Shown here: positions 1 to 64,000 of the stretch, one piece after another
Layout of the letters: each line of letters begins with the position of its first letter
How positions within the stretch are numbered: position 1 is the stretch's first letter
Assembly: GCF_026586625.1 (NCBI RefSeq)
Contig: NZ_JAODIW010000006.1
Span: 374,996-438,995, forward strand
Direction of reading: 5' to 3'
DNA length: 64,000 bases
Origin: Halobium salinum
GTDB taxonomy: Archaea > Halobacteriota > Halobacteria > Halobacteriales > Haloferacaceae
The notes under the pieces: model-generated
What the model was told of the DNA's origin: nothing
The model's input: only the letters and a program-made list of their open reading frames with translations
The model's database searches: none
Translations under genes and position numbers: made by a program

Positions 1-190
1 CGAAAAAGGTCGATGAAAAAGGCCGCTCGCTCGGGCTTCGCCCTCGCTCGCGGTTCAGGAAACTCGCGGGAACCGCACAGCAGAAACCCGTCTCCCTTGG
101 TCGATCGCTGACGCTCGCGACCCCTTCCTCGAAAAACGCGGATCAGAAAGGCCGTCCGTTCGGCCCGACCCTCACTCGTGGTTCGACGAC

Positions 191-1756
191 CTACGCGAGG
201 AAGACGTGCCGCGGGCGGTCCGCGAGCACGTCCCGGCCCCACGAGACGGTGTCACGGAAGGCGTCCGAGCGGAAGAAGCCCATCGCGTCCTCCTTCGAGC
301 GCCACTGGCTGGCGATGAACATGTCGTTCTCGTCCTCACGGTTCACCATCAGGTCGGTCTCGTGGTGACCCTCCATGTCCTCGAGGAGTTCGCCGACGAC
401 GTCGAACTTCTCGACGAAGTCGCCCTGGTGCTCGGGCTTGACGGTGTAGAACATCCCCATCGTCCCGAAGCCCGACTCCTCGCCGGCGCGGGAGACGATG
501 TCGGGGAGTTCGGAGAGGAAGCCGGCGGCGGTGTCGGCGGCGCTCGCCGTCTCCCAGATGCTGACGACGGCGGCTCGGTCGGTCGCTCGTCCCTCGTAGA
601 CGGCCGTCTTCACGTGCGAGCCGTAGTGTTCGAAGTTGCCCCGGAGCCCCTCGACCTCCTCCCAGAGCGCGTCGGGGTTGGCCTCCGAGTAGAGAACGGT
701 GGCGTACACGTCCTCGCCGTGGGGTTTCCCGGCGTAGATGTCGAGGTCCGCGAGTTCGCCGCGGATGTCCTCGTCGGCGCCGCCGTCACCGTCGCCGTGC
801 TCGTGGTGTCCGCCGTCGTCGTCACCGTCGCCGTCCTCGCCGTGGCCCCCGCCGTGTGGGTGGCCCGCGGCGTCGTCGTGGGCGTGCCCGCCTTCGCCGT
901 GGGCGGCGTGCTCGCCGTGTGCGTGTGCCGCCTCGCCGTGCGGGCTCGGACTCGCCTCGTTCGCACTGTGTTCGCCCGTCGGCACCGGCTCGCCGGCGAG
1001 GTACGCGCCGAGGTCCGTCGGCGGGAAGCGTCGGCCGACGTAGAACTCGCCGAACTCGCCGTACTTCGAGGAGGCCTCGTCGAAGCGCATCTCGTAGACG
1101 ATGTCCTTGATATCGGCGGGGTCGGCGCCGAACAGGGTGACCCCCCACTCGAAGTCGTCGAAGCCGACGGAGGAGGCGATGACCTGTTTGATGCGCCCGG
1201 CGAACTCCCGGCCCACCTCGCCGTGACCGGACATTAGGTCGGCGCGCTCCTCGAAGGAGAGGTCGTACCAGTTGTGCTCCTCGCCGCGGCGCTTGCTCAT
1301 CGGGTAGAAGGAGACGTACTCGTCGTCGGGGATGTCGGGTTCGAGCTTCCCCTCGATGTATCGACGGAGTCCCTCGTCCAGCTCCTCCTCGTTCCCCTCA
1401 AAGTAGTCGTCGGAGACGTACCCCGACACCTCGGTGACGGAGACGTAGGAGTCCGCCCGCTCGGTGAAGCCGGCGAGTGCGGTCCCCTCGAAGCGCCGTT
1501 CGGCCGCCGAGAGGGCGTCGAGCGTCGGCCGGAAGTGGAGGACGAGGACGTCGGCCTTGTGCCCGAGAATCGAGAAGACGGCGGTGGCGCCCTCCTCGGC
1601 GTCGGCGACGGCCTCGTGTGACTGGAGGAACGCGGTACCCTCTTCGACGGCCCGTGCGCGTTCCCGCTCGGGGGCGTCGCGCCACGCGTCCCAGTCGACC
1701 CGCCGGAAGTCGTGCAGCGCGTACCACCCCTCGTCGGTCTGCGGAGGTTCGACCAT
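191..1756 (-). CDS. pitA: PitA-type haem protein: chlorite dismutase/HemQ-like domain fused to an ABM domain
   Basis: 521 aa. The N-terminal half (about residues 1-255) is a chlorite-dismutase-family domain. It contains YPMSKRR followed by NWY, the signature around the catalytic tyrosine of coproheme decarboxylase (HemQ), and MSGHGEVGRE, which fits the proximal haem histidine. A linker of about 65 residues (roughly 265-330) is packed with His, Gly and Asp. The C-terminal part resembles an antibiotic-biosynthesis-monooxygenase (ABM) dimeric barrel. This fusion is described in Haloferax volcanii as PitA. Inference: it acts in the last step of haem synthesis or in haem handling, and the His-rich linker may bind metal. 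The start at 1756 (MVEPPQ) was chosen because the upstream extension is arginine-rich and does not look coding. Confidence 0.92.
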   Translation of the reverse strand: MVEPPQTDEGWYALHDFRRVDWDAWRDAPERERARAVEEGTAFLQSHEAVADAEEGATAVFSILGHKADVLVLHFRPTLDALSAAERRFEGTALAGFTERADSYVSVTEVSGYVSDDYFEGNEEELDEGLRRYIEGKLEPDIPDDEYVSFYPMSKRRGEEHNWYDLSFEERADLMSGHGEVGREFAGRIKQVIASSVGFDDFEWGVTLFGADPADIKDIVYEMRFDEASSKYGEFGEFYVGRRFPPTDLGAYLAGEPVPTGEHSANEASPSPHGEAAHAHGEHAAHGEGGHAHDDAAGHPHGGGHGEDGDGDDDGGHHEHGDGDGGADEDIRGELADLDIYAGKPHGEDVYATVLYSEANPDALWEEVEGLRGNFEHYGSHVKTAVYEGRATDRAAVVSIWETASAADTAAGFLSELPDIVSRAGEESGFGTMGMFYTVKPEHQGDFVEKFDVVGELLEDMEGHHETDLMVNREDENDMFIASQWRSKEDAMGFFRSDAFRDTVSWGRDVLADRPRHVFLA

Positions 1757-1895
1757 GCGAACCGCTTGGCGTGGGCCGGTCAAGGGGCTTGCGTTGTCCC
1801 GTCGGTTCGTCCGGCGTCGACGCCGTCGGCGGTCGGCCGCTCCGTCGTCTGCTACCGGCCCGCACACTCATCACAGTTCCGTGACGAGTCGGTGT

Positions 1896-2729
1896 GTGTC
1901 CCAGGAGAGCGACCCCAGCGAGACCTTGGCCTATACGAGCATCCTGGAGACGGAGATGGAGAGCGCGCTCCGGGAGTTCGACCGGCCGACCTCGGGGCTT
2001 GCCCTCTCGGGGTTCTCGGCCGGGCTCAACGTGAGTTTCGGCGCGCTGTTCATGGCGATGGCGCTGACGTTCGCCGGCGGCTTCGAGTCGGGACTCGTCG
2101 AACACGTCGTGCTGGCGAACGCGTCGGCCATCGGGTTCGTCCTCGTCGTCCTGGGCCAGACCGAACTGTTCACCGCGCACACCACGATGGGCATCCTCCC
2201 GCTGCTCGACGGGCGGGGGAGCCTCGCCGACCTCGGCCGATTGTGGGGCGTCGTGTTCGGCTCCAACCTCGTCGGCTGTGCGGCGTTCGCGGCGCTGATG
2301 GCGGTCGTCGGCCCGGCGATGGGAGTCGTCGACCCGGCCGCCGTCGGGTCGCTCGCCGGGAAGCTCGTCGGGCTCGGCTCCCTCACGGTGCTCCTCAGCG
2401 GCGTCGTCGCCGGCTGGCTCATGGGGATGGTGACGTGGCTCATCGCCGCCGCCCGCAACACCGTGGCACAGTTCCTCTTCGTCTGGGTCATCACCGCCGG
2501 CATCGGCTTCGGCCCGTTTCATCACTGTCTGCTCGGCTCCACCGAGGTGCTCGCGGCGCTGTTTCTCGGACAGGGGGTGACCGTCGCCGAGTACGCCCAC
2601 TTCCTCGGCTGGACGACGCTCGGCAACGTCGTCGGCGGGGCCGTGTTCGTCGCACTCCTGAACTACGGACAGGCCGTCAGAGGCGGCGAGCCGAAGGACG
2701 TCGACGTCGACGCTCATCAGCAGGGGTGA
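1896..2729 (+). CDS. Formate/nitrite transporter (FNT) family channel
   Basis: About 277 aa with six hydrophobic segments typical of the pentameric FNT channels for formate, nitrite or hydrosulfide. Glycine-rich stretches such as SAGLNVSFGALFMAMAL and TEVLAALFLGQG fit the family fold. The substrate cannot be told from sequence. The start is uncertain: GTG at 1896 (MSQESDPSE), GTG at 1881 and ATG at 1956 are all in frame; 1896 keeps a short cytoplasmic N-terminus before the first membrane segment. It is divergent from pitA across a short intergenic gap, so the two may share a promoter region. Confidence 0.85.
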   Translation: MSQESDPSETLAYTSILETEMESALREFDRPTSGLALSGFSAGLNVSFGALFMAMALTFAGGFESGLVEHVVLANASAIGFVLVVLGQTELFTAHTTMGILPLLDGRGSLADLGRLWGVVFGSNLVGCAAFAALMAVVGPAMGVVDPAAVGSLAGKLVGLGSLTVLLSGVVAGWLMGMVTWLIAAARNTVAQFLFVWVITAGIGFGPFHHCLLGSTEVLAALFLGQGVTVAEYAHFLGWTTLGNVVGGAVFVALLNYGQAVRGGEPKDVDVDAHQQG

Positions 2730-2871
2730 ACACGGCGCTGGGTGACGGGTCGACATGAGGGACGGTCGGTGGGGAGAACGGTCGACGTGATGCCCTCCTG
2801 TCTCGCGTGTCTCCGTCGGCGACGCGGACGCATCACAACGCTTTCCCGCGGTCCCGCCGCAGTCAGACGTG

Positions 2872-3393
2872 ATGCGGAAAAGCGGCCCGCCGAAGGGGCT
2901 TATCTCGTATCTCGTCCTCGAACTGCTGGACGAGAAGCCTCGCTACGGCTACGAGATTCTCAAGGAGATCGAGGCGCTGAGCGGCGGCCACTGGGAGCCC
3001 TCCTACGGCTCGGTGTACCCCATCCTCTACAAGTTCGAGGAGAAAGAGTGGGCCCGGCGCATCGAGCGCGAGGACGAGCCCGACCGGAAGTACTTCGAAC
3101 TCACCGACGAGGGCCGCGACGAACTGGCCGAGAAGCGCGTCGAGAGCGGGTCGAAGGCCCGCGAGTTCGCCGACGTCATCCTCGGATTCTACCACGTCTA
3201 CGTCGCCTTCGCGACCGACGAGCGCTTCGAGGTTCCGTGCCCGGAGGGTCAGTGGTGTTTCGACGAGACGTTCTCCGCCTGGATCGTCGAACAGATAATC
3301 CGCCACCACGAGCGAGACTTCGGCCCCTTCGAGCGCATCCCCGACTCGCCGGAGACGTTCTACGAGCACCACGGGGTCCCGCTCGACGAGTGA
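2872..3393 (+). CDS. PadR family transcriptional regulator
   Basis: 173 aa. The N-terminal half is a PadR winged helix: LISYLVLELLDEKPRYGYEI is followed by the typical GSVYPILYKFEEKEW recognition region and the wing segment RKYFELTDEGRDEL. The C-terminal part is a haloarchaeal extension, rich in aromatic and acidic residues and ending in EHHGVPLDE, perhaps for dimerisation or ligand sensing. PadR proteins usually repress a nearby gene, but no obvious partner stands beside it here. ATG at 2872 is directly preceded by an in-frame GTG at 2869, so either could be used. Confidence 0.9.
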   Translation: MRKSGPPKGLISYLVLELLDEKPRYGYEILKEIEALSGGHWEPSYGSVYPILYKFEEKEWARRIEREDEPDRKYFELTDEGRDELAEKRVESGSKAREFADVILGFYHVYVAFATDERFEVPCPEGQWCFDETFSAWIVEQIIRHHERDFGPFERIPDSPETFYEHHGVPLDE

Positions 3394-3468
3394 GTCGCCG
3401 GCGGTCGGCCCTCGGCGACCCTCCTCCGCTCCGTCCCCTTTTTCACGTCGAACGCCCATCTCTCGGGC

Positions 3469-4167
3469 ATGAGCGACTTCGACAAGGAGGCCGAGCGGGA
3501 GAAACTCCGAGAGAAGTTCGCGCGCGACGAGGAGAAGCGAAAGTCCACCCAGCGCATGTCCGAACTCCTCCTCAAGGGCGCGACGATGACGAACAGCCAC
3601 TGCAACGCCTGCGGCGACCCCATCTTCCGCTACCAGGGCCAGGAGTTCTGCCCCACCTGCCAGAACGCGCAGGTGAACGCCGAGGCCGCCGAGGCGGCAC
3701 AGCAGGGCGAGAGCGCAGGCGACGCCGGGAACGCAGGGGCCACCACCGACGCCGAGGCCGCGTCGGCGACGACGGCGACCCCCGACGAGGCTGCCGGGTC
3801 CCCCACCGACGCCGCCGACGCCGCCGACGCTACCAACACCGCCGACTCCCGGCCCGCGTCGCCCCGGTCCGCGAGCGCCAACGGGGAGGTGGCGTCCGCA
3901 CCCCACCCACAGAACGCGGGGCGGGCGGACCCGGCCGACGCGGACTCGTCCGCGCCGAACGGTACCACCGTCCCCGACCACGCTCCGGCGTCCGACGCCG
4001 CGCCGTCGGGGGCCGGCGACGACCTCGACGCCGCACGGGCTTCGCTCCGACGTGTCGTGACCCGCTACTCCGCGGCGGCGGAGCGCGCAGACGACCCCCG
4101 GCGCGCGACCGAACTCCTGACCGCCGCTCGCGAGGCCGCGGAGACGCTCGCGGCACTCAGACGGTAG
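3469..4167 (+). CDS. Sjogren syndrome/scleroderma autoantigen 1-type zinc-ribbon protein
   Basis: 232 aa. Residues 1-70 match the small archaeal/eukaryotic autoantigen p27 family: a charged helix (DKEAEREKLREKF, then RMSELLLKGATM) followed by a zinc ribbon, CNACGDPIF with CPTCQ. Residues about 75-180 are a low-complexity Ala/Asp/Thr linker, common in haloarchaea. The last 50 residues form an amphipathic helix with repeated alanine and arginine. The molecular role of the family is not established. It lies 75 bases after the PadR gene on the same strand but with its own upstream region. Confidence 0.85.
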   Translation: MSDFDKEAEREKLREKFARDEEKRKSTQRMSELLLKGATMTNSHCNACGDPIFRYQGQEFCPTCQNAQVNAEAAEAAQQGESAGDAGNAGATTDAEAASATTATPDEAAGSPTDAADAADATNTADSRPASPRSASANGEVASAPHPQNAGRADPADADSSAPNGTTVPDHAPASDAAPSGAGDDLDAARASLRRVVTRYSAAAERADDPRRATELLTAAREAAETLAALRR

Positions 4168-4330
4168 ACCCCCCATCCTCGCCCGCCCCGGTCTCCGCTC
4201 CCCGCAGGTCGTCCGGTGATTCTCGCCGCCGAGGCCGTCCTCCGGTCGGAGGCGACTTCCCTCGCCGTCGGTTCAGCGGCGCACGCCGTCGAGGAGTGGC
4301 GCCGGACGGTTCCGTCGTCCCAGCCACGAC

Positions 4331-4858
4331 CTACTGCGGCGGCTCGTCGACCCCGGTCGTCGGGATGAGGTGGTCGGCGACGGCGAGCACGCAGATGGCG
4401 AACATGATGATGCCCGCCTCCCACAGGCTAGTGAGCAGCCCCAGGCCGACGATGAGCGTGGTCGCACACGCGGGGGCGTGCCGGAGGTCGGTTCGGAGCA
4501 TCGCGACGGTCGTCAGTCCGACGGCGACGAAGCCGGAGCCGACGAGCTGCAGCCCCGGCATCGACAGCGCCGGCGGGATGTCAGTCACAGACAGCCCCGG
4601 TGCGATGGTGTGGTAGGCGAGGAGTCCGGCGAGCACGCCGAACAGGTGGCCGCCGACGGCGCGCTGCCACCTGCTCGTCGCCGCCGACGGCGTTACCGCC
4701 AGCGCGTACGCGGACGGTCCGAGGCTCGGAAAGAGGAAGGGCTGGCCCGTCCCCCACGCGAGCAGCACGAGCAGGACGAGGAGGCTCAGCGTCCGCCCCG
4801 TCGAGAGCAGCGCGTCGCTCGTCGTCGGCCGCTCCCTGAGCGGCTCTAACAACTCCAT
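4331..4858 (-). CDS. HPP family membrane protein
   Basis: 175 aa with about four to five membrane helices. WGTGQPFLFPSLGPSAYALA and the segment with HLFGVLAGLLAYH are characteristic of HPP proteins, named for a conserved His-Pro-Pro that here is degenerate. Some plant and bacterial members are linked to nitrite transport into plastids; the archaeal role is unknown. The start is set at MELLEPLRERP (4858), because the upstream extension is arginine-rich and unlike a membrane protein N-terminus. It is divergent from the DUF389 gene at 4989. Confidence 0.82.
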   Translation of the reverse strand: MELLEPLRERPTTSDALLSTGRTLSLLVLLVLLAWGTGQPFLFPSLGPSAYALAVTPSAATSRWQRAVGGHLFGVLAGLLAYHTIAPGLSVTDIPPALSMPGLQLVGSGFVAVGLTTVAMLRTDLRHAPACATTLIVGLGLLTSLWEAGIIMFAICVLAVADHLIPTTGVDEPPQ

Positions 4859-4988
4859 AGCACTCCGCTTCACCGGCCGGCGTGATATGTGTCGTGGCTC
4901 CCGCGGCGGGCGCTCGACTCCCTTCAGCAGCCACTCCCGGTCCACGGACGGCCACCGCCTTCATTCGGCGGGTGTGAGAACGTGGCGT

Positions 4989-6395
4989 ATGCGCCTCGTA
5001 CAGACACGCGTTTCCAAGGAGGCGCGGGAGCGCGTCCTCGAGACGCTCGATGAGGAGAACATCGAGCACGTCGTCGCCGACGAGGGCGGCGACAGCGACG
5101 CGGTCATCGTCTACTTCCCGCTACCCGACGGAGCGGTCGAGAAGGTGCTCGACCGCCTCCAGTCGGAGGGGCTCCACGAGGACGCCTTCACCGTCATCAC
5201 GGACATCCAGTCGGCGACGACCCCCTCGCTGGACGAACTCGAGAGCCAGTACACGCAGGGCCCGGACGACGAGGTCGGCCTCTCACACGCGACGCTGCGG
5301 ACGAACGCCCGGGAGGTGACGCCCAGCCGGCCGATGTTCGTCACCTTCGCGGCGCTGAGTGCCATCGTCGCCGCCGCCGGACTCATCCTCAACTCGGCCA
5401 TCGTCATCGTCGGCGCGATGGTCATCTCCCCGTTCGCCGGCTCCGCGCTCTCGGCGAGCGTCGGCGTCGTCATCGGGGATTACGAGTCGGTCCTCGACAG
5501 CCTCCGGTCACAGCTCGTCGGGCTGGTCGTCGTCGTGACGAGCGCGACCGCGGCGGCGTTCGTGTTCCGGTACGGCCGCCTCGTCCCCACCCGCCTCGCC
5601 ATCGAGAACATCTCGCAGGTGAGCGCCTTCTCCATCCCCATCGTCCTCACCTTCGTCATCGCGGTCTTCGCCGGAGCGGCGGGGGCGCTCGCGCTCGCGA
5701 CGGACCTCTCGGTGTCGCTCGCAGGCGTCGCGGTCGCGGCGGCCATCGTCCCCGCCGGGTCGGCCGTCGGTCTCGGCGTCGTCTGGGTGAAGCCGATGCT
5801 CGCGCTGGGTGCGGTCGTCCTCCTCCTGATGAACATCCTGCTCATCAACGTCTCGGCGTTCGTCGCCCTCACCCTGTTCGGCTACCGGTCGCCCGCCTCG
5901 GCTCGGCTCCGGGACTATCTCCGGTTCGACGTCGGCACCGTCGCGTACGCCGCCCTCGGTGCCGTCGTCCTCGTCCTGCTCGTCGGCTCGCTGGTGAGCA
6001 CGTACCAGTACTTCGTCCTCGTCGAGACGGTCAACCAGAACGTCGACGAGGTGCTCACGGAGGAGCCCTACGCGTCGCTCGAACTCGTCGACGTACAGAC
6101 CGACTACGAGGCGCGCCTCGTCGCGCCCGCCGAGCCGGACACGGTGACGGTCGTCGTCGGTCGCGCTGCCGGCACCGAGTACCCCGACCTCTCGGCGGCG
6201 CTCCAGGGAGCCATCGCCGAGGACGCCACGCGACCCGTCACGGTCCGCGTGCGTTTCCAGAGCTACCAGGAGACGACGCCGGGGTCGGGAGCGGTCGAGT
6301 CGGCGTCGGAGCGGACCGGCGTCGCCGCCGCGGTCGGCGCTCTCGGCTCCCCCCGAACGACGACGCTGCCGTCGGCCGCGCCGACCGCTCGGTGA
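4989..6395 (+). CDS. DUF389 (TIGR00341-type) membrane protein
   Basis: 468 aa. An N-terminal soluble alpha/beta domain of about 105 residues (MRLVQTRVSKEARERVLETL onward, ferredoxin-like in appearance) precedes a block of six or more membrane helices. That block contains the family hallmark NSAIVIVGAMVISPFAGS and VAAAIVPAGSAVGLG. A second soluble domain follows, ending in a low-complexity tail. DUF389 proteins are widespread, and no reaction is known to me. The start at 4989 puts the soluble domain immediately at the N-terminus; upstream codons are arginine- and serine-rich and unlikely to be translated. It converges on hef, with only 7 bases between the stop codons. Confidence 0.88.
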   Translation: MRLVQTRVSKEARERVLETLDEENIEHVVADEGGDSDAVIVYFPLPDGAVEKVLDRLQSEGLHEDAFTVITDIQSATTPSLDELESQYTQGPDDEVGLSHATLRTNAREVTPSRPMFVTFAALSAIVAAAGLILNSAIVIVGAMVISPFAGSALSASVGVVIGDYESVLDSLRSQLVGLVVVVTSATAAAFVFRYGRLVPTRLAIENISQVSAFSIPIVLTFVIAVFAGAAGALALATDLSVSLAGVAVAAAIVPAGSAVGLGVVWVKPMLALGAVVLLLMNILLINVSAFVALTLFGYRSPASARLRDYLRFDVGTVAYAALGAVVLVLLVGSLVSTYQYFVLVETVNQNVDEVLTEEPYASLELVDVQTDYEARLVAPAEPDTVTVVVGRAAGTEYPDLSAALQGAIAEDATRPVTVRVRFQSYQETTPGSGAVESASERTGVAAAVGALGSPRTTTLPSAAPTAR

Positions 6396-6402
6396 GCCGT
6401 GG

Positions 6403-8907
6403 TCAGTAGTCGCCGCCGACGACTTCCCTGATGCGCTCGGCGGTCACCTCGCCGACGCCCCGAACCTCCAGTAGGTCCTCCTTCCGGGCGGTCATCACCG
6501 CCTCGACGCTCCCGAACTCTTCTAAGAGCGCCCGCGCGGTGACGGGACCGATGTCGGCGATTGCGCCGACGACGTACTCCTGTTGCTCGCCGAGGGTCTT
6601 CGAGGACTTCTCGCCGTGGACGCTCACCTCGCGGTCTCGGGTGGTCTGCTCGCGGGAGGCGATGACTTCGAGCAGTTCGGTCGTGTCGGCCTCGCTCTCG
6701 CTTCGCAGGACGCTCACGCCGTAGTCGACGGCGAGGCTTGCGATGGCTCCACGGACGGCGTTGGGGTGGACGTTGCGCTCCTCGTACAACCCCTCACCCT
6801 CGAGTATCACGACCGGCCGGGCGTAGTGTCGCGAGAGGTCCCGCACCTGCTCGAACAGCGAGCGGTCGCCGCCGACGAGCGTGTCGACGAAGTCGGCGAC
6901 GGACTTGCGCTCGACGGCCACGCGGTCCGAGAGGACGTAGTCGCCGACGGCGAGCGTCTCCAGCCGCGTCCGAACGCCCTCGCGCCGCGAGAGCTCCTTC
7001 GCGATGTTCGCGTCCATCTCGCGCTGGTCGACGACGATTTCGACGAGTTCCTCGTTCTCGTCGCCGTCGTCACCGTCTGCGACCGAGTCGACGCCGGCGG
7101 TCGCGACCACGCCTTCGGGTTCCTCGTCGCCGTCGCCGATTTCGGCGCCGTCGTCGGCGTCGGTCTCGGCGTCGGGTCCATCGTCGCTCGCGGCCGCGTC
7201 GGCCGCGTCGTCCTCGGTGTCCTCCGTCTCCTCACCGTAGTCTTCGAGCGCGCCTTCGAGCCGTGCGTCGCGCGTTTCGCCGCTCTCCGCACCGTCGCCG
7301 TCGCCGTCCCCGCCGCCCCCGTAGTCACCCAGACTACGCTGGGAGTCGTCGAGTTCCTCTTCCATCTCCGCGGCGACGCCCTTCAGCTTCCGAAGCTCCT
7401 TCTCCATCTCCTTCTCCCGGCGGCGGGATATCCAGAAGTACGCCTCGTCGCGGGTGTCCTCCGCGAGCAGGACGACGACCTTCCCTTCGTCCTGTCGCCC
7501 GGTCCGACCTTTGCGCTGGATGGAACGGATGGCCGTCGGCACCGGCTCGTAGAAGAGGACGAGGTCGACCTCGGGCACGTCGAGCCCCTCTTCGGCGACG
7601 GAAGTCGACACCAACACCTCGAACTCCCCGTTGCGGAAGGCGTCGAGGGTCTCCTGCTGTTGCTTCTGCGTCATCCCGTCGGAGCCCTCCTTGTCACCCT
7701 GGCCGACGAACTTGTGGACCGAGAACGACTGCGAGAGGAAGTCGACGAGCGCCTCGGCGGTGTCGCGGGACTCCGTGAACACGATGACGCGCTCGCCCTC
7801 GTTGATGCCCAGCGTCTCGGCGAGCAGGATGCGCGTCTTCGAGAACTTCGGGTGGAGCGTGTCGAAGGATTCGGCCATGTTCATCGCCTTCCTGACCTTC
7901 GGTTCGGCGACGAGGCGCTGGCTGGCCTTGGAGGCGCCGGAGGAGCGCGCGGCGTTTCGCTGGCGCTCGAAGTACCGGCGGACCGACTCAACGGACTGCG
8001 TCTCGACCAGTTCGACGGCCCGCCGGAGCTTCATCACCTCGGCGTGGGTGGACATCCCCTTGTACCCCTTCGACTGGTCGTTGTTCATCATCTTCTGGAG
8101 CTCCGCGCGCATCCCGTTGAGCTGTTTCTGGGAGACGTCGGGGTTCGTCGTCCGCGTCACGCCCAACTGCTTCAGTTTCTCCAGGCGGTCGGTGATGACG
8201 TCGTTGAGCGCGTCGCGAATCTCGAGAATCTCGTCGGGGAGGTCGATGCGCTCCCACCTGACTTCGGTGTCGTGGGTGTACTCCTCCACGTCGGCGTCCT
8301 CCTCGGTCATCACCTCCACTTCGCGGAGGCCGAGGTTCTCACATACGTCCAGGATGGCCTCCTCCTCGCCGCCGGGGGAGGCGGACATCCCCGTGACGAG
8401 CGGGTCGGTGGCGTCCTCGTGGTAGCGCTCCGCGATGTACACGTAGGCGTAGTCGCCGGTGGCGCGGTGGCACTCGTCGAAGGTGAGGTGGGTCACGTCC
8501 CGCAGGGAGACGCGGTTGCCGACGAGGTCGTTCTCGACGACCTGGGGCGTGGCGATGACGATTCGGGCGGACTCCCACAGTTCGGCGCGGTCGTCCGGGC
8601 TCACCTCGCCGGTGAACACCACTATCTCCTCGTCCGGAATCGAGAGCGCCTCGCGGTAGAACTCGGCGTGCTGCTGCACCAGGGGTTTGGTCGGGGCGAG
8701 AAAGAGCGACTTGCCGCCGACCTCGTGGAGGCGCTCGGCCGTGACGAGCAGGCTCACCGTCGTCTTGCCGAGGCCGGTCGGGAGACAGACGAGGGTGTGG
8801 TTGTCGCGGGCCGCGCCGGCGAGGCGAATCTGGTAGAGCCGGCGCTCGATGAACTCGGGGACGAGTAGCGGGTGGTCGACGTACGCGACGTCCTGCGTGG
8901 CCGCCAT
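6403..8907 (-). CDS. hef: Hef: archaeal FANCM/XPF-type helicase-nuclease
   Basis: 834 aa. The N-terminal superfamily 2 helicase has the P-loop LPTGLGKTT, a DECH box and motif VI within SIQRKGRTGRQ. It is followed by an acidic linker of about 130 residues, then an ERCC4/XPF nuclease domain with the active-site pattern DYVLSDRVAVERKSVADF. A tandem helix-hairpin-helix ends the protein (IGPVTARALLEEFGSVEAV). Hef acts on stalled forks and branched DNA; in haloarchaea it becomes essential when Hjc resolvase is absent. All catalytic motifs look intact. The long acidic linker separating the two halves is the haloarchaeal feature here. Confidence 0.96.
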   Translation of the reverse strand: MAATQDVAYVDHPLLVPEFIERRLYQIRLAGAARDNHTLVCLPTGLGKTTVSLLVTAERLHEVGGKSLFLAPTKPLVQQHAEFYREALSIPDEEIVVFTGEVSPDDRAELWESARIVIATPQVVENDLVGNRVSLRDVTHLTFDECHRATGDYAYVYIAERYHEDATDPLVTGMSASPGGEEEAILDVCENLGLREVEVMTEEDADVEEYTHDTEVRWERIDLPDEILEIRDALNDVITDRLEKLKQLGVTRTTNPDVSQKQLNGMRAELQKMMNNDQSKGYKGMSTHAEVMKLRRAVELVETQSVESVRRYFERQRNAARSSGASKASQRLVAEPKVRKAMNMAESFDTLHPKFSKTRILLAETLGINEGERVIVFTESRDTAEALVDFLSQSFSVHKFVGQGDKEGSDGMTQKQQQETLDAFRNGEFEVLVSTSVAEEGLDVPEVDLVLFYEPVPTAIRSIQRKGRTGRQDEGKVVVLLAEDTRDEAYFWISRRREKEMEKELRKLKGVAAEMEEELDDSQRSLGDYGGGGDGDGDGAESGETRDARLEGALEDYGEETEDTEDDAADAAASDDGPDAETDADDGAEIGDGDEEPEGVVATAGVDSVADGDDGDENEELVEIVVDQREMDANIAKELSRREGVRTRLETLAVGDYVLSDRVAVERKSVADFVDTLVGGDRSLFEQVRDLSRHYARPVVILEGEGLYEERNVHPNAVRGAIASLAVDYGVSVLRSESEADTTELLEVIASREQTTRDREVSVHGEKSSKTLGEQQEYVVGAIADIGPVTARALLEEFGSVEAVMTARKEDLLEVRGVGEVTAERIREVVGGDY

Positions 8908-9040
8908 TTGCGTCGGGTTAGGCGGCCCCTCGGTTAAGGGTTCGCAGAGCGCGGTGAAAGTGAACGTGGAGGACGACCGGCGCTCCGAGAGGGGCGAGAA
9001 GCGGTGCTCGGACGCCGTAATCGGACGACCGCGCGGGCGG

Positions 9041-9172
9041 TCACGAGGCGCTGTCGGTGCCGTCGGGTGCGTCCCGTGTCCTGTCGGCTTCCGGGACGTT
9101 GCCGCCGATGACGGTCGCCCACTCGGCCAGGCGCTTCTCCGAGGGTCCGCTGGGGAGGTGAGGGGATGACAT
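9041..9172 (-). CDS. Possible small hypothetical protein (43 aa)
   Basis: A short frame of 43 codons starting MSSPHLPSGPSEKRLAEWAT and ending in an Asp/Arg-rich tail. It stands alone between the hef start and the ferredoxin gene. The helix SEKRLAEWATVIGG and the low Arg/Ser content distinguish it from the frameshifted noise around it. I recognise no family. It may be a true small haloarchaeal protein or chance; there is no clear ribosome binding site, and TATA-like sequence upstream is weak. Confidence 0.35.
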   Translation of the reverse strand: MSSPHLPSGPSEKRLAEWATVIGGNVPEADRTRDAPDGTDSAS

Positions 9173-9390
9173 GGTTGGGCCTCGGTCCGTTGTATCCCTA
9201 TGGACCCACATAACGGTTACTGCCACGCGAGGGCTTGGCGCGGTCGCCACGCGTCGCTGGGACCGTCGTGTCCGCCACGCGTCGGCCGGACCGACTCGGA
9301 GAGGGCCCCTCACGCTGTCGGCCGTTCGTTCGTGGAATTCCCCAGCACCTCGGGGTGTCGAGACGCTCCGAACGGGTACAGCCGACGGTA

Positions 9391-9633
9391 TCAGACGACC
9401 TGCTCGCCGTCGTCGTCGTACAACCGGATGGCGTCGACGGGGCAGGTCCGCGCGGCGAACTCCGCCTCGAACTCCTCGCCCTCGGGTACTTCGAGGACGA
9501 ACACGCCCTCCTCGCGCTCCTCGGCGCCGACGAGGTCGGCCTTCCCGTCGTCCAGGTTCTTCTCGAACGCCTCCCACTCGTCGACACACTGGAACATCCC
9601 GATGCAGGTGTCCCGGTCGTACTCGATTCGCAT
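9391..9633 (-). CDS. Ferredoxin with a single three-cysteine cluster
   Basis: 80 aa. It has CIGMFQC near the N-terminus and CPVDAIRLYD near the C-terminus. That gives the C-x5-C...C-P pattern of small ferredoxins that usually carry a 3Fe-4S or an incompletely liganded cluster, such as the electron donors of some cytochrome P450s. The insert between the cysteine motifs (KADLVGAEEREEGVFVLEV) is typical of the family. Its electron partner is not evident from neighbours. The start at MRIEYDRD (9633) is firm, because the upstream region is an 18-base repeat array and not coding. Confidence 0.88.
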   Translation of the reverse strand: MRIEYDRDTCIGMFQCVDEWEAFEKNLDDGKADLVGAEEREEGVFVLEVPEGEEFEAEFAARTCPVDAIRLYDDDGEQVV

Positions 9634-9733
9634 GGGCCGTGGTAGACGCGAGGCGCGTAAAGCGATGACGGGACGCCGCAGTCGGGGAAAGACCCCGACC
9701 GGGTCGAGCCGATACGACTCGGTGACACGCACC

Positions 9734-9794
9734 GTGAAGGCGACGCATACTGTGAAGGCCACGCGTATTGTGAAGGTAACACGTACCGTGAAGG
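9734..9794. repeat. 18-base tandem repeat, four copies
   Basis: The heptamer GTGAAGG recurs at 9734, 9752, 9770 and 9788, exactly 18 bases apart, each followed by a variable triplet and then A-C-G/A-C. The copies differ at several positions, so the array is old. It lies in the gap between the divergent ferredoxin and MFS-like genes. The 18-base period equals six codons, but no gene is convincing here. It could be an array of protein-binding sites for the divergent promoters. Confidence 0.75.
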
Positions 9795-9867
9795 CGACCG
9801 CACCGTGGAGTGCCGTCCCGGCGCGCAACGGGATATCCCCCGGCGGCGGGACCTCGCGGAGGAGACG

Positions 9868-11175
9868 ATGACCCCGTACGACCACCTGCAACGACGCGAC
9901 TGGGGGGCCGCATTCGGTCTCCTGCTGTTCGTCGCGCTGATGACTGCCGGCTACTACTACAACGTCACGTTCGTCCAACTCGGCCTCATCGACCTCGGGG
10001 TCCGCCTCGTCGGCATGTCGCGGGCGGCCGTCTCCGTCTGGATGGCGGTGCTCGCGCTGCTCACGTTCGTCGTCGCGGTCGGATTCGGCGTCCTGATGGA
10101 CCGACGCGGTTGGAGCACGAACCTCCGGGCGAAACTGCGCGTTCTCTTTCTCGTCGTCGTCGTTCAACTGGCGTTGACGCTGGCCGCGCCGACCGTCCGG
10201 ACCGTGCCGGCCTTCGCTGCGTGGATTCTCGCCGCATCGGTCGCCCTCGGCGTCGGGTTCCCGGCGTCGTTCAGTCTGGCCATCGACTGCGTGCCGGTCC
10301 CCGACCGTGGCCCGGTCGCCGCGGTCATCACCGCGATAACCTACGGCGCGGCGAACGCCTACCCGGTCGAGTGGTCCATCGACGCGTTTAGTCGGCTCAT
10401 GGTGGTCGCGATGGTACCGGGCGTACTCGTCCTCGGACTGTTGGTCTCGGGCCGCGTCCGACCGGTCGAGCGGCTCCTTGACGACCTCTCGGGTCGGCAC
10501 CGACGGCACGGCACCGGGCGGTTCTGTCGCGAGTCACCCGTCGAGACCCGTAGCGTCGGGTTTCTGGCCCCCGTCATGCTCATGTTCGGCGTATTCTTCG
10601 TCGACAGCCTCGGCTTTCTCCGCATCATCGAGACGCCGGCGCTCATCCTCACCGCGTGGCAGTCGCCGTCGATGGAGACGCGACTGCTCATCGCCGCCGC
10701 CCACGTCGTCGGCGCGGTCGTCGCGGGCGTTCTCTACGTCAACTTCGACCTGGAGTGGCTGTTCCTGTGGGTGTTCGCCCTCTTCAGCGTCACCTACGTG
10801 TTCTACACGTCCGACCTCCGTCTCGCCGCGTGGCTTCCGGCGTCGGGCGTCGGCTCGGGGTCGGTGCTCAACCCGGCGTTCTACTCGCTCACGGTGAGTG
10901 TCTACACGACGCTGAACTTCGCGCTGTGGCCGGACCTCTCCACGGCGGAGACGGTCGGCACCCGAACCGCCGTCGGCGTCGGGATGGCCGGCTGGCTCGC
11001 GACGTTCTGTAGCACCGCCGCCGCGCTGTACCTCGACGGGGCGGCCGTCCCGTTGCTCACCCACCTCAACCTCGTCCAGGCGCTCGCGTTGCTGCTCGTC
11101 TTCGGGCTCGCGGTCGCGCTGTACGCCCGCCGAACGGTGCAGGTGGCCCGAACGGGCCGGGAGGGGTCGCCGTGA
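9868..11175 (+). CDS. MFS-like multi-pass membrane transporter
   Basis: 435 aa with about 12 hydrophobic segments in two blocks of six, separated by a charged loop near residues 195-230 (SGRHRRHGTGRFCRESPVET). The loop FGVLMDRRGWSTNL between helices 2 and 3 fits the major facilitator motif A region. The substrate is unknown. ATG at 9868 follows a purine-rich GGAGGAGA at about 9857, a good Shine-Dalgarno sequence. Its stop overlaps the GTG of the next gene by four bases, so the two are probably co-translated. Confidence 0.75.
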   Translation: MTPYDHLQRRDWGAAFGLLLFVALMTAGYYYNVTFVQLGLIDLGVRLVGMSRAAVSVWMAVLALLTFVVAVGFGVLMDRRGWSTNLRAKLRVLFLVVVVQLALTLAAPTVRTVPAFAAWILAASVALGVGFPASFSLAIDCVPVPDRGPVAAVITAITYGAANAYPVEWSIDAFSRLMVVAMVPGVLVLGLLVSGRVRPVERLLDDLSGRHRRHGTGRFCRESPVETRSVGFLAPVMLMFGVFFVDSLGFLRIIETPALILTAWQSPSMETRLLIAAAHVVGAVVAGVLYVNFDLEWLFLWVFALFSVTYVFYTSDLRLAAWLPASGVGSGSVLNPAFYSLTVSVYTTLNFALWPDLSTAETVGTRTAVGVGMAGWLATFCSTAAALYLDGAAVPLLTHLNLVQALALLLVFGLAVALYARRTVQVARTGREGSP

Positions 11176-12041
11176 CGGTCTCGACCGAGATTATCCCGTT
11201 GCTCGTCGTCGTCCTGTTGCTGCTCTCCGCGAGCGGCGGGGACGTAGAGCGGATGGAGGTCGTGTTCGAGGGGACGCACCCGGTCACCGCGGTCGACGAC
11301 GCGCTCGTCGTCGGGGGCGGGGAGGTCACGGTCCCGGCCGGGACGACCGTCGAGGGGCAACTGTACGTCATCGGCGGTGCGTTAGTCGTCGACGGACGCG
11401 TCAGGGGCGACGTGACGGTGCTCTCCGGGACCGCCTCGGTGACAGACGGGGCCGTCGTCACGGGACGGCTCGACGCCGTCGCCGGCGGGGCCACCGTTGC
11501 CGACGGCGCCACGGTCGGCGACCTGCGACGGGTCGAACCGACGCCGGCGGGTCGGTCGCCGGCCGTCCGCTACGGCTTCCTCGCGGCGCAGGCGCTCGCA
11601 CTGGCCGCGCTGACCGCGTGGTTGAGCCGCCGCCGTCCCCGGGCGCTCGCGACGGTCGGCGACTCGGTCGTCAACCACGGTCTCGTCAGCGGCGTCGTCG
11701 GCCTGTTGGCCGGCGCGACGCTGCTCGTGCTGTTCGTCTACATGGCGTTCACGCTGATTCTCCTCCCGGTGAGCGTCCTCGGACTCGCCGGGCTGGTCGT
11801 GGTGCTCGGCTACAGCTTCGCGGTGTACGGCTACCTCCTCGGACGCCGGCTCCCGGTCGAGCGTGTCGACGCGGCCTCCGCACTCGGGGCCGCCGTGTTC
11901 CTGCTCGCGCTCGAACTGCTCGGCACCGTTCCGGTCCTAGGCGCGCTGGTCCAGTTCGCCCTCGTGGGGGTCGGGTTCGGCGCGGTGTTGCTGACGTACT
12001 TCGGTCTACACGAGTTCGAGCCGGCACGGATTCCCGAGTGA
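11172..12041 (+). CDS. Bactofilin-like (polymer-forming domain) membrane protein
   Basis: 289 aa. An N-terminal hydrophobic segment (IIPLLVVVLLLLSASGG) acts as signal or anchor. Residues about 25-115 form a short-repeat beta-solenoid of the bactofilin/polymer-forming type (VEGQLYVIGGALVVDGRVRG, then SVTDGAVVTGRLDAVAGG). Four to five membrane helices follow. The combination of outward beta-solenoid and membrane domain resembles bacterial and archaeal envelope proteins of unknown role. GTG at 11172 overlaps the preceding stop (GTGA), which argues for an operon with the permease upstream. Confidence 0.75.
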   Translation: MTVSTEIIPLLVVVLLLLSASGGDVERMEVVFEGTHPVTAVDDALVVGGGEVTVPAGTTVEGQLYVIGGALVVDGRVRGDVTVLSGTASVTDGAVVTGRLDAVAGGATVADGATVGDLRRVEPTPAGRSPAVRYGFLAAQALALAALTAWLSRRRPRALATVGDSVVNHGLVSGVVGLLAGATLLVLFVYMAFTLILLPVSVLGLAGLVVVLGYSFAVYGYLLGRRLPVERVDAASALGAAVFLLALELLGTVPVLGALVQFALVGVGFGAVLLTYFGLHEFEPARIPE

Positions 12042-12085
12042 GGGCCGGTCCCCTGCCGTTCTCACTCCCGTGGAATCAGCCCCCC

Positions 12086-12091
12086 TTTATA
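12086..12091 (+). promoter_or_regulatory. TATA box for the DoxX gene
   Basis: TTTATA lies 32-37 bases before the GTG at 12123 and 41-46 before the ATG at 12132, so transcription should begin near 12113-12118. That gives a short 5' leader and is compatible with either start codon. Confidence 0.55.
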
Positions 12092-12131
12092 CGCGGTCTC
12101 CCGCCGTTCGTCCACTCGTAAGGTGAAGACA

Positions 12132-12689
12132 ATGAGCATCAACGCACCCAACACGTTCGAGAGCCGCCTCGGCGGACTGACCGTCACCGGACGCGCCCAC
12201 AGCCTCAGCGCGTGGTTCGTCCTCGCGCTACGTCTCATGATGGGGGTCGCGTTCCTCAACGCGGGCCTGTCGAAGCTTCTCGGTCCCGAGCCGTTCAGCG
12301 CGCAGGGGTACCTGCTGTACGGCGTCAACGAGGCCAGCCCGCTCCTCGGGCTGTACACCTGGATGGGGTCGACCCCCTGGTTCGTCGCGTTCGTCGACGT
12401 CGCCGTCCCGTTCGGCCAGGTCGCCATCGGCCTCGGCCTGCTGGTCGGCCTGCTGACCCGGCTGGCGGCGTTCTTCGGCGCCCTCATGATGTTCCTGTTC
12501 TACTTCGGGAACTGGAGCGTCGAGCACGGCCTCATCAACGGCGACTTCGCGTACCTGCTCGTCTTCCTCGCCCTCGCGGCGTTCGGCGCGGGCCGCATCC
12601 TCGGCCTCGACGCACTCGTCGAGCGGTACCAGGTCGACGGCGAGCCCCTGGTCGAGCGCTACCCGGCCCTCGACTACGTCCTCGGCTGA
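12132..12689 (+). CDS. DoxX family membrane protein
   Basis: 185 aa with four membrane helices. RLMMGVAFLNAGLSKLLG and the later VAIGLGLLVGLLTRLAAFFG match the DoxX/TQO small-subunit family, some members of which are part of archaeal thiosulfate:quinone oxidoreductase while most are of unknown role. The C-terminal tail, LVERYPALDYVLG, is cytoplasmic or extracellular and typical of haloarchaeal members. ATG at 12132 was chosen; an in-frame GTG at 12123 adds three residues. Confidence 0.85.
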   Translation: MSINAPNTFESRLGGLTVTGRAHSLSAWFVLALRLMMGVAFLNAGLSKLLGPEPFSAQGYLLYGVNEASPLLGLYTWMGSTPWFVAFVDVAVPFGQVAIGLGLLVGLLTRLAAFFGALMMFLFYFGNWSVEHGLINGDFAYLLVFLALAAFGAGRILGLDALVERYQVDGEPLVERYPALDYVLG

Positions 12690-12757
12690 CCGCTCTTTTG
12701 CCGATTCGCGTCATGACGAAACACAACCCCTTAGCCCGCCGCGTCGAAGCCTCGGGT

Positions 12758-13468
12758 ATGGCAGAACGCGCTCCCGAGCTCGCCCTCGTGCTCGGGGCCT
12801 TCCTCGGTCTCGCCGTGCTCGGCAGCGGGCTCGCTCTCACCGACGACCCCGTCACCACGACGTTCCTCGCGCTGGCGGTGTCGCTCCCCCTCTTCGTCTA
12901 CGCCGTCTACCACTCCGAGGACCCGACGGGGGTGCTCCCGCCGGGAATCGTCCTGAAGGGAGGGCTCGGACTCGCGGGGCTCACCCTGCTCGCGCTGGCG
13001 CTCGACGTGGGGTCGGCGGAGGCGATTCCGCTCCGCTTCTTCGTCGCGCTGTTTCTCGCGCTCGTCGTCGCGTTCGCGGCGACGGCGTACCACGTCGCCT
13101 ACGGGCGGCGCCGGTACGGGTTCCCGCCGGGGAAGGTCGCCGTACTGACAACGCTCGTCGCGGCCGCGCTGCTCGCGTTCGCTCTCGTCGTCGCCAGCGC
13201 GTTCTACGACGGCGCGGCCGGGACGACGGTCGTCCTCGTCGCCGCGCTCGACGCCCTGCTCGTCTTTCTCGCCGGCGGCATCTACGCGACGACGCGGGGG
13301 CTTCGTCCCCGTCCGCGGGCCGCCCGCCTGCTGGTCGGACTCGGGGCGCTTCTCGGCGTCGCCGTCGCCGGATTCGGGCTCCTGTTCGCCTCGCCCGGCC
13401 CGTGGGTCGTCGCCGGCGTCGCGGTCGTCCTCGGCCCGGCGGTGCTGGTGGCGCTGTCGCGGCGGTGA
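12758..13468 (+). CDS. Haloarchaeal multi-pass membrane protein, function unknown
   Basis: 236 aa, almost entirely hydrophobic, with about seven to eight membrane helices joined by short loops such as YHSEDPTGVLPPG and YGRRRYGFPPGK. I do not recognise a family; it resembles haloarchaeal conserved membrane proteins without assigned role. The start MAERAPELALVLG at 12758 places the first helix directly after a seven-residue N-terminus. It stands 68 bases after the DoxX gene on the same strand and may be transcribed with it. Confidence 0.75.
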   Translation: MAERAPELALVLGAFLGLAVLGSGLALTDDPVTTTFLALAVSLPLFVYAVYHSEDPTGVLPPGIVLKGGLGLAGLTLLALALDVGSAEAIPLRFFVALFLALVVAFAATAYHVAYGRRRYGFPPGKVAVLTTLVAAALLAFALVVASAFYDGAAGTTVVLVAALDALLVFLAGGIYATTRGLRPRPRAARLLVGLGALLGVAVAGFGLLFASPGPWVVAGVAVVLGPAVLVALSRR

Positions 13469-13528
13469 GTTCGGCGACACCACCGACGCCGTCCGAACCT
13501 ACTTGTGACGGGACGGAGACGTGTTCGC

Positions 13529-14002
13529 ATGGTCCCTTCCGCGCGCTCGCGCTCCACCGCCAGAGCCGTCCTCCTCGGACCCGTCGAGGACCGGTTCGGT
13601 CGTCGACTCGACGCCCTCCTCGCGGCCGCGGTCGGCGTCCTGACGTTCGTCGCCTACGTCGCCGGCGCCTTCGCCGTCTCCGGCGGGGTGGTGTTCCTCC
13701 CGTGGCACGCGACGCTCGTCGGTTTCGTCACGGCGGGGCTCGTCGGGTACCGTGGTGGCGGGCTGACGTTCGGCTGGCTCGCCGTCCTCGCGCCGCTGTA
13801 CGGGTTCCACGCCGACTGGGCGCTCTTCGGGCTCTCGTCTCGGTCGCTCGCCGGGCAGGTCGAGTACCTCTTCCAGCCCACGGCGTTCGTGGTGTTCTCT
13901 CTCGCCGCACTCGTCGTCGGGACGGTCGGGTTCGCCGCCGGCGTCGCGCTGTGGCGCGGGCTCGGGGCGGTTCGCGGTCGGTTCGGGGCACAGTCGTCGT
14001 GA
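13529..14002 (+). CDS. Small haloarchaeal membrane protein, function unknown
   Basis: 157 aa with four hydrophobic segments. The N-terminus is basic and Ser/Arg-rich (MVPSARSRSTARAVLLG), followed by DRFGRRLDALLAAAVGVLTF. The loop after the second helix contains YRGGGLTFGWLAVLAPLYGF. No known domain is recognised. It lies 60 bases downstream of the preceding membrane protein, so the three genes from 12132 to 14002 may form one transcript. The composition supports a real membrane protein and not a shadow frame. Confidence 0.7.
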   Translation: MVPSARSRSTARAVLLGPVEDRFGRRLDALLAAAVGVLTFVAYVAGAFAVSGGVVFLPWHATLVGFVTAGLVGYRGGGLTFGWLAVLAPLYGFHADWALFGLSSRSLAGQVEYLFQPTAFVVFSLAALVVGTVGFAAGVALWRGLGAVRGRFGAQSS

Positions 14003-14095
14003 CGGCGGCTCACCGCCCTTGTCCGCGGCTCACCGACCCCCACCTGCCCGTCCGTCGACTCCCACCCGCCGACCCCGTCTCCCCCACCGCCTCGC

Positions 14096-16198
14096 TCAGA
14101 ACTTCCCGAGCAGGCGGTCGTAGAAGCCGACCCGTCCGTCGCCGTCGTCGGCCCCGCTCTTGGAGCCACCGCCCGACCCGTTCGACTCCCCCGCCAGCTT
14201 CTCGACGATGAGCTCCGGGGTCGAGCGCGCGAGGTGGTCCTTCACGGGCGAGCGGTTCACCTGCAACTCGCCGTCTTCGAGCCCCACCGCTTCGATGCCG
14301 TCGACAGCGACGTCGACGTCGGCGGCCTCCCTAATACCCCCCGCGAGGTGGGAGACGAACACCGCCGTCGCGCCCTGGCCGTCGAGTTCTTCGAGGATGC
14401 CGGCGATGATTTTCGCCGACGCACCCGGCTCCGTGATGGACTCAAGTTCGTCGACGAGTACGAGGCGGTTGCCCGCGCCCTCGGTGAGCGCCGCGAAGTC
14501 CCGGAGGGTGGCCTCGAAGGCGCCGGCGTCGAGCGTCCCCTGCGATTTGGCGTAGTAGTGGAGTTCCTCGAAGCGGCGCAGTTCGACGCGCTCGGCGGGG
14601 ACGGGGAGCCCCATCTGGGCGAGGACGACGACGAGGCCGACGAGGTCGAGGGTAGATGTCTTCCCGCCGGAGTTCACCCCGGAGAGGAGGGTGACCCCCG
14701 AGACGGAGTAGTCGACGGGGTCGACTTCGTCGAAGTCGACGTCGAGGAGGGGTGAGCGCCCGCCCTCGATGGTGAAGCCGGCGTCGTCGCCGTCGAGGAA
14801 CTCCGGGAGGACGCAGTCGAAGTCGCGGGCGAAGCGCGAAATCGCGAGTTCCACGTCGAGTTCGAGCGCGTCGCGGACGAGGTCCTCGACCGGCTCCCGG
14901 AGGTCGAGCAGGTCGGCGGCGAGTTCGCTCTTCAGGCGGGCGGCGCGGCGGTCGCGAGCGGCCACGAGTTCCGTGCGCAGACGGGAGACGGCCTCCCCGT
15001 TTCGCTCGACCGGGAACGTTGGCTCGCCGCCGAAGGTGCGCTCGGCGAGGTCGGCCTCCTCGGGCTTCAGGTCGAGCGTGTCGACGACGTGCTCGCGGGC
15101 GGTTGTGAGGGCCTCGTCGTAGTCGTCCGAGAGCTCGCGGGAGAGCAGGGAGTCGACGCGGGCACCCTGCTCAACCAGCGAGAGGAAGTCGGTGCCTTCG
15201 ATGGTCACGTCGCGCTCGCGGATGGCGTCCCGAAGGTGGTCGTTGGCGGCGGACTCGGCGGTCGAGGCGGCGGCGTCCACGTCGTCGGCGGCCGCGGCGA
15301 GACGGTCGAGTTCGTCGTCGCCGAGGACGGTGCCGTCGTCGTCGACACGGGAGAGGGCGTCCCGGAGCGCCTCGGGGTCGCAGGCCGGTTCCATCCCGGC
15401 GGCCTCGTGGACGTCGAGGGCGGCGAGCAGGCGCTCGCGGTTGCCGGCGAAGAAGGCGAGCAGGCGCTCGGGGACGACTTCGCCCGGCCGTTCGAGCGCG
15501 TCGGGGACGACCTGCACGTCCCCCTCCACGTCGAGGCCGGCGAACTCCTCGTCGAGGACGACGACGGTGGAGTACGAGCGCGCGAGTTCGGCCACGTCGC
15601 GGTTGTCCTCCACGACTTCGACGGAGAGTTCGGGAATCGCCTGCTTCGCCTCGGCGTACACCTCGGCGTCGGCGGTGGCGAGACAGCGCTCGCGGACCCG
15701 GCCGACCGAGGGGGAGTCGAGGGGTGAGACGCCGTCCAGTGCGCCGAGGACCGCAGGGTCGGGGTCGCGCTCCATCGCCCCTGCGGCGAACTCGCGGACC
15801 TCCTCGATTCTGTCCGCCGAGGCGGTCGGAAACAGTGTTTCGAGGCGCTTCGCGGCGTAGTCGGTGCGGGTGCGGGACTGGAGGAGCGCGAGCGCGTCGC
15901 GGTAGATTTCGCGCGCGCGGTCGGTGGCGAGGAAGGAGCCGTCGTCGCCGTGGCGGTCGCGGACGGCGGCGCGGGCGATGGCCGCGGCTCGGCCCTCGGT
16001 GATGCCCGGGGCGCGGGCGAGACGGGCTACGTCGCCCGTCTCGAGGGCCTCGCGGGCGTCGCCGAGCGCGGCGAGGGACTCGGCGGTCTTCTCGCCGACA
16101 CCCTTGATGTCGGTGAGTTCGCGGTTCGCGTCCGAGGATTCGTCTGTGCGCTCGGCTTCCGTCTCGGACTCGGACGCGGCTCCCCCTTCCGTACCCAT
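14096..16198 (-). CDS. MutS-like ATPase with N-terminal helix-hairpin-helix
   Basis: 700 aa. A short acidic tail leads into a helix-hairpin-helix pair (LTDIKGVGEKTAESLAALGD, then LARAPGITEGRAAAIARAA). A long alpha-helical lever-like region follows, then a MutS-type ABC ATPase with P-loop SGVNSGGKTS and Walker B LVLVDELES. The mismatch-recognition domain of true MutS is absent, as in the MutS2/MutS5-like archaeal group. Inference: it binds branched or recombination DNA and does not perform mismatch repair. The C-terminus is a Gly/Ser linker and a short GFYDRLLGKF tail. The structured repeat at 16385 lies in its upstream gap. Confidence 0.85.
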   Translation of the reverse strand: MGTEGGAASESETEAERTDESSDANRELTDIKGVGEKTAESLAALGDAREALETGDVARLARAPGITEGRAAAIARAAVRDRHGDDGSFLATDRAREIYRDALALLQSRTRTDYAAKRLETLFPTASADRIEEVREFAAGAMERDPDPAVLGALDGVSPLDSPSVGRVRERCLATADAEVYAEAKQAIPELSVEVVEDNRDVAELARSYSTVVVLDEEFAGLDVEGDVQVVPDALERPGEVVPERLLAFFAGNRERLLAALDVHEAAGMEPACDPEALRDALSRVDDDGTVLGDDELDRLAAAADDVDAAASTAESAANDHLRDAIRERDVTIEGTDFLSLVEQGARVDSLLSRELSDDYDEALTTAREHVVDTLDLKPEEADLAERTFGGEPTFPVERNGEAVSRLRTELVAARDRRAARLKSELAADLLDLREPVEDLVRDALELDVELAISRFARDFDCVLPEFLDGDDAGFTIEGGRSPLLDVDFDEVDPVDYSVSGVTLLSGVNSGGKTSTLDLVGLVVVLAQMGLPVPAERVELRRFEELHYYAKSQGTLDAGAFEATLRDFAALTEGAGNRLVLVDELESITEPGASAKIIAGILEELDGQGATAVFVSHLAGGIREAADVDVAVDGIEAVGLEDGELQVNRSPVKDHLARSTPELIVEKLAGESNGSGGGSKSGADDGDGRVGFYDRLLGKF

Positions 16199-16384
16199 GC
16201 GTGTTACGCCTCGCTATCGCGGCCTCGGGCAAAAGGTTGCGGGTCGATTCTTGTTGTTCGGTGAGTGTGACGGTGCCCGAAGACGTAGTGTTCCCGCCGG
16301 CACCGCCGATTCCGTGACCCAGCAAACCTCTTACGCTCTCGCCCTTTGCAAGTCCGCCAGGCCAGCACCGCAACCGCGCCTCGC

Positions 16385-16551
16385 CCTCCCCAGCCGACTC
16401 CTTCGCTCCCTCCGGTCGCTCAGTCGCCCCTCGCACGACTGCTCGCGCCGATGAACGGCGCTCGGCGCGCGCCGCCGCGACCTCGTGTCGCGGCCCGTCG
16501 CGCCAGGGGACCGCGGCCGACCTCCGTGTCGGCGCTCGGAGGCTGGGGAGG
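16385..16551 (+). repeat. Structured palindromic repeat, copy A
   Basis: 167 bases bounded by the inverted pair CCTCCCCAGCC (16385-16395) and GGCTGGGGAGG (16541-16551). Inside are an inner stem CCCCT/AGGGG (16427 and 16505), a hairpin GCGCCG/CGGCGC (16445-16461), a hairpin GCCGCGAC/GTCGCGGC (16474-16494) and a hairpin GCCGAC/GTCGGC with loop CTCCGT (16516-16533). The same architecture recurs at 48426. It fills most of the 534-base gap 16199-16732; the remainder holds its flanking arms and the promoter of the helicase gene. Confidence 0.75.
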
Positions 16552-16732
16552 TACGAGGGCTGTGCGGACGGTCGGGTGGGGCTCCGAAAGTGGCCGGGCG
16601 CTTTCGAAGGTCACCGTGACGACGAATCCGCGGTACCACTCACCAACCGAAAACTGCCACGAGTCACCACACAACGTATAGAGACGAATCCCTGAAATAC
16701 CCCATCCTCGTACCAAGAGAGTAGATTCAACC

Positions 16733-18799
16733 GTGTCTCAGCAGGTCGCACAGGTCGACACCCTCTTTCTCCACGAGGTGGGCGACCGCTACACCGTCGT
16801 CGCGAACAAGGGTGGCGACCGCGTCTTCCGCGGGGTCCTCGAACTCAAGGACACCTCCGCGGGCCCCCGCCCCGGCAAGTTCCGCGTCAAACGCGACTCC
16901 ACCGAGGACCCGCGAGACCCGGACCTGTTCGTCGAACTCGCCCGCCGCGCCTCCCGCATCCGCATCTCCCAGCAGACCTCTCGGCCGGGCCGCACCGAAC
17001 TCCAGGAGATGCTCGACGGCTACCAGCTCGAAGCACTGGTCGTCCGCACCTGTCGGTACTGCGCCGGTGCCGGGCGCTACTCGCCCATCACCGACGACAC
17101 CGCCATCAAGGCCGACCGCGACTACATCTGTCAGGACTGCGCGGTCCGGGAGCTGGAACGCGAACTCTCCTTCGCCGGCAACGGCGGCCTCACCGGCGCG
17201 GCACAGGAGCGCCTCGAAGAGCTGTTGCTCGAAGTGCAGGACTTAGACCGCATCACGAACCTCCTCCAGGGGAACCTCGACCCGGACCTGACGAAGTTCG
17301 ACGAGATTTCGGCGACGGTCGACGACGTGAACGCCGTCGAGACCGCCGAGTTGGACCTCCACCCGGACCTCCAAGGGCTCACGGAGGACCGTTTCGACAC
17401 CCTCCTCCCGGTCCAGTCCCTCTCGGTCAGGAACGGTCTGTTCGACGGCGACGACCAGCTCGTGGTGAGCGCCACGGCGACCGGGAAGACGCTCGTCGGC
17501 GAACTCGCCGGCGTGAACCGCGCGCTCGAAGGCAAGGGCAAACTCCTCTTTCTCGTCCCGCTCGTCGCCCTCGCGAACCAGAAACACGAGGATTTCGAGG
17601 AGCGCTACGGCGACCTCGTGGACGTGACCCTCCGCGTCGGCGCCTCGCGCATCAACGACAGCGGCCAGCGCTTCGACCCCGGCGCGGACGTCATCGTCGG
17701 CACCTACGAGGGCATCGACCACGCGCTCCGGACGGGTCGCGATTTGGGCGACGTCGGTACCGTCGTCATCGACGAGGTCCACACGCTGAAGGAGGACGAA
17801 CGGGGCCACCGCCTCGACGGGATGATATCGCGGCTCAAACACTACTGTGAACAGCGCGCGGAGTCCGGCTCCAATCCGAACTACACGGGCGCGCAGTGGG
17901 TGTACCTCTCCGCCACGGTGGGGAATCCGGAGTGGCTTGCGAAGCGTCTCCGCGCGACGCTCATCGAGTTCGAGGAGCGGCCGGTCCCCATCGAGCGCCA
18001 CCTCACCTTCGCCGACGGCCAGGAGAAGATGCGTATCGAGAACAAACTGGTCAAGCGCGCCTTCGACACGAAGTCCTCGAAGGGGTACCGCGGCCAGACC
18101 ATCATCTTCACCAACTCCCGGCGACGCTGTCACCAGATTTCCCGCAAGTTGGAGTACGACGCGGCCCCGTACCACGCCGGCCTCGACTACGGGAAGCGAA
18201 AGCAGGTCGAGCGCCGGTTCGGCAACCAGGACCTGGCCGCGGTCGTCACCACCGCCGCCCTCGCCGCTGGGGTCGACTTCCCCGCCTCGCAGGTCGTCTT
18301 CGACTCGCTCGCCATGGGTATCGAGTGGCTCTCGGTGCAGGAGTTCTCCCAGATGCTCGGCCGTGCGGGCCGCCCCGACTACCACGACAAGGGGACCGTC
18401 TACATGCTCGTCGAACCCGACTGCTCCTATCACGGCTCGATGGAGATGACCGAGGACGAGGTGGCGTTCAAACTCCTGAAGGGGGAGATGGAGGACGTCA
18501 CCTCCCACTACGACGAGGCCGCGGCCGCCGAGGAGACGCTCGCGAACGTCACCGTCGCCGGTAAGCGCGCGAAGGTGCTCAACGACCGGATGCTCGGCGA
18601 GATAGACACCCGGCGCGCGGTCGCCCGCCTGCTGGAGTGGCAGTTCATCGACGGGTTCGAGCCGACGCCGCTCGGCCGGGCCGTCACCCGTCACTTCCTC
18701 TCGCCGAAGGACGCCTTCAGGATTCTGGACGGGATTCGGACCGGGCTGGCGCCGTACGAAATCGTCGCGGAGATGGAACTGGCCGACGAGGAGATGTGA
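16733..18799 (+). CDS. Archaeal DEAD/DEAH-box helicase with zinc ribbon (DUF5814 type)
   Basis: 688 aa. The N-terminal region is a family-specific domain with a zinc ribbon, CRYC at about residue 103 and CQDC about 30 residues later. The superfamily 2 helicase core has P-loop VVSATATGKTLVGELAG, a DEVH box (VVIDEVHTL), SATVG, and motif VI within FSQMLGRAGRPDY. The C-terminal part resembles the winged-helix and ratchet region of Hel308/Ski2-type enzymes. It probably unwinds nucleic acid, but the substrate is not known. GTG at 16733 starts MSQQVAQVDTLFLHEVG; the gene has its own upstream AT-rich stretch near 16675. Confidence 0.88.
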   Translation: MSQQVAQVDTLFLHEVGDRYTVVANKGGDRVFRGVLELKDTSAGPRPGKFRVKRDSTEDPRDPDLFVELARRASRIRISQQTSRPGRTELQEMLDGYQLEALVVRTCRYCAGAGRYSPITDDTAIKADRDYICQDCAVRELERELSFAGNGGLTGAAQERLEELLLEVQDLDRITNLLQGNLDPDLTKFDEISATVDDVNAVETAELDLHPDLQGLTEDRFDTLLPVQSLSVRNGLFDGDDQLVVSATATGKTLVGELAGVNRALEGKGKLLFLVPLVALANQKHEDFEERYGDLVDVTLRVGASRINDSGQRFDPGADVIVGTYEGIDHALRTGRDLGDVGTVVIDEVHTLKEDERGHRLDGMISRLKHYCEQRAESGSNPNYTGAQWVYLSATVGNPEWLAKRLRATLIEFEERPVPIERHLTFADGQEKMRIENKLVKRAFDTKSSKGYRGQTIIFTNSRRRCHQISRKLEYDAAPYHAGLDYGKRKQVERRFGNQDLAAVVTTAALAAGVDFPASQVVFDSLAMGIEWLSVQEFSQMLGRAGRPDYHDKGTVYMLVEPDCSYHGSMEMTEDEVAFKLLKGEMEDVTSHYDEAAAAEETLANVTVAGKRAKVLNDRMLGEIDTRRAVARLLEWQFIDGFEPTPLGRAVTRHFLSPKDAFRILDGIRTGLAPYEIVAEMELADEEM

Positions 18800-18814
18800 T
18801 GTAACGGGCCGCGG

Positions 18815-19867
18815 CTACTCCCCCGTCTCGGTCGCGGTCGCCGTCACGTTCACCGGGCGCGTTGTCGTCGTCGTCGCGCTGGCGTTCTCGCCGCTTCCGT
18901 TCCGCCCACCGTCCCCGTAGACGGCCCCGGCATCCACCGCCCGGTCGTACCACGCCGGCCGGTCGACGGTGGTCTCCCCGTAATCGCTGTAGTCGAGCGT
19001 CCACTCGACCCGAACCGGCTCGCCGTCGCGCTGGCCGCCCGCCCACGTCGCGTCGTAGGCGACGCGGAGGCTCCGGACCCGACCCTCTGAACCGACCGTC
19101 GCCGACAGCGTGGCGTTCCGCGGGTCGGTGACGTTCGGGTTCCCGGCGAGCAGGTCGGGGTTCGTGACGCCCGACCCCTCGATACGGGCGAGCGTCTCGT
19201 CCCCGCTCGCCTCTGTCTCCGTTCCGACGAGCATCGTGTCGACGGCGCTGAAGACGCTGTAGAGTCGGTCGTTCGCAGTCGGGTCCCAGCCGGAGAGCTG
19301 TCCGGGACTGGCGACGTCCGTCTCTCCCGCCGGGTCGGTCACGAGGCCGTACGACGTGGTTCCGTTCCTCGTCGTTCGCTGGACGACGCGCTCGCCGTCG
19401 GCGTAGAACGACGTCGACGCCGACCCCATCCAGTAGGCGTCAGCCTCGCTCCCGGAGACGGCGAAAGAGAGGTTGTACCGGCTCTCGTTGACGATTCTGC
19501 CCGCGTTGCTGGAGCGGTAGACCACGGCGCTCGGCGACTCGTCGCCGGCCGAGCGAACCGTCCACGTTGCGTCGACCGTGTACGAGGCGTTCGACAGTGA
19601 CCGGGCATGGGCGTTCGACAGCGCCAGCGGCTCCTCGACGCTGCGCTCGGTCACGCCCGGCGGCAGACGGCCCGACTCGTCGGCCGTGGTCGCTCCCGCG
19701 TCGGACACGGTCGCGTTCGACGTCGTCCCGGTGGTCGTTTCGACGGTACCGCTGGTAGTGGGGTCGTCTGCCCCGGGACTCGGTCCGGCGTCGCCGAACA
19801 GGCCGCCACAGCCGGCGGTGAGCAGGAGGGCCGCCAGCGCGACCGCGTGGAGGGCGGAGCGTGACAT
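18815..19867 (-). CDS. Secreted lipoprotein, function unknown
   Basis: 350 aa. A signal peptide (MSRSALHAVALAALLLTAGC) carries a lipobox LTAGC, so the mature protein should be lipid-anchored at the outer face of the membrane. A Thr/Ser-rich spacer follows (about residues 25-60), then a beta-rich domain with many N-x-S/T sites and the Trp/Tyr pattern of haloarchaeal lipoproteins related to LolA/LppX-like carriers. The C-terminus is again Thr-rich. Its role is not known. It converges on the helicase gene and is divergent from the permease at 20120. Confidence 0.8.
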   Translation of the reverse strand: MSRSALHAVALAALLLTAGCGGLFGDAGPSPGADDPTTSGTVETTTGTTSNATVSDAGATTADESGRLPPGVTERSVEEPLALSNAHARSLSNASYTVDATWTVRSAGDESPSAVVYRSSNAGRIVNESRYNLSFAVSGSEADAYWMGSASTSFYADGERVVQRTTRNGTTSYGLVTDPAGETDVASPGQLSGWDPTANDRLYSVFSAVDTMLVGTETEASGDETLARIEGSGVTNPDLLAGNPNVTDPRNATLSATVGSEGRVRSLRVAYDATWAGGQRDGEPVRVEWTLDYSDYGETTVDRPAWYDRAVDAGAVYGDGGRNGSGENASATTTTTRPVNVTATATETGE

Positions 19868-20119
19868 ACACTCGCGAATCGGGCGGTCGCCTGATAAGTT
19901 TACCCGAGCGTGAGAATCGAACGAAAGGCTCCGGCGGCTGCATCCGACGCCGTCGACGGACTCGCGGCACACGCGGGCCGGTCGAACGGAGGCGTGGTGG
20001 CCGTGTGTCGCCGTCGGTTCGCGGCCGGGTTCTGCGCCGCGTCGGCGCCCGCACGTCGCCACGGGACGGAGTCGCGTCGCTTCCCCTACCCTTTTGCCGG
20101 GTCGGGTCGTCTCCCGGGT

Positions 20120-21988
20120 GTGGTTGCGCTCACGCCGGGTATCGTCGTCGTCTTCGCTGTCGTCTTCCTCGCGCTGGTGTTCTTCGCGTGGGAGCCGGTG
20201 CCGGCGGACATCACCGCTCTCGGCATCCTCGTGACACTCATGCTGGTACAGGGGGTGTCGGGGACGCTCGCGAGCTACGGTATCCTCCCCGGGCCCATCG
20301 ACCTGTTCGGCACCGGTGTCGGCGACTTCCCCGGACAGGCGCTGTCGGGGTTCGCCAGCACGGCGACGCTGACGGTGCTCGCGATGTTCATCCTGAGCGA
20401 CGGGGTCCAGCGAACCGGGCTCGTCCAGATTCTCGGGGCGAAGATCGCCGAGTTCACGCAGGGCGACGAGACCCGTCAACTGAGCGCGACCGTCGGCGTC
20501 GTCGCCCCCATCTCGGGGTTCATCAACAACACCGCCGCGGTCGCCATCCTCCTGCCGATGGTGACCGACCTCGCCGAGCGGGGGCGAACGTCGCCCTCGA
20601 AGCTCCTGCTCCCCCTGTCGTACGCCTCGATGTTCGGCGGGATGCTCACGCTCATCGGCACGTCGACGAACATCCTCGCCTCCCAGCTCTCCGAACGCTT
20701 GGGCGTCGGCGCGTTCTCGATGTTCGAGTTCACGCAGTTGGGACTCGTGGTGATGGTCGTCGGCATCGCGTACCTCCTCACCGTCGGGCGCTACCTCACG
20801 CCCGAGCGCATCAAGCCCCGGACGGACCTCACCGAGGAGTTCGAGATGGGGGAGTACCTCACCGAGGTGGTCGTCCGCGAGGACTCGCCGCTCCTGGGCC
20901 AGCAGGTCCAGCGCGCGCTCGTCGAGACGGAGTTCGACGTGGACCTCCTCCAGCTCATCCGGGGCGAGGAGACGTTCCTCGAACCGCTCGGCCCGAAGCA
21001 GATACAGGCCGGCGACGTGTTCACCATCCGGACCGACCGCGACACGCTGCTCGAGCTGCTCGACGCGGAGGGGTTGGACCTCGTGCCGGTGACCGTCGAC
21101 GAGTCGGAGCTCGAAGTCGCCGAAGGGGGTCAGAACCTCGTCGAGGTCGTCGTCGCTCCCGGCTCGGCGCTGGTCGGCGAGTCGCTGGTCTCCGCGAGCT
21201 TTCGACAGCGCTACGACGCCACCGTGCTCGCCCTGCGTCGCGGCGGGGAGCTCATCCGCCGGCGGATGGACCGCGTCCCGCTCCGCGTCGGCGACACCCT
21301 CCTCGTCCAGGCGACCATCGAGAGCGTCGAGCGTCTCGACGCCAACCGGGACTTCATCGTCGCCCAGCGCATCGAGCGCCGCGACTTCCGGAAGGAGCGC
21401 ATCCCGGTCGCGCTGGGTATCATCGCCGCGGTCGTCGGCCTCGCCGCGGTCGACGTGCTCCCCATCGTCGTCTCGGCCATCGCCGGCGCGCTGGCGATGG
21501 TGCTCACCGGCTGTCTCAAACCCACGGAGGTGTACGACTCGGTGCAGTGGGACGTCATCTTCCTGCTCGCGGGCGTCATCCCGCTCGGCATCGCGATGGA
21601 GAACACGGGCGCGGCCCAACTGCTCGCTGACGGCATCGTCGCCACCGCGGACTTCCTCCCGTTGCTCGCCGTGCTCGGGGTGTTCTACGTCGCCACCGCA
21701 CTCCTGACGAACGTCATCAGCAACAACGCGAGCGTCGTGTTGATGGTGCCCGTCGCCGTCGACGCGGCAGTGAACCTCGGCGCGAACGCGTTCTCGTTCG
21801 TCCTCGCGGTGACGTTCGCGGCGTCGACGGCGTTCATGACGCCCGTCGGCTACCAGACCAACCTGTTCGTCTACGGTCCCGGCGGCTACCGGTTCACCGA
21901 CTATCTCCGCGTCGGCGGGCCGTTGCAGGCCATCTTCGCGGTCGTGACGACGCTCGGCATCGCCTACTTCTGGCCACTGACCCCGTGA
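20120..21988 (+). CDS. SLC13/DASS-family permease with two RCK_C domains
   Basis: 622 aa. Membrane helices form two halves: the first contains NNTAAVAILLPMVTDLAERG and the second TNVISNNASVVLMVPVAVDA, the family SNT-type motifs of sodium/sulfate and dicarboxylate symporters. Between them (about residues 240-400) lie two TrkA-C/RCK_C domains (EVVVREDSPLLGQQVQ and VEVVVAPGSALVGESLV), which usually sense a small ligand. The substrate is unknown; sulfate or a dicarboxylate is likely. GTG at 20120 has a CTTTTG TATA-like element about 25 bases upstream, so the mRNA may be leaderless. Confidence 0.88.
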   Translation: MVALTPGIVVVFAVVFLALVFFAWEPVPADITALGILVTLMLVQGVSGTLASYGILPGPIDLFGTGVGDFPGQALSGFASTATLTVLAMFILSDGVQRTGLVQILGAKIAEFTQGDETRQLSATVGVVAPISGFINNTAAVAILLPMVTDLAERGRTSPSKLLLPLSYASMFGGMLTLIGTSTNILASQLSERLGVGAFSMFEFTQLGLVVMVVGIAYLLTVGRYLTPERIKPRTDLTEEFEMGEYLTEVVVREDSPLLGQQVQRALVETEFDVDLLQLIRGEETFLEPLGPKQIQAGDVFTIRTDRDTLLELLDAEGLDLVPVTVDESELEVAEGGQNLVEVVVAPGSALVGESLVSASFRQRYDATVLALRRGGELIRRRMDRVPLRVGDTLLVQATIESVERLDANRDFIVAQRIERRDFRKERIPVALGIIAAVVGLAAVDVLPIVVSAIAGALAMVLTGCLKPTEVYDSVQWDVIFLLAGVIPLGIAMENTGAAQLLADGIVATADFLPLLAVLGVFYVATALLTNVISNNASVVLMVPVAVDAAVNLGANAFSFVLAVTFAASTAFMTPVGYQTNLFVYGPGGYRFTDYLRVGGPLQAIFAVVTTLGIAYFWPLTP

Positions 21989-22053
21989 GTCGCCGTCGCG
22001 TACGCCCGACCGAACGAAACCGTTTTGAGTGGGTCGGCGCAAGTCCGAAGCGC

Positions 22054-22126
22054 GGGACCGTGGGTTAGCCTGGTATACTTCGGGCCTTGGGTGCCCGTGA
22101 CCCCGGTTCAAATCCGGGCGGTCCCA
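22054..22126 (+). tRNA. tRNA-Pro (anticodon TGG)
   Basis: 73 bases fold into a complete cloverleaf. The acceptor stem is GGGACCG/CGGTCCC with discriminator A. The anticodon stem CGGGC/GCCCG carries loop CTTGGGT with anticodon TGG. The T arm CCCGG-TTCAAAT-CCGGG is canonical. CCA is not encoded. The foreign island begins directly behind its 3' end. Confidence 0.97.
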
Positions 22127-22135
22127 TCCGTATTT

Positions 22136-22151
22136 AAGCGCTTTAGCGCTT
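22136..22151 (+). terminator. Hairpin just behind tRNA-Pro
   Basis: AAGCGC-TTTA-GCGCTT is a perfect six-base-pair stem with a four-base loop, ten bases after the tRNA end. It could help end tRNA transcription or be part of an attachment site. Confidence 0.35.
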
Positions 22152-22193
22152 CTGCGCCACATAGACGGGGGAATGTGATCTCCATCGCGAGGG

Positions 22194-22274
22194 GTGGTCG
22201 CGGTGAGCAAAATCATCGAGATCGAGCTCCCCATCTGCGACTTCTGCGGGGGGTTCATTCTCGATGAGGACTAG
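22194..22274 (+). CDS. Possible 26-aa CxxC micro-protein
   Basis: A short frame, MVAVSKIIEIELPICDFCGG with a six-residue tail, carrying one CDFC knuckle. It ends two bases before the GTG of the replication-protein fragment at 22277, a spacing typical of translational coupling in haloviral and plasmid operons. GTG at 22203 is an alternative start. Such small zinc-knuckle proteins are common in haloarchaeal mobile elements. It may equally be a remnant of a longer gene. Confidence 0.4.
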   Translation: MVAVSKIIEIELPICDFCGGFILDED

Positions 22275-22276
22275 GC

Positions 22277-22533
22277 GTGTCCAGCCCGGGCAGACGACCG
22301 GAGGTGCTACCCGTGACGGGGGGCGTCCCGCCTGCTCGACAGTGTACGCTCCCGTCGTGTGAGCGAGAAGCAGTTGAACCCGCAAGAGACGGGACTCTCT
22401 GCACGCAGCATCTCCAGACCGTCACACACGAACATACACACACCGCGCCAGGTAGGGAGGAGACGACTACAGCGGACGCACCAATAGACACGTCGACCGA
22501 GCCGTACGCGACTGCTGACTTCACAAGTCCCGA
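22277..22533 (+). pseudogene. N-terminal fragment of the replication protein, separated by a frameshift
   Basis: The first about 85 codons from GTG 22277 look coding: a zinc-finger-like CTLPSC...CTQH motif, a Thr/His-rich stretch and then ADFTSPE. After about 22535 this frame becomes Ser/Arg-rich noise, while the downstream frame continues as a recognisable primase-like domain (ELHEREQWVG). In intact relatives, as I recall them, a PE motif runs straight into the downstream region. A single indel near 22515-22545 would join the two. Confidence 0.5.
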
Positions 22534-25197
22534 ATGCGGTGTCTGGCCGCCGAACTCCACGAACGAGAGCAATGGGTGGGGCGCGCCGGGCAGAGCAGCA
22601 AGCAGCTGTTCGCTCCGTGGGCCGATCGAGATCACCCAGAGGCGGATCCGGACGAGGACGCGCGCTGGAAGTGGGGGCTTACGGAGAACTGCGTCGATGG
22701 CGATACTATCGCCATCGCCGAGGACGACCCGCATCTCGAGGGGCGTGTCTTCCTCCAGCAGGCCGAGGACCCGTACGGATTCGTCGATGGCGACGATGTC
22801 CGCTGCCCAGAGACGGGCGCTGTTCATCCGGCGTTTATCGACATCCTCCAGCGACTCGGCGCGACGTACACCGACATCTCGACATCCGGGAGCGGCAGTC
22901 ACGCGAACTACCGCGGGACACTCCCAGCGGGGCTCACGCAAGCGACGTTCGCGATCGATAGCGAGCCGTGGGGAGCGAACGACGAGATTCCCGAGATCGA
23001 GATCTACACCGGCAAACACGTGTGCGTGCTCACCGGCGAGCACGTTCCTGGAACGCCGACCGACATTGCCGAGTGGGACGACGACGAGCTTCGCGCGCTC
23101 CTCGACGAGCACGATCAGCTCCCGATGCCCGGCGAGAACGCCGCGCACGAGTTCGACGCATTCGACGCCACCGAGTACGAACCGTCTGTGACCGCCGCTG
23201 ACGAGACCACCGACGATATTCGCAACGTGTTCGCCGCGCTCGACCGCATCGACGCCCGGTGCGTCGCGGAGGACACCGTCGTCCACCGATGGAACGACTC
23301 GGCGAGCACATCAGGTGACTACCGCGCGTTTGTCCCGGCGTGGGGTACGGCGGAGTCGGACGTGCCCATTACGTTCCTGACCGGCCGCGGACGCAAGGAG
23401 CAGTACGAGCAACTGGGGGCATGGTGTGAGGATCACGGGTTGTCGCATACGACCCTCCCGGCGTTCAGCGAGTGTCTCACAGCTGCCGGGGAGTACGGTG
23501 AGGCGGCTGCCGACCAGGTGTGGACGTGGTACGAGCGGAGTGCGTCGCCGCGCGACATCCACGCCTACGCCGAACTCGAGACCGGTGAGCCCCTCGGCTG
23601 CCAGCAATACGAGGGCCAGTCCTGTCCGTACTCGGCGCGTTGGCGGGCGATTGATCCCGACGAGTACGACGTACTCATCGGCCACTACAGCCACGCGCAC
23701 GTCGGGTCGGTCGTCCAGGGTCGAGCTGTCGTCGTCGACGAGTTCCCCGGCGCCTACGAGACGGTGCTGTCGGACCGTGAATGGGTTGTGACGACCTACC
23801 TGCAGTCTCGCCCAGAGGTGCCGTTCGAGAGCTTTACCGACCTGCTGGAGGGCCGGAGCGACGAGGCACGACGGACGGAGGCGCTGGCAGCCCTACCTGC
23901 GCCCAGCGACGTGGAGCAGGACGGCGAGCAGGCGTTCTACGACGGCGGGCACGCGGCCGCGCCGCTGGCCGTTTTGACGCTGCTGCGTAGTGACGACCTC
24001 GGCAACGGCCTCGAACGCGCGGCGCTAGGCGAGCGACGGGTGGGCCTCCACGATCGCGAGGCGGGCGAGGTTCGGGTGCTGTGCCCACCCAATCTTCGAT
24101 ACGCACGGAGTGTCGTCGCGCTCGATGGAACGCCAACCCAACGGATGTGGGACCGAGCGCTGGGGCGTAAACCGACCCACCGACCCGTCTTGTCGGGCGA
24201 CGACGAGCGGCAGGCGTACATTCGGGACGCGCTCGGCCTGCAGGTCGTCCGAACGACTGACTACGTCAAGACGTACAACACCGCCGAGTACGTCAACGTC
24301 GAGCGCGACGACGCCCTCCTCGACGCCGTCGCCGCAGAACACGGCCAGGAACCAGCGCTCATCACGACCGCAACCGCCGAACAGGAGTACGCTGCCGCAG
24401 GGCTTACCGATCAAGTCGGCGCACGAGCCCACTACGGCAACGTTCTCGGCTCGAACCAGTTCGCCGATGCGCGCGTCGGGGTGGTCGTTGGGTCACAGCA
24501 CTACGGCGACCGCTTCGTCCAGCGCTGGGCAGCGTACGACCACGTCACCGTCGACGCGGTCGATCGATCCGACCCCACGCAACGGGGAACAGGCCTCAGC
24601 TACGGCGACGTCAGTGACGAGATCCTGACCCACATGCGCGAACACGAGACGTTTCAGGCAGCGATGCGCTTCGGTCGTGACGGTGACGGTGCGGTCGTCT
24701 ACGTCCACACGAACACGCTCCCCGACTGGGCCCCCATTGCGGGCGAGGGCCGGGCCCTCTCGACACGCAGCGAGGGGGAGCAACAAGTCCTCGCCGCGCT
24801 CAAAGAGTTGGACGCGCCGCGAACGGCTGACATCGTCGCTCACGAGGCGGTCGACGTCGGGACACGGCAGGTTCAACACGTCCTCGCATCGTTCGTCGAC
24901 CGCGGGATCCTGACGCGTCAGCGGGCGCCTGACGACGGCCGCGCGTTCGTCTGGCATGCTGACGGGCTCCACCGAGTGAGCGAGCACGGCGACGTCGAGT
25001 TAGCGACCGTCAGCCTCGACGACCTCACCGACGACGAGGTTGCCGAACTCGCCCGTATGGAGACGTATTATACGTGGGACTTCGGTAGTCGCGACGACTC
25101 GTACGCCCGACCGGCTGGGAGGCCATCCACGACCGTTTCGAACGGGGGTGTCGCTGCCCCAGATGGAGGTCGTGAGGGGGACGGGGCGACCGACTGA
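22534..25197 (+). CDS. Plasmid-type primase/helicase-like replication protein, probably inactive
   Basis: 887 aa. The N-terminal third is primase-polymerase-like (WKWGLTENCVDGDTIAIAED, GFVDGDDVRCPETG, TDISTSGSGSHANYRG). The middle has helicase-like pieces: VVVDEFPGAYETVL resembling a DExD box and GVVVGSQHYGDRFVQRW resembling a C-terminal helicase motif. The last part is a winged helix (LDAPRTADIVAHEAVDVGTRQ). No P-loop is visible where one is expected, between VPAWGTA and VPITFLTGRGRKEQ (about 23335-23400), which suggests an internal deletion. With the upstream frameshift, the gene is most likely a relic of an integrated plasmid or virus. Confidence 0.65.
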   Translation: MRCLAAELHEREQWVGRAGQSSKQLFAPWADRDHPEADPDEDARWKWGLTENCVDGDTIAIAEDDPHLEGRVFLQQAEDPYGFVDGDDVRCPETGAVHPAFIDILQRLGATYTDISTSGSGSHANYRGTLPAGLTQATFAIDSEPWGANDEIPEIEIYTGKHVCVLTGEHVPGTPTDIAEWDDDELRALLDEHDQLPMPGENAAHEFDAFDATEYEPSVTAADETTDDIRNVFAALDRIDARCVAEDTVVHRWNDSASTSGDYRAFVPAWGTAESDVPITFLTGRGRKEQYEQLGAWCEDHGLSHTTLPAFSECLTAAGEYGEAAADQVWTWYERSASPRDIHAYAELETGEPLGCQQYEGQSCPYSARWRAIDPDEYDVLIGHYSHAHVGSVVQGRAVVVDEFPGAYETVLSDREWVVTTYLQSRPEVPFESFTDLLEGRSDEARRTEALAALPAPSDVEQDGEQAFYDGGHAAAPLAVLTLLRSDDLGNGLERAALGERRVGLHDREAGEVRVLCPPNLRYARSVVALDGTPTQRMWDRALGRKPTHRPVLSGDDERQAYIRDALGLQVVRTTDYVKTYNTAEYVNVERDDALLDAVAAEHGQEPALITTATAEQEYAAAGLTDQVGARAHYGNVLGSNQFADARVGVVVGSQHYGDRFVQRWAAYDHVTVDAVDRSDPTQRGTGLSYGDVSDEILTHMREHETFQAAMRFGRDGDGAVVYVHTNTLPDWAPIAGEGRALSTRSEGEQQVLAALKELDAPRTADIVAHEAVDVGTRQVQHVLASFVDRGILTRQRAPDDGRAFVWHADGLHRVSEHGDVELATVSLDDLTDDEVAELARMETYYTWDFGSRDDSYARPAGRPSTTVSNGGVAAPDGGREGDGATD

Positions 25198-25738
25198 CCC
25201 CCCTTGCGGACCGAGACGCCGCGGTTCAAACAGCGGTAGCTACAGCGATCGGTGCGGGTGTCCCCTAATAGCATTCGACGGTGGCACTCTACATTGCTCG
25301 GGCGGTTCAGTTGTCAGATCAGGCGCAACAACCGATGGTGAGGTCATTCCCTGATGCATGAATATCGTTTTAGCACACAGCAGCCATTTTCTATTACTTC
25401 CGTCACAATTAGAAACAGTTGGAAAGCTACGCTTAGTATAGTACTGAATAATTGTAGCCGACTGTTAAGCATCGCAGCGTTTCACATGCGGTATAACTCT
25501 AACTACTGAGCCACTCCAGAACACGATCGACTGTGATGCGTTATACAGTTTTCCCAGATCGTCTGATCCGTAGGTGACGCCCCAGCCTCTATTAACGTAT
25601 GAAAAGTGTCGAATCAAGGCTGCGGAGACGCTATCAAGGGAACCTCAGGCGATTATTCACCTCAGAGTCAGACCGACACCGGCGGACGGCCGACATTGAT
25701 TCGAAGTGGAACTCTCCCGCCGGTTTATTACAGTTCGA
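25198..25738. other. AT-rich gap without a convincing gene
   Basis: 541 bases between the replication gene and the GH28-like gene. Composition falls sharply from about 25.35 kb onward. I see no frame with haloarchaeal codon pattern. The stretch 25410-25560 read on the minus strand has the look of a decayed insertion-sequence end, but no inverted repeat or transposase motif could be confirmed. Confidence 0.5.
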
Positions 25739-26989
25739 TCAAACGACCCGCACGTTCTCACTTTCGGAGACGGCCAAATCCTCAATATTATCCAGTTCCG
25801 CCATTATGCGGACGTCTATGGCTCGTTCGATGGTCCCAGGTGATCCAATATCTTTGCCTCTAATCCCCGAGAACGAGATCCGACGAATCGGGCTGTCAGG
25901 TAAGCCGTCAACTTTGATAAGATGCTCAACTGTGTCAACGATGAGGTCGGAAAAGCTAAAATTATCGAACGTGGGGGTCCCATCTGAGTCAACGGGCTTG
26001 GCGGGGTCATCTCCCCCAAAGAACATAGTTAGCTCAACTGCGTTCTGAGATATCTGGCTGAATATCGTTGAGGCCACATTGATGTTTTCGACGATTCCGC
26101 CTCGACCCTGTTTGCTTTTAATTCGAACACCAGAAAGGAGTCGGTTAAAAATACAATTTGAGAGTGTAACGTTTCGAATATCACCTGCCGTCTCGCTTCC
26201 GATAGCGAGGCCACAGTAACCACCAGTCATCCTGCAGTTGGAGATAGTGACGTTTTCACATGGCTCACCGATCTTTCGCCCTTGCTCATCACAGCCAGAC
26301 TTAAGCGCGATGCAGTCGTCTCCGACCGAAATGTCACAATCATAAATCGAGATGTTGCGAGATGAGTCTGGGTTGATGCCATCCGTATTCGGCGTGTCAA
26401 ACGGGTTGATTATCGTAGCATCTCGAACCGTGACCCCCTCACAGTAGACGAAATGGAGTGTCCAGGCAGGCGAATTTCTGATTGTTACTCCCTCTATAAG
26501 CACATTTTCGCACGAATAGAGGTTAACAATACGGGGGCGTGGGTACTCTAACTGAAGTCCGGCCGGATAGGGATTGTCTCGACCGAGTGTATGTGACGCG
26601 GAAGCATCTTCGTACGCTTTCCACCATGGTTGGCCACGTGCGTCAATCGTTCCACGGCCGGTGATTGCGACATTCGATAGATCATGGCCAGTGAATAGGG
26701 AAGCATACACTTCTCTTTCATACCCTTCCCACCGTCCATCGGTGGCGGGGTAATCAGCAATATCAAGCGACCCGAGGACCGTAGCTCCCGCTTCGATTCT
26801 AACGGTAATATTGTCCCTTAGAAACACCGGTGCGGTAACATACTCGCCAGGCGGAAAAACTACTGTTCCGCCGCCGAGATCTCCACACTGATCGATTGCT
26901 GCCTGAATCGCTGATGTATCTTCTGTGTTGGTACCGGATGACGCACCAAATGCGGTAACAGAATACTCACTGTGCTCGCTGTCAGTCAT
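25739..26989 (-). CDS. GH28-like (polygalacturonase-fold) right-handed beta-helix protein
   Basis: 416 aa. The N-terminus has the pectate-lyase/GH28 opening (YSVTAFGASSGTNTEDTSAI, then GGTVVFPPGEY). Parallel beta-helix repeats carry the GH28 acid motifs NTDGIN and VGDDCIALKSG and the RIK motif (GVRIKSKQGRGG). The usual G-H-G before IGSE reads GGYCGLAIGSE here, so the conserved histidine is missing and activity may be changed. There is no signal peptide, so it should stay in the cytoplasm, odd for a polygalacturonase. It starts six bases after the PP2C-like gene, as second gene of an operon, and is AT-richer than the chromosome. Confidence 0.85.
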   Translation of the reverse strand: MTDSEHSEYSVTAFGASSGTNTEDTSAIQAAIDQCGDLGGGTVVFPPGEYVTAPVFLRDNITVRIEAGATVLGSLDIADYPATDGRWEGYEREVYASLFTGHDLSNVAITGRGTIDARGQPWWKAYEDASASHTLGRDNPYPAGLQLEYPRPRIVNLYSCENVLIEGVTIRNSPAWTLHFVYCEGVTVRDATIINPFDTPNTDGINPDSSRNISIYDCDISVGDDCIALKSGCDEQGRKIGEPCENVTISNCRMTGGYCGLAIGSETAGDIRNVTLSNCIFNRLLSGVRIKSKQGRGGIVENINVASTIFSQISQNAVELTMFFGGDDPAKPVDSDGTPTFDNFSFSDLIVDTVEHLIKVDGLPDSPIRRISFSGIRGKDIGSPGTIERAIDVRIMAELDNIEDLAVSESENVRVV

Positions 26990-26995
26990 CCTAAG

Positions 26996-27877
26996 TTACT
27001 CCACACCCGGCATCAGTGGTGCCCGGAACGCGGTTGAGTCATCTGCTGGTTTCGTTCGGGGATACATGAGGCATTTTGGATCATCCTTCTCGGCTTGTCG
27101 TATTTTCTCTACTCCCTCCTCAAGCCCTGATTGTTCTAAAAATCCGAGAGCAGCCTCCCAAGACATGAACTGGTCATAGGTGTCGACAAGCGCGCTGAAC
27201 CCGTCCGTCATTCCATAAATGACGTCTCTCTCTTCAAGAGTATACCGACGAGTTAATCCTTGAGCGCTCGCTGCCGGCTCCATCCCAAGGGCCCAGTATC
27301 CACCTGGTTTGTTCTTTTTCCGCCGGTTTGCTCGAAGAAGAGGGAGACACTCCATTCTCGCTTCGGAGACAGAGAGCCCCTCCTCCTGGACGAGGGTTTG
27401 CATCTGGTGTGCGACGTCCGCATCAAGCGGATCAATCCGGGAGTCATAAACGCGACCGAACAGCTCGTTATTGCGGCCGATAAGAATTGAGCAATCACCT
27501 AACACGAACACATCCAGTACGCCATTCTCGATCCGACAGATGGCACATGTTGCGGACGGTAGATGGGCATCGTCAAGCTCACGAGCCTGTTTGAAGCGAG
27601 CGAATCGCTGAGCGGTGTCACGGATACCGTCATTGACGATACCCTCAAGCGAGGAATCCGTGTCCCTAATGTGATTCTTGAGGTATTCATTGAACTGTGT
27701 AACGTACCATTGTCCATCACTCTCACAGGGAGTACAGTTAATATCACCAAGTCCTGTAGCTCCATCCAATACCCACGCGCTCTCTGACTGTATCGTCACG
27801 ATATCCTCGTTGGCGCCCCATCCATCATCGCTTACTGCTGTGGAGTGTTCGCAATCAATCTCTACGCTGTGCATCAT
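26996..27877 (-). CDS. PP2C-like protein phosphatase
   Basis: 293 aa. It shows the PP2C-family order: an acidic metal site (GANEDIV, then AWVLDGATGLGD), FVLGDCSILI, MTDGFSALVD and the final metal-binding DDSTAF. The segments between are unlike common bacterial PP2C, so this is a divergent group; substrate could be a phosphoprotein. ATG at 27877 is followed at once by a second ATG. It leads an operon with the GH28-like gene and is divergent from the membrane-Nudix gene across 73 bases that contain two palindromes. Codon use is AT-rich, indicating transfer. Confidence 0.8.
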   Translation of the reverse strand: MMHSVEIDCEHSTAVSDDGWGANEDIVTIQSESAWVLDGATGLGDINCTPCESDGQWYVTQFNEYLKNHIRDTDSSLEGIVNDGIRDTAQRFARFKQARELDDAHLPSATCAICRIENGVLDVFVLGDCSILIGRNNELFGRVYDSRIDPLDADVAHQMQTLVQEEGLSVSEARMECLPLLRANRRKKNKPGGYWALGMEPAASAQGLTRRYTLEERDVIYGMTDGFSALVDTYDQFMSWEAALGFLEQSGLEEGVEKIRQAEKDDPKCLMYPRTKPADDSTAFRAPLMPGVE

Positions 27878-27882
27878 CGATT

Positions 27883-27908
27883 CGTAGTACCTACGCTTGT
27901 GATCACAA
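27883..27908. promoter_or_regulatory. Two adjacent palindromes in the divergent promoter
   Basis: CGTAG-TAC-CTACG (27883-27895) and the perfect 12-base palindrome TTGTGATCACAA (27897-27908) stand side by side between the PP2C-like and membrane-Nudix genes. Both are good candidates for dimeric repressor sites acting on both promoters. Confidence 0.55.
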
Positions 27909-27919
27909 TCATAGATGCC

Positions 27920-27926
27920 TTTTTAT
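27920..27926 (+). promoter_or_regulatory. TATA box for the membrane-Nudix gene
   Basis: TTTTTAT ends 25 bases before the ATG at 27951, so the transcript is probably leaderless and this ATG is the real start; an in-frame ATG at 27915 lies upstream of the box. Confidence 0.6.
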
Positions 27927-27950
27927 GCCGGCTTGGCTGTCTTATCATCT

Positions 27951-29372
27951 ATGGCACAATTCTGGGTATTAATGGTTCCGATTATATCTGTTATTCAGGC
28001 AGTCCTTCGCCGATTTGCAAATAGCACGAAACAGGTATTCGCAATACGCGAAGAACCGACCTTTCGTGTGTGGATGCTGCTCGCGGTGTTACTAACCGCT
28101 GTATACGGCCTCATCTGGTGGTTCGTGCCCAGTATCCTCACTCCACTTTCGATTAATCTCCTTGCAGGAGTTATCGGTGGTGTTGTAGGTGTTTATTTTT
28201 CGCTCGACGTGATTCGGCCTTATGTTCGAACGGTCGAACGTAGACGAATCGAGTCCACCCCGCGCATTCTCGAGTCATACGAAAATATCTACGACAACAA
28301 TCGATCTGTTCATCCCGACTTCATCCGTTTGGACGAGATCGCCGCGTGGAAAGGTAGATCAACCCATCCGCTCACAGAAACGATTATTGCCACGCTTCCA
28401 GACCCGATTGGGCGCGTTTTCAGACCGGGGATACGACCCGAAGTCCCACTCGCGGTTGAATACGTACCTGAAAAACTGCGTTCAGTAAGTGGATATTCTT
28501 GTACACAGGTCGTTGACTCGGACCAGCCTGAAGCAGATAACGGTGGTCTCTATGAGGTCCCAACCCGATTGCAATCGCTGCTTGAACCGTATGAGGAGGA
28601 TATCCGTGAGATGTTCCTCCAAGAGGGACGCAAAAATGAAGAAAAAATGCGTCTCGATGGGTTTGACGACAAGGGGTTCGTATATTCCAAGACGACGTAC
28701 TATCGGAGCTTCTTGACGAATTTTTGTCCTGACTATCCTCCCCAAAGTCCCGCACCTATCCGAAAGCTAACGGCTCCACTCCTTTTCGATACGGATGGAG
28801 AAACGATCCCTCTGTCAGAATCCCCATTCTCAAACCACTTCGGCGGCGGAGGCCTCGTTGTCACTACTGACGGCAAGATCTTACTTTCAGTCCGTGGTAA
28901 GACGGTCGCAGTTGAAGGTAATAGTAAGCATTTGTCATTCAGTGGATCATTTGATTACGAGACCGTTCGTACCGAGGGACTCCGGACTGAAATCGAAGAT
29001 ATCGTTGAAGATGAAACCGGTATCGGAGCTGATAATATCATTGAAATCTGTGTGCTTGGTGTCACACGCAGGATCGAACGGCTGGGGAAACCCGATCTGG
29101 TTACAATTGTTCTTGTCGATGAAGACGTTGATTGGGGGCCAGCTACCGATCAATTCATCAGTATAGATGCAGTTCCAATCATATCTGAGGGTGCCCATTT
29201 CGAATCCATCGATGACGTGTTTACAGGGGATAGACCACTCAATATGTCTCAGAAATTGATTGAGCATCTCAACGAACGTGCGTATCCTCCATCCTTAGGA
29301 CTCGTCTCAGCAATCTATCTTATTAATGCAGTAGCGAAGAAATTGAGCAGTGACACTACTAATCCGGAATAG
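27951..29372 (+). CDS. Membrane-anchored Nudix-like protein
   Basis: 473 aa. Three membrane helices (about residues 1-19, 47-67 and 73-95) are followed by a long cytoplasmic part. Residues about 296-430 look like a degenerate Nudix domain: GGGGLVVTTDGKILLSVRGK, then SGSFDY and a box ending IVEDETGIG, where the usual REUxEExGU has lost its first R and E. This arrangement resembles the membrane-Nudix proteins described beside SMODS nucleotidyltransferases in nucleotide-signalling defence (Sa_NUDIX), but no such synthase is present here. Divergent from PP2C/GH28 and AT-rich. The role is inference only. Confidence 0.7.
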   Translation: MAQFWVLMVPIISVIQAVLRRFANSTKQVFAIREEPTFRVWMLLAVLLTAVYGLIWWFVPSILTPLSINLLAGVIGGVVGVYFSLDVIRPYVRTVERRRIESTPRILESYENIYDNNRSVHPDFIRLDEIAAWKGRSTHPLTETIIATLPDPIGRVFRPGIRPEVPLAVEYVPEKLRSVSGYSCTQVVDSDQPEADNGGLYEVPTRLQSLLEPYEEDIREMFLQEGRKNEEKMRLDGFDDKGFVYSKTTYYRSFLTNFCPDYPPQSPAPIRKLTAPLLFDTDGETIPLSESPFSNHFGGGGLVVTTDGKILLSVRGKTVAVEGNSKHLSFSGSFDYETVRTEGLRTEIEDIVEDETGIGADNIIEICVLGVTRRIERLGKPDLVTIVLVDEDVDWGPATDQFISIDAVPIISEGAHFESIDDVFTGDRPLNMSQKLIEHLNERAYPPSLGLVSAIYLINAVAKKLSSDTTNPE

Positions 29373-29781
29373 ACTGATCAATACGTGGGATCTTACCTCG
29401 AAGGGGTACCCGGGTCGATCGACAGTCGGGTACTGACACACCCACACTCTGTGTCTAAGAATACCGACATCCCGCTCCAACGGGTGGTTCGGTGTCAATA
29501 TCGGCTCGGTTCTCGCCGTCGTTGCCGCCCCTCGTTGAGTCCCCCTGCCGAGCCAACCCGTAGAGCTCAGGGCGGTCCGTGAGCGCGTTTCGGATGGTCG
29601 CTCGGGTACTGTCGAGCCGTGTCGCTGCCTTGCGCTTCGGTCGACGCCGACTCGACCGGGCATTCTGTCTCTCTGCTCAGAACGAAAACTCCGTAATTCA
29701 GACCATTATCGGCGTGAAACAGTCTGCAACAGTTCCCAACGGCCTCCCCAGGCTATGTACCTTCCATTCATGAGAACTGAT
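29373..29781. other. Right edge of the island, mostly non-coding
   Basis: 409 bases. The part 29455-29676 holds a truncated helix-turn-helix relic on the minus strand. Composition returns to the chromosomal level across this stretch. No second copy of the tRNA-Pro 3' end was found. Confidence 0.5.
29455..29676 (-). pseudogene. 5'-truncated helix-turn-helix gene relic
   Basis: Read on the minus strand, 73 codons are open to a TAG. They give RKAATRLDSTRATIRNALTD followed by RPELYGLARQG, which looks like a recognition-helix pair as in haloarchaeal plasmid regulators or replication proteins. There is no start codon in a sensible position, and an in-frame stop (TGA) lies immediately upstream. It is therefore the tail of a once longer gene. 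The low-complexity tail ends VGAGCRYS. Confidence 0.4.
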
Positions 29782-30159
29782 ATGAGCACCACCGAAGCCC
29801 CCGTGACCGCCCCGACCGACGAGCGCCCGCGGCACGTCGTCGCGGTGCTGGCCGACGCCGACGGGTCGACGGTCGCGTTCGACGCGCTCGTCAACGAGGT
29901 CCTGCGCCGCGAGTACCGTGGCGACCGCGACCCGGCGGACCACCGTCGCGCGGTGGCGAACGCCCTGCACTTCGAAATCCTCCCGCGGTTCGACTCGCGC
30001 GGTGTCCTGACCCACGACTCGGGGCGTGACGTGGTCCGATTCGACCGCGACCGCGTGGCGGCTATCGAGGCGGGTGCCGAGTCCGGTCTCGACGCCGGCC
30101 CCTCGGCGGCGTTCCGCCCGCCGAGTCCGCGAGAAGTCACCGCCAGCCAGCGGTTCTGA
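29782..30159 (+). CDS. Winged-helix-like haloarchaeal protein (DUF7344-like)
   Basis: 125 aa. The central part (VVAVLADADGSTVAFDALVN, later ANALHFEILPRFDSRGVLTH) has the layout of the haloarchaeal winged-helix family with an L-H-x-x-x-L-P core, ending in the wing SGRDVVRFD. It is probably a DNA-binding regulator. It lies about 100 bases upstream of mcm on the same strand. The start at 29782 (MSTTEAPVT) was chosen over the upstream ATGs because the preceding residues are atypical. Confidence 0.7.
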   Translation: MSTTEAPVTAPTDERPRHVVAVLADADGSTVAFDALVNEVLRREYRGDRDPADHRRAVANALHFEILPRFDSRGVLTHDSGRDVVRFDRDRVAAIEAGAESGLDAGPSAAFRPPSPREVTASQRF

Positions 30160-30262
30160 CCCGTCTGGCCCGCCTGTTTCGTTCTCTGCCCTCTCTCCCC
30201 CTCGCGTTCACTTTCGGTCCGAGGCGACAGTTCTTACACGAGGAGGCACTAAGCTCATCGCA

Positions 30263-33200
30263 ATGGCTCAGGCCGGGAATCAGGAGCTCACCGACCGGTT
30301 CATCCAGTTCTATCGGAACTACTACCGGGACCGAATCGGGACGCTCGCCCAAAACTACCCCAACGAACAACGTTCGCTCTACGTCGACTACAACGACCTC
30401 TACACGTTCGACCCCGACCTCGCGGAGGACTACCGCTCGCAGCCCGAACAGCTCCAGGAGTACGCCGAGGAGGCCCTCCGGCTCTACGACCTCCCGGCCG
30501 ACGTGAGCCTCGGTCAGGCCCACGTCCGCCTGCGCAACCTCCCGGAGCACATCGACATCCGCGGTATCCGGGTCCACGACAACCACGTCGGCACGCTCGT
30601 CAGCGTGCAGGGCATCGTCCGCAAGGCGACCGACGTGCGCCCCAAGGTGACCGAGGCCGCCTTCGAGTGCCAGCGCTGCGGCACGATGACGTACATCCCC
30701 CAGTCCGACGGCGCGTTCCAGGAGCCCCACGAGTGCCAGGGCTGTGAGCGCCAGGGTCCCTTCCGGGTGAACTTCGACCAGTCCGAGTTCATCGACTCCC
30801 AGAAGCTCCGGGTACAGGAGTCCCCCGAGGGGCTCCGCGGCGGCGAGACGCCACAGTCCATCGACATCAACGTTGAGGACGACATCACCGGGAAGGTCAC
30901 GGCGGGGGACCACGTCACCGTCGTCGGCGTCCTTCACATCGAGCAGGTGACGAACGGCCAGGAGAAGTCCGCCATCTTCGACCTCTACATGGACGGGGTG
31001 TCCATCGCCATCGAGGACGAGGAGTTCGAGGACATGGACATCACCGACGAGGACAAAAAGGAGATCATCGAGCTCTCGAACCACGAGAGCATCTACGAGG
31101 AGATGGTCGGTTCCATCGCACCCGCCATCTACGGCTACGAGGAGGAGAAGCTCGCGATGCTCCTCCAGCTGTTCTCGGGCGTGACGAAACACCTCCCGGA
31201 CGGCTCGCGGATTCGGGGCGACCTCCACATGCTGCTGATAGGGGATCCTGGTACCGGGAAATGCGTCAGAGGCGACACGCGTATCACGCTCGCAGACGGG
31301 AGCGAACCCCGGATTCGAGACCTTGTCGAGTCGAACTTGAACGACCCGAAACCCATCGACGACGGCGTCTGGGACGACGTCGACTTCGACGTGCCATCGC
31401 TTCAGACTGACGGCTCACTCGCCCCTCAGCGTGCGACCAAAGTCTGGAAGCGCGAGGCCCCCGAGACGATGTACCGCATTCGAACGTCGACCGGTCACGA
31501 ACTGGAGGTTACGCCGTCGCACCCACTGTTCGTCCAGTCCGGTGGTCGGTTCTCCCCGGTCATCGCCGACGACCTGAGAGAGGGTGATTTCGTCGCGACG
31601 CCCCGACGTCTCCCCGTCGCTGGCGACGACCGCCTCGAGGTGAACTACCGGCGGTCGAAGTCGGCGAACGCAGTCCGACTCGACCTTCCGGACGAGTGGA
31701 CACCGTGGCTCGCCCGCCTCGTCGGGTACATTGTCGCCGAAGGGTACGTCGAGCAGCGCTCCGACAACACCGGCTTCGTCTCGGTGACGAACAACGACCG
31801 AGAGATTCTGGACGAAGTCGCTCGCGGTTTCGAGCGACTCGGGCTGAACTACTTCGAGCGCGCTCCCCACGACGGAAAGGACGCTCGTGAAATCGTCTGT
31901 GGTTCGGGTGAGTTCGTCAGTTTCTTGACGACCCTCGAACCAGCCATGTTGGAGACTTCGGCCGAACAGCGAGTGCCCGAAGCGATTATGCGCTCCACCG
32001 AGGAAACAACGGTCTCCTTCCTCCGAGCGTACATCGAAGGGGAAGCTCACGTCTCCGAAACCCAGCGTGAGATTTCGGTCGCGTCGATGAGTCGCGACCT
32101 GCTGGAGGACGTTCGGCGCCTGCTCCTCGCGCTCGGTATCACGACACAACTCCACCCACGACAGAACGACAGCTACCGTCTCCGTATTGGCGGCGAGCAG
32201 TTCGCAACGTACGTCGACCGTGTCGGCTTCGTCACGGAGCGCAAGCGGCGCACGGCAGCACAGTACGAGGGTGTGCGGTCGAACACGAACCTCGATGTCG
32301 TCCCGAACATCGGGAACGACCTCCGTCGAATCCGAAACGAAGTCGGACTCACGCAGGCGGAGTGCGGACTCCCGCGGTCGACGTATCAACACTACGAGCG
32401 CGGTGACAGGAACCCAAGTCGAGAGAGCCTTGAGGCGGTCGTAACTGCATTCGAAGCGGCACTCGACGACGATTCGGCAGCCATCGCCGACGGGGGCGTC
32501 GAGTCGGCGGTTGCACGAGACGTGTCGTCGCTTCGTTCGTTGGCCGACGGCCCGGTCGGGTGGGAGCGAATCGAGTCCATCGAGACCGTCGAGCCGGAGT
32601 ACGACTGGGTGTACGACCTCGAGGTCGAGGGGACGCACAACTACGTTTCGAGCGGCGTCATCTCCCACAACTCCCAGATGATCTCATACATACAGAATGT
32701 CGCCCCGAGGTCGGTGTACACCTCCGGGAAAGGGTCCTCCTCCGCGGGTCTCACCGCTGCCGCCGTCCGCGACGACTTCGGCGACGGCCAGCAGTGGTCG
32801 CTCGAAGCCGGCGCGCTCGTCCTCGCCGACAAGGGTATCGCCGCGGTCGACGAGTTGGACAAGATGCGTCCCGAGGACCGCTCCGCGATGCACGAGGCGC
32901 TCGAACAGCAGAAGATTTCGGTCTCCAAGGCCGGCATCAACGCCACACTCAAGTCCCGCTGTTCGCTGCTCGGGGCGGCGAACCCGAAGTATGGACGGTT
33001 CGACCAGTACGAACCCATCGGCGAGCAGATAGACCTCGAACCGGCGCTCATCTCCCGGTTCGACCTCATCTTCACGGTGACGGACAAGCCGGACCCGGAC
33101 CACGACAGCATGCTCGCCGAGCACATCCTGAAGACGAACTACGCCGGGGAGCTGAACACCCAGCGCACCCAGCTCCCGACCTCGAACTTCAGCGCCGAGG

Positions 33201-33781
33201 AGGTCGACGAGGTGACCGAGGAGGTCGCCCCCGTCATCGACAAGGACCTCCTGCGGAAGTACATCGCCTACTCGAAGCGCAACTGCTTCCCGACGATGAC
33301 CGACGAGGCGAAGGAGCAGATTCGGGACTTCTACGTCGACCTGCGCTCGAAAGGGCTCGACGAGGACGCGCCCGTTCCCGTGACGGCTCGTCAGCTGGAG
33401 GCACTCGTGCGCCTCTCGGAGGCGAGCGCTCGGGTTCGGCTCTCGGACACCGTCGAACGCCAGGACGCGGAACGCGCCACCGAGATTACCCGGTCCTGTC
33501 TCGAAGCCATCGGCGTCGACCCCGAGACCGGCGAGTTCGACGCCGACGTGGTCGAGACGGGCACCTCGAAGTCCCAGCGCGACCGCATCAAGGGTATCAA
33601 GGAGATCATCAAGGAGGTCGACAGGGAGTACGAGGAGGAGCCCGGCGCCCCCATCGACGCCATCGTCGACCTCGCCGCCGAGTCGGGCATCGACGAGGAC
33701 AGCGTGAGCAAGGAACTCGACAACCTCCGGCGCAAGGGCGACGTGTACAGCCCCGCGACCGACCAGTACAAAGTGGTGTAG
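30263..33781 (+). CDS. mcm: Replicative helicase MCM with P-loop intein
   Basis: 1172 aa precursor, including a 470-aa intein. The N-terminal domain has a zinc-binding CQRC...CQGC and the OB-fold region. The AAA+ P-loop reads GDPGTGK, is interrupted by the intein, and resumes SQMISYI, so splicing restores GTGKS. Walker B is VDELDKM and the arginine-finger region ISRFDLIF; a winged helix ends the protein (VYSPATDQYKVV). MCM unwinds DNA at replication forks as a hexamer. The start MAQAGNQELTDRFIQF at 30263 matches archaeal MCM N-termini. Confidence 0.97.
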   Translation: MAQAGNQELTDRFIQFYRNYYRDRIGTLAQNYPNEQRSLYVDYNDLYTFDPDLAEDYRSQPEQLQEYAEEALRLYDLPADVSLGQAHVRLRNLPEHIDIRGIRVHDNHVGTLVSVQGIVRKATDVRPKVTEAAFECQRCGTMTYIPQSDGAFQEPHECQGCERQGPFRVNFDQSEFIDSQKLRVQESPEGLRGGETPQSIDINVEDDITGKVTAGDHVTVVGVLHIEQVTNGQEKSAIFDLYMDGVSIAIEDEEFEDMDITDEDKKEIIELSNHESIYEEMVGSIAPAIYGYEEEKLAMLLQLFSGVTKHLPDGSRIRGDLHMLLIGDPGTGKCVRGDTRITLADGSEPRIRDLVESNLNDPKPIDDGVWDDVDFDVPSLQTDGSLAPQRATKVWKREAPETMYRIRTSTGHELEVTPSHPLFVQSGGRFSPVIADDLREGDFVATPRRLPVAGDDRLEVNYRRSKSANAVRLDLPDEWTPWLARLVGYIVAEGYVEQRSDNTGFVSVTNNDREILDEVARGFERLGLNYFERAPHDGKDAREIVCGSGEFVSFLTTLEPAMLETSAEQRVPEAIMRSTEETTVSFLRAYIEGEAHVSETQREISVASMSRDLLEDVRRLLLALGITTQLHPRQNDSYRLRIGGEQFATYVDRVGFVTERKRRTAAQYEGVRSNTNLDVVPNIGNDLRRIRNEVGLTQAECGLPRSTYQHYERGDRNPSRESLEAVVTAFEAALDDDSAAIADGGVESAVARDVSSLRSLADGPVGWERIESIETVEPEYDWVYDLEVEGTHNYVSSGVISHNSQMISYIQNVAPRSVYTSGKGSSSAGLTAAAVRDDFGDGQQWSLEAGALVLADKGIAAVDELDKMRPEDRSAMHEALEQQKISVSKAGINATLKSRCSLLGAANPKYGRFDQYEPIGEQIDLEPALISRFDLIFTVTDKPDPDHDSMLAEHILKTNYAGELNTQRTQLPTSNFSAEEVDEVTEEVAPVIDKDLLRKYIAYSKRNCFPTMTDEAKEQIRDFYVDLRSKGLDEDAPVPVTARQLEALVRLSEASARVRLSDTVERQDAERATEITRSCLEAIGVDPETGEFDADVVETGTSKSQRDRIKGIKEIIKEVDREYEEEPGAPIDAIVDLAAESGIDEDSVSKELDNLRRKGDVYSPATDQYKVV
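31262..32671 (+). other. Intein in MCM (LAGLIDADG type, with internal helix-turn-helix)
   Basis: 470 residues from Cys (CVRGDTRITLADG) to the final VISHN, followed by Ser as +1 nucleophile. Splicing blocks are evident: TPSHPLF (block B) and YVSSGVISHN (blocks F/G). Two LAGLIDADG-like motifs occur, LVGYIVAEGYV and FLRAYIEGEAHV. In the second, the usual DGDG acids are altered to EGEA, which may weaken homing endonuclease activity. After it, LTQAECGLPRSTYQHYERGD looks like an XRE-type helix-turn-helix. The insertion splits the P-loop directly after the lysine. Confidence 0.93.
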
Positions 33782-33784
33782 GCG

Positions 33785-34114
33785 ATGGACCGTATCTCCG
33801 CCCTCCGCAACGTCGAGGACGCGCTCCGAGAGTTCGAGTCAGGGGAGGTCGACCTCGCGACCGCCGAACGGCGGGTGCTCGCCGTCCTCCGCACCTACGC
33901 CACGGAGTTCGAGGGCGAGGACGGCGACCTCGCGGCCTACCGCGCCGCCGGCGACGACCGCGTCGCCGGCGTCGTCGTCGTCGCCGAGTCGGCGCCGGCG
34001 GCACACGACCGTGTTCTCGAGTTACTCGCCGAGAGCGAGAGACAGGGGGACGCGGTCGACGAGACCCCCACCCGGCCCGACGGCGTGGCGTTCGAGGTCG
34101 AACGACTCGGGTGA
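33785..34114 (+). CDS. Haloarchaeal conserved protein downstream of mcm
   Basis: 109 aa starting MDRISALRNVEDALREFESG. It has a helical N-terminal half and an alpha/beta C-terminal half (GVVVVAESAPAAHDRVLELL). It is predicted soluble. I recognise it only as a haloarchaeal protein of the mcm neighbourhood; no function is known. It begins three bases after the mcm stop and is surely co-transcribed, which suggests a link with replication or its control. Confidence 0.8.
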   Translation: MDRISALRNVEDALREFESGEVDLATAERRVLAVLRTYATEFEGEDGDLAAYRAAGDDRVAGVVVVAESAPAAHDRVLELLAESERQGDAVDETPTRPDGVAFEVERLG

Positions 34115-34153
34115 CCGTCTGCACGGAGTGGGGACGGTGCAAACGCTTTAGTC

Positions 34154-34876
34154 GTGGCTCCGCGTACATCCGATAGTACGTATCAGGTGATTGGTGTGTC
34201 AGACGTCCACGACCTACCGCTCTCGGAGAATATACCGGCGGACGCCGCGAGTGTCCTCCTCCTCGCTCCGTCCTTCCTCGACGCCGAGGAGTCGACCTGC
34301 TGTGGCCTCCTCGGTCTCGGCACCGGGTCGGCGGAGAACGTCCTGTGGGTCAGCTACACCAACTCCCCGGACACCCAGTTCCGGCGCTGGCGGGAGGCGG
34401 GCGGTCGCGACGGCGAGGTCGGCGTCATCAGCGTCGGCGAATCGTCGCGGTCGGCGGGGACGGCGGCCGGGGTCGGCGGTGGGCGCGGTGCCGACGCCGG
34501 AACGGGCTCGATACCGAACGGGGGAGGGGCGTCGACCACCGGACACGCGTCACCGGTCCGAGCGGTCTCCACCCCGACCGACCTCACCGGGTTGGGCATC
34601 GCCATCAACGAGTACCTCCACCGCTGGCGAAGCACCGAGGGACGCACGGTCGTCTGTTTCGACTCCGTGACGGCGCTGGTTCAGTACGTCGACCTCGAGA
34701 CGACCTTCGAGTTCCTCCACGTCGTCACCGGGCGCGTGTACGCCGCCGGCGGGCTCGCACACTTCCACATGAACCCGCTCGCACACGACGAGCGGACCGT
34801 CGAGAGCGTCGCGTCGCTCGTCGACGCGGTCGTCGAACTCGACGAGGACGGCGTCGTGTCCGTCCGGAGCCGCTGA
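34154..34876 (+). CDS. RecA/KaiC-like fold protein of haloarchaea (DUF7504-like)
   Basis: 240 aa. ASVLLLAPSFLDAEESTCCG stands where a RecA-fold P-loop would be but has no GKT/S, so nucleotide binding is doubtful. VLWVSYTNSPDTQFRRW and TVVCFDSVTALVQYVDLETT keep the strand order of KaiC-like ATPases. A Gly-rich loop of about 40 residues sits in the middle. Haloarchaea have several such degenerate paralogues. GTG at 34154 begins MAPRTSDSTYQVIG. It lies 39 bases after the preceding gene of the mcm run. Confidence 0.7.
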   Translation: MAPRTSDSTYQVIGVSDVHDLPLSENIPADAASVLLLAPSFLDAEESTCCGLLGLGTGSAENVLWVSYTNSPDTQFRRWREAGGRDGEVGVISVGESSRSAGTAAGVGGGRGADAGTGSIPNGGGASTTGHASPVRAVSTPTDLTGLGIAINEYLHRWRSTEGRTVVCFDSVTALVQYVDLETTFEFLHVVTGRVYAAGGLAHFHMNPLAHDERTVESVASLVDAVVELDEDGVVSVRSR

Positions 34877-34964
34877 CCGACGCGGGCGTCGGCGCCGCCG
34901 GCGGCCGAGCGGGGACGCCGCTTCGGCGACAGATTTATTTTCGAAACGGTTTCACGCGGAACCC

Positions 34965-35303
34965 GTGCTGCTGGTCGTCACCTACTCCCGCGCCGCCCGA
35001 ACGACGCTCCGGAACGTCTGTCGCACCCACGAGGGAAGCGTCGTCCGCCGGTTCGGTCGTGCCGCCCTCGTAGAGTCGACGGAGTTCGGCGCCCTCCTCG
35101 CGCTCCGGCTCCGGGAGAAACACGGAGCCGACGTGCAACTCGAACGCACCGAGCCGCTCAACGAGTTCGAACGCGTCCCCGCTTCGGTGCGGGAAGCCGC
35201 GACGGCGTACGAGTCCCGGGACTCCCCGAGCACTCCCTACGCGAAGTTCGCCGCCGGCTCCGACCACCCCGCCCCGGAGACCCTACGCGACCGGGAGCTG
35301 TGA
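34965..35303 (+). CDS. Haloarchaeal conserved protein, mcm-minD cluster
   Basis: 112 aa starting from GTG as MLLVVTYSRAARTTLRNVCR, with an alpha/beta N-terminal half (VVRRFGRAALVESTEFGALL) and a polar C-terminus. It is probably soluble. Its stop overlaps the next start (GTGA), showing tight coupling. I do not recognise a domain. The position in the run from mcm to the MinD-like gene is the only clue to its role. Confidence 0.75.
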   Translation: MLLVVTYSRAARTTLRNVCRTHEGSVVRRFGRAALVESTEFGALLALRLREKHGADVQLERTEPLNEFERVPASVREAATAYESRDSPSTPYAKFAAGSDHPAPETLRDREL

Positions 35304-36340
35304 CTGCGCCGGATACCGACGGTCCGCCGCCGGTGGCCGCCGAGAGTAACGACGCCGGACTCAACCACGACGCCGAAGTCAACGACGTCGCCGCCGACGA
35401 AGACATCCTCGTCCGAATCGGGCGTCGCCGCGCGGTCGACTTCCGCGACCAGCCGGTGGACCCGAAGACCGTCGTCGCCGCGGTCCGGGGAGCGGAGTCG
35501 TCCGGTATCAGCGTCGACTGTCCCGACCCCGGGCCGGGCCACTCGACGCTCGCGTCCCCGCCCGGAGTCGGGGACGGCGTCGTCTCTCTCCGGGCATCGC
35601 TCGCGGCCGCGGCGCGCTCCCGGGGGCTGGTCGCTCCCGAGCGTGAGGAACTGGCCGCGGTCCGACGCTCGCTCCGCGGTCTCGCCGCCGACCTCGACGC
35701 CGAGGACGCCCCGTCCGCGGACCTGCCCGCCGCCCGTCGTCGCGTCGCCGACGCCGGGAGCCGCGAGACGGCGCTCCGCGAGCGGGTGGCGGCGCTCCGC
35801 GGGCGACTGAACGCGCTCAGGGAACGCGACGCCGACGAGGCCGTCCTCGCTTCGGTCGAGGCGGACCGCCGCGAGGCCGCCGCGCGGCTCTCCGAAGTCG
35901 AGACCGAGCGCGTCGCCGCCGAACAGGCCCTCGACCGGGCACGGGAGGTGGTCCGGGAACGCCGGGCGACTCGCGACCGCCGTCTCGAACTGGAAGACCG
36001 GGTGGCGAACCTCGAACGTGCCGCCCGGGCGTCGCTCGCGGAGCGCGTGCGTGAGCCCTTCGAGCGGGCGCTCGAACGAGTTCCACGAGGAGCCGGACAC
36101 GACGGAGGCGACGGGGGAACCGGGCACGACGGGGGCGACGAGGGAGCCGGACACGACGCTTGCGACGATAGCAGTAGCGACGACGGCTCCGGAACGGTCG
36201 GCGACGCACGAACCCGCTGGTACGCGGCGGTTCGCGTCGCCGACCTCCGGGCACCGGTCGTCGTGGCCGGCCCCGACCGGCGCTTCGGGAGCGCCGCCGA
36301 GGCGGCGACCCGGCTCGACACTCCCGTCGTCTGGCTGTAG
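35300..36340 (+). CDS. Coiled-coil haloarchaeal protein, mcm-minD cluster
   Basis: 346 aa. After an acidic N-terminal segment and an alpha/beta stretch (DILVRIGRRRAVDFRDQPVD), residues about 115-250 are a long Arg/Glu/Ala coiled coil (LRERVAALRGRLNALRERD and LSEVETERVAAEQALDRA). A Gly/Asp/His-rich linker with a repeated GHDGGD unit follows, then a small C-terminal domain (YAAVRVADLRAPVVVAGPDR). It looks like an oligomeric scaffold. It overlaps its upstream neighbour by four bases. Confidence 0.75.
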   Translation: MTAPDTDGPPPVAAESNDAGLNHDAEVNDVAADEDILVRIGRRRAVDFRDQPVDPKTVVAAVRGAESSGISVDCPDPGPGHSTLASPPGVGDGVVSLRASLAAAARSRGLVAPEREELAAVRRSLRGLAADLDAEDAPSADLPAARRRVADAGSRETALRERVAALRGRLNALRERDADEAVLASVEADRREAAARLSEVETERVAAEQALDRAREVVRERRATRDRRLELEDRVANLERAARASLAERVREPFERALERVPRGAGHDGGDGGTGHDGGDEGAGHDACDDSSSDDGSGTVGDARTRWYAAVRVADLRAPVVVAGPDRRFGSAAEAATRLDTPVVWL

Positions 36341-36390
36341 CTCGCGGTAGCGTACTGTCCTTTTTCACCGAGGACGGGACCACCACCCGC

Positions 36391-37329
36391 ATGACCGACG
36401 TCCCCGTGACCGTCGACTGGGAGACCGACGCCCGCGACGGTGTCACGCTCGTCACACTCGTGTTAGACAACGACACGCCCGTCCCGCAGCGCGTCCAGGT
36501 CTCGAACCGACTCGACGGGCCGGTGTCGCCGCCGCGGTCCGCGGGCGTCCCCGAACCGGGATGGTCCCGCGAAGGGTACGAGGGGGTCGTCCCGGCCGAC
36601 GGTCGTCTCGCGCTCGGGTACGCCTGCCCCGCACCAATCGAGGGGTCGACGCCGGTCGAACTCGGCGCCGTCGGGCCGGTAGACCGCGGTTCGGGGGCGA
36701 GCCCTCCTGCGGGCGACGCACGCGCCGGGACCGCGTCGAGCGCCGACCGCCACGGTCTCGACGACCTCGACGCCGCGGCGACGGCCGCCCTCCGCCGGGT
36801 CGGGTCCGGACGGCCGCCGCGCGACGCCATCCCGACCGAGAGAGGGAGTGACGGGAGCGGGAGCGAAAACGAGAACGGAGCCGAGGGCGAGAACCCGGGC
36901 GGTACGGACGGGAGAGGAGACTCCGGTCCGGGGGCCGACGAGCCTAGCCCGGACTCCCCTCCGGTGCTTCCGGCGGCCACGCCGTCACCGCTGACCGACT
37001 CTCGCACTCGGGACGACGCCGACACAGAACCCGCCGCAGGCGGAGATGGCGCCGCCGACACTGACGACGCTACACCCGTCGCCGTCGACGCGTGGCTCCG
37101 GGCGGTCGAGGCGCGCGTCGACCTCGCCGAGCGGCTGACCGACCCGAGCGTCCCGGCGGCCACGGCGGCGCTCGAAGAGGCAGGTGGGTTGGACGCGGCG
37201 GCCTCGGCTGTCGGGGCCGCCGAGGCTGACGCGGCGACGCTCCGGGCGGTCGCGACGCGCGCCGAGGCGCTGGCGGCGAGAGCCGACGCCACCGACGTAC
37301 CCATCGACGCGCTCCGGAGGCTGGCGTGA
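36391..37329 (+). CDS. Haloarchaeal protein with beta-rich N-terminus and acidic linker, mcm-minD cluster
   Basis: 312 aa. Residues 1-90 look like an immunoglobulin-like beta domain (DGVTLVTLVLDNDTPVPQRV, then GRLALGYACPAP). A long Gly/Asp/Glu low-complexity linker (about 100-220) leads to a C-terminal Ala-rich helical bundle (VDAWLRAVEARVDLAERLTD). There is no signal peptide. Its stop overlaps the start of the MinD-like gene (GTGA), so it is co-translated with an ATPase and may be its partner. No known family is recognised. Confidence 0.72.
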   Translation: MTDVPVTVDWETDARDGVTLVTLVLDNDTPVPQRVQVSNRLDGPVSPPRSAGVPEPGWSREGYEGVVPADGRLALGYACPAPIEGSTPVELGAVGPVDRGSGASPPAGDARAGTASSADRHGLDDLDAAATAALRRVGSGRPPRDAIPTERGSDGSGSENENGAEGENPGGTDGRGDSGPGADEPSPDSPPVLPAATPSPLTDSRTRDDADTEPAAGGDGAADTDDATPVAVDAWLRAVEARVDLAERLTDPSVPAATAALEEAGGLDAAASAVGAAEADAATLRAVATRAEALAARADATDVPIDALRRLA

Positions 37330-37991
37330 TACTCGCGGTCGCCGGCGGCAAGGGCGGCGTGGGGAAGTCGACCGTCGCGTACAACCTCGCGGCGGCGCTC
37401 GACGCGGTCGTCGTCGACGCCGACCTCGGGATGGCGGACCTGCCCGCCGGCGACGGGCGCGGCCCGGACCTTCACGACGTGCTCGCCGGGCGAGCCGACC
37501 CGCTGGAGGCCGTCCGTGAGGGTGGCCCGGTCCGACTGCTCCCCTGTGGTCGGTCGCTCGCCGGCGCCCGCGCGGCGGACGTGACGGGGCTCGCGCGGGT
37601 CGTCCGGGCCGTCGACCGCCGGTACGGCGACGTCGTGCTCGACTGTCCGGCGGGGATGCGCGCCGACGCCGGCGTCCCGCTGGCCGTCGCCGACGCCTGC
37701 GTCCTCGTCGCGGCGCCCAGGACGTTCGCGCTCGCGGACGCGCTCCACACCCGGGCGCTGGCCTGCGAACTCGACGCCGGACTCGTCGCCGTCGCGCTCA
37801 ATCGGACGGTCGAGTCGCCGCCGACCGAGGCGGTCGCCGAGGCGCTCGGCGCGCCGGTCGAGGTGGTCCCCGCGGACCCTCGGGTCGGGCGGTCCGTCAC
37901 GGAGGGAGCGCCGGTCCTCGACGTCGCTCCGGAGAGCCGGGCCGGCGACGCGCTGGCGTCGCTCGCCGCGCGGGTCGAATGCTGTCGCTGA
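37326..37991 (+). CDS. MinD/ParA-type ATPase
   Basis: 221 aa starting MILAVAGGKGGVGKSTVAYN, a complete deviant Walker A motif. VVVDADLGMADLP and YGDVVLDCPAGMRADAG supply the switch regions. It lacks an obvious membrane-targeting amphipathic helix, though the last residues LASLAARVECCR are helical. MinD-family proteins position cell structures or partition DNA. As last gene of the run beginning with mcm, it may couple replication to position, but this is inference. Confidence 0.88.
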   Translation: MILAVAGGKGGVGKSTVAYNLAAALDAVVVDADLGMADLPAGDGRGPDLHDVLAGRADPLEAVREGGPVRLLPCGRSLAGARAADVTGLARVVRAVDRRYGDVVLDCPAGMRADAGVPLAVADACVLVAAPRTFALADALHTRALACELDAGLVAVALNRTVESPPTEAVAEALGAPVEVVPADPRVGRSVTEGAPVLDVAPESRAGDALASLAARVECCR

Positions 37992-38054
37992 CCGGCGGTG
38001 TCGTCGGCGTCCGAAGACGGGAAGGAAGGGACGAGAACGCGGCGGCTCCGCCGT

Positions 38055-39014
38055 TCAGTCGTGGAGCTTCTGGTACGTCGTCCGGAGCGTGACGGGCGTG
38101 ACGCCGGCGACGTCGGCGGCCTCGCGCTGCGTACAGTCGGCTCCCGTCGCCCGGGCCGCGGTGTACAGACAGCCGGCGGCGACGCCGCTCGGGTTCCGGC
38201 CAGCGACGATGCCTCGGTCCTCCGCCTCGGCGACGAGTTCGCGGGCGCGTCGTTCGACCCCGCTGTCGAGGTCCAGTTCGGTGGCGAATCGGGGAACGTA
38301 CTCGACGGGGTCGATGGGACCGACGGGGAGTCCGAGCTCGCGATTGAGCGCGTCGTAGGCGGCGGACTGTTCGGCCTCGGTGGCGCGGGCGGCGTCGACG
38401 ACCTCGTCGACCGTCCGGGAGACGGAGGCGACCCGGCAAGCGGCGTAGACGCTGGCCGCGGCGAACCCTTCCAGCGAGCGCCCGCGGACGAGGTCCTCGT
38501 TCTGGGCGGACTCGAACAGCGAGCAGGCGTGGTCGCGGATGCGCTCGGGCAGGGAGAGCGCGCCGACGAGCCGACGAATCTCGGTGAAGGCGTACACCTG
38601 GTTGCGCTCGCGCTTCGAGGAGATGCGGGCGCGGTTGTGCTGGCGGCGCAGTCGCGCGAACTGTCGTCGTTTTCGACCCTTCAGGCGCGTCGAGCGGCCG
38701 ATTTCGGTGGAGAGGCCGCGGTCGTGTCGGGAACGGGTCAGCGGCGCGCCGGTGCGCTTGGGGTTCCGGTCGTCGTCGGCGAAGGAGCGCCACTCGGGGC
38801 CGTGGTCGATGCGGTCCTCGGCCACGACGAGCCCGCACTCGACACAGACCGTCTCGTCGCCGTCGGCGGCGAAAGACCCACCACACTCGGGACAGTCGGG
38901 GCGGTTGGCGTCGGGACGGGCGGCGTTGTCGGCGTCGTCGGAACCGCTCGAGTTGTCGGAGTTGTGGCGGTCGGTGCTGTCGGGTCGGCCGGCGGCGGGT
39001 CGTGCCTGACTCAT
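38055..39014 (-). CDS. tfb: Transcription initiation factor TFB (TFIIB homologue)
   Basis: 319 aa. After a low-complexity N-terminus there is a zinc ribbon (CPECGGSFAADG, then CVECGLVVAEDRIDHGPEW), the B-finger region (NPKRTGAPLTRSRHDRGLS) and two cyclin-fold repeats (EIRRLVGALSLPERI and ELVAEAEDRGIVAGRNPSG), ending in a helix-turn-helix (CTQREAADVAGVTPVTLRTT). TFB recruits RNA polymerase to TATA/TBP. Haloarchaea carry several TFBs with different target sets, and which paralogue this is cannot be told. An in-frame GTG at 39017 precedes the ATG. Confidence 0.95.
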   Translation of the reverse strand: MSQARPAAGRPDSTDRHNSDNSSGSDDADNAARPDANRPDCPECGGSFAADGDETVCVECGLVVAEDRIDHGPEWRSFADDDRNPKRTGAPLTRSRHDRGLSTEIGRSTRLKGRKRRQFARLRRQHNRARISSKRERNQVYAFTEIRRLVGALSLPERIRDHACSLFESAQNEDLVRGRSLEGFAAASVYAACRVASVSRTVDEVVDAARATEAEQSAAYDALNRELGLPVGPIDPVEYVPRFATELDLDSGVERRARELVAEAEDRGIVAGRNPSGVAAGCLYTAARATGADCTQREAADVAGVTPVTLRTTYQKLHD

Positions 39015-39040
39015 CACATCTGATACTTCGGCCCGATCGC

Positions 39041-39050
39041 ATATTTAAAA
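39041..39050 (-). promoter_or_regulatory. TATA box for tfb
   Basis: On the minus strand TTTTAAATAT lies about 27-36 bases before the tfb start, giving a leaderless or nearly leaderless mRNA. Confidence 0.6.
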
Positions 39051-39166
39051 CGAGGTCACGACGCCGCAACGAAGCCGATTTTGGCGCCGTGAACGTACCG
39101 GTGACCGGTACGCTCCACCCCGAGGATAGTATCGATTTCGATAACTGACGCCTACATTTTTGTACT

Positions 39167-39703
39167 GTGACGAGTCAGCTTTCCTCGATGGGACTGTCCG
39201 ACATCGCCGCCGGAATCGAGGTGACGGCCGAACAGGTCGACCGCGGCGTCCCGACCGTCGACGACACGGGGGAGGCGCTCGTCGAGCGGGTTCGCCCGCA
39301 CGCCGAGGCACTCCCCTGTACGCCCGAGGCCGCGGCGACCGTCGTCGAGACCTACACGGCAGGGACGAGCGTGGGCGAGACCGCACGCGAGGCGGGGGTC
39401 GTCCCGATGACCGCCTCGAAGGTGTTGCACCGCTGTGGCGTCTCGGGCGTGTCGCCGCTCGGCCCCACCGGCAGGAGAATCGTCCGTGACTGGCTCGACG
39501 GCGAGCTTCCCCGGAGCGAGGCGGTCGCGCTCGCCGGCGCCGACGCCGCCGAGTTCGCGCTGGCCACCTACGTCGAGAGCCACGAGTCGGTCCCCGAACT
39601 GGAGGAGGCGGTCGAGGGGGCGCTCGCGCCCGAACACAACGCGTCGGTGACGAAGCGCGACGCGCTCGGGGAGACGATGAGCTCGCCCGGCAGTCTTCGG
39701 TAA
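39167..39703 (+). CDS. Haloarchaeal helix-turn-helix-like protein
   Basis: 178 aa. The middle (VVETYTAGTSVGETAREAGV, then PMTASKVLHRCGVSGVSPLG) looks like a resolvase-type helix-turn-helix. A helical C-terminal segment (LPRSEAVALAGADAAEFALA) follows. It is divergent from tfb, with the two promoters overlapping in 150 bases, so they may be co-regulated. GTG at 39167 or ATG at 39188 could be the start; a TACATTTTT element close to 39153 favours the later one. No precise family is recognised. Confidence 0.72.
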   Translation: MTSQLSSMGLSDIAAGIEVTAEQVDRGVPTVDDTGEALVERVRPHAEALPCTPEAAATVVETYTAGTSVGETAREAGVVPMTASKVLHRCGVSGVSPLGPTGRRIVRDWLDGELPRSEAVALAGADAAEFALATYVESHESVPELEEAVEGALAPEHNASVTKRDALGETMSSPGSLR

Positions 39704-39770
39704 CGGTCTTCGTCTCTCGGCGGCGACCTCGACAAAAACGGCCTCCGTCTGCCCGCCGACAGACGCAGGG

Positions 39771-40184
39771 TCAGTCGTCGCCGCCCATCTGCGATTCGAG
39801 ATGCTCGGCCATCCGGCCGAACTCGTCCTCGAACGTATCGAGGTCGTAGTCCATCCCGTGGATGACGGCGCTGTACCGGGCCGTCCAACTCGCCAGGAAC
39901 GCGACCTCCTTGAGCTCCTCGTCGGTCGCCCCGTGCATCTTCGCGGCCTCCTTGTGGAAGTGCTGGCAGTAGGGACACTTGATGTTCGCCGCGATTGCCA
40001 GCCCGATGAGCTCCTTGTACTTCGGCGGGATGGCGGTCTCCTCGAACGCGTGACGTTTGAAGTTCGGCCACTCGTTGACCAGGTCCTCGTCGTTCAGTTC
40101 CCAGAACCCCGGGACGAACCCGAGCGTCTCCTCGATGTCCGCTCGGGTCGCCTCGACGTCTCCTCCGACGGATGTGGTTGCCAT
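39771..40184 (-). CDS. Carboxymuconolactone decarboxylase/AhpD-like protein
   Basis: 137 aa, all-helical. KYKELIGLAIAANIKCPYCQ with a following HFHKEAAKMHGATDEE gives the redox motif C-x-x-C-x3-H of AhpD-like alkylhydroperoxidases. Such small members reduce peroxides with thiols or are of unknown substrate. The start at MATTSVGGDVEATRADIEET (40184) was chosen because the upstream residues are Arg/Pro-rich. It stands alone, with an AT-rich promoter region near 40310-40330. Confidence 0.88.
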   Translation of the reverse strand: MATTSVGGDVEATRADIEETLGFVPGFWELNDEDLVNEWPNFKRHAFEETAIPPKYKELIGLAIAANIKCPYCQHFHKEAAKMHGATDEELKEVAFLASWTARYSAVIHGMDYDLDTFEDEFGRMAEHLESQMGGDD

Positions 40185-40402
40185 TGTCGCTCCCTCCAGT
40201 GACCCCGACAGTCGAGTGGGTCGACCCGAACTACCGGTCGGTAGGCCCGGCCGAGCGTGACGCGTCGGAGCCGACTCCACGTTCGCACCGCAACGTCTTC
40301 ACTATAACTAACAATCGTTATAATTTGGACGGTCCGCCGCATCGGCGAGTTCGGGCGCCGACACCCTGGTCGTGAACCTCGATGTCGACGCCGACGCCTT
40401 CG

Positions 40403-41260
40403 CTACCGGTTCAGCACCGCACCGACCCGCTCGCCCACGTCGTCGACGAGCGACCCCTCCGCCACGTCGAGACCGACTTCGACGCCGAGCGCCGCGGCGG
40501 CGACCTCGGCCATCGTCCCGGCGAACGCGTCGTCGTCGACGGCCCTCGGCGCCCCGTTCGCCGCGGCCGTCGACTCGGGGACGACCGCGTCCGCGTCCGC
40601 CGGGTCGGCCTCCGGAGCGCCGTCGACCCCTTGGACCGCGACCGTCGCGTCGAGGTCGACGCCGAGGTCGGCGAGTCGGTCACGGGTCCGCTCGCGTCCG
40701 TCGGCTCCCCGCCCGGTCGCCGGCGTCACGGCGACGACGCGGTCCGCGGTCGTCACGGCCGCGAGCGCCTGGTTCGACGCCACCGGCGGCGTGTCGACGA
40801 GCACGTGGTCGAAGCGCTCGCTCGCCGCCTCGATGCGGTCGCCGAGGGCGCGAGCGGCCGACTCCGTCTTCGCCCGGGCGAGCCGTTCGAACGGTGCGCG
40901 AGCCGGGAGGCAGGCGACTCGGCCCGCGACGGTCTCGCCGAGGTCGAGGTCGAGGTCGACCAGCCCGGCCGACAGCGGCGCTTCGGCTCGGTCGGTCACC
41001 AGCGTCGTCGCGTCGGGGTCGATGCGACCGGACACGTAGTCGGCGAGCCCCTGCGTGGCGAAGGCGGCGTCGACGACCGCGACCTCGTGGCCGTCGCGGG
41101 CGAGGGTCGCGGCGAGTTCGACGGCGGTCCGCGTCGTCCCGGCGCCGCCGACGGTGCCGACGAGGGCGGTGGCCGTGGCGGTCTGGGTAGTCGTCTGTTC
41201 GGCCGGCCGCGACTGGTCGGCGTCGGGTTCGTCGGTCTTGGTGGGCGTCGACTCGGTCAC
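40403..41260 (-). CDS. MinD-like protein lacking the P-loop lysine
   Basis: About 285 aa. ALVGTVGGAGTTRTAVELAA takes the place of the MinD Walker A (GGVGKT), with Thr for Lys, so ATP hydrolysis is doubtful. Switch I/II-like stretches remain: EVAVVDAAFATQGLADYVSG and FDHVLVDTPPVASNQALAAV. The C-terminal part has an acidic insert. The start is uncertain. An ATG at 41281 is possible, but a TTTTAAT TATA box at about 41283-41292 implies transcription from near 41261 and supports the GTG at 41260 as a leaderless start. Confidence 0.78.
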   Translation of the reverse strand: MTESTPTKTDEPDADQSRPAEQTTTQTATATALVGTVGGAGTTRTAVELAATLARDGHEVAVVDAAFATQGLADYVSGRIDPDATTLVTDRAEAPLSAGLVDLDLDLGETVAGRVACLPARAPFERLARAKTESAARALGDRIEAASERFDHVLVDTPPVASNQALAAVTTADRVVAVTPATGRGADGRERTRDRLADLGVDLDATVAVQGVDGAPEADPADADAVVPESTAAANGAPRAVDDDAFAGTMAEVAAAALGVEVGLDVAEGSLVDDVGERVGAVLNR

Positions 41261-41282
41261 GACCCGAGTTGCGCCGCTCATC

Positions 41283-41292
41283 TGATTAAAAT
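41283..41292 (-). promoter_or_regulatory. TATA box for the MinD-like gene
   Basis: AATTTTAATC on the minus strand lies about 25 bases before the GTG at 41260 and only a few bases before the ATG at 41281, so it decides for the shorter reading frame. Confidence 0.45.
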
Positions 41293-41337
41293 TCTTTGAC
41301 GAACGTGGATAGAAATTGCGGGCGAGTCGTGGGTCGA

Positions 41338-41409
41338 GTCGGGCGGGTCGGTTCGGGCCAGGTCGGGCGGGTCGGTTCGGGCCAGGTCGGGCGGGTCGAG
41401 TCGGGCGGG
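41338..41409. repeat. 24-base tandem repeat, about 2.5 copies
   Basis: A 24-base unit beginning GTCGGGCGGGTCGG and ending TTCGGGCCAG stands at 41338-41361 and again, identical, at 41362-41385; a partial third copy follows. The two full copies have no difference, so the duplication is recent. It separates the HIT gene from the MinD-like promoter. Confidence 0.8.
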
Positions 41410-41416
41410 CAATCGG

Positions 41417-41842
41417 CTACTCGACGTCCGATATCGCGTCGGCCAGGTCGTCGAGTTCCTCGTCCGTGAGTTCCGGTCGGTCGCCGGCGACGGCGTGGAT
41501 GGGGCCGCCGCCGTCGCGGTCGAACCGGGGGACGACGTGGGCGTGGACGTGCGGAACCTCCTGTCCGGCGGCTTCGCCGTCGTTGATGCCGACCGTCGTC
41601 GCGTCCGCGTCGACGACCGACTCGATGCGGGGGACGAGGTCGTGGACCTCGCGGAACAGGTCGGCCGCCACGTCCTCCGTGAGGTCCGAGAGGCGGGCGT
41701 GGTGGGCCTTCGGGATGACCAGCGTGTGTCCGCGCGCGAGCGGGTTCGCGTCGAGGAAGGCGAGCGTAGTGTCGGTCTCGCGGACGACCCTGGCGGGAAT
41801 GTCACCGTCGACGATTCGACAGAAGATGCAGTCCTCGGACAT
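41417..41842 (-). CDS. HIT family protein (histidine-triad hydrolase)
   Basis: 141 aa. It begins SEDCIFCRIVDGDIPARVV, the classic N-terminus of HIT proteins, and has the histidine triad VPHVHAHVVPRF. ARGHTLVIPKAHHARLSDL is also typical. It should hydrolyse nucleotide phosphoramidates or related adenylated compounds. The start at 41842 is fixed by the conserved opening. An acidic C-terminus (LTDEELDDLADAISDVE) completes it. Upstream is the tandem UspA gene on the same strand. Confidence 0.93.
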   Translation of the reverse strand: MSEDCIFCRIVDGDIPARVVRETDTTLAFLDANPLARGHTLVIPKAHHARLSDLTEDVAADLFREVHDLVPRIESVVDADATTVGINDGEAAGQEVPHVHAHVVPRFDRDGGGPIHAVAGDRPELTDEELDDLADAISDVE

Positions 41843-41940
41843 GCTCGACTGTGTGGGTGCGGACGGCAAGAAGGTATGGGCGCCTCGGGGGTCGTAGACC
41901 TCAGAGAGCGCGTGCGCCGGCGAGAGCCGGCATCGCCCGA

Positions 41941-42867
41941 CTACTCGCCGTCGAGGGGGGCGCCCACCGAGAGCACAGGCCGGTCGGCGAGGCGAACGGT
42001 GCGCTCCGTCACGCTCCCCAGTAGGTACCGCTTGAGGCCGGTCCGGCCGTGTGTCCCCATCACGATGCAGTCGACCTCGTGGTCGCTCGCGTAGTCGACG
42101 ATGGACTGGTACGGCGCCCCTCGGACGATGCTCGTTCCGACGCGGTCCTCGGAGAGGCCGGCGTCCTTCGCCTTGGCGACGGCCTCGCCCAGGACGCGCT
42201 CGCCGGCCTCCTCCAGGCGTTTCAGGACGAGGCCCGCGTTCCCCGTGGCCGCGACGCTCACGTCGACGACGTGCAGCAGGTGGAGGTCGGCGCCGGTCGC
42301 GTTCGCCACGTCGATGGCGTGGTCGACGGCCGCCGCCGACCCGTCGCTCCCGTCCACCGGGACCAGCAGGCGGTCGAGCGTCGCACCGGGGTACCCCTCC
42401 CAGGTCGACCCCGCCGCCGGAGCGGGACCGAACGGCGTATCCTCGTGTACGGTCAGCACCGGAACCGGCGATTCGCGGAGCGTCCGCTCGGCCACGCTCC
42501 CGAGCACGAAGCGCTCCCAGCCGGTGTGTCCCTGGGTTCCCATCACGATGCAGTCCACCCCGTGTTCGTCGGCGTAGTCGAGCAGCGACCGGTGGACCGG
42601 CACCGGGTCACCCCCGTCGAGCAGCGCGGTGGTCGGTTCGAGCCCGGCCGCCTCCGCGCGCTCCCCGACCGCCGCGACCGCCTCCTCGCCCCGTCGCCTT
42701 CGCTCCTCGACCTCCCCCTCTTCGGCGCTCGGCGGCAGGTCCCCCAGTTCGAGGACGTGCACCGCGTGGAGGTCGGCGTCGACCCGCTTCGCGAGCGCGA
42801 CGGCGGCGTCGACGGCCGCGTCGGCGACCTCGCTCCCATCGGTCGCAACCATGATTCGGTCGTACAT
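41941..42867 (-). CDS. Tandem-domain universal stress protein UspA
   Basis: 308 aa with two UspA domains. Domain 1 (MYDRIMVATDGSEVADAAVD) ends in the ATP-binding motif VMGTQGHTGWERFVLGSVAE; domain 2 (DRLLVPVDGSDGSAAAVDHA) ends in VMGTHGRTGLKRYLLGSVTE. Both keep G-x2-G-x9-G-S and should bind ATP. A Gly/Pro linker joins them. Two fused domains form the dimer that single-domain UspA makes from two chains. The start at 42867 was chosen from the conserved N-terminus. Confidence 0.92.
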   Translation of the reverse strand: MYDRIMVATDGSEVADAAVDAAVALAKRVDADLHAVHVLELGDLPPSAEEGEVEERRRRGEEAVAAVGERAEAAGLEPTTALLDGGDPVPVHRSLLDYADEHGVDCIVMGTQGHTGWERFVLGSVAERTLRESPVPVLTVHEDTPFGPAPAAGSTWEGYPGATLDRLLVPVDGSDGSAAAVDHAIDVANATGADLHLLHVVDVSVAATGNAGLVLKRLEEAGERVLGEAVAKAKDAGLSEDRVGTSIVRGAPYQSIVDYASDHEVDCIVMGTHGRTGLKRYLLGSVTERTVRLADRPVLSVGAPLDGE

Positions 42868-42998
42868 GTTCCGAGTAGTCGTAGGCGGTCGACACCCGTC
42901 AGCCCCGGGACGATTGTCACGACTCGGGAATCGGGTGGGGAGTGAAGACGGGACCGCATCGGGAGGAGAGCGGGCAGTGCCCGGTGAGACGTGGGGCG

Positions 42999-43802
42999 TC
43001 AGCCGCCGACGAACCGAACCGAACGGGGTTCGGTGACGTGCTCGGTCGGAATCGAGTCGGGGTCGTCGAGGAGCGCCTGCAGGCCCGGGACGTGCGCCCG
43101 GCCGACGACGGCGACCGTCTCCTCGCCCTCCTCGCGGAGCCAGTGGAGTCGCCCCGCCATGTACCTGTTTCGCTCGGTGAGCAACACGTTCGCGACCGTC
43201 GGCAGGAGCGTCCCCGTCGCGTCGACGAGACGGTCGAGGTCCGCGAGCGGCATCGTCTCCAACGCCTCCACCTGCGCTTCCACGGAGCCGGAACTGAGGT
43301 CGTACGTGCGGTCGAGCTCTTCCATCTCCTCCATCGCCGCTCGCATCTCGGCTCGCGTCTCGCCGTCGCCGACTCGGCGAACCAGCGACCGAACCGCGTC
43401 GGTCGAGAGACACCGTGCGGTCAGTTCGTCGAAGGCGTCCGTCGACGACGAGTCGACGAGGGTGACGGTCGCCCCGACCTCGCGGCCGGTGCGGGCCGCC
43501 GGGAGCATGTCCGCCTCACCCGGTTCGACCCCCATCTCCCGGGCCAGCCGTCGCTGACGGACCGAGAACACCAGCGCCAACAGCGTGGCCGCCGGGGAGA
43601 GGTCGCTCCCGAGCAGGTCGCGGAGCCGGGAGCCGTCGTCGCGCCAGAGGCGGGTGAACCGGTCGGCGTCGAGTTCGATGGCCACGGTGTCCGGCTGTTC
43701 GGCCCTGATGACGTCGACGACGCGCTCGCGGCTCCGAGGGGAGACGTGTGCGGTCCCGACCAGTCGAACGGAGCCCGGTCGCCCGCGGAATCGGTCGAAC
43801 AC
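42999..43802 (-). CDS. TraB/PrgY family protein
   Basis: 267 aa. It starts near MVFDRFRGRPGSVRLVGTAH, with the TraB motif GTAHVSPRSRERV, and continues ELDADRFTRLW. VEPGEADMLPAARTGREVGA and ERNRYMAGRLHWLREE are also family patterns, as is the late VVGRAHVPGL. Bacterial TraB/PrgY shuts down pheromone signals, and distant relatives act as metalloproteases. Most archaeal forms carry a C-terminal membrane domain, which this short one lacks. GTG at 43802 is the likely start. Confidence 0.85.
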   Translation of the reverse strand: MFDRFRGRPGSVRLVGTAHVSPRSRERVVDVIRAEQPDTVAIELDADRFTRLWRDDGSRLRDLLGSDLSPAATLLALVFSVRQRRLAREMGVEPGEADMLPAARTGREVGATVTLVDSSSTDAFDELTARCLSTDAVRSLVRRVGDGETRAEMRAAMEEMEELDRTYDLSSGSVEAQVEALETMPLADLDRLVDATGTLLPTVANVLLTERNRYMAGRLHWLREEGEETVAVVGRAHVPGLQALLDDPDSIPTEHVTEPRSVRFVGG

Positions 43803-43885
43803 GACTCGACCGACGGGCCGACCGGCGAAAAAGGGTCGGTTTCGTCGTCCGGAGTGGAGCCGTCTTCGTCCCGTCGGCGGGGGTT

Positions 43886-44542
43886 TCAGGGCAGCTCCGC
43901 GGCCATCGCCTCCAGGTACTCCTCGGTCGTGTACCCCAGCCGCGACACCCAGATGTCCCGGTAGGAGGGGTGGAGGACGGGCAACAGCGTCGTTCCGAGC
44001 GACGGCAGGTCGATGGGCTCCAGTACGGAGTCGACGAACCCGTCGAGCGTCCGGTCCTCGAAGGACAGGAGGCTCGTAGTCGCGTGCTTCCCGGTGGCGA
44101 CGACGACCTCGGGGTCGACGGCGTCGATTTCGGCTTCGAGATGGCCCCGACAGTTCGCACGCTCCTCGGCCGTCGGTTCCCGGTTGGAGCCCTCCCCGTC
44201 CGCGGGGAAACACTTCACCGCGTTCGTGTAGAACGTCCGACTCTCGTAGCCGAGTTCGGCCATCGTCCGACGAATCCGCCGACCCGAGTGTCGGCTGGTG
44301 TAGGCCATCCCGGTCCAGTTGCCGCCCTGCCAGCGGTCGGCCTCGGGGTTCCCGGCGCCGGGGGCCTCGCCGACGACGAGCACGTCGGCGTCGCTCGGGT
44401 CGCCCGAGGCCGGACCGTTCCCCCACGAGACCCGGTTCCGGCAGTCGACGAGCGCCGGACAGCGCGTGCAGTCCGGTTCGAGGGTGAGCCGCTCGTCCGG
44501 GTCGGGAAAGCGAGGGGCGTCCGACTCTGCGTTCTCGGCCAC
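43886..44542 (-). CDS. Uracil-DNA glycosylase superfamily protein (Fe-S type)
   Basis: 218 aa. CTRCPALVDCRNRVSWGNGP supplies the first iron-sulfur cysteines, and VLVVGEAPGAGNPEADRWQG is motif 1 of family 4/5 glycosylases. FYTNAVKCFPADG and NCRGHL give further cysteines, and LLPVLHPSYRDIW is the motif with catalytic-loop histidine. It should remove uracil from DNA in base-excision repair. Its stop lies 69 bases from the TraB-like start, and it is 3 bases from the prs gene, so the three genes may form one operon. Confidence 0.9.
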   Translation of the reverse strand: MAENAESDAPRFPDPDERLTLEPDCTRCPALVDCRNRVSWGNGPASGDPSDADVLVVGEAPGAGNPEADRWQGGNWTGMAYTSRHSGRRIRRTMAELGYESRTFYTNAVKCFPADGEGSNREPTAEERANCRGHLEAEIDAVDPEVVVATGKHATTSLLSFEDRTLDGFVDSVLEPIDLPSLGTTLLPVLHPSYRDIWVSRLGYTTEEYLEAMAAELP

Positions 44543-44545
44543 GAC

Positions 44546-45421
44546 TCAGTCCGAGCCCCGGAGCGCCTCGGCGACGACGGGTGCGGCGCTCACCACGCTC
44601 ACGTCGCGCTCGAGGGTGTCGGTACCGTAAATCGCCTCGACGCCGGCGCCCTCCAGTTTCGTGCGGGCGCTCGCCGCGAGTAGGGGGTGGACGCAGGTGA
44701 CGAAGACGCGGTCCGCGCCGCGCTCGCGGAGGACGGCGATGGACTCGCTCATCGTCGACCCGGTGGCGACGATGTCGTCGACGAGCACCACGTCCCGGTC
44801 CGCGACGGGGGCGTCGTTCGGTTCCACGGAGACCGCGCCGGTGTCGTAGTCGCGCTCCTTCACGAAGTAGTCCGTCTCGCCCGCGCCGTAGGTGTCGCGG
44901 ACGGTCGCCGCCAGTTCGATGGCTCCCTCGTCGGGCGAGAGAAAGAGCGGGTCGCCCAGGTCCGGGAGCGGCGCCGCGAGGCGGCCGGCGGCGTCGACCG
45001 TCTCGCAGGGGACGTCGAACGCCTCGCCGACGTCGGGTTCGTGCGGCGAGACGAGGACGGCACGGTCGGTGCCGGTCGACACCGCGCGAGCGACCGCCCG
45101 GGCGGACACCGGCTGGCCGGGCTTGAACGCCCGGTCCTGTCGGGCGTACCCCATGTACGGAATCACGGTGACGACTTCGCTCGCGCCGGCTTCGCGGGCG
45201 GCGTCCTGTAGCTGGAGCAGTTCGAGGTGCGCGTCGCTCGTCTGGGTCGCGGCGACGACGACGACCCGTTCGCCCTCGACTGCGGTCGCGTCGTCCTCGT
45301 CGACCGCGGCCATGAGTTCGCCGTCGGGGAACCGCCGGAAGGTCGGTTGCAGGAGTCGTTCCCCGGTCTCGCGGGCCAACTCGGCCGTGAGCGCCTGGGA
45401 CGTGGAGCCCGGAAGTATCAT
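44546..45421 (-). CDS. prs: Ribose-phosphate pyrophosphokinase (PRPP synthetase)
   Basis: 291 aa starting MILPGSTSQALTAELARETG. YMGYARQDRAFKPGQPVSAR is the flexible ATP-binding loop of class archaeal PRPP synthetases, and RDVVLVDDIVATGSTMSES is the PRPP-binding loop. It makes PRPP from ribose-5-phosphate and ATP for nucleotide, histidine and tryptophan synthesis. It ends 3 bases before the glycosylase gene. The length is usual for archaeal members. Confidence 0.95.
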   Translation of the reverse strand: MILPGSTSQALTAELARETGERLLQPTFRRFPDGELMAAVDEDDATAVEGERVVVVAATQTSDAHLELLQLQDAAREAGASEVVTVIPYMGYARQDRAFKPGQPVSARAVARAVSTGTDRAVLVSPHEPDVGEAFDVPCETVDAAGRLAAPLPDLGDPLFLSPDEGAIELAATVRDTYGAGETDYFVKERDYDTGAVSVEPNDAPVADRDVVLVDDIVATGSTMSESIAVLRERGADRVFVTCVHPLLAASARTKLEGAGVEAIYGTDTLERDVSVVSAAPVVAEALRGSD

Positions 45422-45552
45422 GCCCGAGTGCACTACGTCGCGGGTTAAACGAGTTACCGTCCGGGTCGCCCGCGGAGGTCGGTAGCGCAGTTCGGGGCGG
45501 TCCCGACGCCGGTTTCCGAACGGGACGGTCCCGGCGTCGGTCTCCGGACGAC

Positions 45553-46392
45553 TCAGCGCACCGCCAACCGCGCGACGCCCTCCAGACCCAGCGCCTGCGA
45601 GCGCCAGCCGTCGCCGGCGTCGACGAGGACGGTTCCGGCCTCGGTGACCGCGTAGCGCGCCTCGGTCGACAGGGCCACGTCGGCGACCGGTTCGTCGACG
45701 GGAAGGTCGTCGAGTTCGGTCCACTCGCCGTCGCCGTCGTCGGCGTACAGCATCTCCATCCCCGCCGCGAGCCCGCGGTCGCCGGCGGCGGCGACGGCGT
45801 AGCACTCCCCGTCGAGCAGGTCCATCCAGCCGTTGCCGAGTTTGAACAGCCCTTCGCTCGTCGCCGCCAGCGGAATCACGCCGCCCGCGCCGGCCACGTC
45901 CCGGGCGTCGTCCAGCCCGACGTGTTCGAGGTCGTCGTCGCCGACGCGGTAGACGCCGTCGGCGGTCGCGGCGAGCGGTCCGTCGATTTCCCGGACGGTG
46001 CCCGCGTCGCCGAGTTCGGCCCACTCGGCGTCGCCGTCGTCGGCGTCGGATTCGTTTCGTGCCACGACCGTCCCGTCCTTCTCCGCGACGAGCAGCCGCC
46101 CGTCGGCGTCGTAGGCCACGTCGACCGCCGGGCCGTACCCCGCGCTCTCGAACTCGATGCCCGCCTCCACGTCACCCCCCGGCCTCGCTTCGAGGACGTC
46201 CACGTCGGTCGCGACCGCGATGTGGCCCTCGTGGGTCGCGACGTCCCGCGCGGTGCAGCGGTGCGCGAGGGTGAACCCGCCGACGAGGTCGTCGGAGACG
46301 TCGACGACGACGACGCCGGTCTCGGTGGCGACCACTGCCTGGGTCTTCGTTCCCTTGTCGTCGTAGACGCGCTTCTCGTCGATACTGGTCAT
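45553..46392 (-). CDS. Haloarchaeal beta-propeller protein (HVO_0234 type)
   Basis: 279 aa with about six short repeats of the form T-x-x-G-V-x-x-V (TETGVVVVDVSDDLVGG, TADGVYRVGDDDLEHVG, TSEGLFKLGNGWMDLLDG). This is the layout of a small beta-propeller. It opens MTSIDEKRVYDDKGTKTQAV. I recognise it as the family next to PRPP synthetase in Haloferax; no reaction is known. There is no signal peptide. Confidence 0.85.
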   Translation of the reverse strand: MTSIDEKRVYDDKGTKTQAVVATETGVVVVDVSDDLVGGFTLAHRCTARDVATHEGHIAVATDVDVLEARPGGDVEAGIEFESAGYGPAVDVAYDADGRLLVAEKDGTVVARNESDADDGDAEWAELGDAGTVREIDGPLAATADGVYRVGDDDLEHVGLDDARDVAGAGGVIPLAATSEGLFKLGNGWMDLLDGECYAVAAAGDRGLAAGMEMLYADDGDGEWTELDDLPVDEPVADVALSTEARYAVTEAGTVLVDAGDGWRSQALGLEGVARLAVR

Positions 46393-46461
46393 TCTTGCTT
46401 TGGGGGTCTCGGTGGGGCGTCGAAAGTGTACCGGGCGCGGGTTCGGTCGGGTCGCTCGCGG

Positions 46462-46698
46462 TTACAGGTCCTCCTCGTCGTACGTGACCGTGACGGCCTC
46501 GCCGAACTCGTCGTGGACGGCCTCTACGGCCCGTTCGACGCACTCGGCTCTGCGGCCGCTGTTCGTCGTCGGGAACGTGCTCCGGCCGGGTTCGAGGGTG
46601 AAGCGCGTCCCGTCGGAGTGGACGCGGAACACGGCCTCGAAGCCGCCGTGGTCCGGGTGCTCGTCGTGGACGGTGTAGAAGTGGGGGTTGTCGGGCAT
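46462..46698 (-). CDS. Small conserved haloarchaeal protein, function unknown
   Basis: 78 aa starting MPDNPHFYTVHDEHPDHGGF, rich in His, Glu and Asp. RFTLEPGRSTFPTTNSGRR and the helix ECVERAVEAVHDEFG follow, with an acidic tail YDEEDL. It could be a small alpha/beta domain. It precedes the beta-propeller gene by 69 bases on the same strand. No family is recognised. Confidence 0.7.
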   Translation of the reverse strand: MPDNPHFYTVHDEHPDHGGFEAVFRVHSDGTRFTLEPGRSTFPTTNSGRRAECVERAVEAVHDEFGEAVTVTYDEEDL

Positions 46699-46903
46699 TT
46701 TCGGTGTGGTTCGTACTCGGTGGGTCGGTGTCAGTGTATGGTTCGTTCCAGATGTGTTCGTTGTGACTCGGACGAGTAGGAAATCCCGGAGGCGTTTCGC
46801 GTCAAAGGGGGCGGAGAGACGTGACATCCGCGTTGTGCCTCGCCGCAGTTCGGTGCGAGACCGAGCGAAAAGACCTTGTCCCGAATTCATGAGCTCTCTA
46901 GAC

Positions 46904-47815
46904 ATGTCTCAGCGAGTACTCGTCATGGGGGACCACCACGGTGACACGGAATCACTACGGCGATTACTCGACGACGTAAACGGGGAGACATTCGACTTCG
47001 CCGTTCACGTCGGTGATTTCACCAATGCGGTGCGCCAAGGCCGACAGGCGGCCGTACGGCAACTCCGGGAGGTCGAGCCGTATCTCGAGAGGATTGCCGA
47101 CCGGACGCGGCACGACCTCGTGTGGGTGTACGGCAACCGAGACTACTTCGGCGATTTCGAGTACGATCTCCAGGTCGGAACGCGGATTCCCAAGGAAGGC
47201 TGCGTCAGGGTCGGCGGGCAGCGGTTCACGAACTCACCAGCGGCTGTCGAGTCCGACGTCATTCTCGTCACGCATATGGAGACGTGGCGGTTGCTCGACC
47301 ACTTCAATGGGCGGGCGCATCTCTGCGGTAATACCCATCTCGGCCGATACAAAGGTCGACGCCTCAACTCCGGATTCCTCCAGTACACACACCGAGAAAC
47401 GGGTGAGCAAACGTTCGGGGGCTACTTCGTCGTCGAGATTACGGAGACGCCGCCGTTCGACGTTGAGATGCGATGCATCGGCAACCTCAACCGATTCGAG
47501 TGTGATCGCCACCGGGAACGCGGCGTCCAGTTTCAGTCCGCCTTTGAGGAGTGTATGTACTGTGCCGACTCCCGGATTCTCATGCGAGAGATGACTGCTT
47601 CAGCGTTCTATGGCCTCACACACGGTGCCAACCGGGGAACCGTCACCGACAGGATGCTTGCTGACGCTGCAGTCGATTTGTGGGACGAGCCACCGGTCGA
47701 GTTCCGTGGACAATTCGAGACGTATCTCGACGGAATCGAAACCGATCGCTACGCACCGCTCGCGCGAACCGGCGACGGGAAACTCGCTCTTGCCGACGAG
47801 AGCTACGCGTATTGA
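46904..47815 (+). CDS. Calcineurin-like metallophosphoesterase with possible C-terminal zinc module
   Basis: 303 aa. The phosphoesterase part begins at once: MSQRVLVMGDHHGDTESLRR, then VHVGDFTN, VYGNRD, VTHMETWRL and LCGNTHLGRYKG. These are the metal-binding motifs of YfcE-type enzymes, with GNRD and GNTH in place of GNHD and GHTH. After residue about 195 an extra domain has FECDRH and, 20 residues later, CMYC, a C/H set that could bind zinc. The gene is AT-richer than its neighbours. ATG at 46889 is an alternative start. No partner gene is adjacent. Confidence 0.82.
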   Translation: MSQRVLVMGDHHGDTESLRRLLDDVNGETFDFAVHVGDFTNAVRQGRQAAVRQLREVEPYLERIADRTRHDLVWVYGNRDYFGDFEYDLQVGTRIPKEGCVRVGGQRFTNSPAAVESDVILVTHMETWRLLDHFNGRAHLCGNTHLGRYKGRRLNSGFLQYTHRETGEQTFGGYFVVEITETPPFDVEMRCIGNLNRFECDRHRERGVQFQSAFEECMYCADSRILMREMTASAFYGLTHGANRGTVTDRMLADAAVDLWDEPPVEFRGQFETYLDGIETDRYAPLARTGDGKLALADESYAY

Positions 47816-47966
47816 ACGAAACTGGGTCGTGACCCAGAAGACCCGCTTAGTGGGCAATGATAGCAAAATAGTGTTGTTTGCTGAACTCGCGGCACGAGTC
47901 CAGGAGCCGAGTCACGTTGAGTCCGGTCGAAACAAAGTACTTTTCTTCGAGCGTTGGTCAGACTGA

Positions 47967-48152
47967 CTCAGTTCCAAGACTCAGAGCGTGTATTCGGCGA
48001 ACCAACGAGAGAGAGGAGGGGGAGGGAACGCCCTCTGTGCCTCTGACAGTAGCATTCCGGCGTCTGCCCGCGTTCCAATGCGGGCTTACGAGCCTATGTT
48101 GCCCAAAAATATATCTTTGTTTGAGGATCCGGGTGACACTCGTGTCAACTAG
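47967..48152 (+). pseudogene. Possible tail of a decayed gene
   Basis: An open frame without start ends in TAG at 48150. Its later part reads SSIPASARVPMRAYEPMLPK and then NISLFEDPGDTRVN, with composition more like protein than like shadow noise. I do not recognise the family; it could be the end of a transposase or island gene. Weakly supported. Confidence 0.22.
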
Positions 48153-48229
48153 AATATACCGTAGACTCGCGGCACGTCTCTGGAAGCTGATTCACTCGGC
48201 AAGCAGCTGAAAACATACGGGGTACAACG

Positions 48230-48735
48230 CTCTCGAAAGCCCCCGCTCGCTCAACTCGGGAGGCTCGTTGCGCTCCTCACCCTCGCTTCGCTCGGGTTGC
48301 GGTGCTTACGTCGTCCCGAGAAGCCTCCGGCTTCTCGTGGGCTCACGAGAGCTTTGCTCTCGTGAACGCCTGCCGTCGCTGAGCGAGCGGCCCCTTTCGG
48401 AGCCCCACCCACAGCACCGCCACACCCTCCCCAGCCGATTCACTCGGTCGCTACGCTCCTCGTTCATCCCTCGCACGGATGCGCCGCGGACGCAGCCGCG
48501 GCGGCGCGCGCCGACAGCCCCTCCATGGACTGTCGGTTCGCGCGAGGGACCGCGACTGACCTCCGTGTCAGCCACCGGAGGCTGGGGAGGTGTGAGGCCG
48601 GGCGGTACTGGGCTGGCCTGGTGGACTTGGAGAGGGCGAACGCTCTCGCGCGGTTGCTGGCGAAGCAAGCACCGCAGCGAGCGAAGCGAGTGAGGAGCAC
48701 AGCGAGTCAGAACCGGGGAGAGCGCGAGAGCTTTG
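48230..48735. repeat. Nested palindromic repeat containing copy B
   Basis: The outer arms are inverted copies of one another: the left arm around 48268-48315 (CTCACCCTCGCTTCGCTCGG, then TTGCGGTGCTTACG) pairs with the right arm around 48660-48705 (GCAAGCACCGCAGCGAGCG). Inside are further hairpins such as GAGAAGCC/GGCTTCTC. The core at 48426-48590 is listed separately. Similar arms recur near 54510-54650. Confidence 0.65.
48426..48590 (+). repeat. Structured palindromic repeat, copy B
   Basis: 165 bases bounded by CCTCCCCAGCC and GGCTGGGGAGG, as in copy A at 16385. Inner stem TCCCTCGC/GCGAGGGA (48467 and 48542), hairpins CGCCGCGG/CCGCGGCG (48482-48503) and CCGACAG/CTGTCGG (48511-48536), and hairpin CTGAC/GTCAG with loop CTCCGT (48556-48571). 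Stem sequences differ from copy A but pairing is kept. Confidence 0.75.
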
Positions 48736-48855
48736 CTGGGCCGCTGTCCCGGTATCGGCTTGTCGGTCCCCCAACTCGCCTCCAACCGAAGCGATACGCA
48801 CGAAAAGGACAGCCTTCAAGCGACCCACCACACAACTACTCACTCAACTAAACCC

Positions 48856-50151
48856 ATGTACGACCGCCTCAAGGGCTTCCGCGACTTCTACCCCGAGGAG
48901 ATGGGGTCGCGTCGCGAGGTCATCGACACCATGGAGGGCGTCGCCGCGCGCTACGGCTTCCGCGAGGTCGGCACCCCGGCGCTCGAACGCACCCAGATGT
49001 ACGTCGACAAATCCGGCGAGGAGATCGTCGACGAGCTGTACACCTTCACCGACAAGGGCGGCCGCGAGGTCGCGCTCACCCCCGAACTCACGCCGACCGT
49101 CGCCCGGATGGTCGTCGCGAAGCAACAGGAGCTCTCGAAGCCCATCAAGTGGGTGTCGACGCGCCCGTTCTGGCGCTACGAGCAGGTCCAGCAGGGGCGC
49201 TTCCGCGAGTTCTACCAGACCAACGTCGACATCTTCGGCTCCTCGGACCCCGCCGCCGACGCCGAGATTCTCGCCTTCGCCGCCGACGCGCTCACCGAAC
49301 TCGGCCTCACGGGCGACGACTTCGAGTTCCGCGTCTCCCACCGCGACATTCTCGGCGGCCTCCTCTCGGCGTTCGATTCGGACGTGGACGCCCGGAACGC
49401 CATCCGCGCGGTCGACAAGCGCGCGAAGGTCGACGAGACGGAGTACATGCGCCTGCTCGAATCGGCGGGGCTCACCGACTCGCAGGCCCAGCAGTTCGAC
49501 GACCTCATCGCCGCCGGCGACCTCGACGCCATCGCCGAGTTCGGCGACGAGGACCTCGCCGCCGCCGTGGAGAACCTCCGGAACGTCCTCGACGCGGCGG
49601 AGGACTTCGGCGCGGGCGAGTTCTGCTCGCTCTCCCTGACGACGGCCCGCGGCCTCGACTACTACACCGGCGTGGTCTTCGAGTGCTTCGACTCCACCGG
49701 CGAGGTCTCCCGGGCCGTCTTCGGCGGCGGGCGCTACGACGACCTCATCGAATCCTTCGGCGGCCAGCCGACCCCCGCGGTCGGCGTCGCACCGGGCCAC
49801 GCCCCGCTCCAGCTCCTGCTCCAGCGCGCCGGCGTCTGGCCCGAGGAGGAACTCGTCACCGACTACTACGTCCTCCAGGTCGGCGATACGCGCCCCGTCG
49901 CCGCCCGCGTCGCTCGCGACCTCCGGGCGACGGGGAACGTCGTCGAGACCGACGTAGCCGGGCGCTCCTTCGGCGCGCAGATGTCGTACGCCGACTCGGT
50001 GGGCGCCGAGACGGTCGTCATCGTCGGCGAGCAGGACTTGGAGAACGACGAGGTGACGGTCAAGGAGATGGCCTCCGGCGAACAGACGACCGCACCCGTG
50101 GACGACTTCCCGGGCGACCGTGACGCGCCGACGTACGACGACTACGCGTAA
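48856..50151 (+). CDS. hisS: Histidyl-tRNA synthetase
   Basis: 431 aa. It begins MYDRLKGFRDFYPEEMGSRR and has motif 1 around YGFREVGTPALERTQMYVDK, motif 2 with RPFWRYEQVQQGRFREFYQ, and the histidine-specific TARGLDYYTGVVFE and GGGRYDDLIESFGG. A C-terminal anticodon-binding domain follows (YYVLQVGDTRPVAARVARDL). It charges tRNA-His in the cytoplasm. The start at 48856 is set by the conserved opening. A repeat-rich 1 kb gap lies upstream. Confidence 0.97.
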   Translation: MYDRLKGFRDFYPEEMGSRREVIDTMEGVAARYGFREVGTPALERTQMYVDKSGEEIVDELYTFTDKGGREVALTPELTPTVARMVVAKQQELSKPIKWVSTRPFWRYEQVQQGRFREFYQTNVDIFGSSDPAADAEILAFAADALTELGLTGDDFEFRVSHRDILGGLLSAFDSDVDARNAIRAVDKRAKVDETEYMRLLESAGLTDSQAQQFDDLIAAGDLDAIAEFGDEDLAAAVENLRNVLDAAEDFGAGEFCSLSLTTARGLDYYTGVVFECFDSTGEVSRAVFGGGRYDDLIESFGGQPTPAVGVAPGHAPLQLLLQRAGVWPEEELVTDYYVLQVGDTRPVAARVARDLRATGNVVETDVAGRSFGAQMSYADSVGAETVVIVGEQDLENDEVTVKEMASGEQTTAPVDDFPGDRDAPTYDDYA

Positions 50152-50188
50152 CGGAACTCGCCCGTAGCGCCACGTCCCGGGGGGCTCG

Positions 50189-50194
50189 CTTATT
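50189..50194 (+). promoter_or_regulatory. TATA box for the first UspA gene
   Basis: CTTATT lies 25-30 bases before the ATG at 50219, which implies a leaderless mRNA. Confidence 0.5.
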
Positions 50195-50218
50195 CCTCCA
50201 GCGCCCGTCTGTGTTATC

Positions 50219-50713
50219 ATGTACCAGGATATCGTCGTCCCCACCGACGGGAGCGGCCCGTCCGAGCGCGCCGTCGCGCACGCCATCGACCTGGCGACGC
50301 GCTACGACGCCCGGCTCCACGCGCTGTACGTGGTCGACGTGGACGCCCTCGGCCCCGTCGACTTCGACGCGAGTCGCATCGTCGGCGGGCTGGAGGCGGA
50401 GGGCGACGCCGTGACCGACCGGGTCGTCGACGCCGCCGAGGCCGCCGGCGTCCGCGTCCGGAAGGCCATCGTCGACGGCTCCCCCGCCGAGGCCATCGTC
50501 GACTACGTCGCGGCCGAAGGAGCCGACCTCGTGGTGATGGGCACCCACGGGCGTCGTGGACTCGACCGGTTCCTCCTCGGGAGCGTCACCGAGCGCGTCC
50601 TCCGAACCGCACCGGTGCCGGTCCTCGTCGTCCGCGTCGCCGAGTCGACGGACGAGGGAGCGGAGGCGGCGGCGACGGAGGCCACCGAACCGACCGACGA
50701 ACCCCCGGCGTAA
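50219..50713 (+). CDS. Universal stress protein UspA (first of three)
   Basis: 164 aa, a single UspA domain: [20 protein letters not shown] at the start and [20 protein letters not shown], the ATP-binding loop G-x2-G-x9-G-S. The C-terminal 20 residues are an acidic Ala/Glu/Thr tail. It is the first of three uspA genes in a row, 73 and 3 bases apart. UspA proteins respond to stress; the exact role in haloarchaea is open. Confidence 0.92.
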
Positions 50714-50786
50714 CCGACCCGGTTTCCACTCGCGCCCCTGACCGACCCCCACCGCTATGGTCGTCCGGAGCGTACCGCCTTCGGAC

Positions 50787-51236
50787 ATGTACGAGCATAT
50801 CCTCCTCCCCACCGACGGGAGCGAGTCCGCCGAGGCCGCCATCGACCACGCTATCGACCTCGCCGTACGCTACGACGCGACGCTGCACGTCCTCTACGTC
50901 GTCGACACCGCCGCGTTCGGCGACCTCCCCCACGACACGAGCGTCGTCCTCGAGGGGTTCGAGGAGGTGGGTCGTGCGGCGGTCGAACGCGTCGCCGACC
51001 GCGCCCGCGAGACCGGCGTCCCGGTCGAGACCGACCTCGTCCACGGCTTGCCGCGGGACGAGATCGTCGACTACGTCGAGGCGGAAGGAATCGACCTCGT
51101 GGTGATGGGCACCCACGGTCGGACGGGGCTGGGCCGGATGGTCCTCGGGAGCACCACCGAACGCGTCGTCCGGCGCTCGCCCGTCCCGGTCGTCACCGTC
51201 CGACATCCGGAATCGAACATCCGGTCCCCGGAGTGA
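50787..51236 (+). CDS. Universal stress protein UspA (second of three)
   Basis: 149 aa: MYEHILLPTDGSESAEAAID and [20 protein letters not shown]. It keeps the ATP-binding loop. ATG at 50787 is chosen because it matches the start of its neighbours; the earlier ATG at 50757 lies 30 bases upstream and adds ten atypical residues. It is followed after 3 bases by the third copy, so the last two are one transcript. Confidence 0.9.
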   Translation: MYEHILLPTDGSESAEAAIDHAIDLAVRYDATLHVLYVVDTAAFGDLPHDTSVVLEGFEEVGRAAVERVADRARETGVPVETDLVHGLPRDEIVDYVEAEGIDLVVMGTHGRTGLGRMVLGSTTERVVRRSPVPVVTVRHPESNIRSPE

Positions 51237-51239
51237 GCC

Positions 51240-51704
51240 GTGTACGACCAGATTCTCGTCCCCACCGACGGAAGCGAGGCGGCCGAGGCCGCCTTCGCCC
51301 ACGCCTTCGACCTCGCGAGCCGGTACGACGCGACGGTCCACGCGCTGTACGTCGTCGACACCGCGATGTACAGTTCACTCGACGCCCGCACGGACCTCGT
51401 CATCGACGCCCTCAGCGAACAGGGAGAACACGCCGTCGACGCAGTTCGCGACCGGGGGGAGACCGCCGGCGTCCCGGTCGTCGAGGACGTGGTCCGAGGC
51501 TCCCCCGCGAAGGCTATCCTCGGCTACGTCGAGCAGGAAGGAATCGACCTCGTGGTGATGGGCACCCACGGCCGGCGCGGCCTCGACCGACTCGTCCTCG
51601 GCAGTGTCACCGAGCGCGTCCTCCGCTCCTCGCCGGCCCCGGTGATGGTCGTTCAGGGGACGCGGCCGGGTTCGCGCGACGCCGAGGACGAGGACGAGCA
51701 GTAG
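51240..51704 (+). CDS. Universal stress protein UspA (third of three)
   Basis: 154 aa from GTG 51240: MYDQILVPTDGSEAAEAAFA and [20 protein letters not shown] with the ATP-binding loop intact, then an acidic tail (DAEDEDEQ). It is more similar to the first copy than to the second in the ATP loop (RRGLDR). The three genes look like a local duplication. Confidence 0.9.
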   Translation: MYDQILVPTDGSEAAEAAFAHAFDLASRYDATVHALYVVDTAMYSSLDARTDLVIDALSEQGEHAVDAVRDRGETAGVPVVEDVVRGSPAKAILGYVEQEGIDLVVMGTHGRRGLDRLVLGSVTERVLRSSPAPVMVVQGTRPGSRDAEDEDEQ

Positions 51705-51788
51705 TCCGAGACGGCCGGTAGCCAGGGGCAACCAGTGGCGGCGCCGAAAGCGGAGCTTTCAGGCCCCTTCCCGGCCGACACTCGGTCG

Positions 51789-52688
51789 ATGTCGCGCCGG
51801 GCCTTCCGTATCGCCTACGACGGCCGCCCGTACTACGGCTTCCAGCGCCAGCCCGACGTGCCCACCGTCGAAGGCGTCCTCTTCGACACCCTCGACCGAC
51901 TGGGCGTCCACGACCCCGACGACCACCGCCCGAGCGGCTACGCCGCCGCCGGACGCACCGACGCCGGCGTCTCCGCGCTCGCCCAGACCGTCGCGCTCGA
52001 CGCCCCGGAGTGGCTGACGCCGCGGGCGTTCAACTCCGGGCTTCCCGGCGAGATTCGGGCGTGGGCGAGCGCCGAGGCACCCGCGGAGTTCCACGCGACC
52101 CACGACGCCACCCGCCGCGAGTACGTCTACCATCTCTACGCGCCCGCGAGCGACGATGCCGGCGCCGACCCCGAACTCGGAGGCAGCGTCGGGGGCGGCG
52201 TCGACGACGACCGCGTCCGGGCCGCCCTCGACGCCCTCTCCGGCGAGCACGACTTCGACCGTCTCACCCCCGACGACCGCCTCACGGAGCGTCGAATCGA
52301 GGCGTCGGCGACCCGCGAGGGCGACTTCCTCGCCGTCCGCGTCGCCGCCGACGGCTTCCCTCGGGGGCTGGTCCGCCGACTCGTCACGCTCGCGCGGGCG
52401 GTCGGCACCGGCGACGCCGACCTCGCGCGCGTCGAGTCGCTGCTCGGGGACGGACCGATTCGCGGCCGGGAGGGCGTCGCCGCCGCCCCAGCCACACCCC
52501 TCGTCCTGACCGACGTGTCGTACCCCGACCTCGACTTCACCGCCGACGAGGACGCGGCCGAGAGCGCCCGCGAGGCGTTCGGCGAGCGCCACGTGGAGGG
52601 GCGTGTCGCCGGCCGCGTCGCCGGCGCGATTCGGATGGGAATTCGAGACGGAGCCCCCGCCGCCGAGGGGGATACCGAGACCCACTAG
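51789..52688 (+). CDS. truA: tRNA pseudouridine(38-40) synthase TruA
   Basis: 299 aa. AFRIAYDGRPYYGFQRQPDV opens the protein and AAGRTDAGVSALAQTVALDA contains the catalytic Asp motif GRTDAGV. FHATHDATRREYVYHLYAPA and GDFLAVRVAADGFPRGLVRR are typical of archaeal TruA. It forms pseudouridine in the anticodon arm of tRNAs. The start at 51789 follows from the conserved N-terminus. Confidence 0.95.
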   Translation: MSRRAFRIAYDGRPYYGFQRQPDVPTVEGVLFDTLDRLGVHDPDDHRPSGYAAAGRTDAGVSALAQTVALDAPEWLTPRAFNSGLPGEIRAWASAEAPAEFHATHDATRREYVYHLYAPASDDAGADPELGGSVGGGVDDDRVRAALDALSGEHDFDRLTPDDRLTERRIEASATREGDFLAVRVAADGFPRGLVRRLVTLARAVGTGDADLARVESLLGDGPIRGREGVAAAPATPLVLTDVSYPDLDFTADEDAAESAREAFGERHVEGRVAGRVAGAIRMGIRDGAPAAEGDTETH

Positions 52689-52803
52689 CGGTCGGGAGCG
52701 GTGGAGTCGGCTCGTAGCAAGAACGTCGTAGCCAAAGCGTGAGACGCGCGTACGAGCTACGAGGCGGTGCCGTTCGACGACGGGGTGCTCACCGACCGAC
52801 GGG

Positions 52804-52809
52804 TTTATT
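52804..52809 (+). promoter_or_regulatory. TATA box for the small membrane protein
   Basis: TTTATT lies 24-29 bases before ATG 52833, so transcription starts at the codon itself and the mRNA is leaderless. Confidence 0.55.
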
Positions 52810-52832
52810 CCTCATCGATTCTCGTCGGTCCT

Positions 52833-53093
52833 ATGAACAGAGACGCCCTCGTCTCGCAGGCCGGCAGTCGGCTGTTCGTCGGCCTGCTCCTCCTCGTCGT
52901 CGGCAACGTGCTCGCCGGCGCGCTCGGAAGTTACGTCGCGGTCAGCGTCGGCGACTCCACCGGCGCCGTCCTCGGACTGCTCGCGTACCTCCTCGCCGTC
53001 GCGCCCGTCCTCTACGTCGCCGCGGAGCGTCTCGCCAGCGCCTTCTGGGTCGTCGCCGAGGGAGCGGTCCACGCCGCGAACGGCGCGAACTGA
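52833..53093 (+). CDS. Small haloarchaeal membrane protein
   Basis: 86 aa with two membrane helices (GSRLFVGLLLLVVGNVLAGA and TGAVLGLLAYLLAVAPVLYV). The start MNRDALVSQ at 52833 agrees with the TATA box 24 bases upstream. The C-terminus is short and polar. Function is unknown. It converges on the M28 peptidase gene, with only 4 bases between the stops. Confidence 0.7.
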   Translation: MNRDALVSQAGSRLFVGLLLLVVGNVLAGALGSYVAVSVGDSTGAVLGLLAYLLAVAPVLYVAAERLASAFWVVAEGAVHAANGAN

Positions 53094-53097
53094 GGGA

Positions 53098-54435
53098 CTA
53101 CACCCACGCCTCGGGCCACAGGTCCGCCGCCCGCATCCCCCGCTCGAAGTCGAGGTCCCTGAATCGCTCCGCCAGCGCCTCGCCGTCGAGTCGCGGCGGC
53201 GCCTCCCCACCGGCCAACTCCGCTACGAGCAGCGCGGTCAGCATGGCGTGTTCGCGGACGTTCCGCACGTCGACCTTGTCCCGCGTGTCGGCCTCGGTGT
53301 GGCCCCAACCGCGGCCGCGCTCGCCGCTGTCGGAGTGGAGTTGCAGGGCCGGCACGCCGCGCTTGACGAACGGCCACTGGTCGCTGAAGGGGTGTGGGTT
53401 CTCCTGTACCTCTATCGGGTGGCCCGTCGCCGCCGACACCGACTCGGCGGTGTCCGCGGTCGCCTCGGAAGCGTGGGTCATCGCGACGAGGTTCCGGAAG
53501 CGGCCGGCGCCGTCGACGTTGACGACGGCTCGAACCGAGTCGAGGTCGGTCGAATCGGCCATCTGCTCCGACCCTAAGAGACCGACCTCCTCGCAGCCGA
53601 CGAGGCCGATTCGGACGCCGAGCGGCAGGTCGCAGTCGGCCAGAATTCGAGCGGCGGCGACGACGACGGCGACGCCACAGCCGTTGTCGAGTGCTCCCTC
53701 GGCGATGTCGTGGGCGTCGTAGTGGGCGAGCAGGAGCACCTCCTCGTCGGTGTCCGGCCCCACCCGGCCGTACACGTTCTGGCTCTCCCCGGGCCGGGTG
53801 TCGGCGTCCACGTCGATGCGCGCCGCGCCGCCGCGGTCGGCGTACTCGCGGAGCCACTCGCCGGTCTCCTCGCTGACGCCGACGGCGACCGCCGCCGCCT
53901 CCTCGTTGAATCGCAGGGAGCCCGTCGGCGGCAACTGCCCGGCCACGTGGTTCGCGAAGACGAACCCGACCGCGCCGGCGTCGACGGCGTGGCCGAACTT
54001 CTCCATCCGGTGGACGAACCGTCCGCCCTCGGGAGTCGTCGTGCTCGCCACGGCGATGCGACCCGCCACGTCCACCTCGTCGACCTCCGCGGGCGTCCCG
54101 TGACCGACGTCGACGAGCGGCGCCTCCACCGCTCCGGCGGGAGAGTACGGGAGCGCGATGGCGTCGAACGGTCGTTCGTCGGGCTCGACGACCGCGAACT
54201 CGGTCTCCTCCCGTCGCCAGCGGTTCATCTCGAAGGGCGCCTGCTCCACGTCGTCGACGCCGGCACCCCGGAGCGCGTCGGCGACGAGGTCCGCCGCCGC
54301 GGCCTCGCCCTCGCTCCCCGCCATCCGGTGTTCGAGGGCGGTGAGTCCAGTGAGGAGTTTCCAGGGTCGGTCGTCGGTCCACGCCCGGCCGAACGTCTCG
54401 TAGTTCACGGATTCGGAGTTGCACCCTGAGGACAT
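53098..54435 (-). CDS. M28 family zinc aminopeptidase
   Basis: 445 aa. A PA-like insert (VAVASTTTPEGGRFVHRMEK region) sits before the peptidase core. Zinc ligands are visible as LLLAHYDAHDIAEGALDNGC (H-x-D and D) and GLVGCEEVGLLGSEQM (E-E), with a later histidine in ALQLHSDSGERGRGWGHTEA. It probably removes N-terminal residues from peptides in the cytoplasm, as no signal peptide is seen. The start at 54435 gives MSSGCNSESVNYETFGRAWT. Confidence 0.92.
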   Translation of the reverse strand: MSSGCNSESVNYETFGRAWTDDRPWKLLTGLTALEHRMAGSEGEAAAADLVADALRGAGVDDVEQAPFEMNRWRREETEFAVVEPDERPFDAIALPYSPAGAVEAPLVDVGHGTPAEVDEVDVAGRIAVASTTTPEGGRFVHRMEKFGHAVDAGAVGFVFANHVAGQLPPTGSLRFNEEAAAVAVGVSEETGEWLREYADRGGAARIDVDADTRPGESQNVYGRVGPDTDEEVLLLAHYDAHDIAEGALDNGCGVAVVVAAARILADCDLPLGVRIGLVGCEEVGLLGSEQMADSTDLDSVRAVVNVDGAGRFRNLVAMTHASEATADTAESVSAATGHPIEVQENPHPFSDQWPFVKRGVPALQLHSDSGERGRGWGHTEADTRDKVDVRNVREHAMLTALLVAELAGGEAPPRLDGEALAERFRDLDFERGMRAADLWPEAWV

Positions 54436-54773
54436 AGTCGGAGGGGCTATCGGGAGGATACGACTCGCACGAACAGTTCGAGGGCCCACGGAAGCCCCCG
54501 AACTCTGGACTCGCGCGGCTCGCTGTGCGCCTCACTCGGTCGCGACGCTCCCTCGATTCGGTGCTTGCTTCGCCGTGCTTCGTCCAGCACCGGGAGAGCG
54601 GAGCTCTCCCGAGCTCACGGGCGCTTCGCGCCCGTGACCGCCCGGCCCCTTCCGAAGTCACACCCTGCCGGCTGTTCGGCCGGTCGCCGCCACCTTCGCG
54701 CCCGGTGGGTCGCCCCGCTACCACAGCCACGCCGAGCGCGGCCTTATCGCGTCAGCGCACCTCCACTAATGGG
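54436..54773. repeat. Palindrome-rich intergenic region related to copy B flanks
   Basis: About 54500-54660 carries GCTCGCTGTGCGCCTCACTC, GGTGCTTGCTTCG, the hairpin GGAGAGC/GCTCTCC and GGGCGCTT/CGCGCCC, then CGGCCCCTTCCGAAGTCACA. These match the arms of the 48230-48735 repeat but not its core. No gene is seen here. The last 30 bases are the upstream region of the methyltransferase gene. Confidence 0.5.
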
Positions 54774-55877
54774 ATGCCACTCGTCCCCAACGCCCTCGAA
54801 CGCCTCCTGCTGTTCCGCCTCAATCGGGGCCCGGGCGTCGCCGTCGACCTCTTCGCGGCCGCCGGGTTCCGAACCGTCGCGTACGCCCTCGACCTCGGTC
54901 TCTTCGACCTGCTCCGCGGCGGCCCCCGGAGCGCCGCGTGGCTCGCCCGCGAGACCGCCACCGGAGAGCGCGGCATCGAGGCAGTGGCGGGCCTGCTCGT
55001 CGCGCTGGGCTACCTCCGCGAACGCGACGGGCGGTACGCGAACGCGGCGGCGACGACGCGCTGGCTCACCGACGCCGAGGGGTCGAACCTCGGTCCGTGG
55101 TTCACGATGTGGGACGCCGTCGTCTTCCCGTACTGGGACGCCGTCTTCGCCGCCGCGGTCGGCGAGGGGCACCCGCCCGAGACACTGTACGACTACCTGG
55201 GGGACGACGAGGCCGCGTGGCGACTCGTCCAGTCGGGCTTTCGCGCGACCGCCGTCGTCGCCGCACCGGAGGTCCTCGACGCCGTCCCGGTCCCGCGGGG
55301 TGCCCGCGTCCTCGACCTCGGCGGCGGCCACGGTCACTACGCGCTCGAACTGGCACGCCGCGACCCCGACCTCCGGGCGACGGTGTTCGACCTCCCGGCG
55401 GCCCTGGACGTAGCGCGTGAGACCGTCGACGCCGGCGGGTTCGCCGGCCGGATGGACCTCGTCGGCGGCGACTACCGCCGGGACGACCTCGGCGACCTCG
55501 TCCCCGACGACGACCGCTACGACGCCGTCTTCCTGTTCAACGTCGTCCACGCCCACGACGCCGCCGAGACCCGCGACCTGTTCGAACGCGCACGGGCCGT
55601 ACTCGCCCCCGGCGGCGTGCTCGTCGTCCTCGACCAGTTCGAAGGCGGCGTTCCCGAACTGCGGAACCCGCTCACCGGCGAAGACCTCCCGCTGTCGAAC
55701 GTCGCCGCCGCCGGCGTCGCCTTCGTCGACCTGACGTACCTCGTCACGCTCGGCGCGCGGGTTCACGCCGTCGACGCCGTCGAGCGGTGGCTCCGCGGCG
55801 CCGGCTTCGCCTCGGTCGAGCGGACGACGCTGCGGCGCTCGCCAGGTGCGACCGTGTTGGTCGCGAGGGTGTCCTGA
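54774..55877 (+). CDS. SAM-dependent methyltransferase (O-methyltransferase family 2 type)
   Basis: 367 aa. An N-terminal winged-helix dimerisation region (FRTVAYALDLGLFDLLRGGP, then GLLVALGYLRERDGRYANA) precedes a Rossmann domain with motif I RVLDLGGGHGHYALELARRD. DAVFLFNVVHAHDAAETRDL and GGVLVVLDQFEGG are the usual later motifs. It transfers a methyl group to an unknown small molecule. The start is set at ATG 54774; upstream the sequence is repetitive and unlikely to be translated. Confidence 0.85.
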   Translation: MPLVPNALERLLLFRLNRGPGVAVDLFAAAGFRTVAYALDLGLFDLLRGGPRSAAWLARETATGERGIEAVAGLLVALGYLRERDGRYANAAATTRWLTDAEGSNLGPWFTMWDAVVFPYWDAVFAAAVGEGHPPETLYDYLGDDEAAWRLVQSGFRATAVVAAPEVLDAVPVPRGARVLDLGGGHGHYALELARRDPDLRATVFDLPAALDVARETVDAGGFAGRMDLVGGDYRRDDLGDLVPDDDRYDAVFLFNVVHAHDAAETRDLFERARAVLAPGGVLVVLDQFEGGVPELRNPLTGEDLPLSNVAAAGVAFVDLTYLVTLGARVHAVDAVERWLRGAGFASVERTTLRRSPGATVLVARVS

Positions 55878-55969
55878 GAGCCGGCGACAGTCGTCCCGAC
55901 GTGGTTCACATCCTGCTCCCGTCGACCGGTTTGGCAAGACTTACCAGCACGGTCTGCCTGCGCTTCGGT

Positions 55970-57769
55970 ATGAGTACGGTTCCCGAGCGAAGCGATATCG
56001 AGGAGGAGTACAAGTGGGACCTCGAGTCCATCTACGCGAGCGACGAGGACTGGGAGGCCGCCTTCGACTCCGTCGAATCCCGGCTGGGCGAGGTCGAGCA
56101 GTACGAGGGCCGCGTAACCGAGAGCCCCGAGACCCTGCTCGAACTGCTCGAACTCGAAGAGGAGCTGATGCGCGAGGTGTCGAAAGTCGTCTCCTACGCC
56201 CGCCTGCGCAGCGCCGAGGACACCCGCGACCAGGAGTACCAGGCGCTGTCGGCGAAGGCCGAGAACCTCTCCTCGCAGGCCTCCAGCGCGGTGAGCTTCG
56301 TCGAACCCGAACTGCAGGAGCTCGACGAGGCGGAGCTCGACGAGTTCGTCGACGAGGAGCCCGCGCTCGCGGAGTACGAACACTACTTCGACGACGTGCT
56401 CCGGTCGAAGCCTCACACCCGCTCCGCCGAGGTCGAGGAGCTCCTCGCGGACCTCTCGGACGTGACCGGCGCCGCGAGCGACGTGTACTCCATGCTCGCG
56501 AACGCGGACATGACGTTCCCGACGGTCGAGAAACCCGACGGCGACGCCGTCGAGATAACCCAGGGGAACTTCACGAAGCTCCAGAAGCACACGGACCGGG
56601 AGTTCCGCCGCGAGGTGTACGAGCAGTTCTACGGCGAGTGGGCCGACGTGCGCAACTCGGTCGGCGCCGCCCTGAAGAACAGCACGAAGAAGGACGTGAA
56701 GCTGGCACGCGCCCGCAACTACGACACCGCCCGCGAGGCCGCACTCGACGGCCCGAACGTCCCCGTCGAGGTGTACGACAACCTCCTCGAAACCGTCCGC
56801 GACAACCTCGACAGCCTCCAGAAGCACGCAGAACTGAAGCGCAAGGCGCTCGACGTCGACGAACTCCGGATGTGGGACCTCTACATGTCCGTCACGGGCG
56901 ACGAAGGGCCCGAGGTCGAGTGGGAGCAGGCCGTCGAGTGGGTCACGGAAGCCGTCGCGCCGCTCGGCGAGGAGTACCAGCAGCGGATGGCCGAGGGCCT
57001 GGAGAGTCGCTGGGTCGACGTGTACGAGAACCGGGGGAAGCGCTCGGGCGCCTTCTCGGCGGGCACCTACGACACTCAGCCGTTCATCATGATGAACTAC
57101 CAGGACAACATCGAGTCGATGTTCACGTTGGCCCACGAACTGGGCCACTCGATGCACTCCGAACTGTCGAAGGAGGAACAGCCGTGGCAGTACTCCTCCT
57201 ACGACATCTTCACCGCCGAGGTGGCCTCGACGGTCAACGAGACCCTCCTCACCCACTACCTGCTGGAGAACGTCGACGACGACGAACTCAAACGGCACGT
57301 GCTCGACCAGTACCTCGAGCGCGTCCGTTCCACGCTCTACCGCCAGACGATGTTCGCGGACTTCGAACTGCAGATTCACCAGGTGGCCGAGGAAGGCGGC
57401 GCCCTGACGCCGGACGCGTTCGACGAGATATACGGCGACCTCAAGGCGGAGTTCTACGCGAACGCCGAGGTCGACGACCACATCGCCCGCGAGTGGATGC
57501 GCATCCCGCACTTCTACTATAGCTACTACGTCTACCAGTACTCGACGGGCATCAGCGCGGCGGCGTCCATCGTCGAACGCATCCGCGAGGAGGGTGAGGA
57601 GGCCGCGGCCGACTACCGCGAAGCGCTCCGCATGGGCGGTCGCGCCTACCCCATCGAGGTGCTCGAGACCGCCGGCGTCGACATGACCTCGCCGGAACCC
57701 ATCCAGGACGCCCTCTCCGTCTACGACGAGTACGTCGACGAGATGGCCGAGCTCGAAGGACTGAACTGA
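55970..57769 (+). CDS. pepF: Oligoendopeptidase F (M3 family)
   Basis: 599 aa. The zinc motif HELGH stands in FTLAHELGHSMHSEL at about residue 388, with a downstream FTAEVASTVNETLL carrying the third ligand. The N-terminal PepF domain begins STVPERSDIEEEYKWDLESI, and LQIHQVAEEGGALTPDAFDE is also typical. It cuts short peptides in the cytoplasm. ATG at 55970 is 93 bases downstream of the methyltransferase gene. Length agrees with the family. Confidence 0.95.
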   Translation: MSTVPERSDIEEEYKWDLESIYASDEDWEAAFDSVESRLGEVEQYEGRVTESPETLLELLELEEELMREVSKVVSYARLRSAEDTRDQEYQALSAKAENLSSQASSAVSFVEPELQELDEAELDEFVDEEPALAEYEHYFDDVLRSKPHTRSAEVEELLADLSDVTGAASDVYSMLANADMTFPTVEKPDGDAVEITQGNFTKLQKHTDREFRREVYEQFYGEWADVRNSVGAALKNSTKKDVKLARARNYDTAREAALDGPNVPVEVYDNLLETVRDNLDSLQKHAELKRKALDVDELRMWDLYMSVTGDEGPEVEWEQAVEWVTEAVAPLGEEYQQRMAEGLESRWVDVYENRGKRSGAFSAGTYDTQPFIMMNYQDNIESMFTLAHELGHSMHSELSKEEQPWQYSSYDIFTAEVASTVNETLLTHYLLENVDDDELKRHVLDQYLERVRSTLYRQTMFADFELQIHQVAEEGGALTPDAFDEIYGDLKAEFYANAEVDDHIAREWMRIPHFYYSYYVYQYSTGISAAASIVERIREEGEEAAADYREALRMGGRAYPIEVLETAGVDMTSPEPIQDALSVYDEYVDEMAELEGLN

Positions 57770-57832
57770 TCCCCACGGTGGGTCGACGCGGCGTCGACTC
57801 CGACCGCCGACTGCCAGTCACGCCTCGACCGC

Positions 57833-57895
57833 TGACCGGTAGACACACTTTGCCCGTCGACCGGCGGACACGTCGACCGTCGACCGGTGGACACG
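57833..57895. promoter_or_regulatory. Three copies of a GACCGGyrGACAC motif
   Basis: TGACCGGTAGACACA (57833), TCGACCGGCGGACACG (57857) and TCGACCGGTGGACACG (57880) are spaced 24 and 23 bases apart, upstream of the VOC gene TATA element (AAGTATATGA at 57944). They may be binding sites for a regulator. Confidence 0.5.
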
Positions 57896-57986
57896 GGTCC
57901 GTTCTTTTCGCCACCCGGCGGCGGGTAGGTCGCCGCCACACGAAAGTATATGATAATCGTGTGCTAGTTCCCCGTAAGGCATCCAC

Positions 57987-58940
57987 ATGGTAGCAGTCAA
58001 CGGTATTCACCACGTAACCGCGTTCGCCGACGACCCACAGGAGAACTACGACTTCTTCACGGACGTGCTCGGCCTTCGGTTCGTGAAGCGAACCGTCCGG
58101 TTCGACGTTCCGGAGAAGATTTACCACCTCTACTACGGCGACGAGATGGGGACCCCGGGAACCGTCATCACGTACTTCCCGATGACCAACATGGAGATGG
58201 AGGAGGGGTTGGTCGGGAAGGGCCAGATGAGTTCGACGGGGCTCGTCATCCCCGAGGGGTCGGTCGACTACTGGACCTCCCGGTTCGAGGACCACGGCGT
58301 CGAGTACGAGACCGAGGAGCGCTTCGGCGAGACGGCCGTCTCCTTCACCGACCCCGACGGCGTGCCGTACGAACTCGTCACCGGCGAGTCCGACATCGAG
58401 CCGTGGGACGGCGGCGACGTACCGACCGAGCACGGGGTCCGCGGGATGCACGGCGTGACGATTCACTCGAACGACCCCGCCGGCACGTTCGACGTGCTGG
58501 AGACGATGGGCTGGGAGCGCGTCGGCCGCGCCGACCACCCGCAGGCGGGCGACCGCGTCCGCTACGAGTCGCCGTCGTCGACGCCGCAGGCCAGCGTCGT
58601 CGACGTGCTCATCCGACCGAACGCGCCGCAGGGCGTGATGGGGGTCGGGACGTACCTGCACGTCGCGTTCCAAGTCGAGAACGAGTGGGAGCAGAAGGAA
58701 CTCAGCGACACCCTGCGCGACAGCGGGTACATCACCACGTCGAAGAAGGACCGCGACTACTTCCAGTCGCGATACATCACCGAGCCCGGCGGTGCCGTCT
58801 TCGAGTACGCGACGATGGGGCCGGGGTTCGAACTCGACCAGAGCCCCGAGGAGTTCGGCGAGGAGCTGAAGGTCCCCGCTTGGCTCGACGTGGACGTCGA
58901 ACAGATCGACGCGATGCTCCCCGACCTGAACACGCGCTGA
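57987..58940 (+). CDS. Ring-cleaving dioxygenase-like VOC protein (two glyoxalase modules)
   Basis: 317 aa with two vicinal-oxygen-chelate modules. The first opens VNGIHHVTAFADDPQENYDF with an N-terminal metal histidine; the second has GMHGVTIHSNDPAGTFDVLE and TYLHVAFQVEN, with the later acid in GGAVFEYATMGPGF. Such proteins resemble the LinE/catechol dioxygenase group, and the substrate is unknown. AAGTATATGA at 57944 is a TATA element giving a short 5' leader. The three repeated motifs further upstream suggest regulation. Confidence 0.88.
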   Translation: MVAVNGIHHVTAFADDPQENYDFFTDVLGLRFVKRTVRFDVPEKIYHLYYGDEMGTPGTVITYFPMTNMEMEEGLVGKGQMSSTGLVIPEGSVDYWTSRFEDHGVEYETEERFGETAVSFTDPDGVPYELVTGESDIEPWDGGDVPTEHGVRGMHGVTIHSNDPAGTFDVLETMGWERVGRADHPQAGDRVRYESPSSTPQASVVDVLIRPNAPQGVMGVGTYLHVAFQVENEWEQKELSDTLRDSGYITTSKKDRDYFQSRYITEPGGAVFEYATMGPGFELDQSPEEFGEELKVPAWLDVDVEQIDAMLPDLNTR

Positions 58941-58974
58941 GGTCCCCCACCGACTCCCACCCGTTTCTTTCGCC

Positions 58975-60258
58975 CTACCACGCCGCCTCGAGCACCGCGA
59001 GCAGGTCGTCGGTCGTCGGGTCGAGCCCGTCCGGAACGGTGTCCATCAGTCCGTCCGCGGCGGTCGTCTCGGCGACCTCCGGCAGGTCGTCTCTCTCGAT
59101 GCCGTCGAGGTCACGGAGCCGCGAGGGGAGGCCCAGTCCGTCCCGGACCTCGACGACGGCGTCGACGACGCCGTCGGCGAGTTCCTCGTCGGAGGCTCCC
59201 CGCCCCTCGCTCCCGCCGGCCGGAACCGCGAGCGCCTCCGCGAGCAGTTCCCGGCGGGCGTCGACGCCCTCGAAGAGGTACCGGAGGACGTGCGGGACGA
59301 CCGCGGCGTGAGCGCGGCCCTGGTGTACGTCGGCGTGTTCGGTGAGCCCGTGGCCGAAGGCGTGGACGATGGAGAGCTTGTACTGGCCGGGCGTGGAGAC
59401 ACCGTACTGGACGAGAATCGTGCCCGTCACCGCCTGCGCGAGCGGGTCGTCGGGGTTCGCGGCGCCGGCCCCATCTCCATCCGCATCTGCACCCCGTCCC
59501 CGGCCATCGGCGAGCGCCGGGAGGCTGTGCCGGAGGAGCCGAAGCCCGCGGGTCGCCGTGCCGTCCGTGATGGGCGTCGCGTTCCGGGTGTAGAGCGCTT
59601 CGAGCCCCTTGTCGAACCCGTTCATCGCCGACGCCGTGAGCACCGACTCGGGGGTGGTCGCGAACAGGTCGGCGTCGTAGCACAGCGCCGTCGGCATCAG
59701 CCGCGGGTCCGCGATGCCGCCGCCGGGTGCCTCGCCGTCGCGGTCGTCCTCGGGTCCCATCGCCAGCGTCACGCCCGCGACCGTCGAGAGGTCGGCCCCG
59801 GCGAGCGTCGTCGGCACCGCCACGATGGGCGTCGGCTCCCCGTCCTCAGCGACCGACAGCGACCCGTTCTCGATGGCGTCGGACGCGACCGCCTCGGGTG
59901 GACCGTCGTGTGAGCGCAGGGCGCTCACGACCTTCGCGGTGTCGAGACTGCTCCCGCCGCCGAGCGCGACGAGGGCGTCCGCGTTCTCCTCGTCGGCCCG
60001 CTCCGCCCCCTCGACCGCCGTCCCGAGGTACTTCTCGGGCGTCGTCTCCGGGAAGACGCCGACCAGTCGGTCGCCGACTCCCTCGCGTACCGGGTCGACG
60101 ACTTCGGGAGTCGACCCCACCGTCGACCCGCAGACGACCAGCGCCCGCTCCAGCCCCCGGCGGGCGAGTTCGTCGCCGACGCCGGCGACTCCGCCCCGCT
60201 CGCAGCGTATCTTCCCCGGCGAGAACTCGAACTCGAAGGCGTGCTCGCTGTCGCTCAT
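58975..60258 (-). CDS. Iron-containing alcohol dehydrogenase
   Basis: 427 aa. The N-terminal Rossmann-like half has VALGGGSSLDTAKVVSALRS (NAD(P) binding). The helical half has the metal-binding set MNGFDKGLEALYT and IVHAFGHGLTEHADVHQGRA. A Gly/Asp-rich insert (GRGRGADADGDGAGAANPDD) breaks the helical part and is unusual. The substrate is unknown. The start MSDSEHAFEFEFSPGKIRCE is the first in frame. It converges on the VOC gene. Confidence 0.9.
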   Translation of the reverse strand: MSDSEHAFEFEFSPGKIRCERGGVAGVGDELARRGLERALVVCGSTVGSTPEVVDPVREGVGDRLVGVFPETTPEKYLGTAVEGAERADEENADALVALGGGSSLDTAKVVSALRSHDGPPEAVASDAIENGSLSVAEDGEPTPIVAVPTTLAGADLSTVAGVTLAMGPEDDRDGEAPGGGIADPRLMPTALCYDADLFATTPESVLTASAMNGFDKGLEALYTRNATPITDGTATRGLRLLRHSLPALADGRGRGADADGDGAGAANPDDPLAQAVTGTILVQYGVSTPGQYKLSIVHAFGHGLTEHADVHQGRAHAAVVPHVLRYLFEGVDARRELLAEALAVPAGGSEGRGASDEELADGVVDAVVEVRDGLGLPSRLRDLDGIERDDLPEVAETTAADGLMDTVPDGLDPTTDDLLAVLEAAW

Positions 60259-60348
60259 AGGTCGGATTCGGGTGTTTGGACGGTAACTGTTCGGGCGACG
60301 GCGGGTTTCGTGACACTCGTCCCGACGGCGGCGGTCGGACGCGACACC

Positions 60349-61170
60349 CTACCCCGACAACGACTCGACGAACGCCCGAAGCTCCCGATTGTACCGCCCC
60401 GGATTATCCCAGAACGGCGTGTGGCCCGCGTCGGGGAAGGTCGACAGCCGGGCGTCCGGCGTCCGTTCGGCGTTGCCCTCGGCGGCCTCGACGTCGACCA
60501 CCGCGTCGTGCTCGCCGTGAGTGAACAGGACCGGCACGTCGAGGTCGGCGAGGGTGTCGTCGTGGTCGACGGTCCGGTTCCGAAGCGACCGGCGGACGTG
60601 CGGCGGGACGACGACGTTGTAGCCGAGCATCGCGTACCGGTCCTCGTCGGACAGGTCCCCGTGGACGCACAATCGGAGGAAGTCGACGAGGGCGGCGACG
60701 CTTTCCTCGGCGTCGTCGGAGCCGAGTCGGGGGAGGAGGTCGACGTACGCCGAACCCAGCAGCGCCGTCGCCGCCTCGGTGCCCATCTTCGAGATAGCGC
60801 CCACGAGGTTCACGCCGGCGACTCGGTCAGTGCCGTGGGCGTCGAGGTAGTCGAGAGCCACGAGACCGGCGTACGACCAGCCGACGAGGACGACGTCGTC
60901 GAGGTCGAGCGCGTCCAGAATCGCCCGCACGTCGGCGGCCCACAGGTCCGAACGGTCGTACCCTTCACGGGGCTTCTCGGAGCGGCCGTGTCCGCGGTGG
61001 TCGGGCGCGACGAGCCGGAACTCGTCGGCGAGGCCCGAGTCGAACTGCGGGGTCCACGACCGGTGGCTCTGTGAGTAGCCGTGGAGGAAGAGGACCGGCC
61101 GACCGTCGGGGTTCCCAGTCTCCGCCACGTGGAGTTCGACGCCGCCGCCCCGAACGGTGTGTGACAACAT
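60349..61170 (-). CDS. Alpha/beta-fold hydrolase
   Basis: 273 aa. GRPVLFLHGYSQSHRSWTPQ supplies the oxyanion region and DDVVLVGWSYAGLVALDYLD the nucleophile Ser. LFTHGEHDAVVDVEAAEGNA carries the acid and DAGHTPFWDNPGRYN the histidine. The catalytic triad is complete. The substrate cannot be told; esters or epoxides are possible. The start at 61170 (MLSHTVRGGGVELHVAETGN) excludes an upstream basic stretch. Confidence 0.9.
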   Translation of the reverse strand: MLSHTVRGGGVELHVAETGNPDGRPVLFLHGYSQSHRSWTPQFDSGLADEFRLVAPDHRGHGRSEKPREGYDRSDLWAADVRAILDALDLDDVVLVGWSYAGLVALDYLDAHGTDRVAGVNLVGAISKMGTEAATALLGSAYVDLLPRLGSDDAEESVAALVDFLRLCVHGDLSDEDRYAMLGYNVVVPPHVRRSLRNRTVDHDDTLADLDVPVLFTHGEHDAVVDVEAAEGNAERTPDARLSTFPDAGHTPFWDNPGRYNRELRAFVESLSG

Positions 61171-61332
61171 CCTCCCCTCGTGATGCGGTCGCACGCGCCT
61201 TCAAACTTGACGCGGCGTCCGCGTTCGGGGCGACACCGGCGCCCGAAGCCGACGCGTTCCGGTGCCCCCGACGATACCGGCCGGGGGTTCCGCGGGAAGC
61301 GGTTTCTTCCCTCCGGACTGCGACCGACTGAC

Positions 61333-62340
61333 ATGGACCGCAGCTACCCGACGAGACGCCCCATCGACCCGGAGTTCCGCGAGGCAGGCGACGGTGGCGA
61401 CTCCGACGCGCTCCCACCCGAGTTGGCGACGCTCCCGTGGGTCGATATCCACAACCACGCCCAGACGCTGTCGTGGACCGACCGGGAGCGGTTCGCGCTC
61501 GCCGGCTGTCACGCGATGGTGATGGTCGCCGCGGGGTACTACTGGACGCCGTACAAGCCCGTCGCGCCCGAGGACGTGCGCTACCTCTGGGACGACGCGC
61601 TCAACCGGGTCGGCGCCATCGGGCGCTCACACGCCTTCGACCCGAAGCTCGCCGTGGGGGTTCACACCGGAACGCCCGTCGCGGACGTCGACGAGGCGCT
61701 GGAGGCGATGCCCGCGTACTGCGAACTCGACGAGGTTGCGGCGGTCGGCGAGACCGGCATCACCGCCGGCCAGCACGTCGAGCAATGGTCCCTCGACGAC
61801 CAGCGACACGTGGTCGGCCGCCAACTCGAAATCGCGGCCGAGCACGACCTGCCGGCGATTCTCCACACGCCCTCGAACCCCGGCGACTTCGACATCACCG
61901 CGTACGAGCGGGGGCAGATACCGCGGTACGAACTGGACACGAGTCTGGGGTCCGACCCGGTGCTGGACGGCGAGACGGTCAAGCGCGACGCGGTCGAAAT
62001 CGACGTGGAACTCGCGAACGAGGCGGGGCTTCCGGAGGAGCAGGTGGTGCTGTCTCACGCCAACGCGAGCGTCGTCCCCTACGTGATGGAGGAGACCGAT
62101 TGCAACCTCTCGTTCACCGTGAGCTACCCGTGGCTGCACGACGTGTCGCCCGCGGACGTGGCTGCCGCGGTGTCCGAGTACGGTCCCGACCGTATCCTGC
62201 TGGAGACCGACGCGGCCGGCGTGCTCGACGGGGACGTGTTCGACCTGAAGCGGTGGCTGTTCGCCCTCTACCGCCACGGGCTCGACCCGGAGACGATTCG
62301 ACGGGTGACCTACGAGAATCCGATGGCGTTGCTCTCGTAG
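61333..62340 (+). CDS. TatD-like metal-dependent hydrolase
   Basis: 335 aa. VDIHNHAQTLSW is the D-x-H-x-H metal motif, followed by EVAAVGETGITAG, PAILHTPSNPGD, VVLSHANASVVPYV and RILLETDAAGVLDG, which give Glu, His, His and Asp in the order of the TatD family. TatD proteins are usually 3'-5' nucleases, but this group is divergent, and another substrate is possible. ATG at 61333 is divergent from the hydrolase gene across 162 bases. Confidence 0.85.
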   Translation: MDRSYPTRRPIDPEFREAGDGGDSDALPPELATLPWVDIHNHAQTLSWTDRERFALAGCHAMVMVAAGYYWTPYKPVAPEDVRYLWDDALNRVGAIGRSHAFDPKLAVGVHTGTPVADVDEALEAMPAYCELDEVAAVGETGITAGQHVEQWSLDDQRHVVGRQLEIAAEHDLPAILHTPSNPGDFDITAYERGQIPRYELDTSLGSDPVLDGETVKRDAVEIDVELANEAGLPEEQVVLSHANASVVPYVMEETDCNLSFTVSYPWLHDVSPADVAAAVSEYGPDRILLETDAAGVLDGDVFDLKRWLFALYRHGLDPETIRRVTYENPMALLS

Positions 62341-62431
62341 GAACTCACTGCGAACGACCGCTCGGTTCGTCGCACTGACCTCTCCCTACCCAAAGGCCCA
62401 TTTACTCGCATCCCAAATCGGGAACCAGCGA

Positions 62432-64000
<1,569 letters not shown>

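Follow-up and report, generated by a model that had tools for sequence, protein, structure and literature searches.

Two similar multi-hairpin sequences lie in intergenic DNA of Halobium salinum, at positions 16385-16551 (copy A) and 48426-48590 (copy B) of the window, the 64,000-nucleotide stretch that we analysed. The original prediction saw in them a shared set of stems whose sequences differ while their pairing holds, and ascribed this to selection on structure at the level of RNA or single-stranded DNA. The locus thus raises the question of whether it belongs to a family of structured RNAs or to a dispersed DNA repeat, and of what keeps its arms paired.

Genome searches and pairing tests

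Genome counts were obtained with a sequence profile (R1) of the half-unit described below; the best candidates were scored, and several of the counts are lower bounds. The genus of the window was represented in the genome set by the window's own genome alone, and genes were predicted with a simple codon-based caller. A fixed-register test of hairpin pairing failed on the variable linkers, and a register-free test was used instead, in which the longest helix within a copy was compared with that formed by arms drawn from different copies.

Architecture of the element

Copies A and B are 73% identical (BLAST, E = 5e-15), far beyond chance, and their folds beat 200 of 200 shuffles each (z of -3.2 and -5.5), the minimum-energy folds of the single sequences differing somewhat. 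The parts described in the original prediction read as stated: both copies have the 11-base outer stem (CCTCCCCAGCC/GGCTGGGGAGG in copy A), an inner stem (around CCCTCGCACG/CGYGCGAGGG) and three hairpins, and in the last hairpin an identical CTCCGT loop is closed by CCGAC/GTCGG in one copy and CTGAC/GTCAG in the other. The central GGCGCGCGCC is flanked by one hairpin on each side in both copies.

Additional paired arms carry the element beyond those coordinates, to approximately 16320-16606 and 48233-48740, and the window's own genome holds 35 BLAST matches to copy A at 70-100% identity. Halorubrum loci hold only one half of the window structure, a half that begins at GGCGCGYGCC and proceeds outward, and each half of the own-genome elements can be aligned with these Halorubrum units; the elements in the window thus consist of two half-units placed head to head and joined at GGCGCGCGCC, a doubling that had been missed. 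Half-units are usually paired in this manner in the own genome, and a similar head-to-head double was found in another genus of the same family (L165). From its start, the half-unit runs through GGCGCGYGCC, hairpin 1, CGTGCGAGGGA, either an arm or hairpin 2, and GGCTGGGGAGGTGTGAGG; a G-rich linker then leads into P4, a long 3' hairpin that GAAAGGGG/GGGGCTTTC closes.

The outer motifs of copy A (left, CAGCAAACC..CGCCCTTTGCAAGTCCGCCAGG; right, GGGTGGGGCTCCGAAAGTGGCC..GCTTTCG) are the arm motifs found elsewhere in the family, and copy B has paired arms at 48234-48253/48380-48399 and 48639-48651/48722-48734, its left P4 having, on the sense strand, an internal loop of GGG/GGG (Table 1). In Halorubrum, P4 ends in GGGGCTTTGG, which is followed by a variable number of tandem repeats of ~56 nt carrying ATTTATAA. 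Between zero and four of these repeats lie downstream of Halorubrum units (L145, L133, L219, L265 and others), each with a ATTTATAA box and GCGGCTGGGGCTTTGG, and together they resemble a series of promoter-like modules. Small perfect hairpin modules (such as CCGGCGGCTCTGCCGCCGG, AGAGAATCTTCGATTCTC and CGAGAGCAAAGCTCTCG) are nested at recurrent points within units at site-1, site-2 and helicase loci (L218, L216, L254, L087, L061), as if hairpins inserted into hairpins.

Table 1 Features of copies A and B in the window
Feature	Positions	Strand	Basis or remark
Copy A, whole element: two head-to-head half-units, contracted outer arms	16320-16606	.	Arm motifs; ends approximate
Copy A, left half-unit, purine-rich arm type, outward from centre	16385-16473	-	Profile match 16473-16384, E 3e-11
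Copy A, right half-unit, hairpin arm type	16464-16551	+	Profile match 16464-16557, E 1e-4
Copy A, outer stem, 5' strand CCTCCCCAGCC	16385-16395	+	Partner 16541-16551
Copy A, outer stem, 3' strand GGCTGGGGAGG	16541-16551	+	
Copy A, inner stem, 5' strand CCCTCGCACGA	16428-16438	+	Imperfect pairing with 16498-16508
Copy A, inner stem, 3' strand TCGCGCCAGGG	16498-16508	+	Most copies have CGTGCGAGGG
Copy A, hairpin GCGCCG-ATGAA-CGGCGC	16445-16461	+	Fold
Copy A, central palindrome GGCGCGCGCC, junction of half-units	16464-16473	.	
Copy A, hairpin GCCGCGACCTCGTGTCGCGGC	16474-16494	+	Fold
Copy A, last hairpin GCCGAC-CTCCGT-GTCGGC	16516-16533	+	Sequence, fold
Copy B, whole element: two head-to-head half-units, long paired arms	48233-48740	.	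Ends approximate
Copy B, left half-unit	48421-48512	-	Profile match, E 2e-11
Copy B, right half-unit	48503-48596	+	Profile match, E 4e-11
Copy B, central palindrome GGCGCGCGCC	48503-48512	.	
Copy B, last hairpin CTGAC-CTCCGT-GTCAG	48556-48571	+	C-G to T-A relative to copy A
Copy B, left half-unit P4 (3' hairpin), CGAAAG-CCC-CCGCTCGCTCA/TGAGCGAGCGG-CCC-CTTTCG on the plus strand	48234-48399	-	

Copy A lies between divergent genes (14096-16198, minus strand; 16733-18799, plus strand), the second of which reads as a helicase-like protein, and copy B between a gene ending at 47815 and one starting at ~48856 whose product reads as histidyl-tRNA-synthetase-like. Half-units occur upstream of the same helicase gene and in the same orientation in three genera (window 16385-16551; L055, 3683-3767; L084, 3766-3859), which could reflect either shared inheritance or repeated insertion.

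Pairing and conserved loops

The claim that the stems differ while their pairing is kept was upheld in larger samples. In eight own-genome doubles, 91% of cells pair compared with 84% in shuffles, 16 pairs are changed on both sides, and 0 of 500 shuffles reach this result, in which the relatedness of the copies is not fully controlled. Among 73 distinct Halorubrum P4 stems, 93% of pairs are Watson-Crick, compared with 72% when arms are shuffled. In the register-free test, the longest helices in Halorubrum were longer with a copy's own arms than with swapped arms for P4 (15.6 vs 7.8 bp), hairpin 2 (8.2 vs 4.9 bp) and hairpin 1 (6.1 vs 4.6 bp). The same held in the own genome for P4 (10.0 vs 6.1 bp; n = 7 copies, largest shuffle mean 8.8) and hairpin 1 (6.1 vs 4.4 bp), and in other genera for hairpin 1 (5.8 vs 4.0 bp), while for hairpin 2 in other genera own and swapped arms were no different.

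Certain positions within these changing helices are conserved and do not pair. In 63 of 99 Halorubrum copies, the helices that change are separated by a GA/GA 2x2 loop, and under a stricter rule GA/GA was scored in 48 of 102 copies and a paired GA/TC at the same place in one; the loop is mainly a Halorubrum trait. The GGG/GGG internal loop is likewise conserved within changing P4 helices. These conserved non-pairing loops argue that single-strand structure matters, as the upkeep of palindromes alone would be hard-pressed to explain them. Stem mismatches comprise 31 G.T and 14 A.C (p = 0.016, among related copies), an excess that is suggestive of the sense strand being the folded species.

Copy number, distribution and genomic setting

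The profile matched 52 half-units in the own genome, 74-109 in each of four Halorubrum genomes and at least 145 in one 3.0-Mb Halorubrum-type chromosome (150 candidates scored), with counts of 97 in Halorussus litoreus, 70 in Halorubrum tebenquichense and 13 in Halogranum. Half-units were present in 148 of the 292 Halobacteria genomes searched, which represent 42 of 77 genera, and the profile found none in the sampled Haloferax marinum, one Halobacterium and one Natronomonas; presence is patchy, even within families. No match was reported outside the same order, Halobacteriales, in a phylum-wide sample.

In three Halorubrum-type genomes, all of the half-units among the matches listed were chromosomal and none lay on the 977 kb of plasmids, where approximately nine per 100 matches would be expected (P ~5e-5). 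This depletion, along with the few plasmid matches, speaks against a plasmid element, and a viral origin was rejected after no match was found in 50,697 phage records. Among 84 tallied elements (a few loci being counted twice), none overlapped a predicted gene. Relative to flanking genes, half-units fell into the four orientation classes in numbers of 21, 20, 19 and 11, and a further 30 half-units of one genome were also mixed (11, 9, 7 and 3); a terminator or 3'-UTR element was rejected on this random orientation. A chromosome-organising array was also discarded, as the spacing and strand of units along the 3.0-Mb chromosome are consistent with random.

Probable exchange of hairpins at orthologous sites

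Two orthologous intergenic sites were compared among Halorubrum species, at which a unit was present in 16 of 30 and 20 of 30 loci under a strict parse and the flanking genes were 85-96% identical in most cases. The stems at these sites differ wholesale yet pair, and one locus (L240) is a mosaic of two types, with a TGC left arm and a GGA right arm, which suggests that hairpins are exchanged between copies. Decayed, nested and missing states of the unit were also seen. If hairpins are traded in this way, two selected point mutations are not required to explain how copies A and B came to differ in that pair. One swapped pair between two copies is therefore weak evidence for compensatory selection acting point by point.

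Evidence for mobility

The genome of Hrr. salsamenti (which holds L086) contains three copies of 442-462 bp that are 98.9-99.8% identical within unrelated flanks, and two other copies of 464 bp that are 99.4% identical at unrelated loci. The cleanest of the Hrr. salsamenti copies ends in TTGATCGATAGCGGGAGT and ACTCCCGCTATCGATCAA, which are exact reverse complements; similar inverted-repeat ends were found on one unit of another species and one such end on a unit of a third, both ends being expected by chance in ~0.1% of places. In some species, the element looks still able to jump. Across 134 distinct units, an inverted-repeat end lies on either side in four and on both sides in two, and in most older copies, including those of the window, terminal inverted repeats are absent or unrecognisable. 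The own-genome loci that were compared included no such near-identical copies. By eye, no clear target-site duplication was found; GATC flanks some ends but, as a palindrome, could be part of the terminal repeat. A search of plasmids and viral contigs for an autonomous partner, using the terminal ends, gave no informative match, and no transposase sharing these ends was found. PF01797 (Y1 transposase) was not found in the four copy-rich genomes searched (own genome, G000; Halorussus litoreus, G321; G015; G205), and a link to IS605 or RAYT was rejected on this result.

In another genome, a 561-bp pair (L201/L202) is 96% identical and in L202 lies between GGCTCTGTTGAAACCCT and AGGATTTCAACAGAGCC, which resemble the inverted-repeat ends of IS6-type elements; the unit may travel inside another mobile frame.

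Origin and maintenance of the element

We think it probable that the window feature is an old, probably immobile member of a family of haloarchaeal elements, so far uncharacterised, that are extragenic, non-coding and MITE/REP-like and whose hairpin array is conserved. Transposition would have spread the element, through a transposase acting in trans. Its copies persist between genes, where they would lose their ends over time and trade hairpins by gene conversion, as the block swaps and the mosaic suggest. Pairing may be kept through recognition of the folded single strand, whether ssDNA or RNA, by mobilising or host machinery, a step to which the covariation and the conserved mismatch loops point. 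Some observations count against this reading: few units have inverted-repeat ends, so the mover may have been a larger transposon that carried the unit; plasmid depletion is unusual for an active MITE; and many sites are common to several species, which is more like vertical inheritance than constant jumping.

It is rather unlikely that the half-unit is instead a structured RNA family, transcribed outward from the GGCGCG end and acting, in very many copies, either as non-coding RNA or as a regulatory element embedded in mRNA. Significant covariation in several helices is what such a family would display, with the caveat that hairpins are exchanged as blocks; the GA/GA loop within varying flanking pairs and the excess of G.T over A.C mismatches, expected if the sense strand folds, also agree, as do the TATA-like boxes that cluster 15-25 nt upstream of GGCGCG in many Halorubrum copies. 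However, TATA was found in 0 of 34 own-genome units and 0 of 21 units of other genera, a promoter could not fit at the start of units that are doubled head to head, and the random orientation to genes, the patchy presence and the occurrence of GA/GA mainly in Halorubrum all weigh against it. No Rfam family matches the element, so the remark that no named haloarchaeal RNA has such a layout holds for that database: at gathering and relaxed thresholds, the searches returned the window's tRNA and chance matches elsewhere, and a known RNA was rejected. This tRNA gene (22054-22126, plus strand) is all that Rfam matches in the window at the gathering threshold. A plain RNA family is not supported for a dispersed repeat with 0 to >145 copies per genome, variable orientation to genes, recently moved copies and block-replaced hairpins.

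REP, BIME and REPIN elements, which are associated with RAYT transposases, are high-copy extragenic palindromes that are chromosomal and form inverted doublets. The haloarchaeal element shares all of these traits, and many of its sites are common to several species, as they would be if these were vertically inherited chromosomal repeats copied by a domesticated single-copy enzyme. We regard that explanation as distinctly unlikely, since the units (290-500 bp) are far longer than REPs, recent copies have inverted-repeat ends, and no gene of the Y1/RAYT fold (PF01797) was found in four copy-rich genomes (own genome; Halorussus litoreus, with 97 copies; G015; G205). A survey of REPs names no haloarchaeon in its text (PMC12306157).

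Little credence is due to a class-wide haloarchaeal selfish RNA, in which a TATA-driven unit would produce a multi-hairpin RNA or ssDNA copy that replicates, with GA/GA and GGG/GGG as recognition sites; if true, it would be an archaeal analogue of SINEs.

Very improbable is the view that template switching during replication, together with gene conversion, is enough to keep the palindromes perfect, with no selection on structure. Template switching can yield multi-base compensatory changes (PMC8794818), and the block-swapped hairpins, the mosaics and one copy in which CCCC renders the GGG/GGG loop perfect agree with this view. Template switching should erase mismatches, yet GA/GA persists, far more often than its paired form, and GGG/GGG persists too, though possibly through sequence conservation of the GGGGCTTTGG repeat.

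Relation to known elements

The preferred reading, a MITE/REP-like element, can be set against several described systems. Like the MITEs of Haloquadratum (PMC3119063), the element is short, non-coding, dispersed and intergenic, and in Halorubrum its recent copies are bounded by inverted repeats and lack an open frame for a transposase; near-identical copies at unrelated sites in Hrr. salsamenti, and units too short for a transposase gene with no predicted gene overlapping those tested, are further MITE traits. It differs in its conserved, covarying hairpin array, in its half-unit and head-to-head forms, in its depletion on plasmids, and in that most copies have no recognisable ends and no parent transposon was found. 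Palindrome-associated transposable elements (PATEs), described from Haloquadratum and from a Halorubrum virus (PMC3119063, PMC10544981), are also haloarchaeal, transposase-free, palindrome-rich and 0.3-0.5 kb long with a variable core. PATEs are without inverted terminal repeats, have IS605-like near-terminal palindromes and share their ends with IS605-type elements (PMC3119063, PMC10544981). The present element differs in the inverted-repeat ends of its recent copies, and several copy-rich genomes have no IS200/IS605 Y1 transposase, PF01797 being absent from the four tested. Given that absence in the own genome and three other copy-rich genomes, membership of PATEs or of the REP/RAYT system is not claimed, although a genome may have lost the enzyme.

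The G-quadruplex/hairpin repeats of Methanomicrobiaceae (PMC8044849) are similarly interspersed, intergenic and G-rich in related archaea, with an orientation unrelated to genes, but they are ~43 nt long and of different sequence, and the half-unit profile reported no matches beyond Halobacteriales in the phylum-wide sample. The sense-overlapping or omega RNAs associated with IS1341/TnpB, as cited in PMC10544981, are structured non-coding RNAs tied to haloarchaeal mobile elements, but according to that citation they overlap tnpB, whereas the present units are intergenic and overlap no gene. No description of the element was found in the literature searched, which covered few subscription journals and lay outside ISfinder, and an earlier description is possible.

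About half of the sampled haloarchaeal genomes carry the element, some with more than 100 copies, and it provides a natural experiment in the spread, persistence and pairing upkeep of many-hairpin DNA in polyploid archaea. Covariation between repeat copies can come from hairpin exchange, which is a trap for RNA discovery. A transposase or an RNA product, if found, would define a new haloarchaeal mobile system. The element may also affect recombination, gene spacing and assembly. Near-identical units lie at several contig ends of one genome (L320-L324, G014), where the repeat probably breaks the draft assembly.
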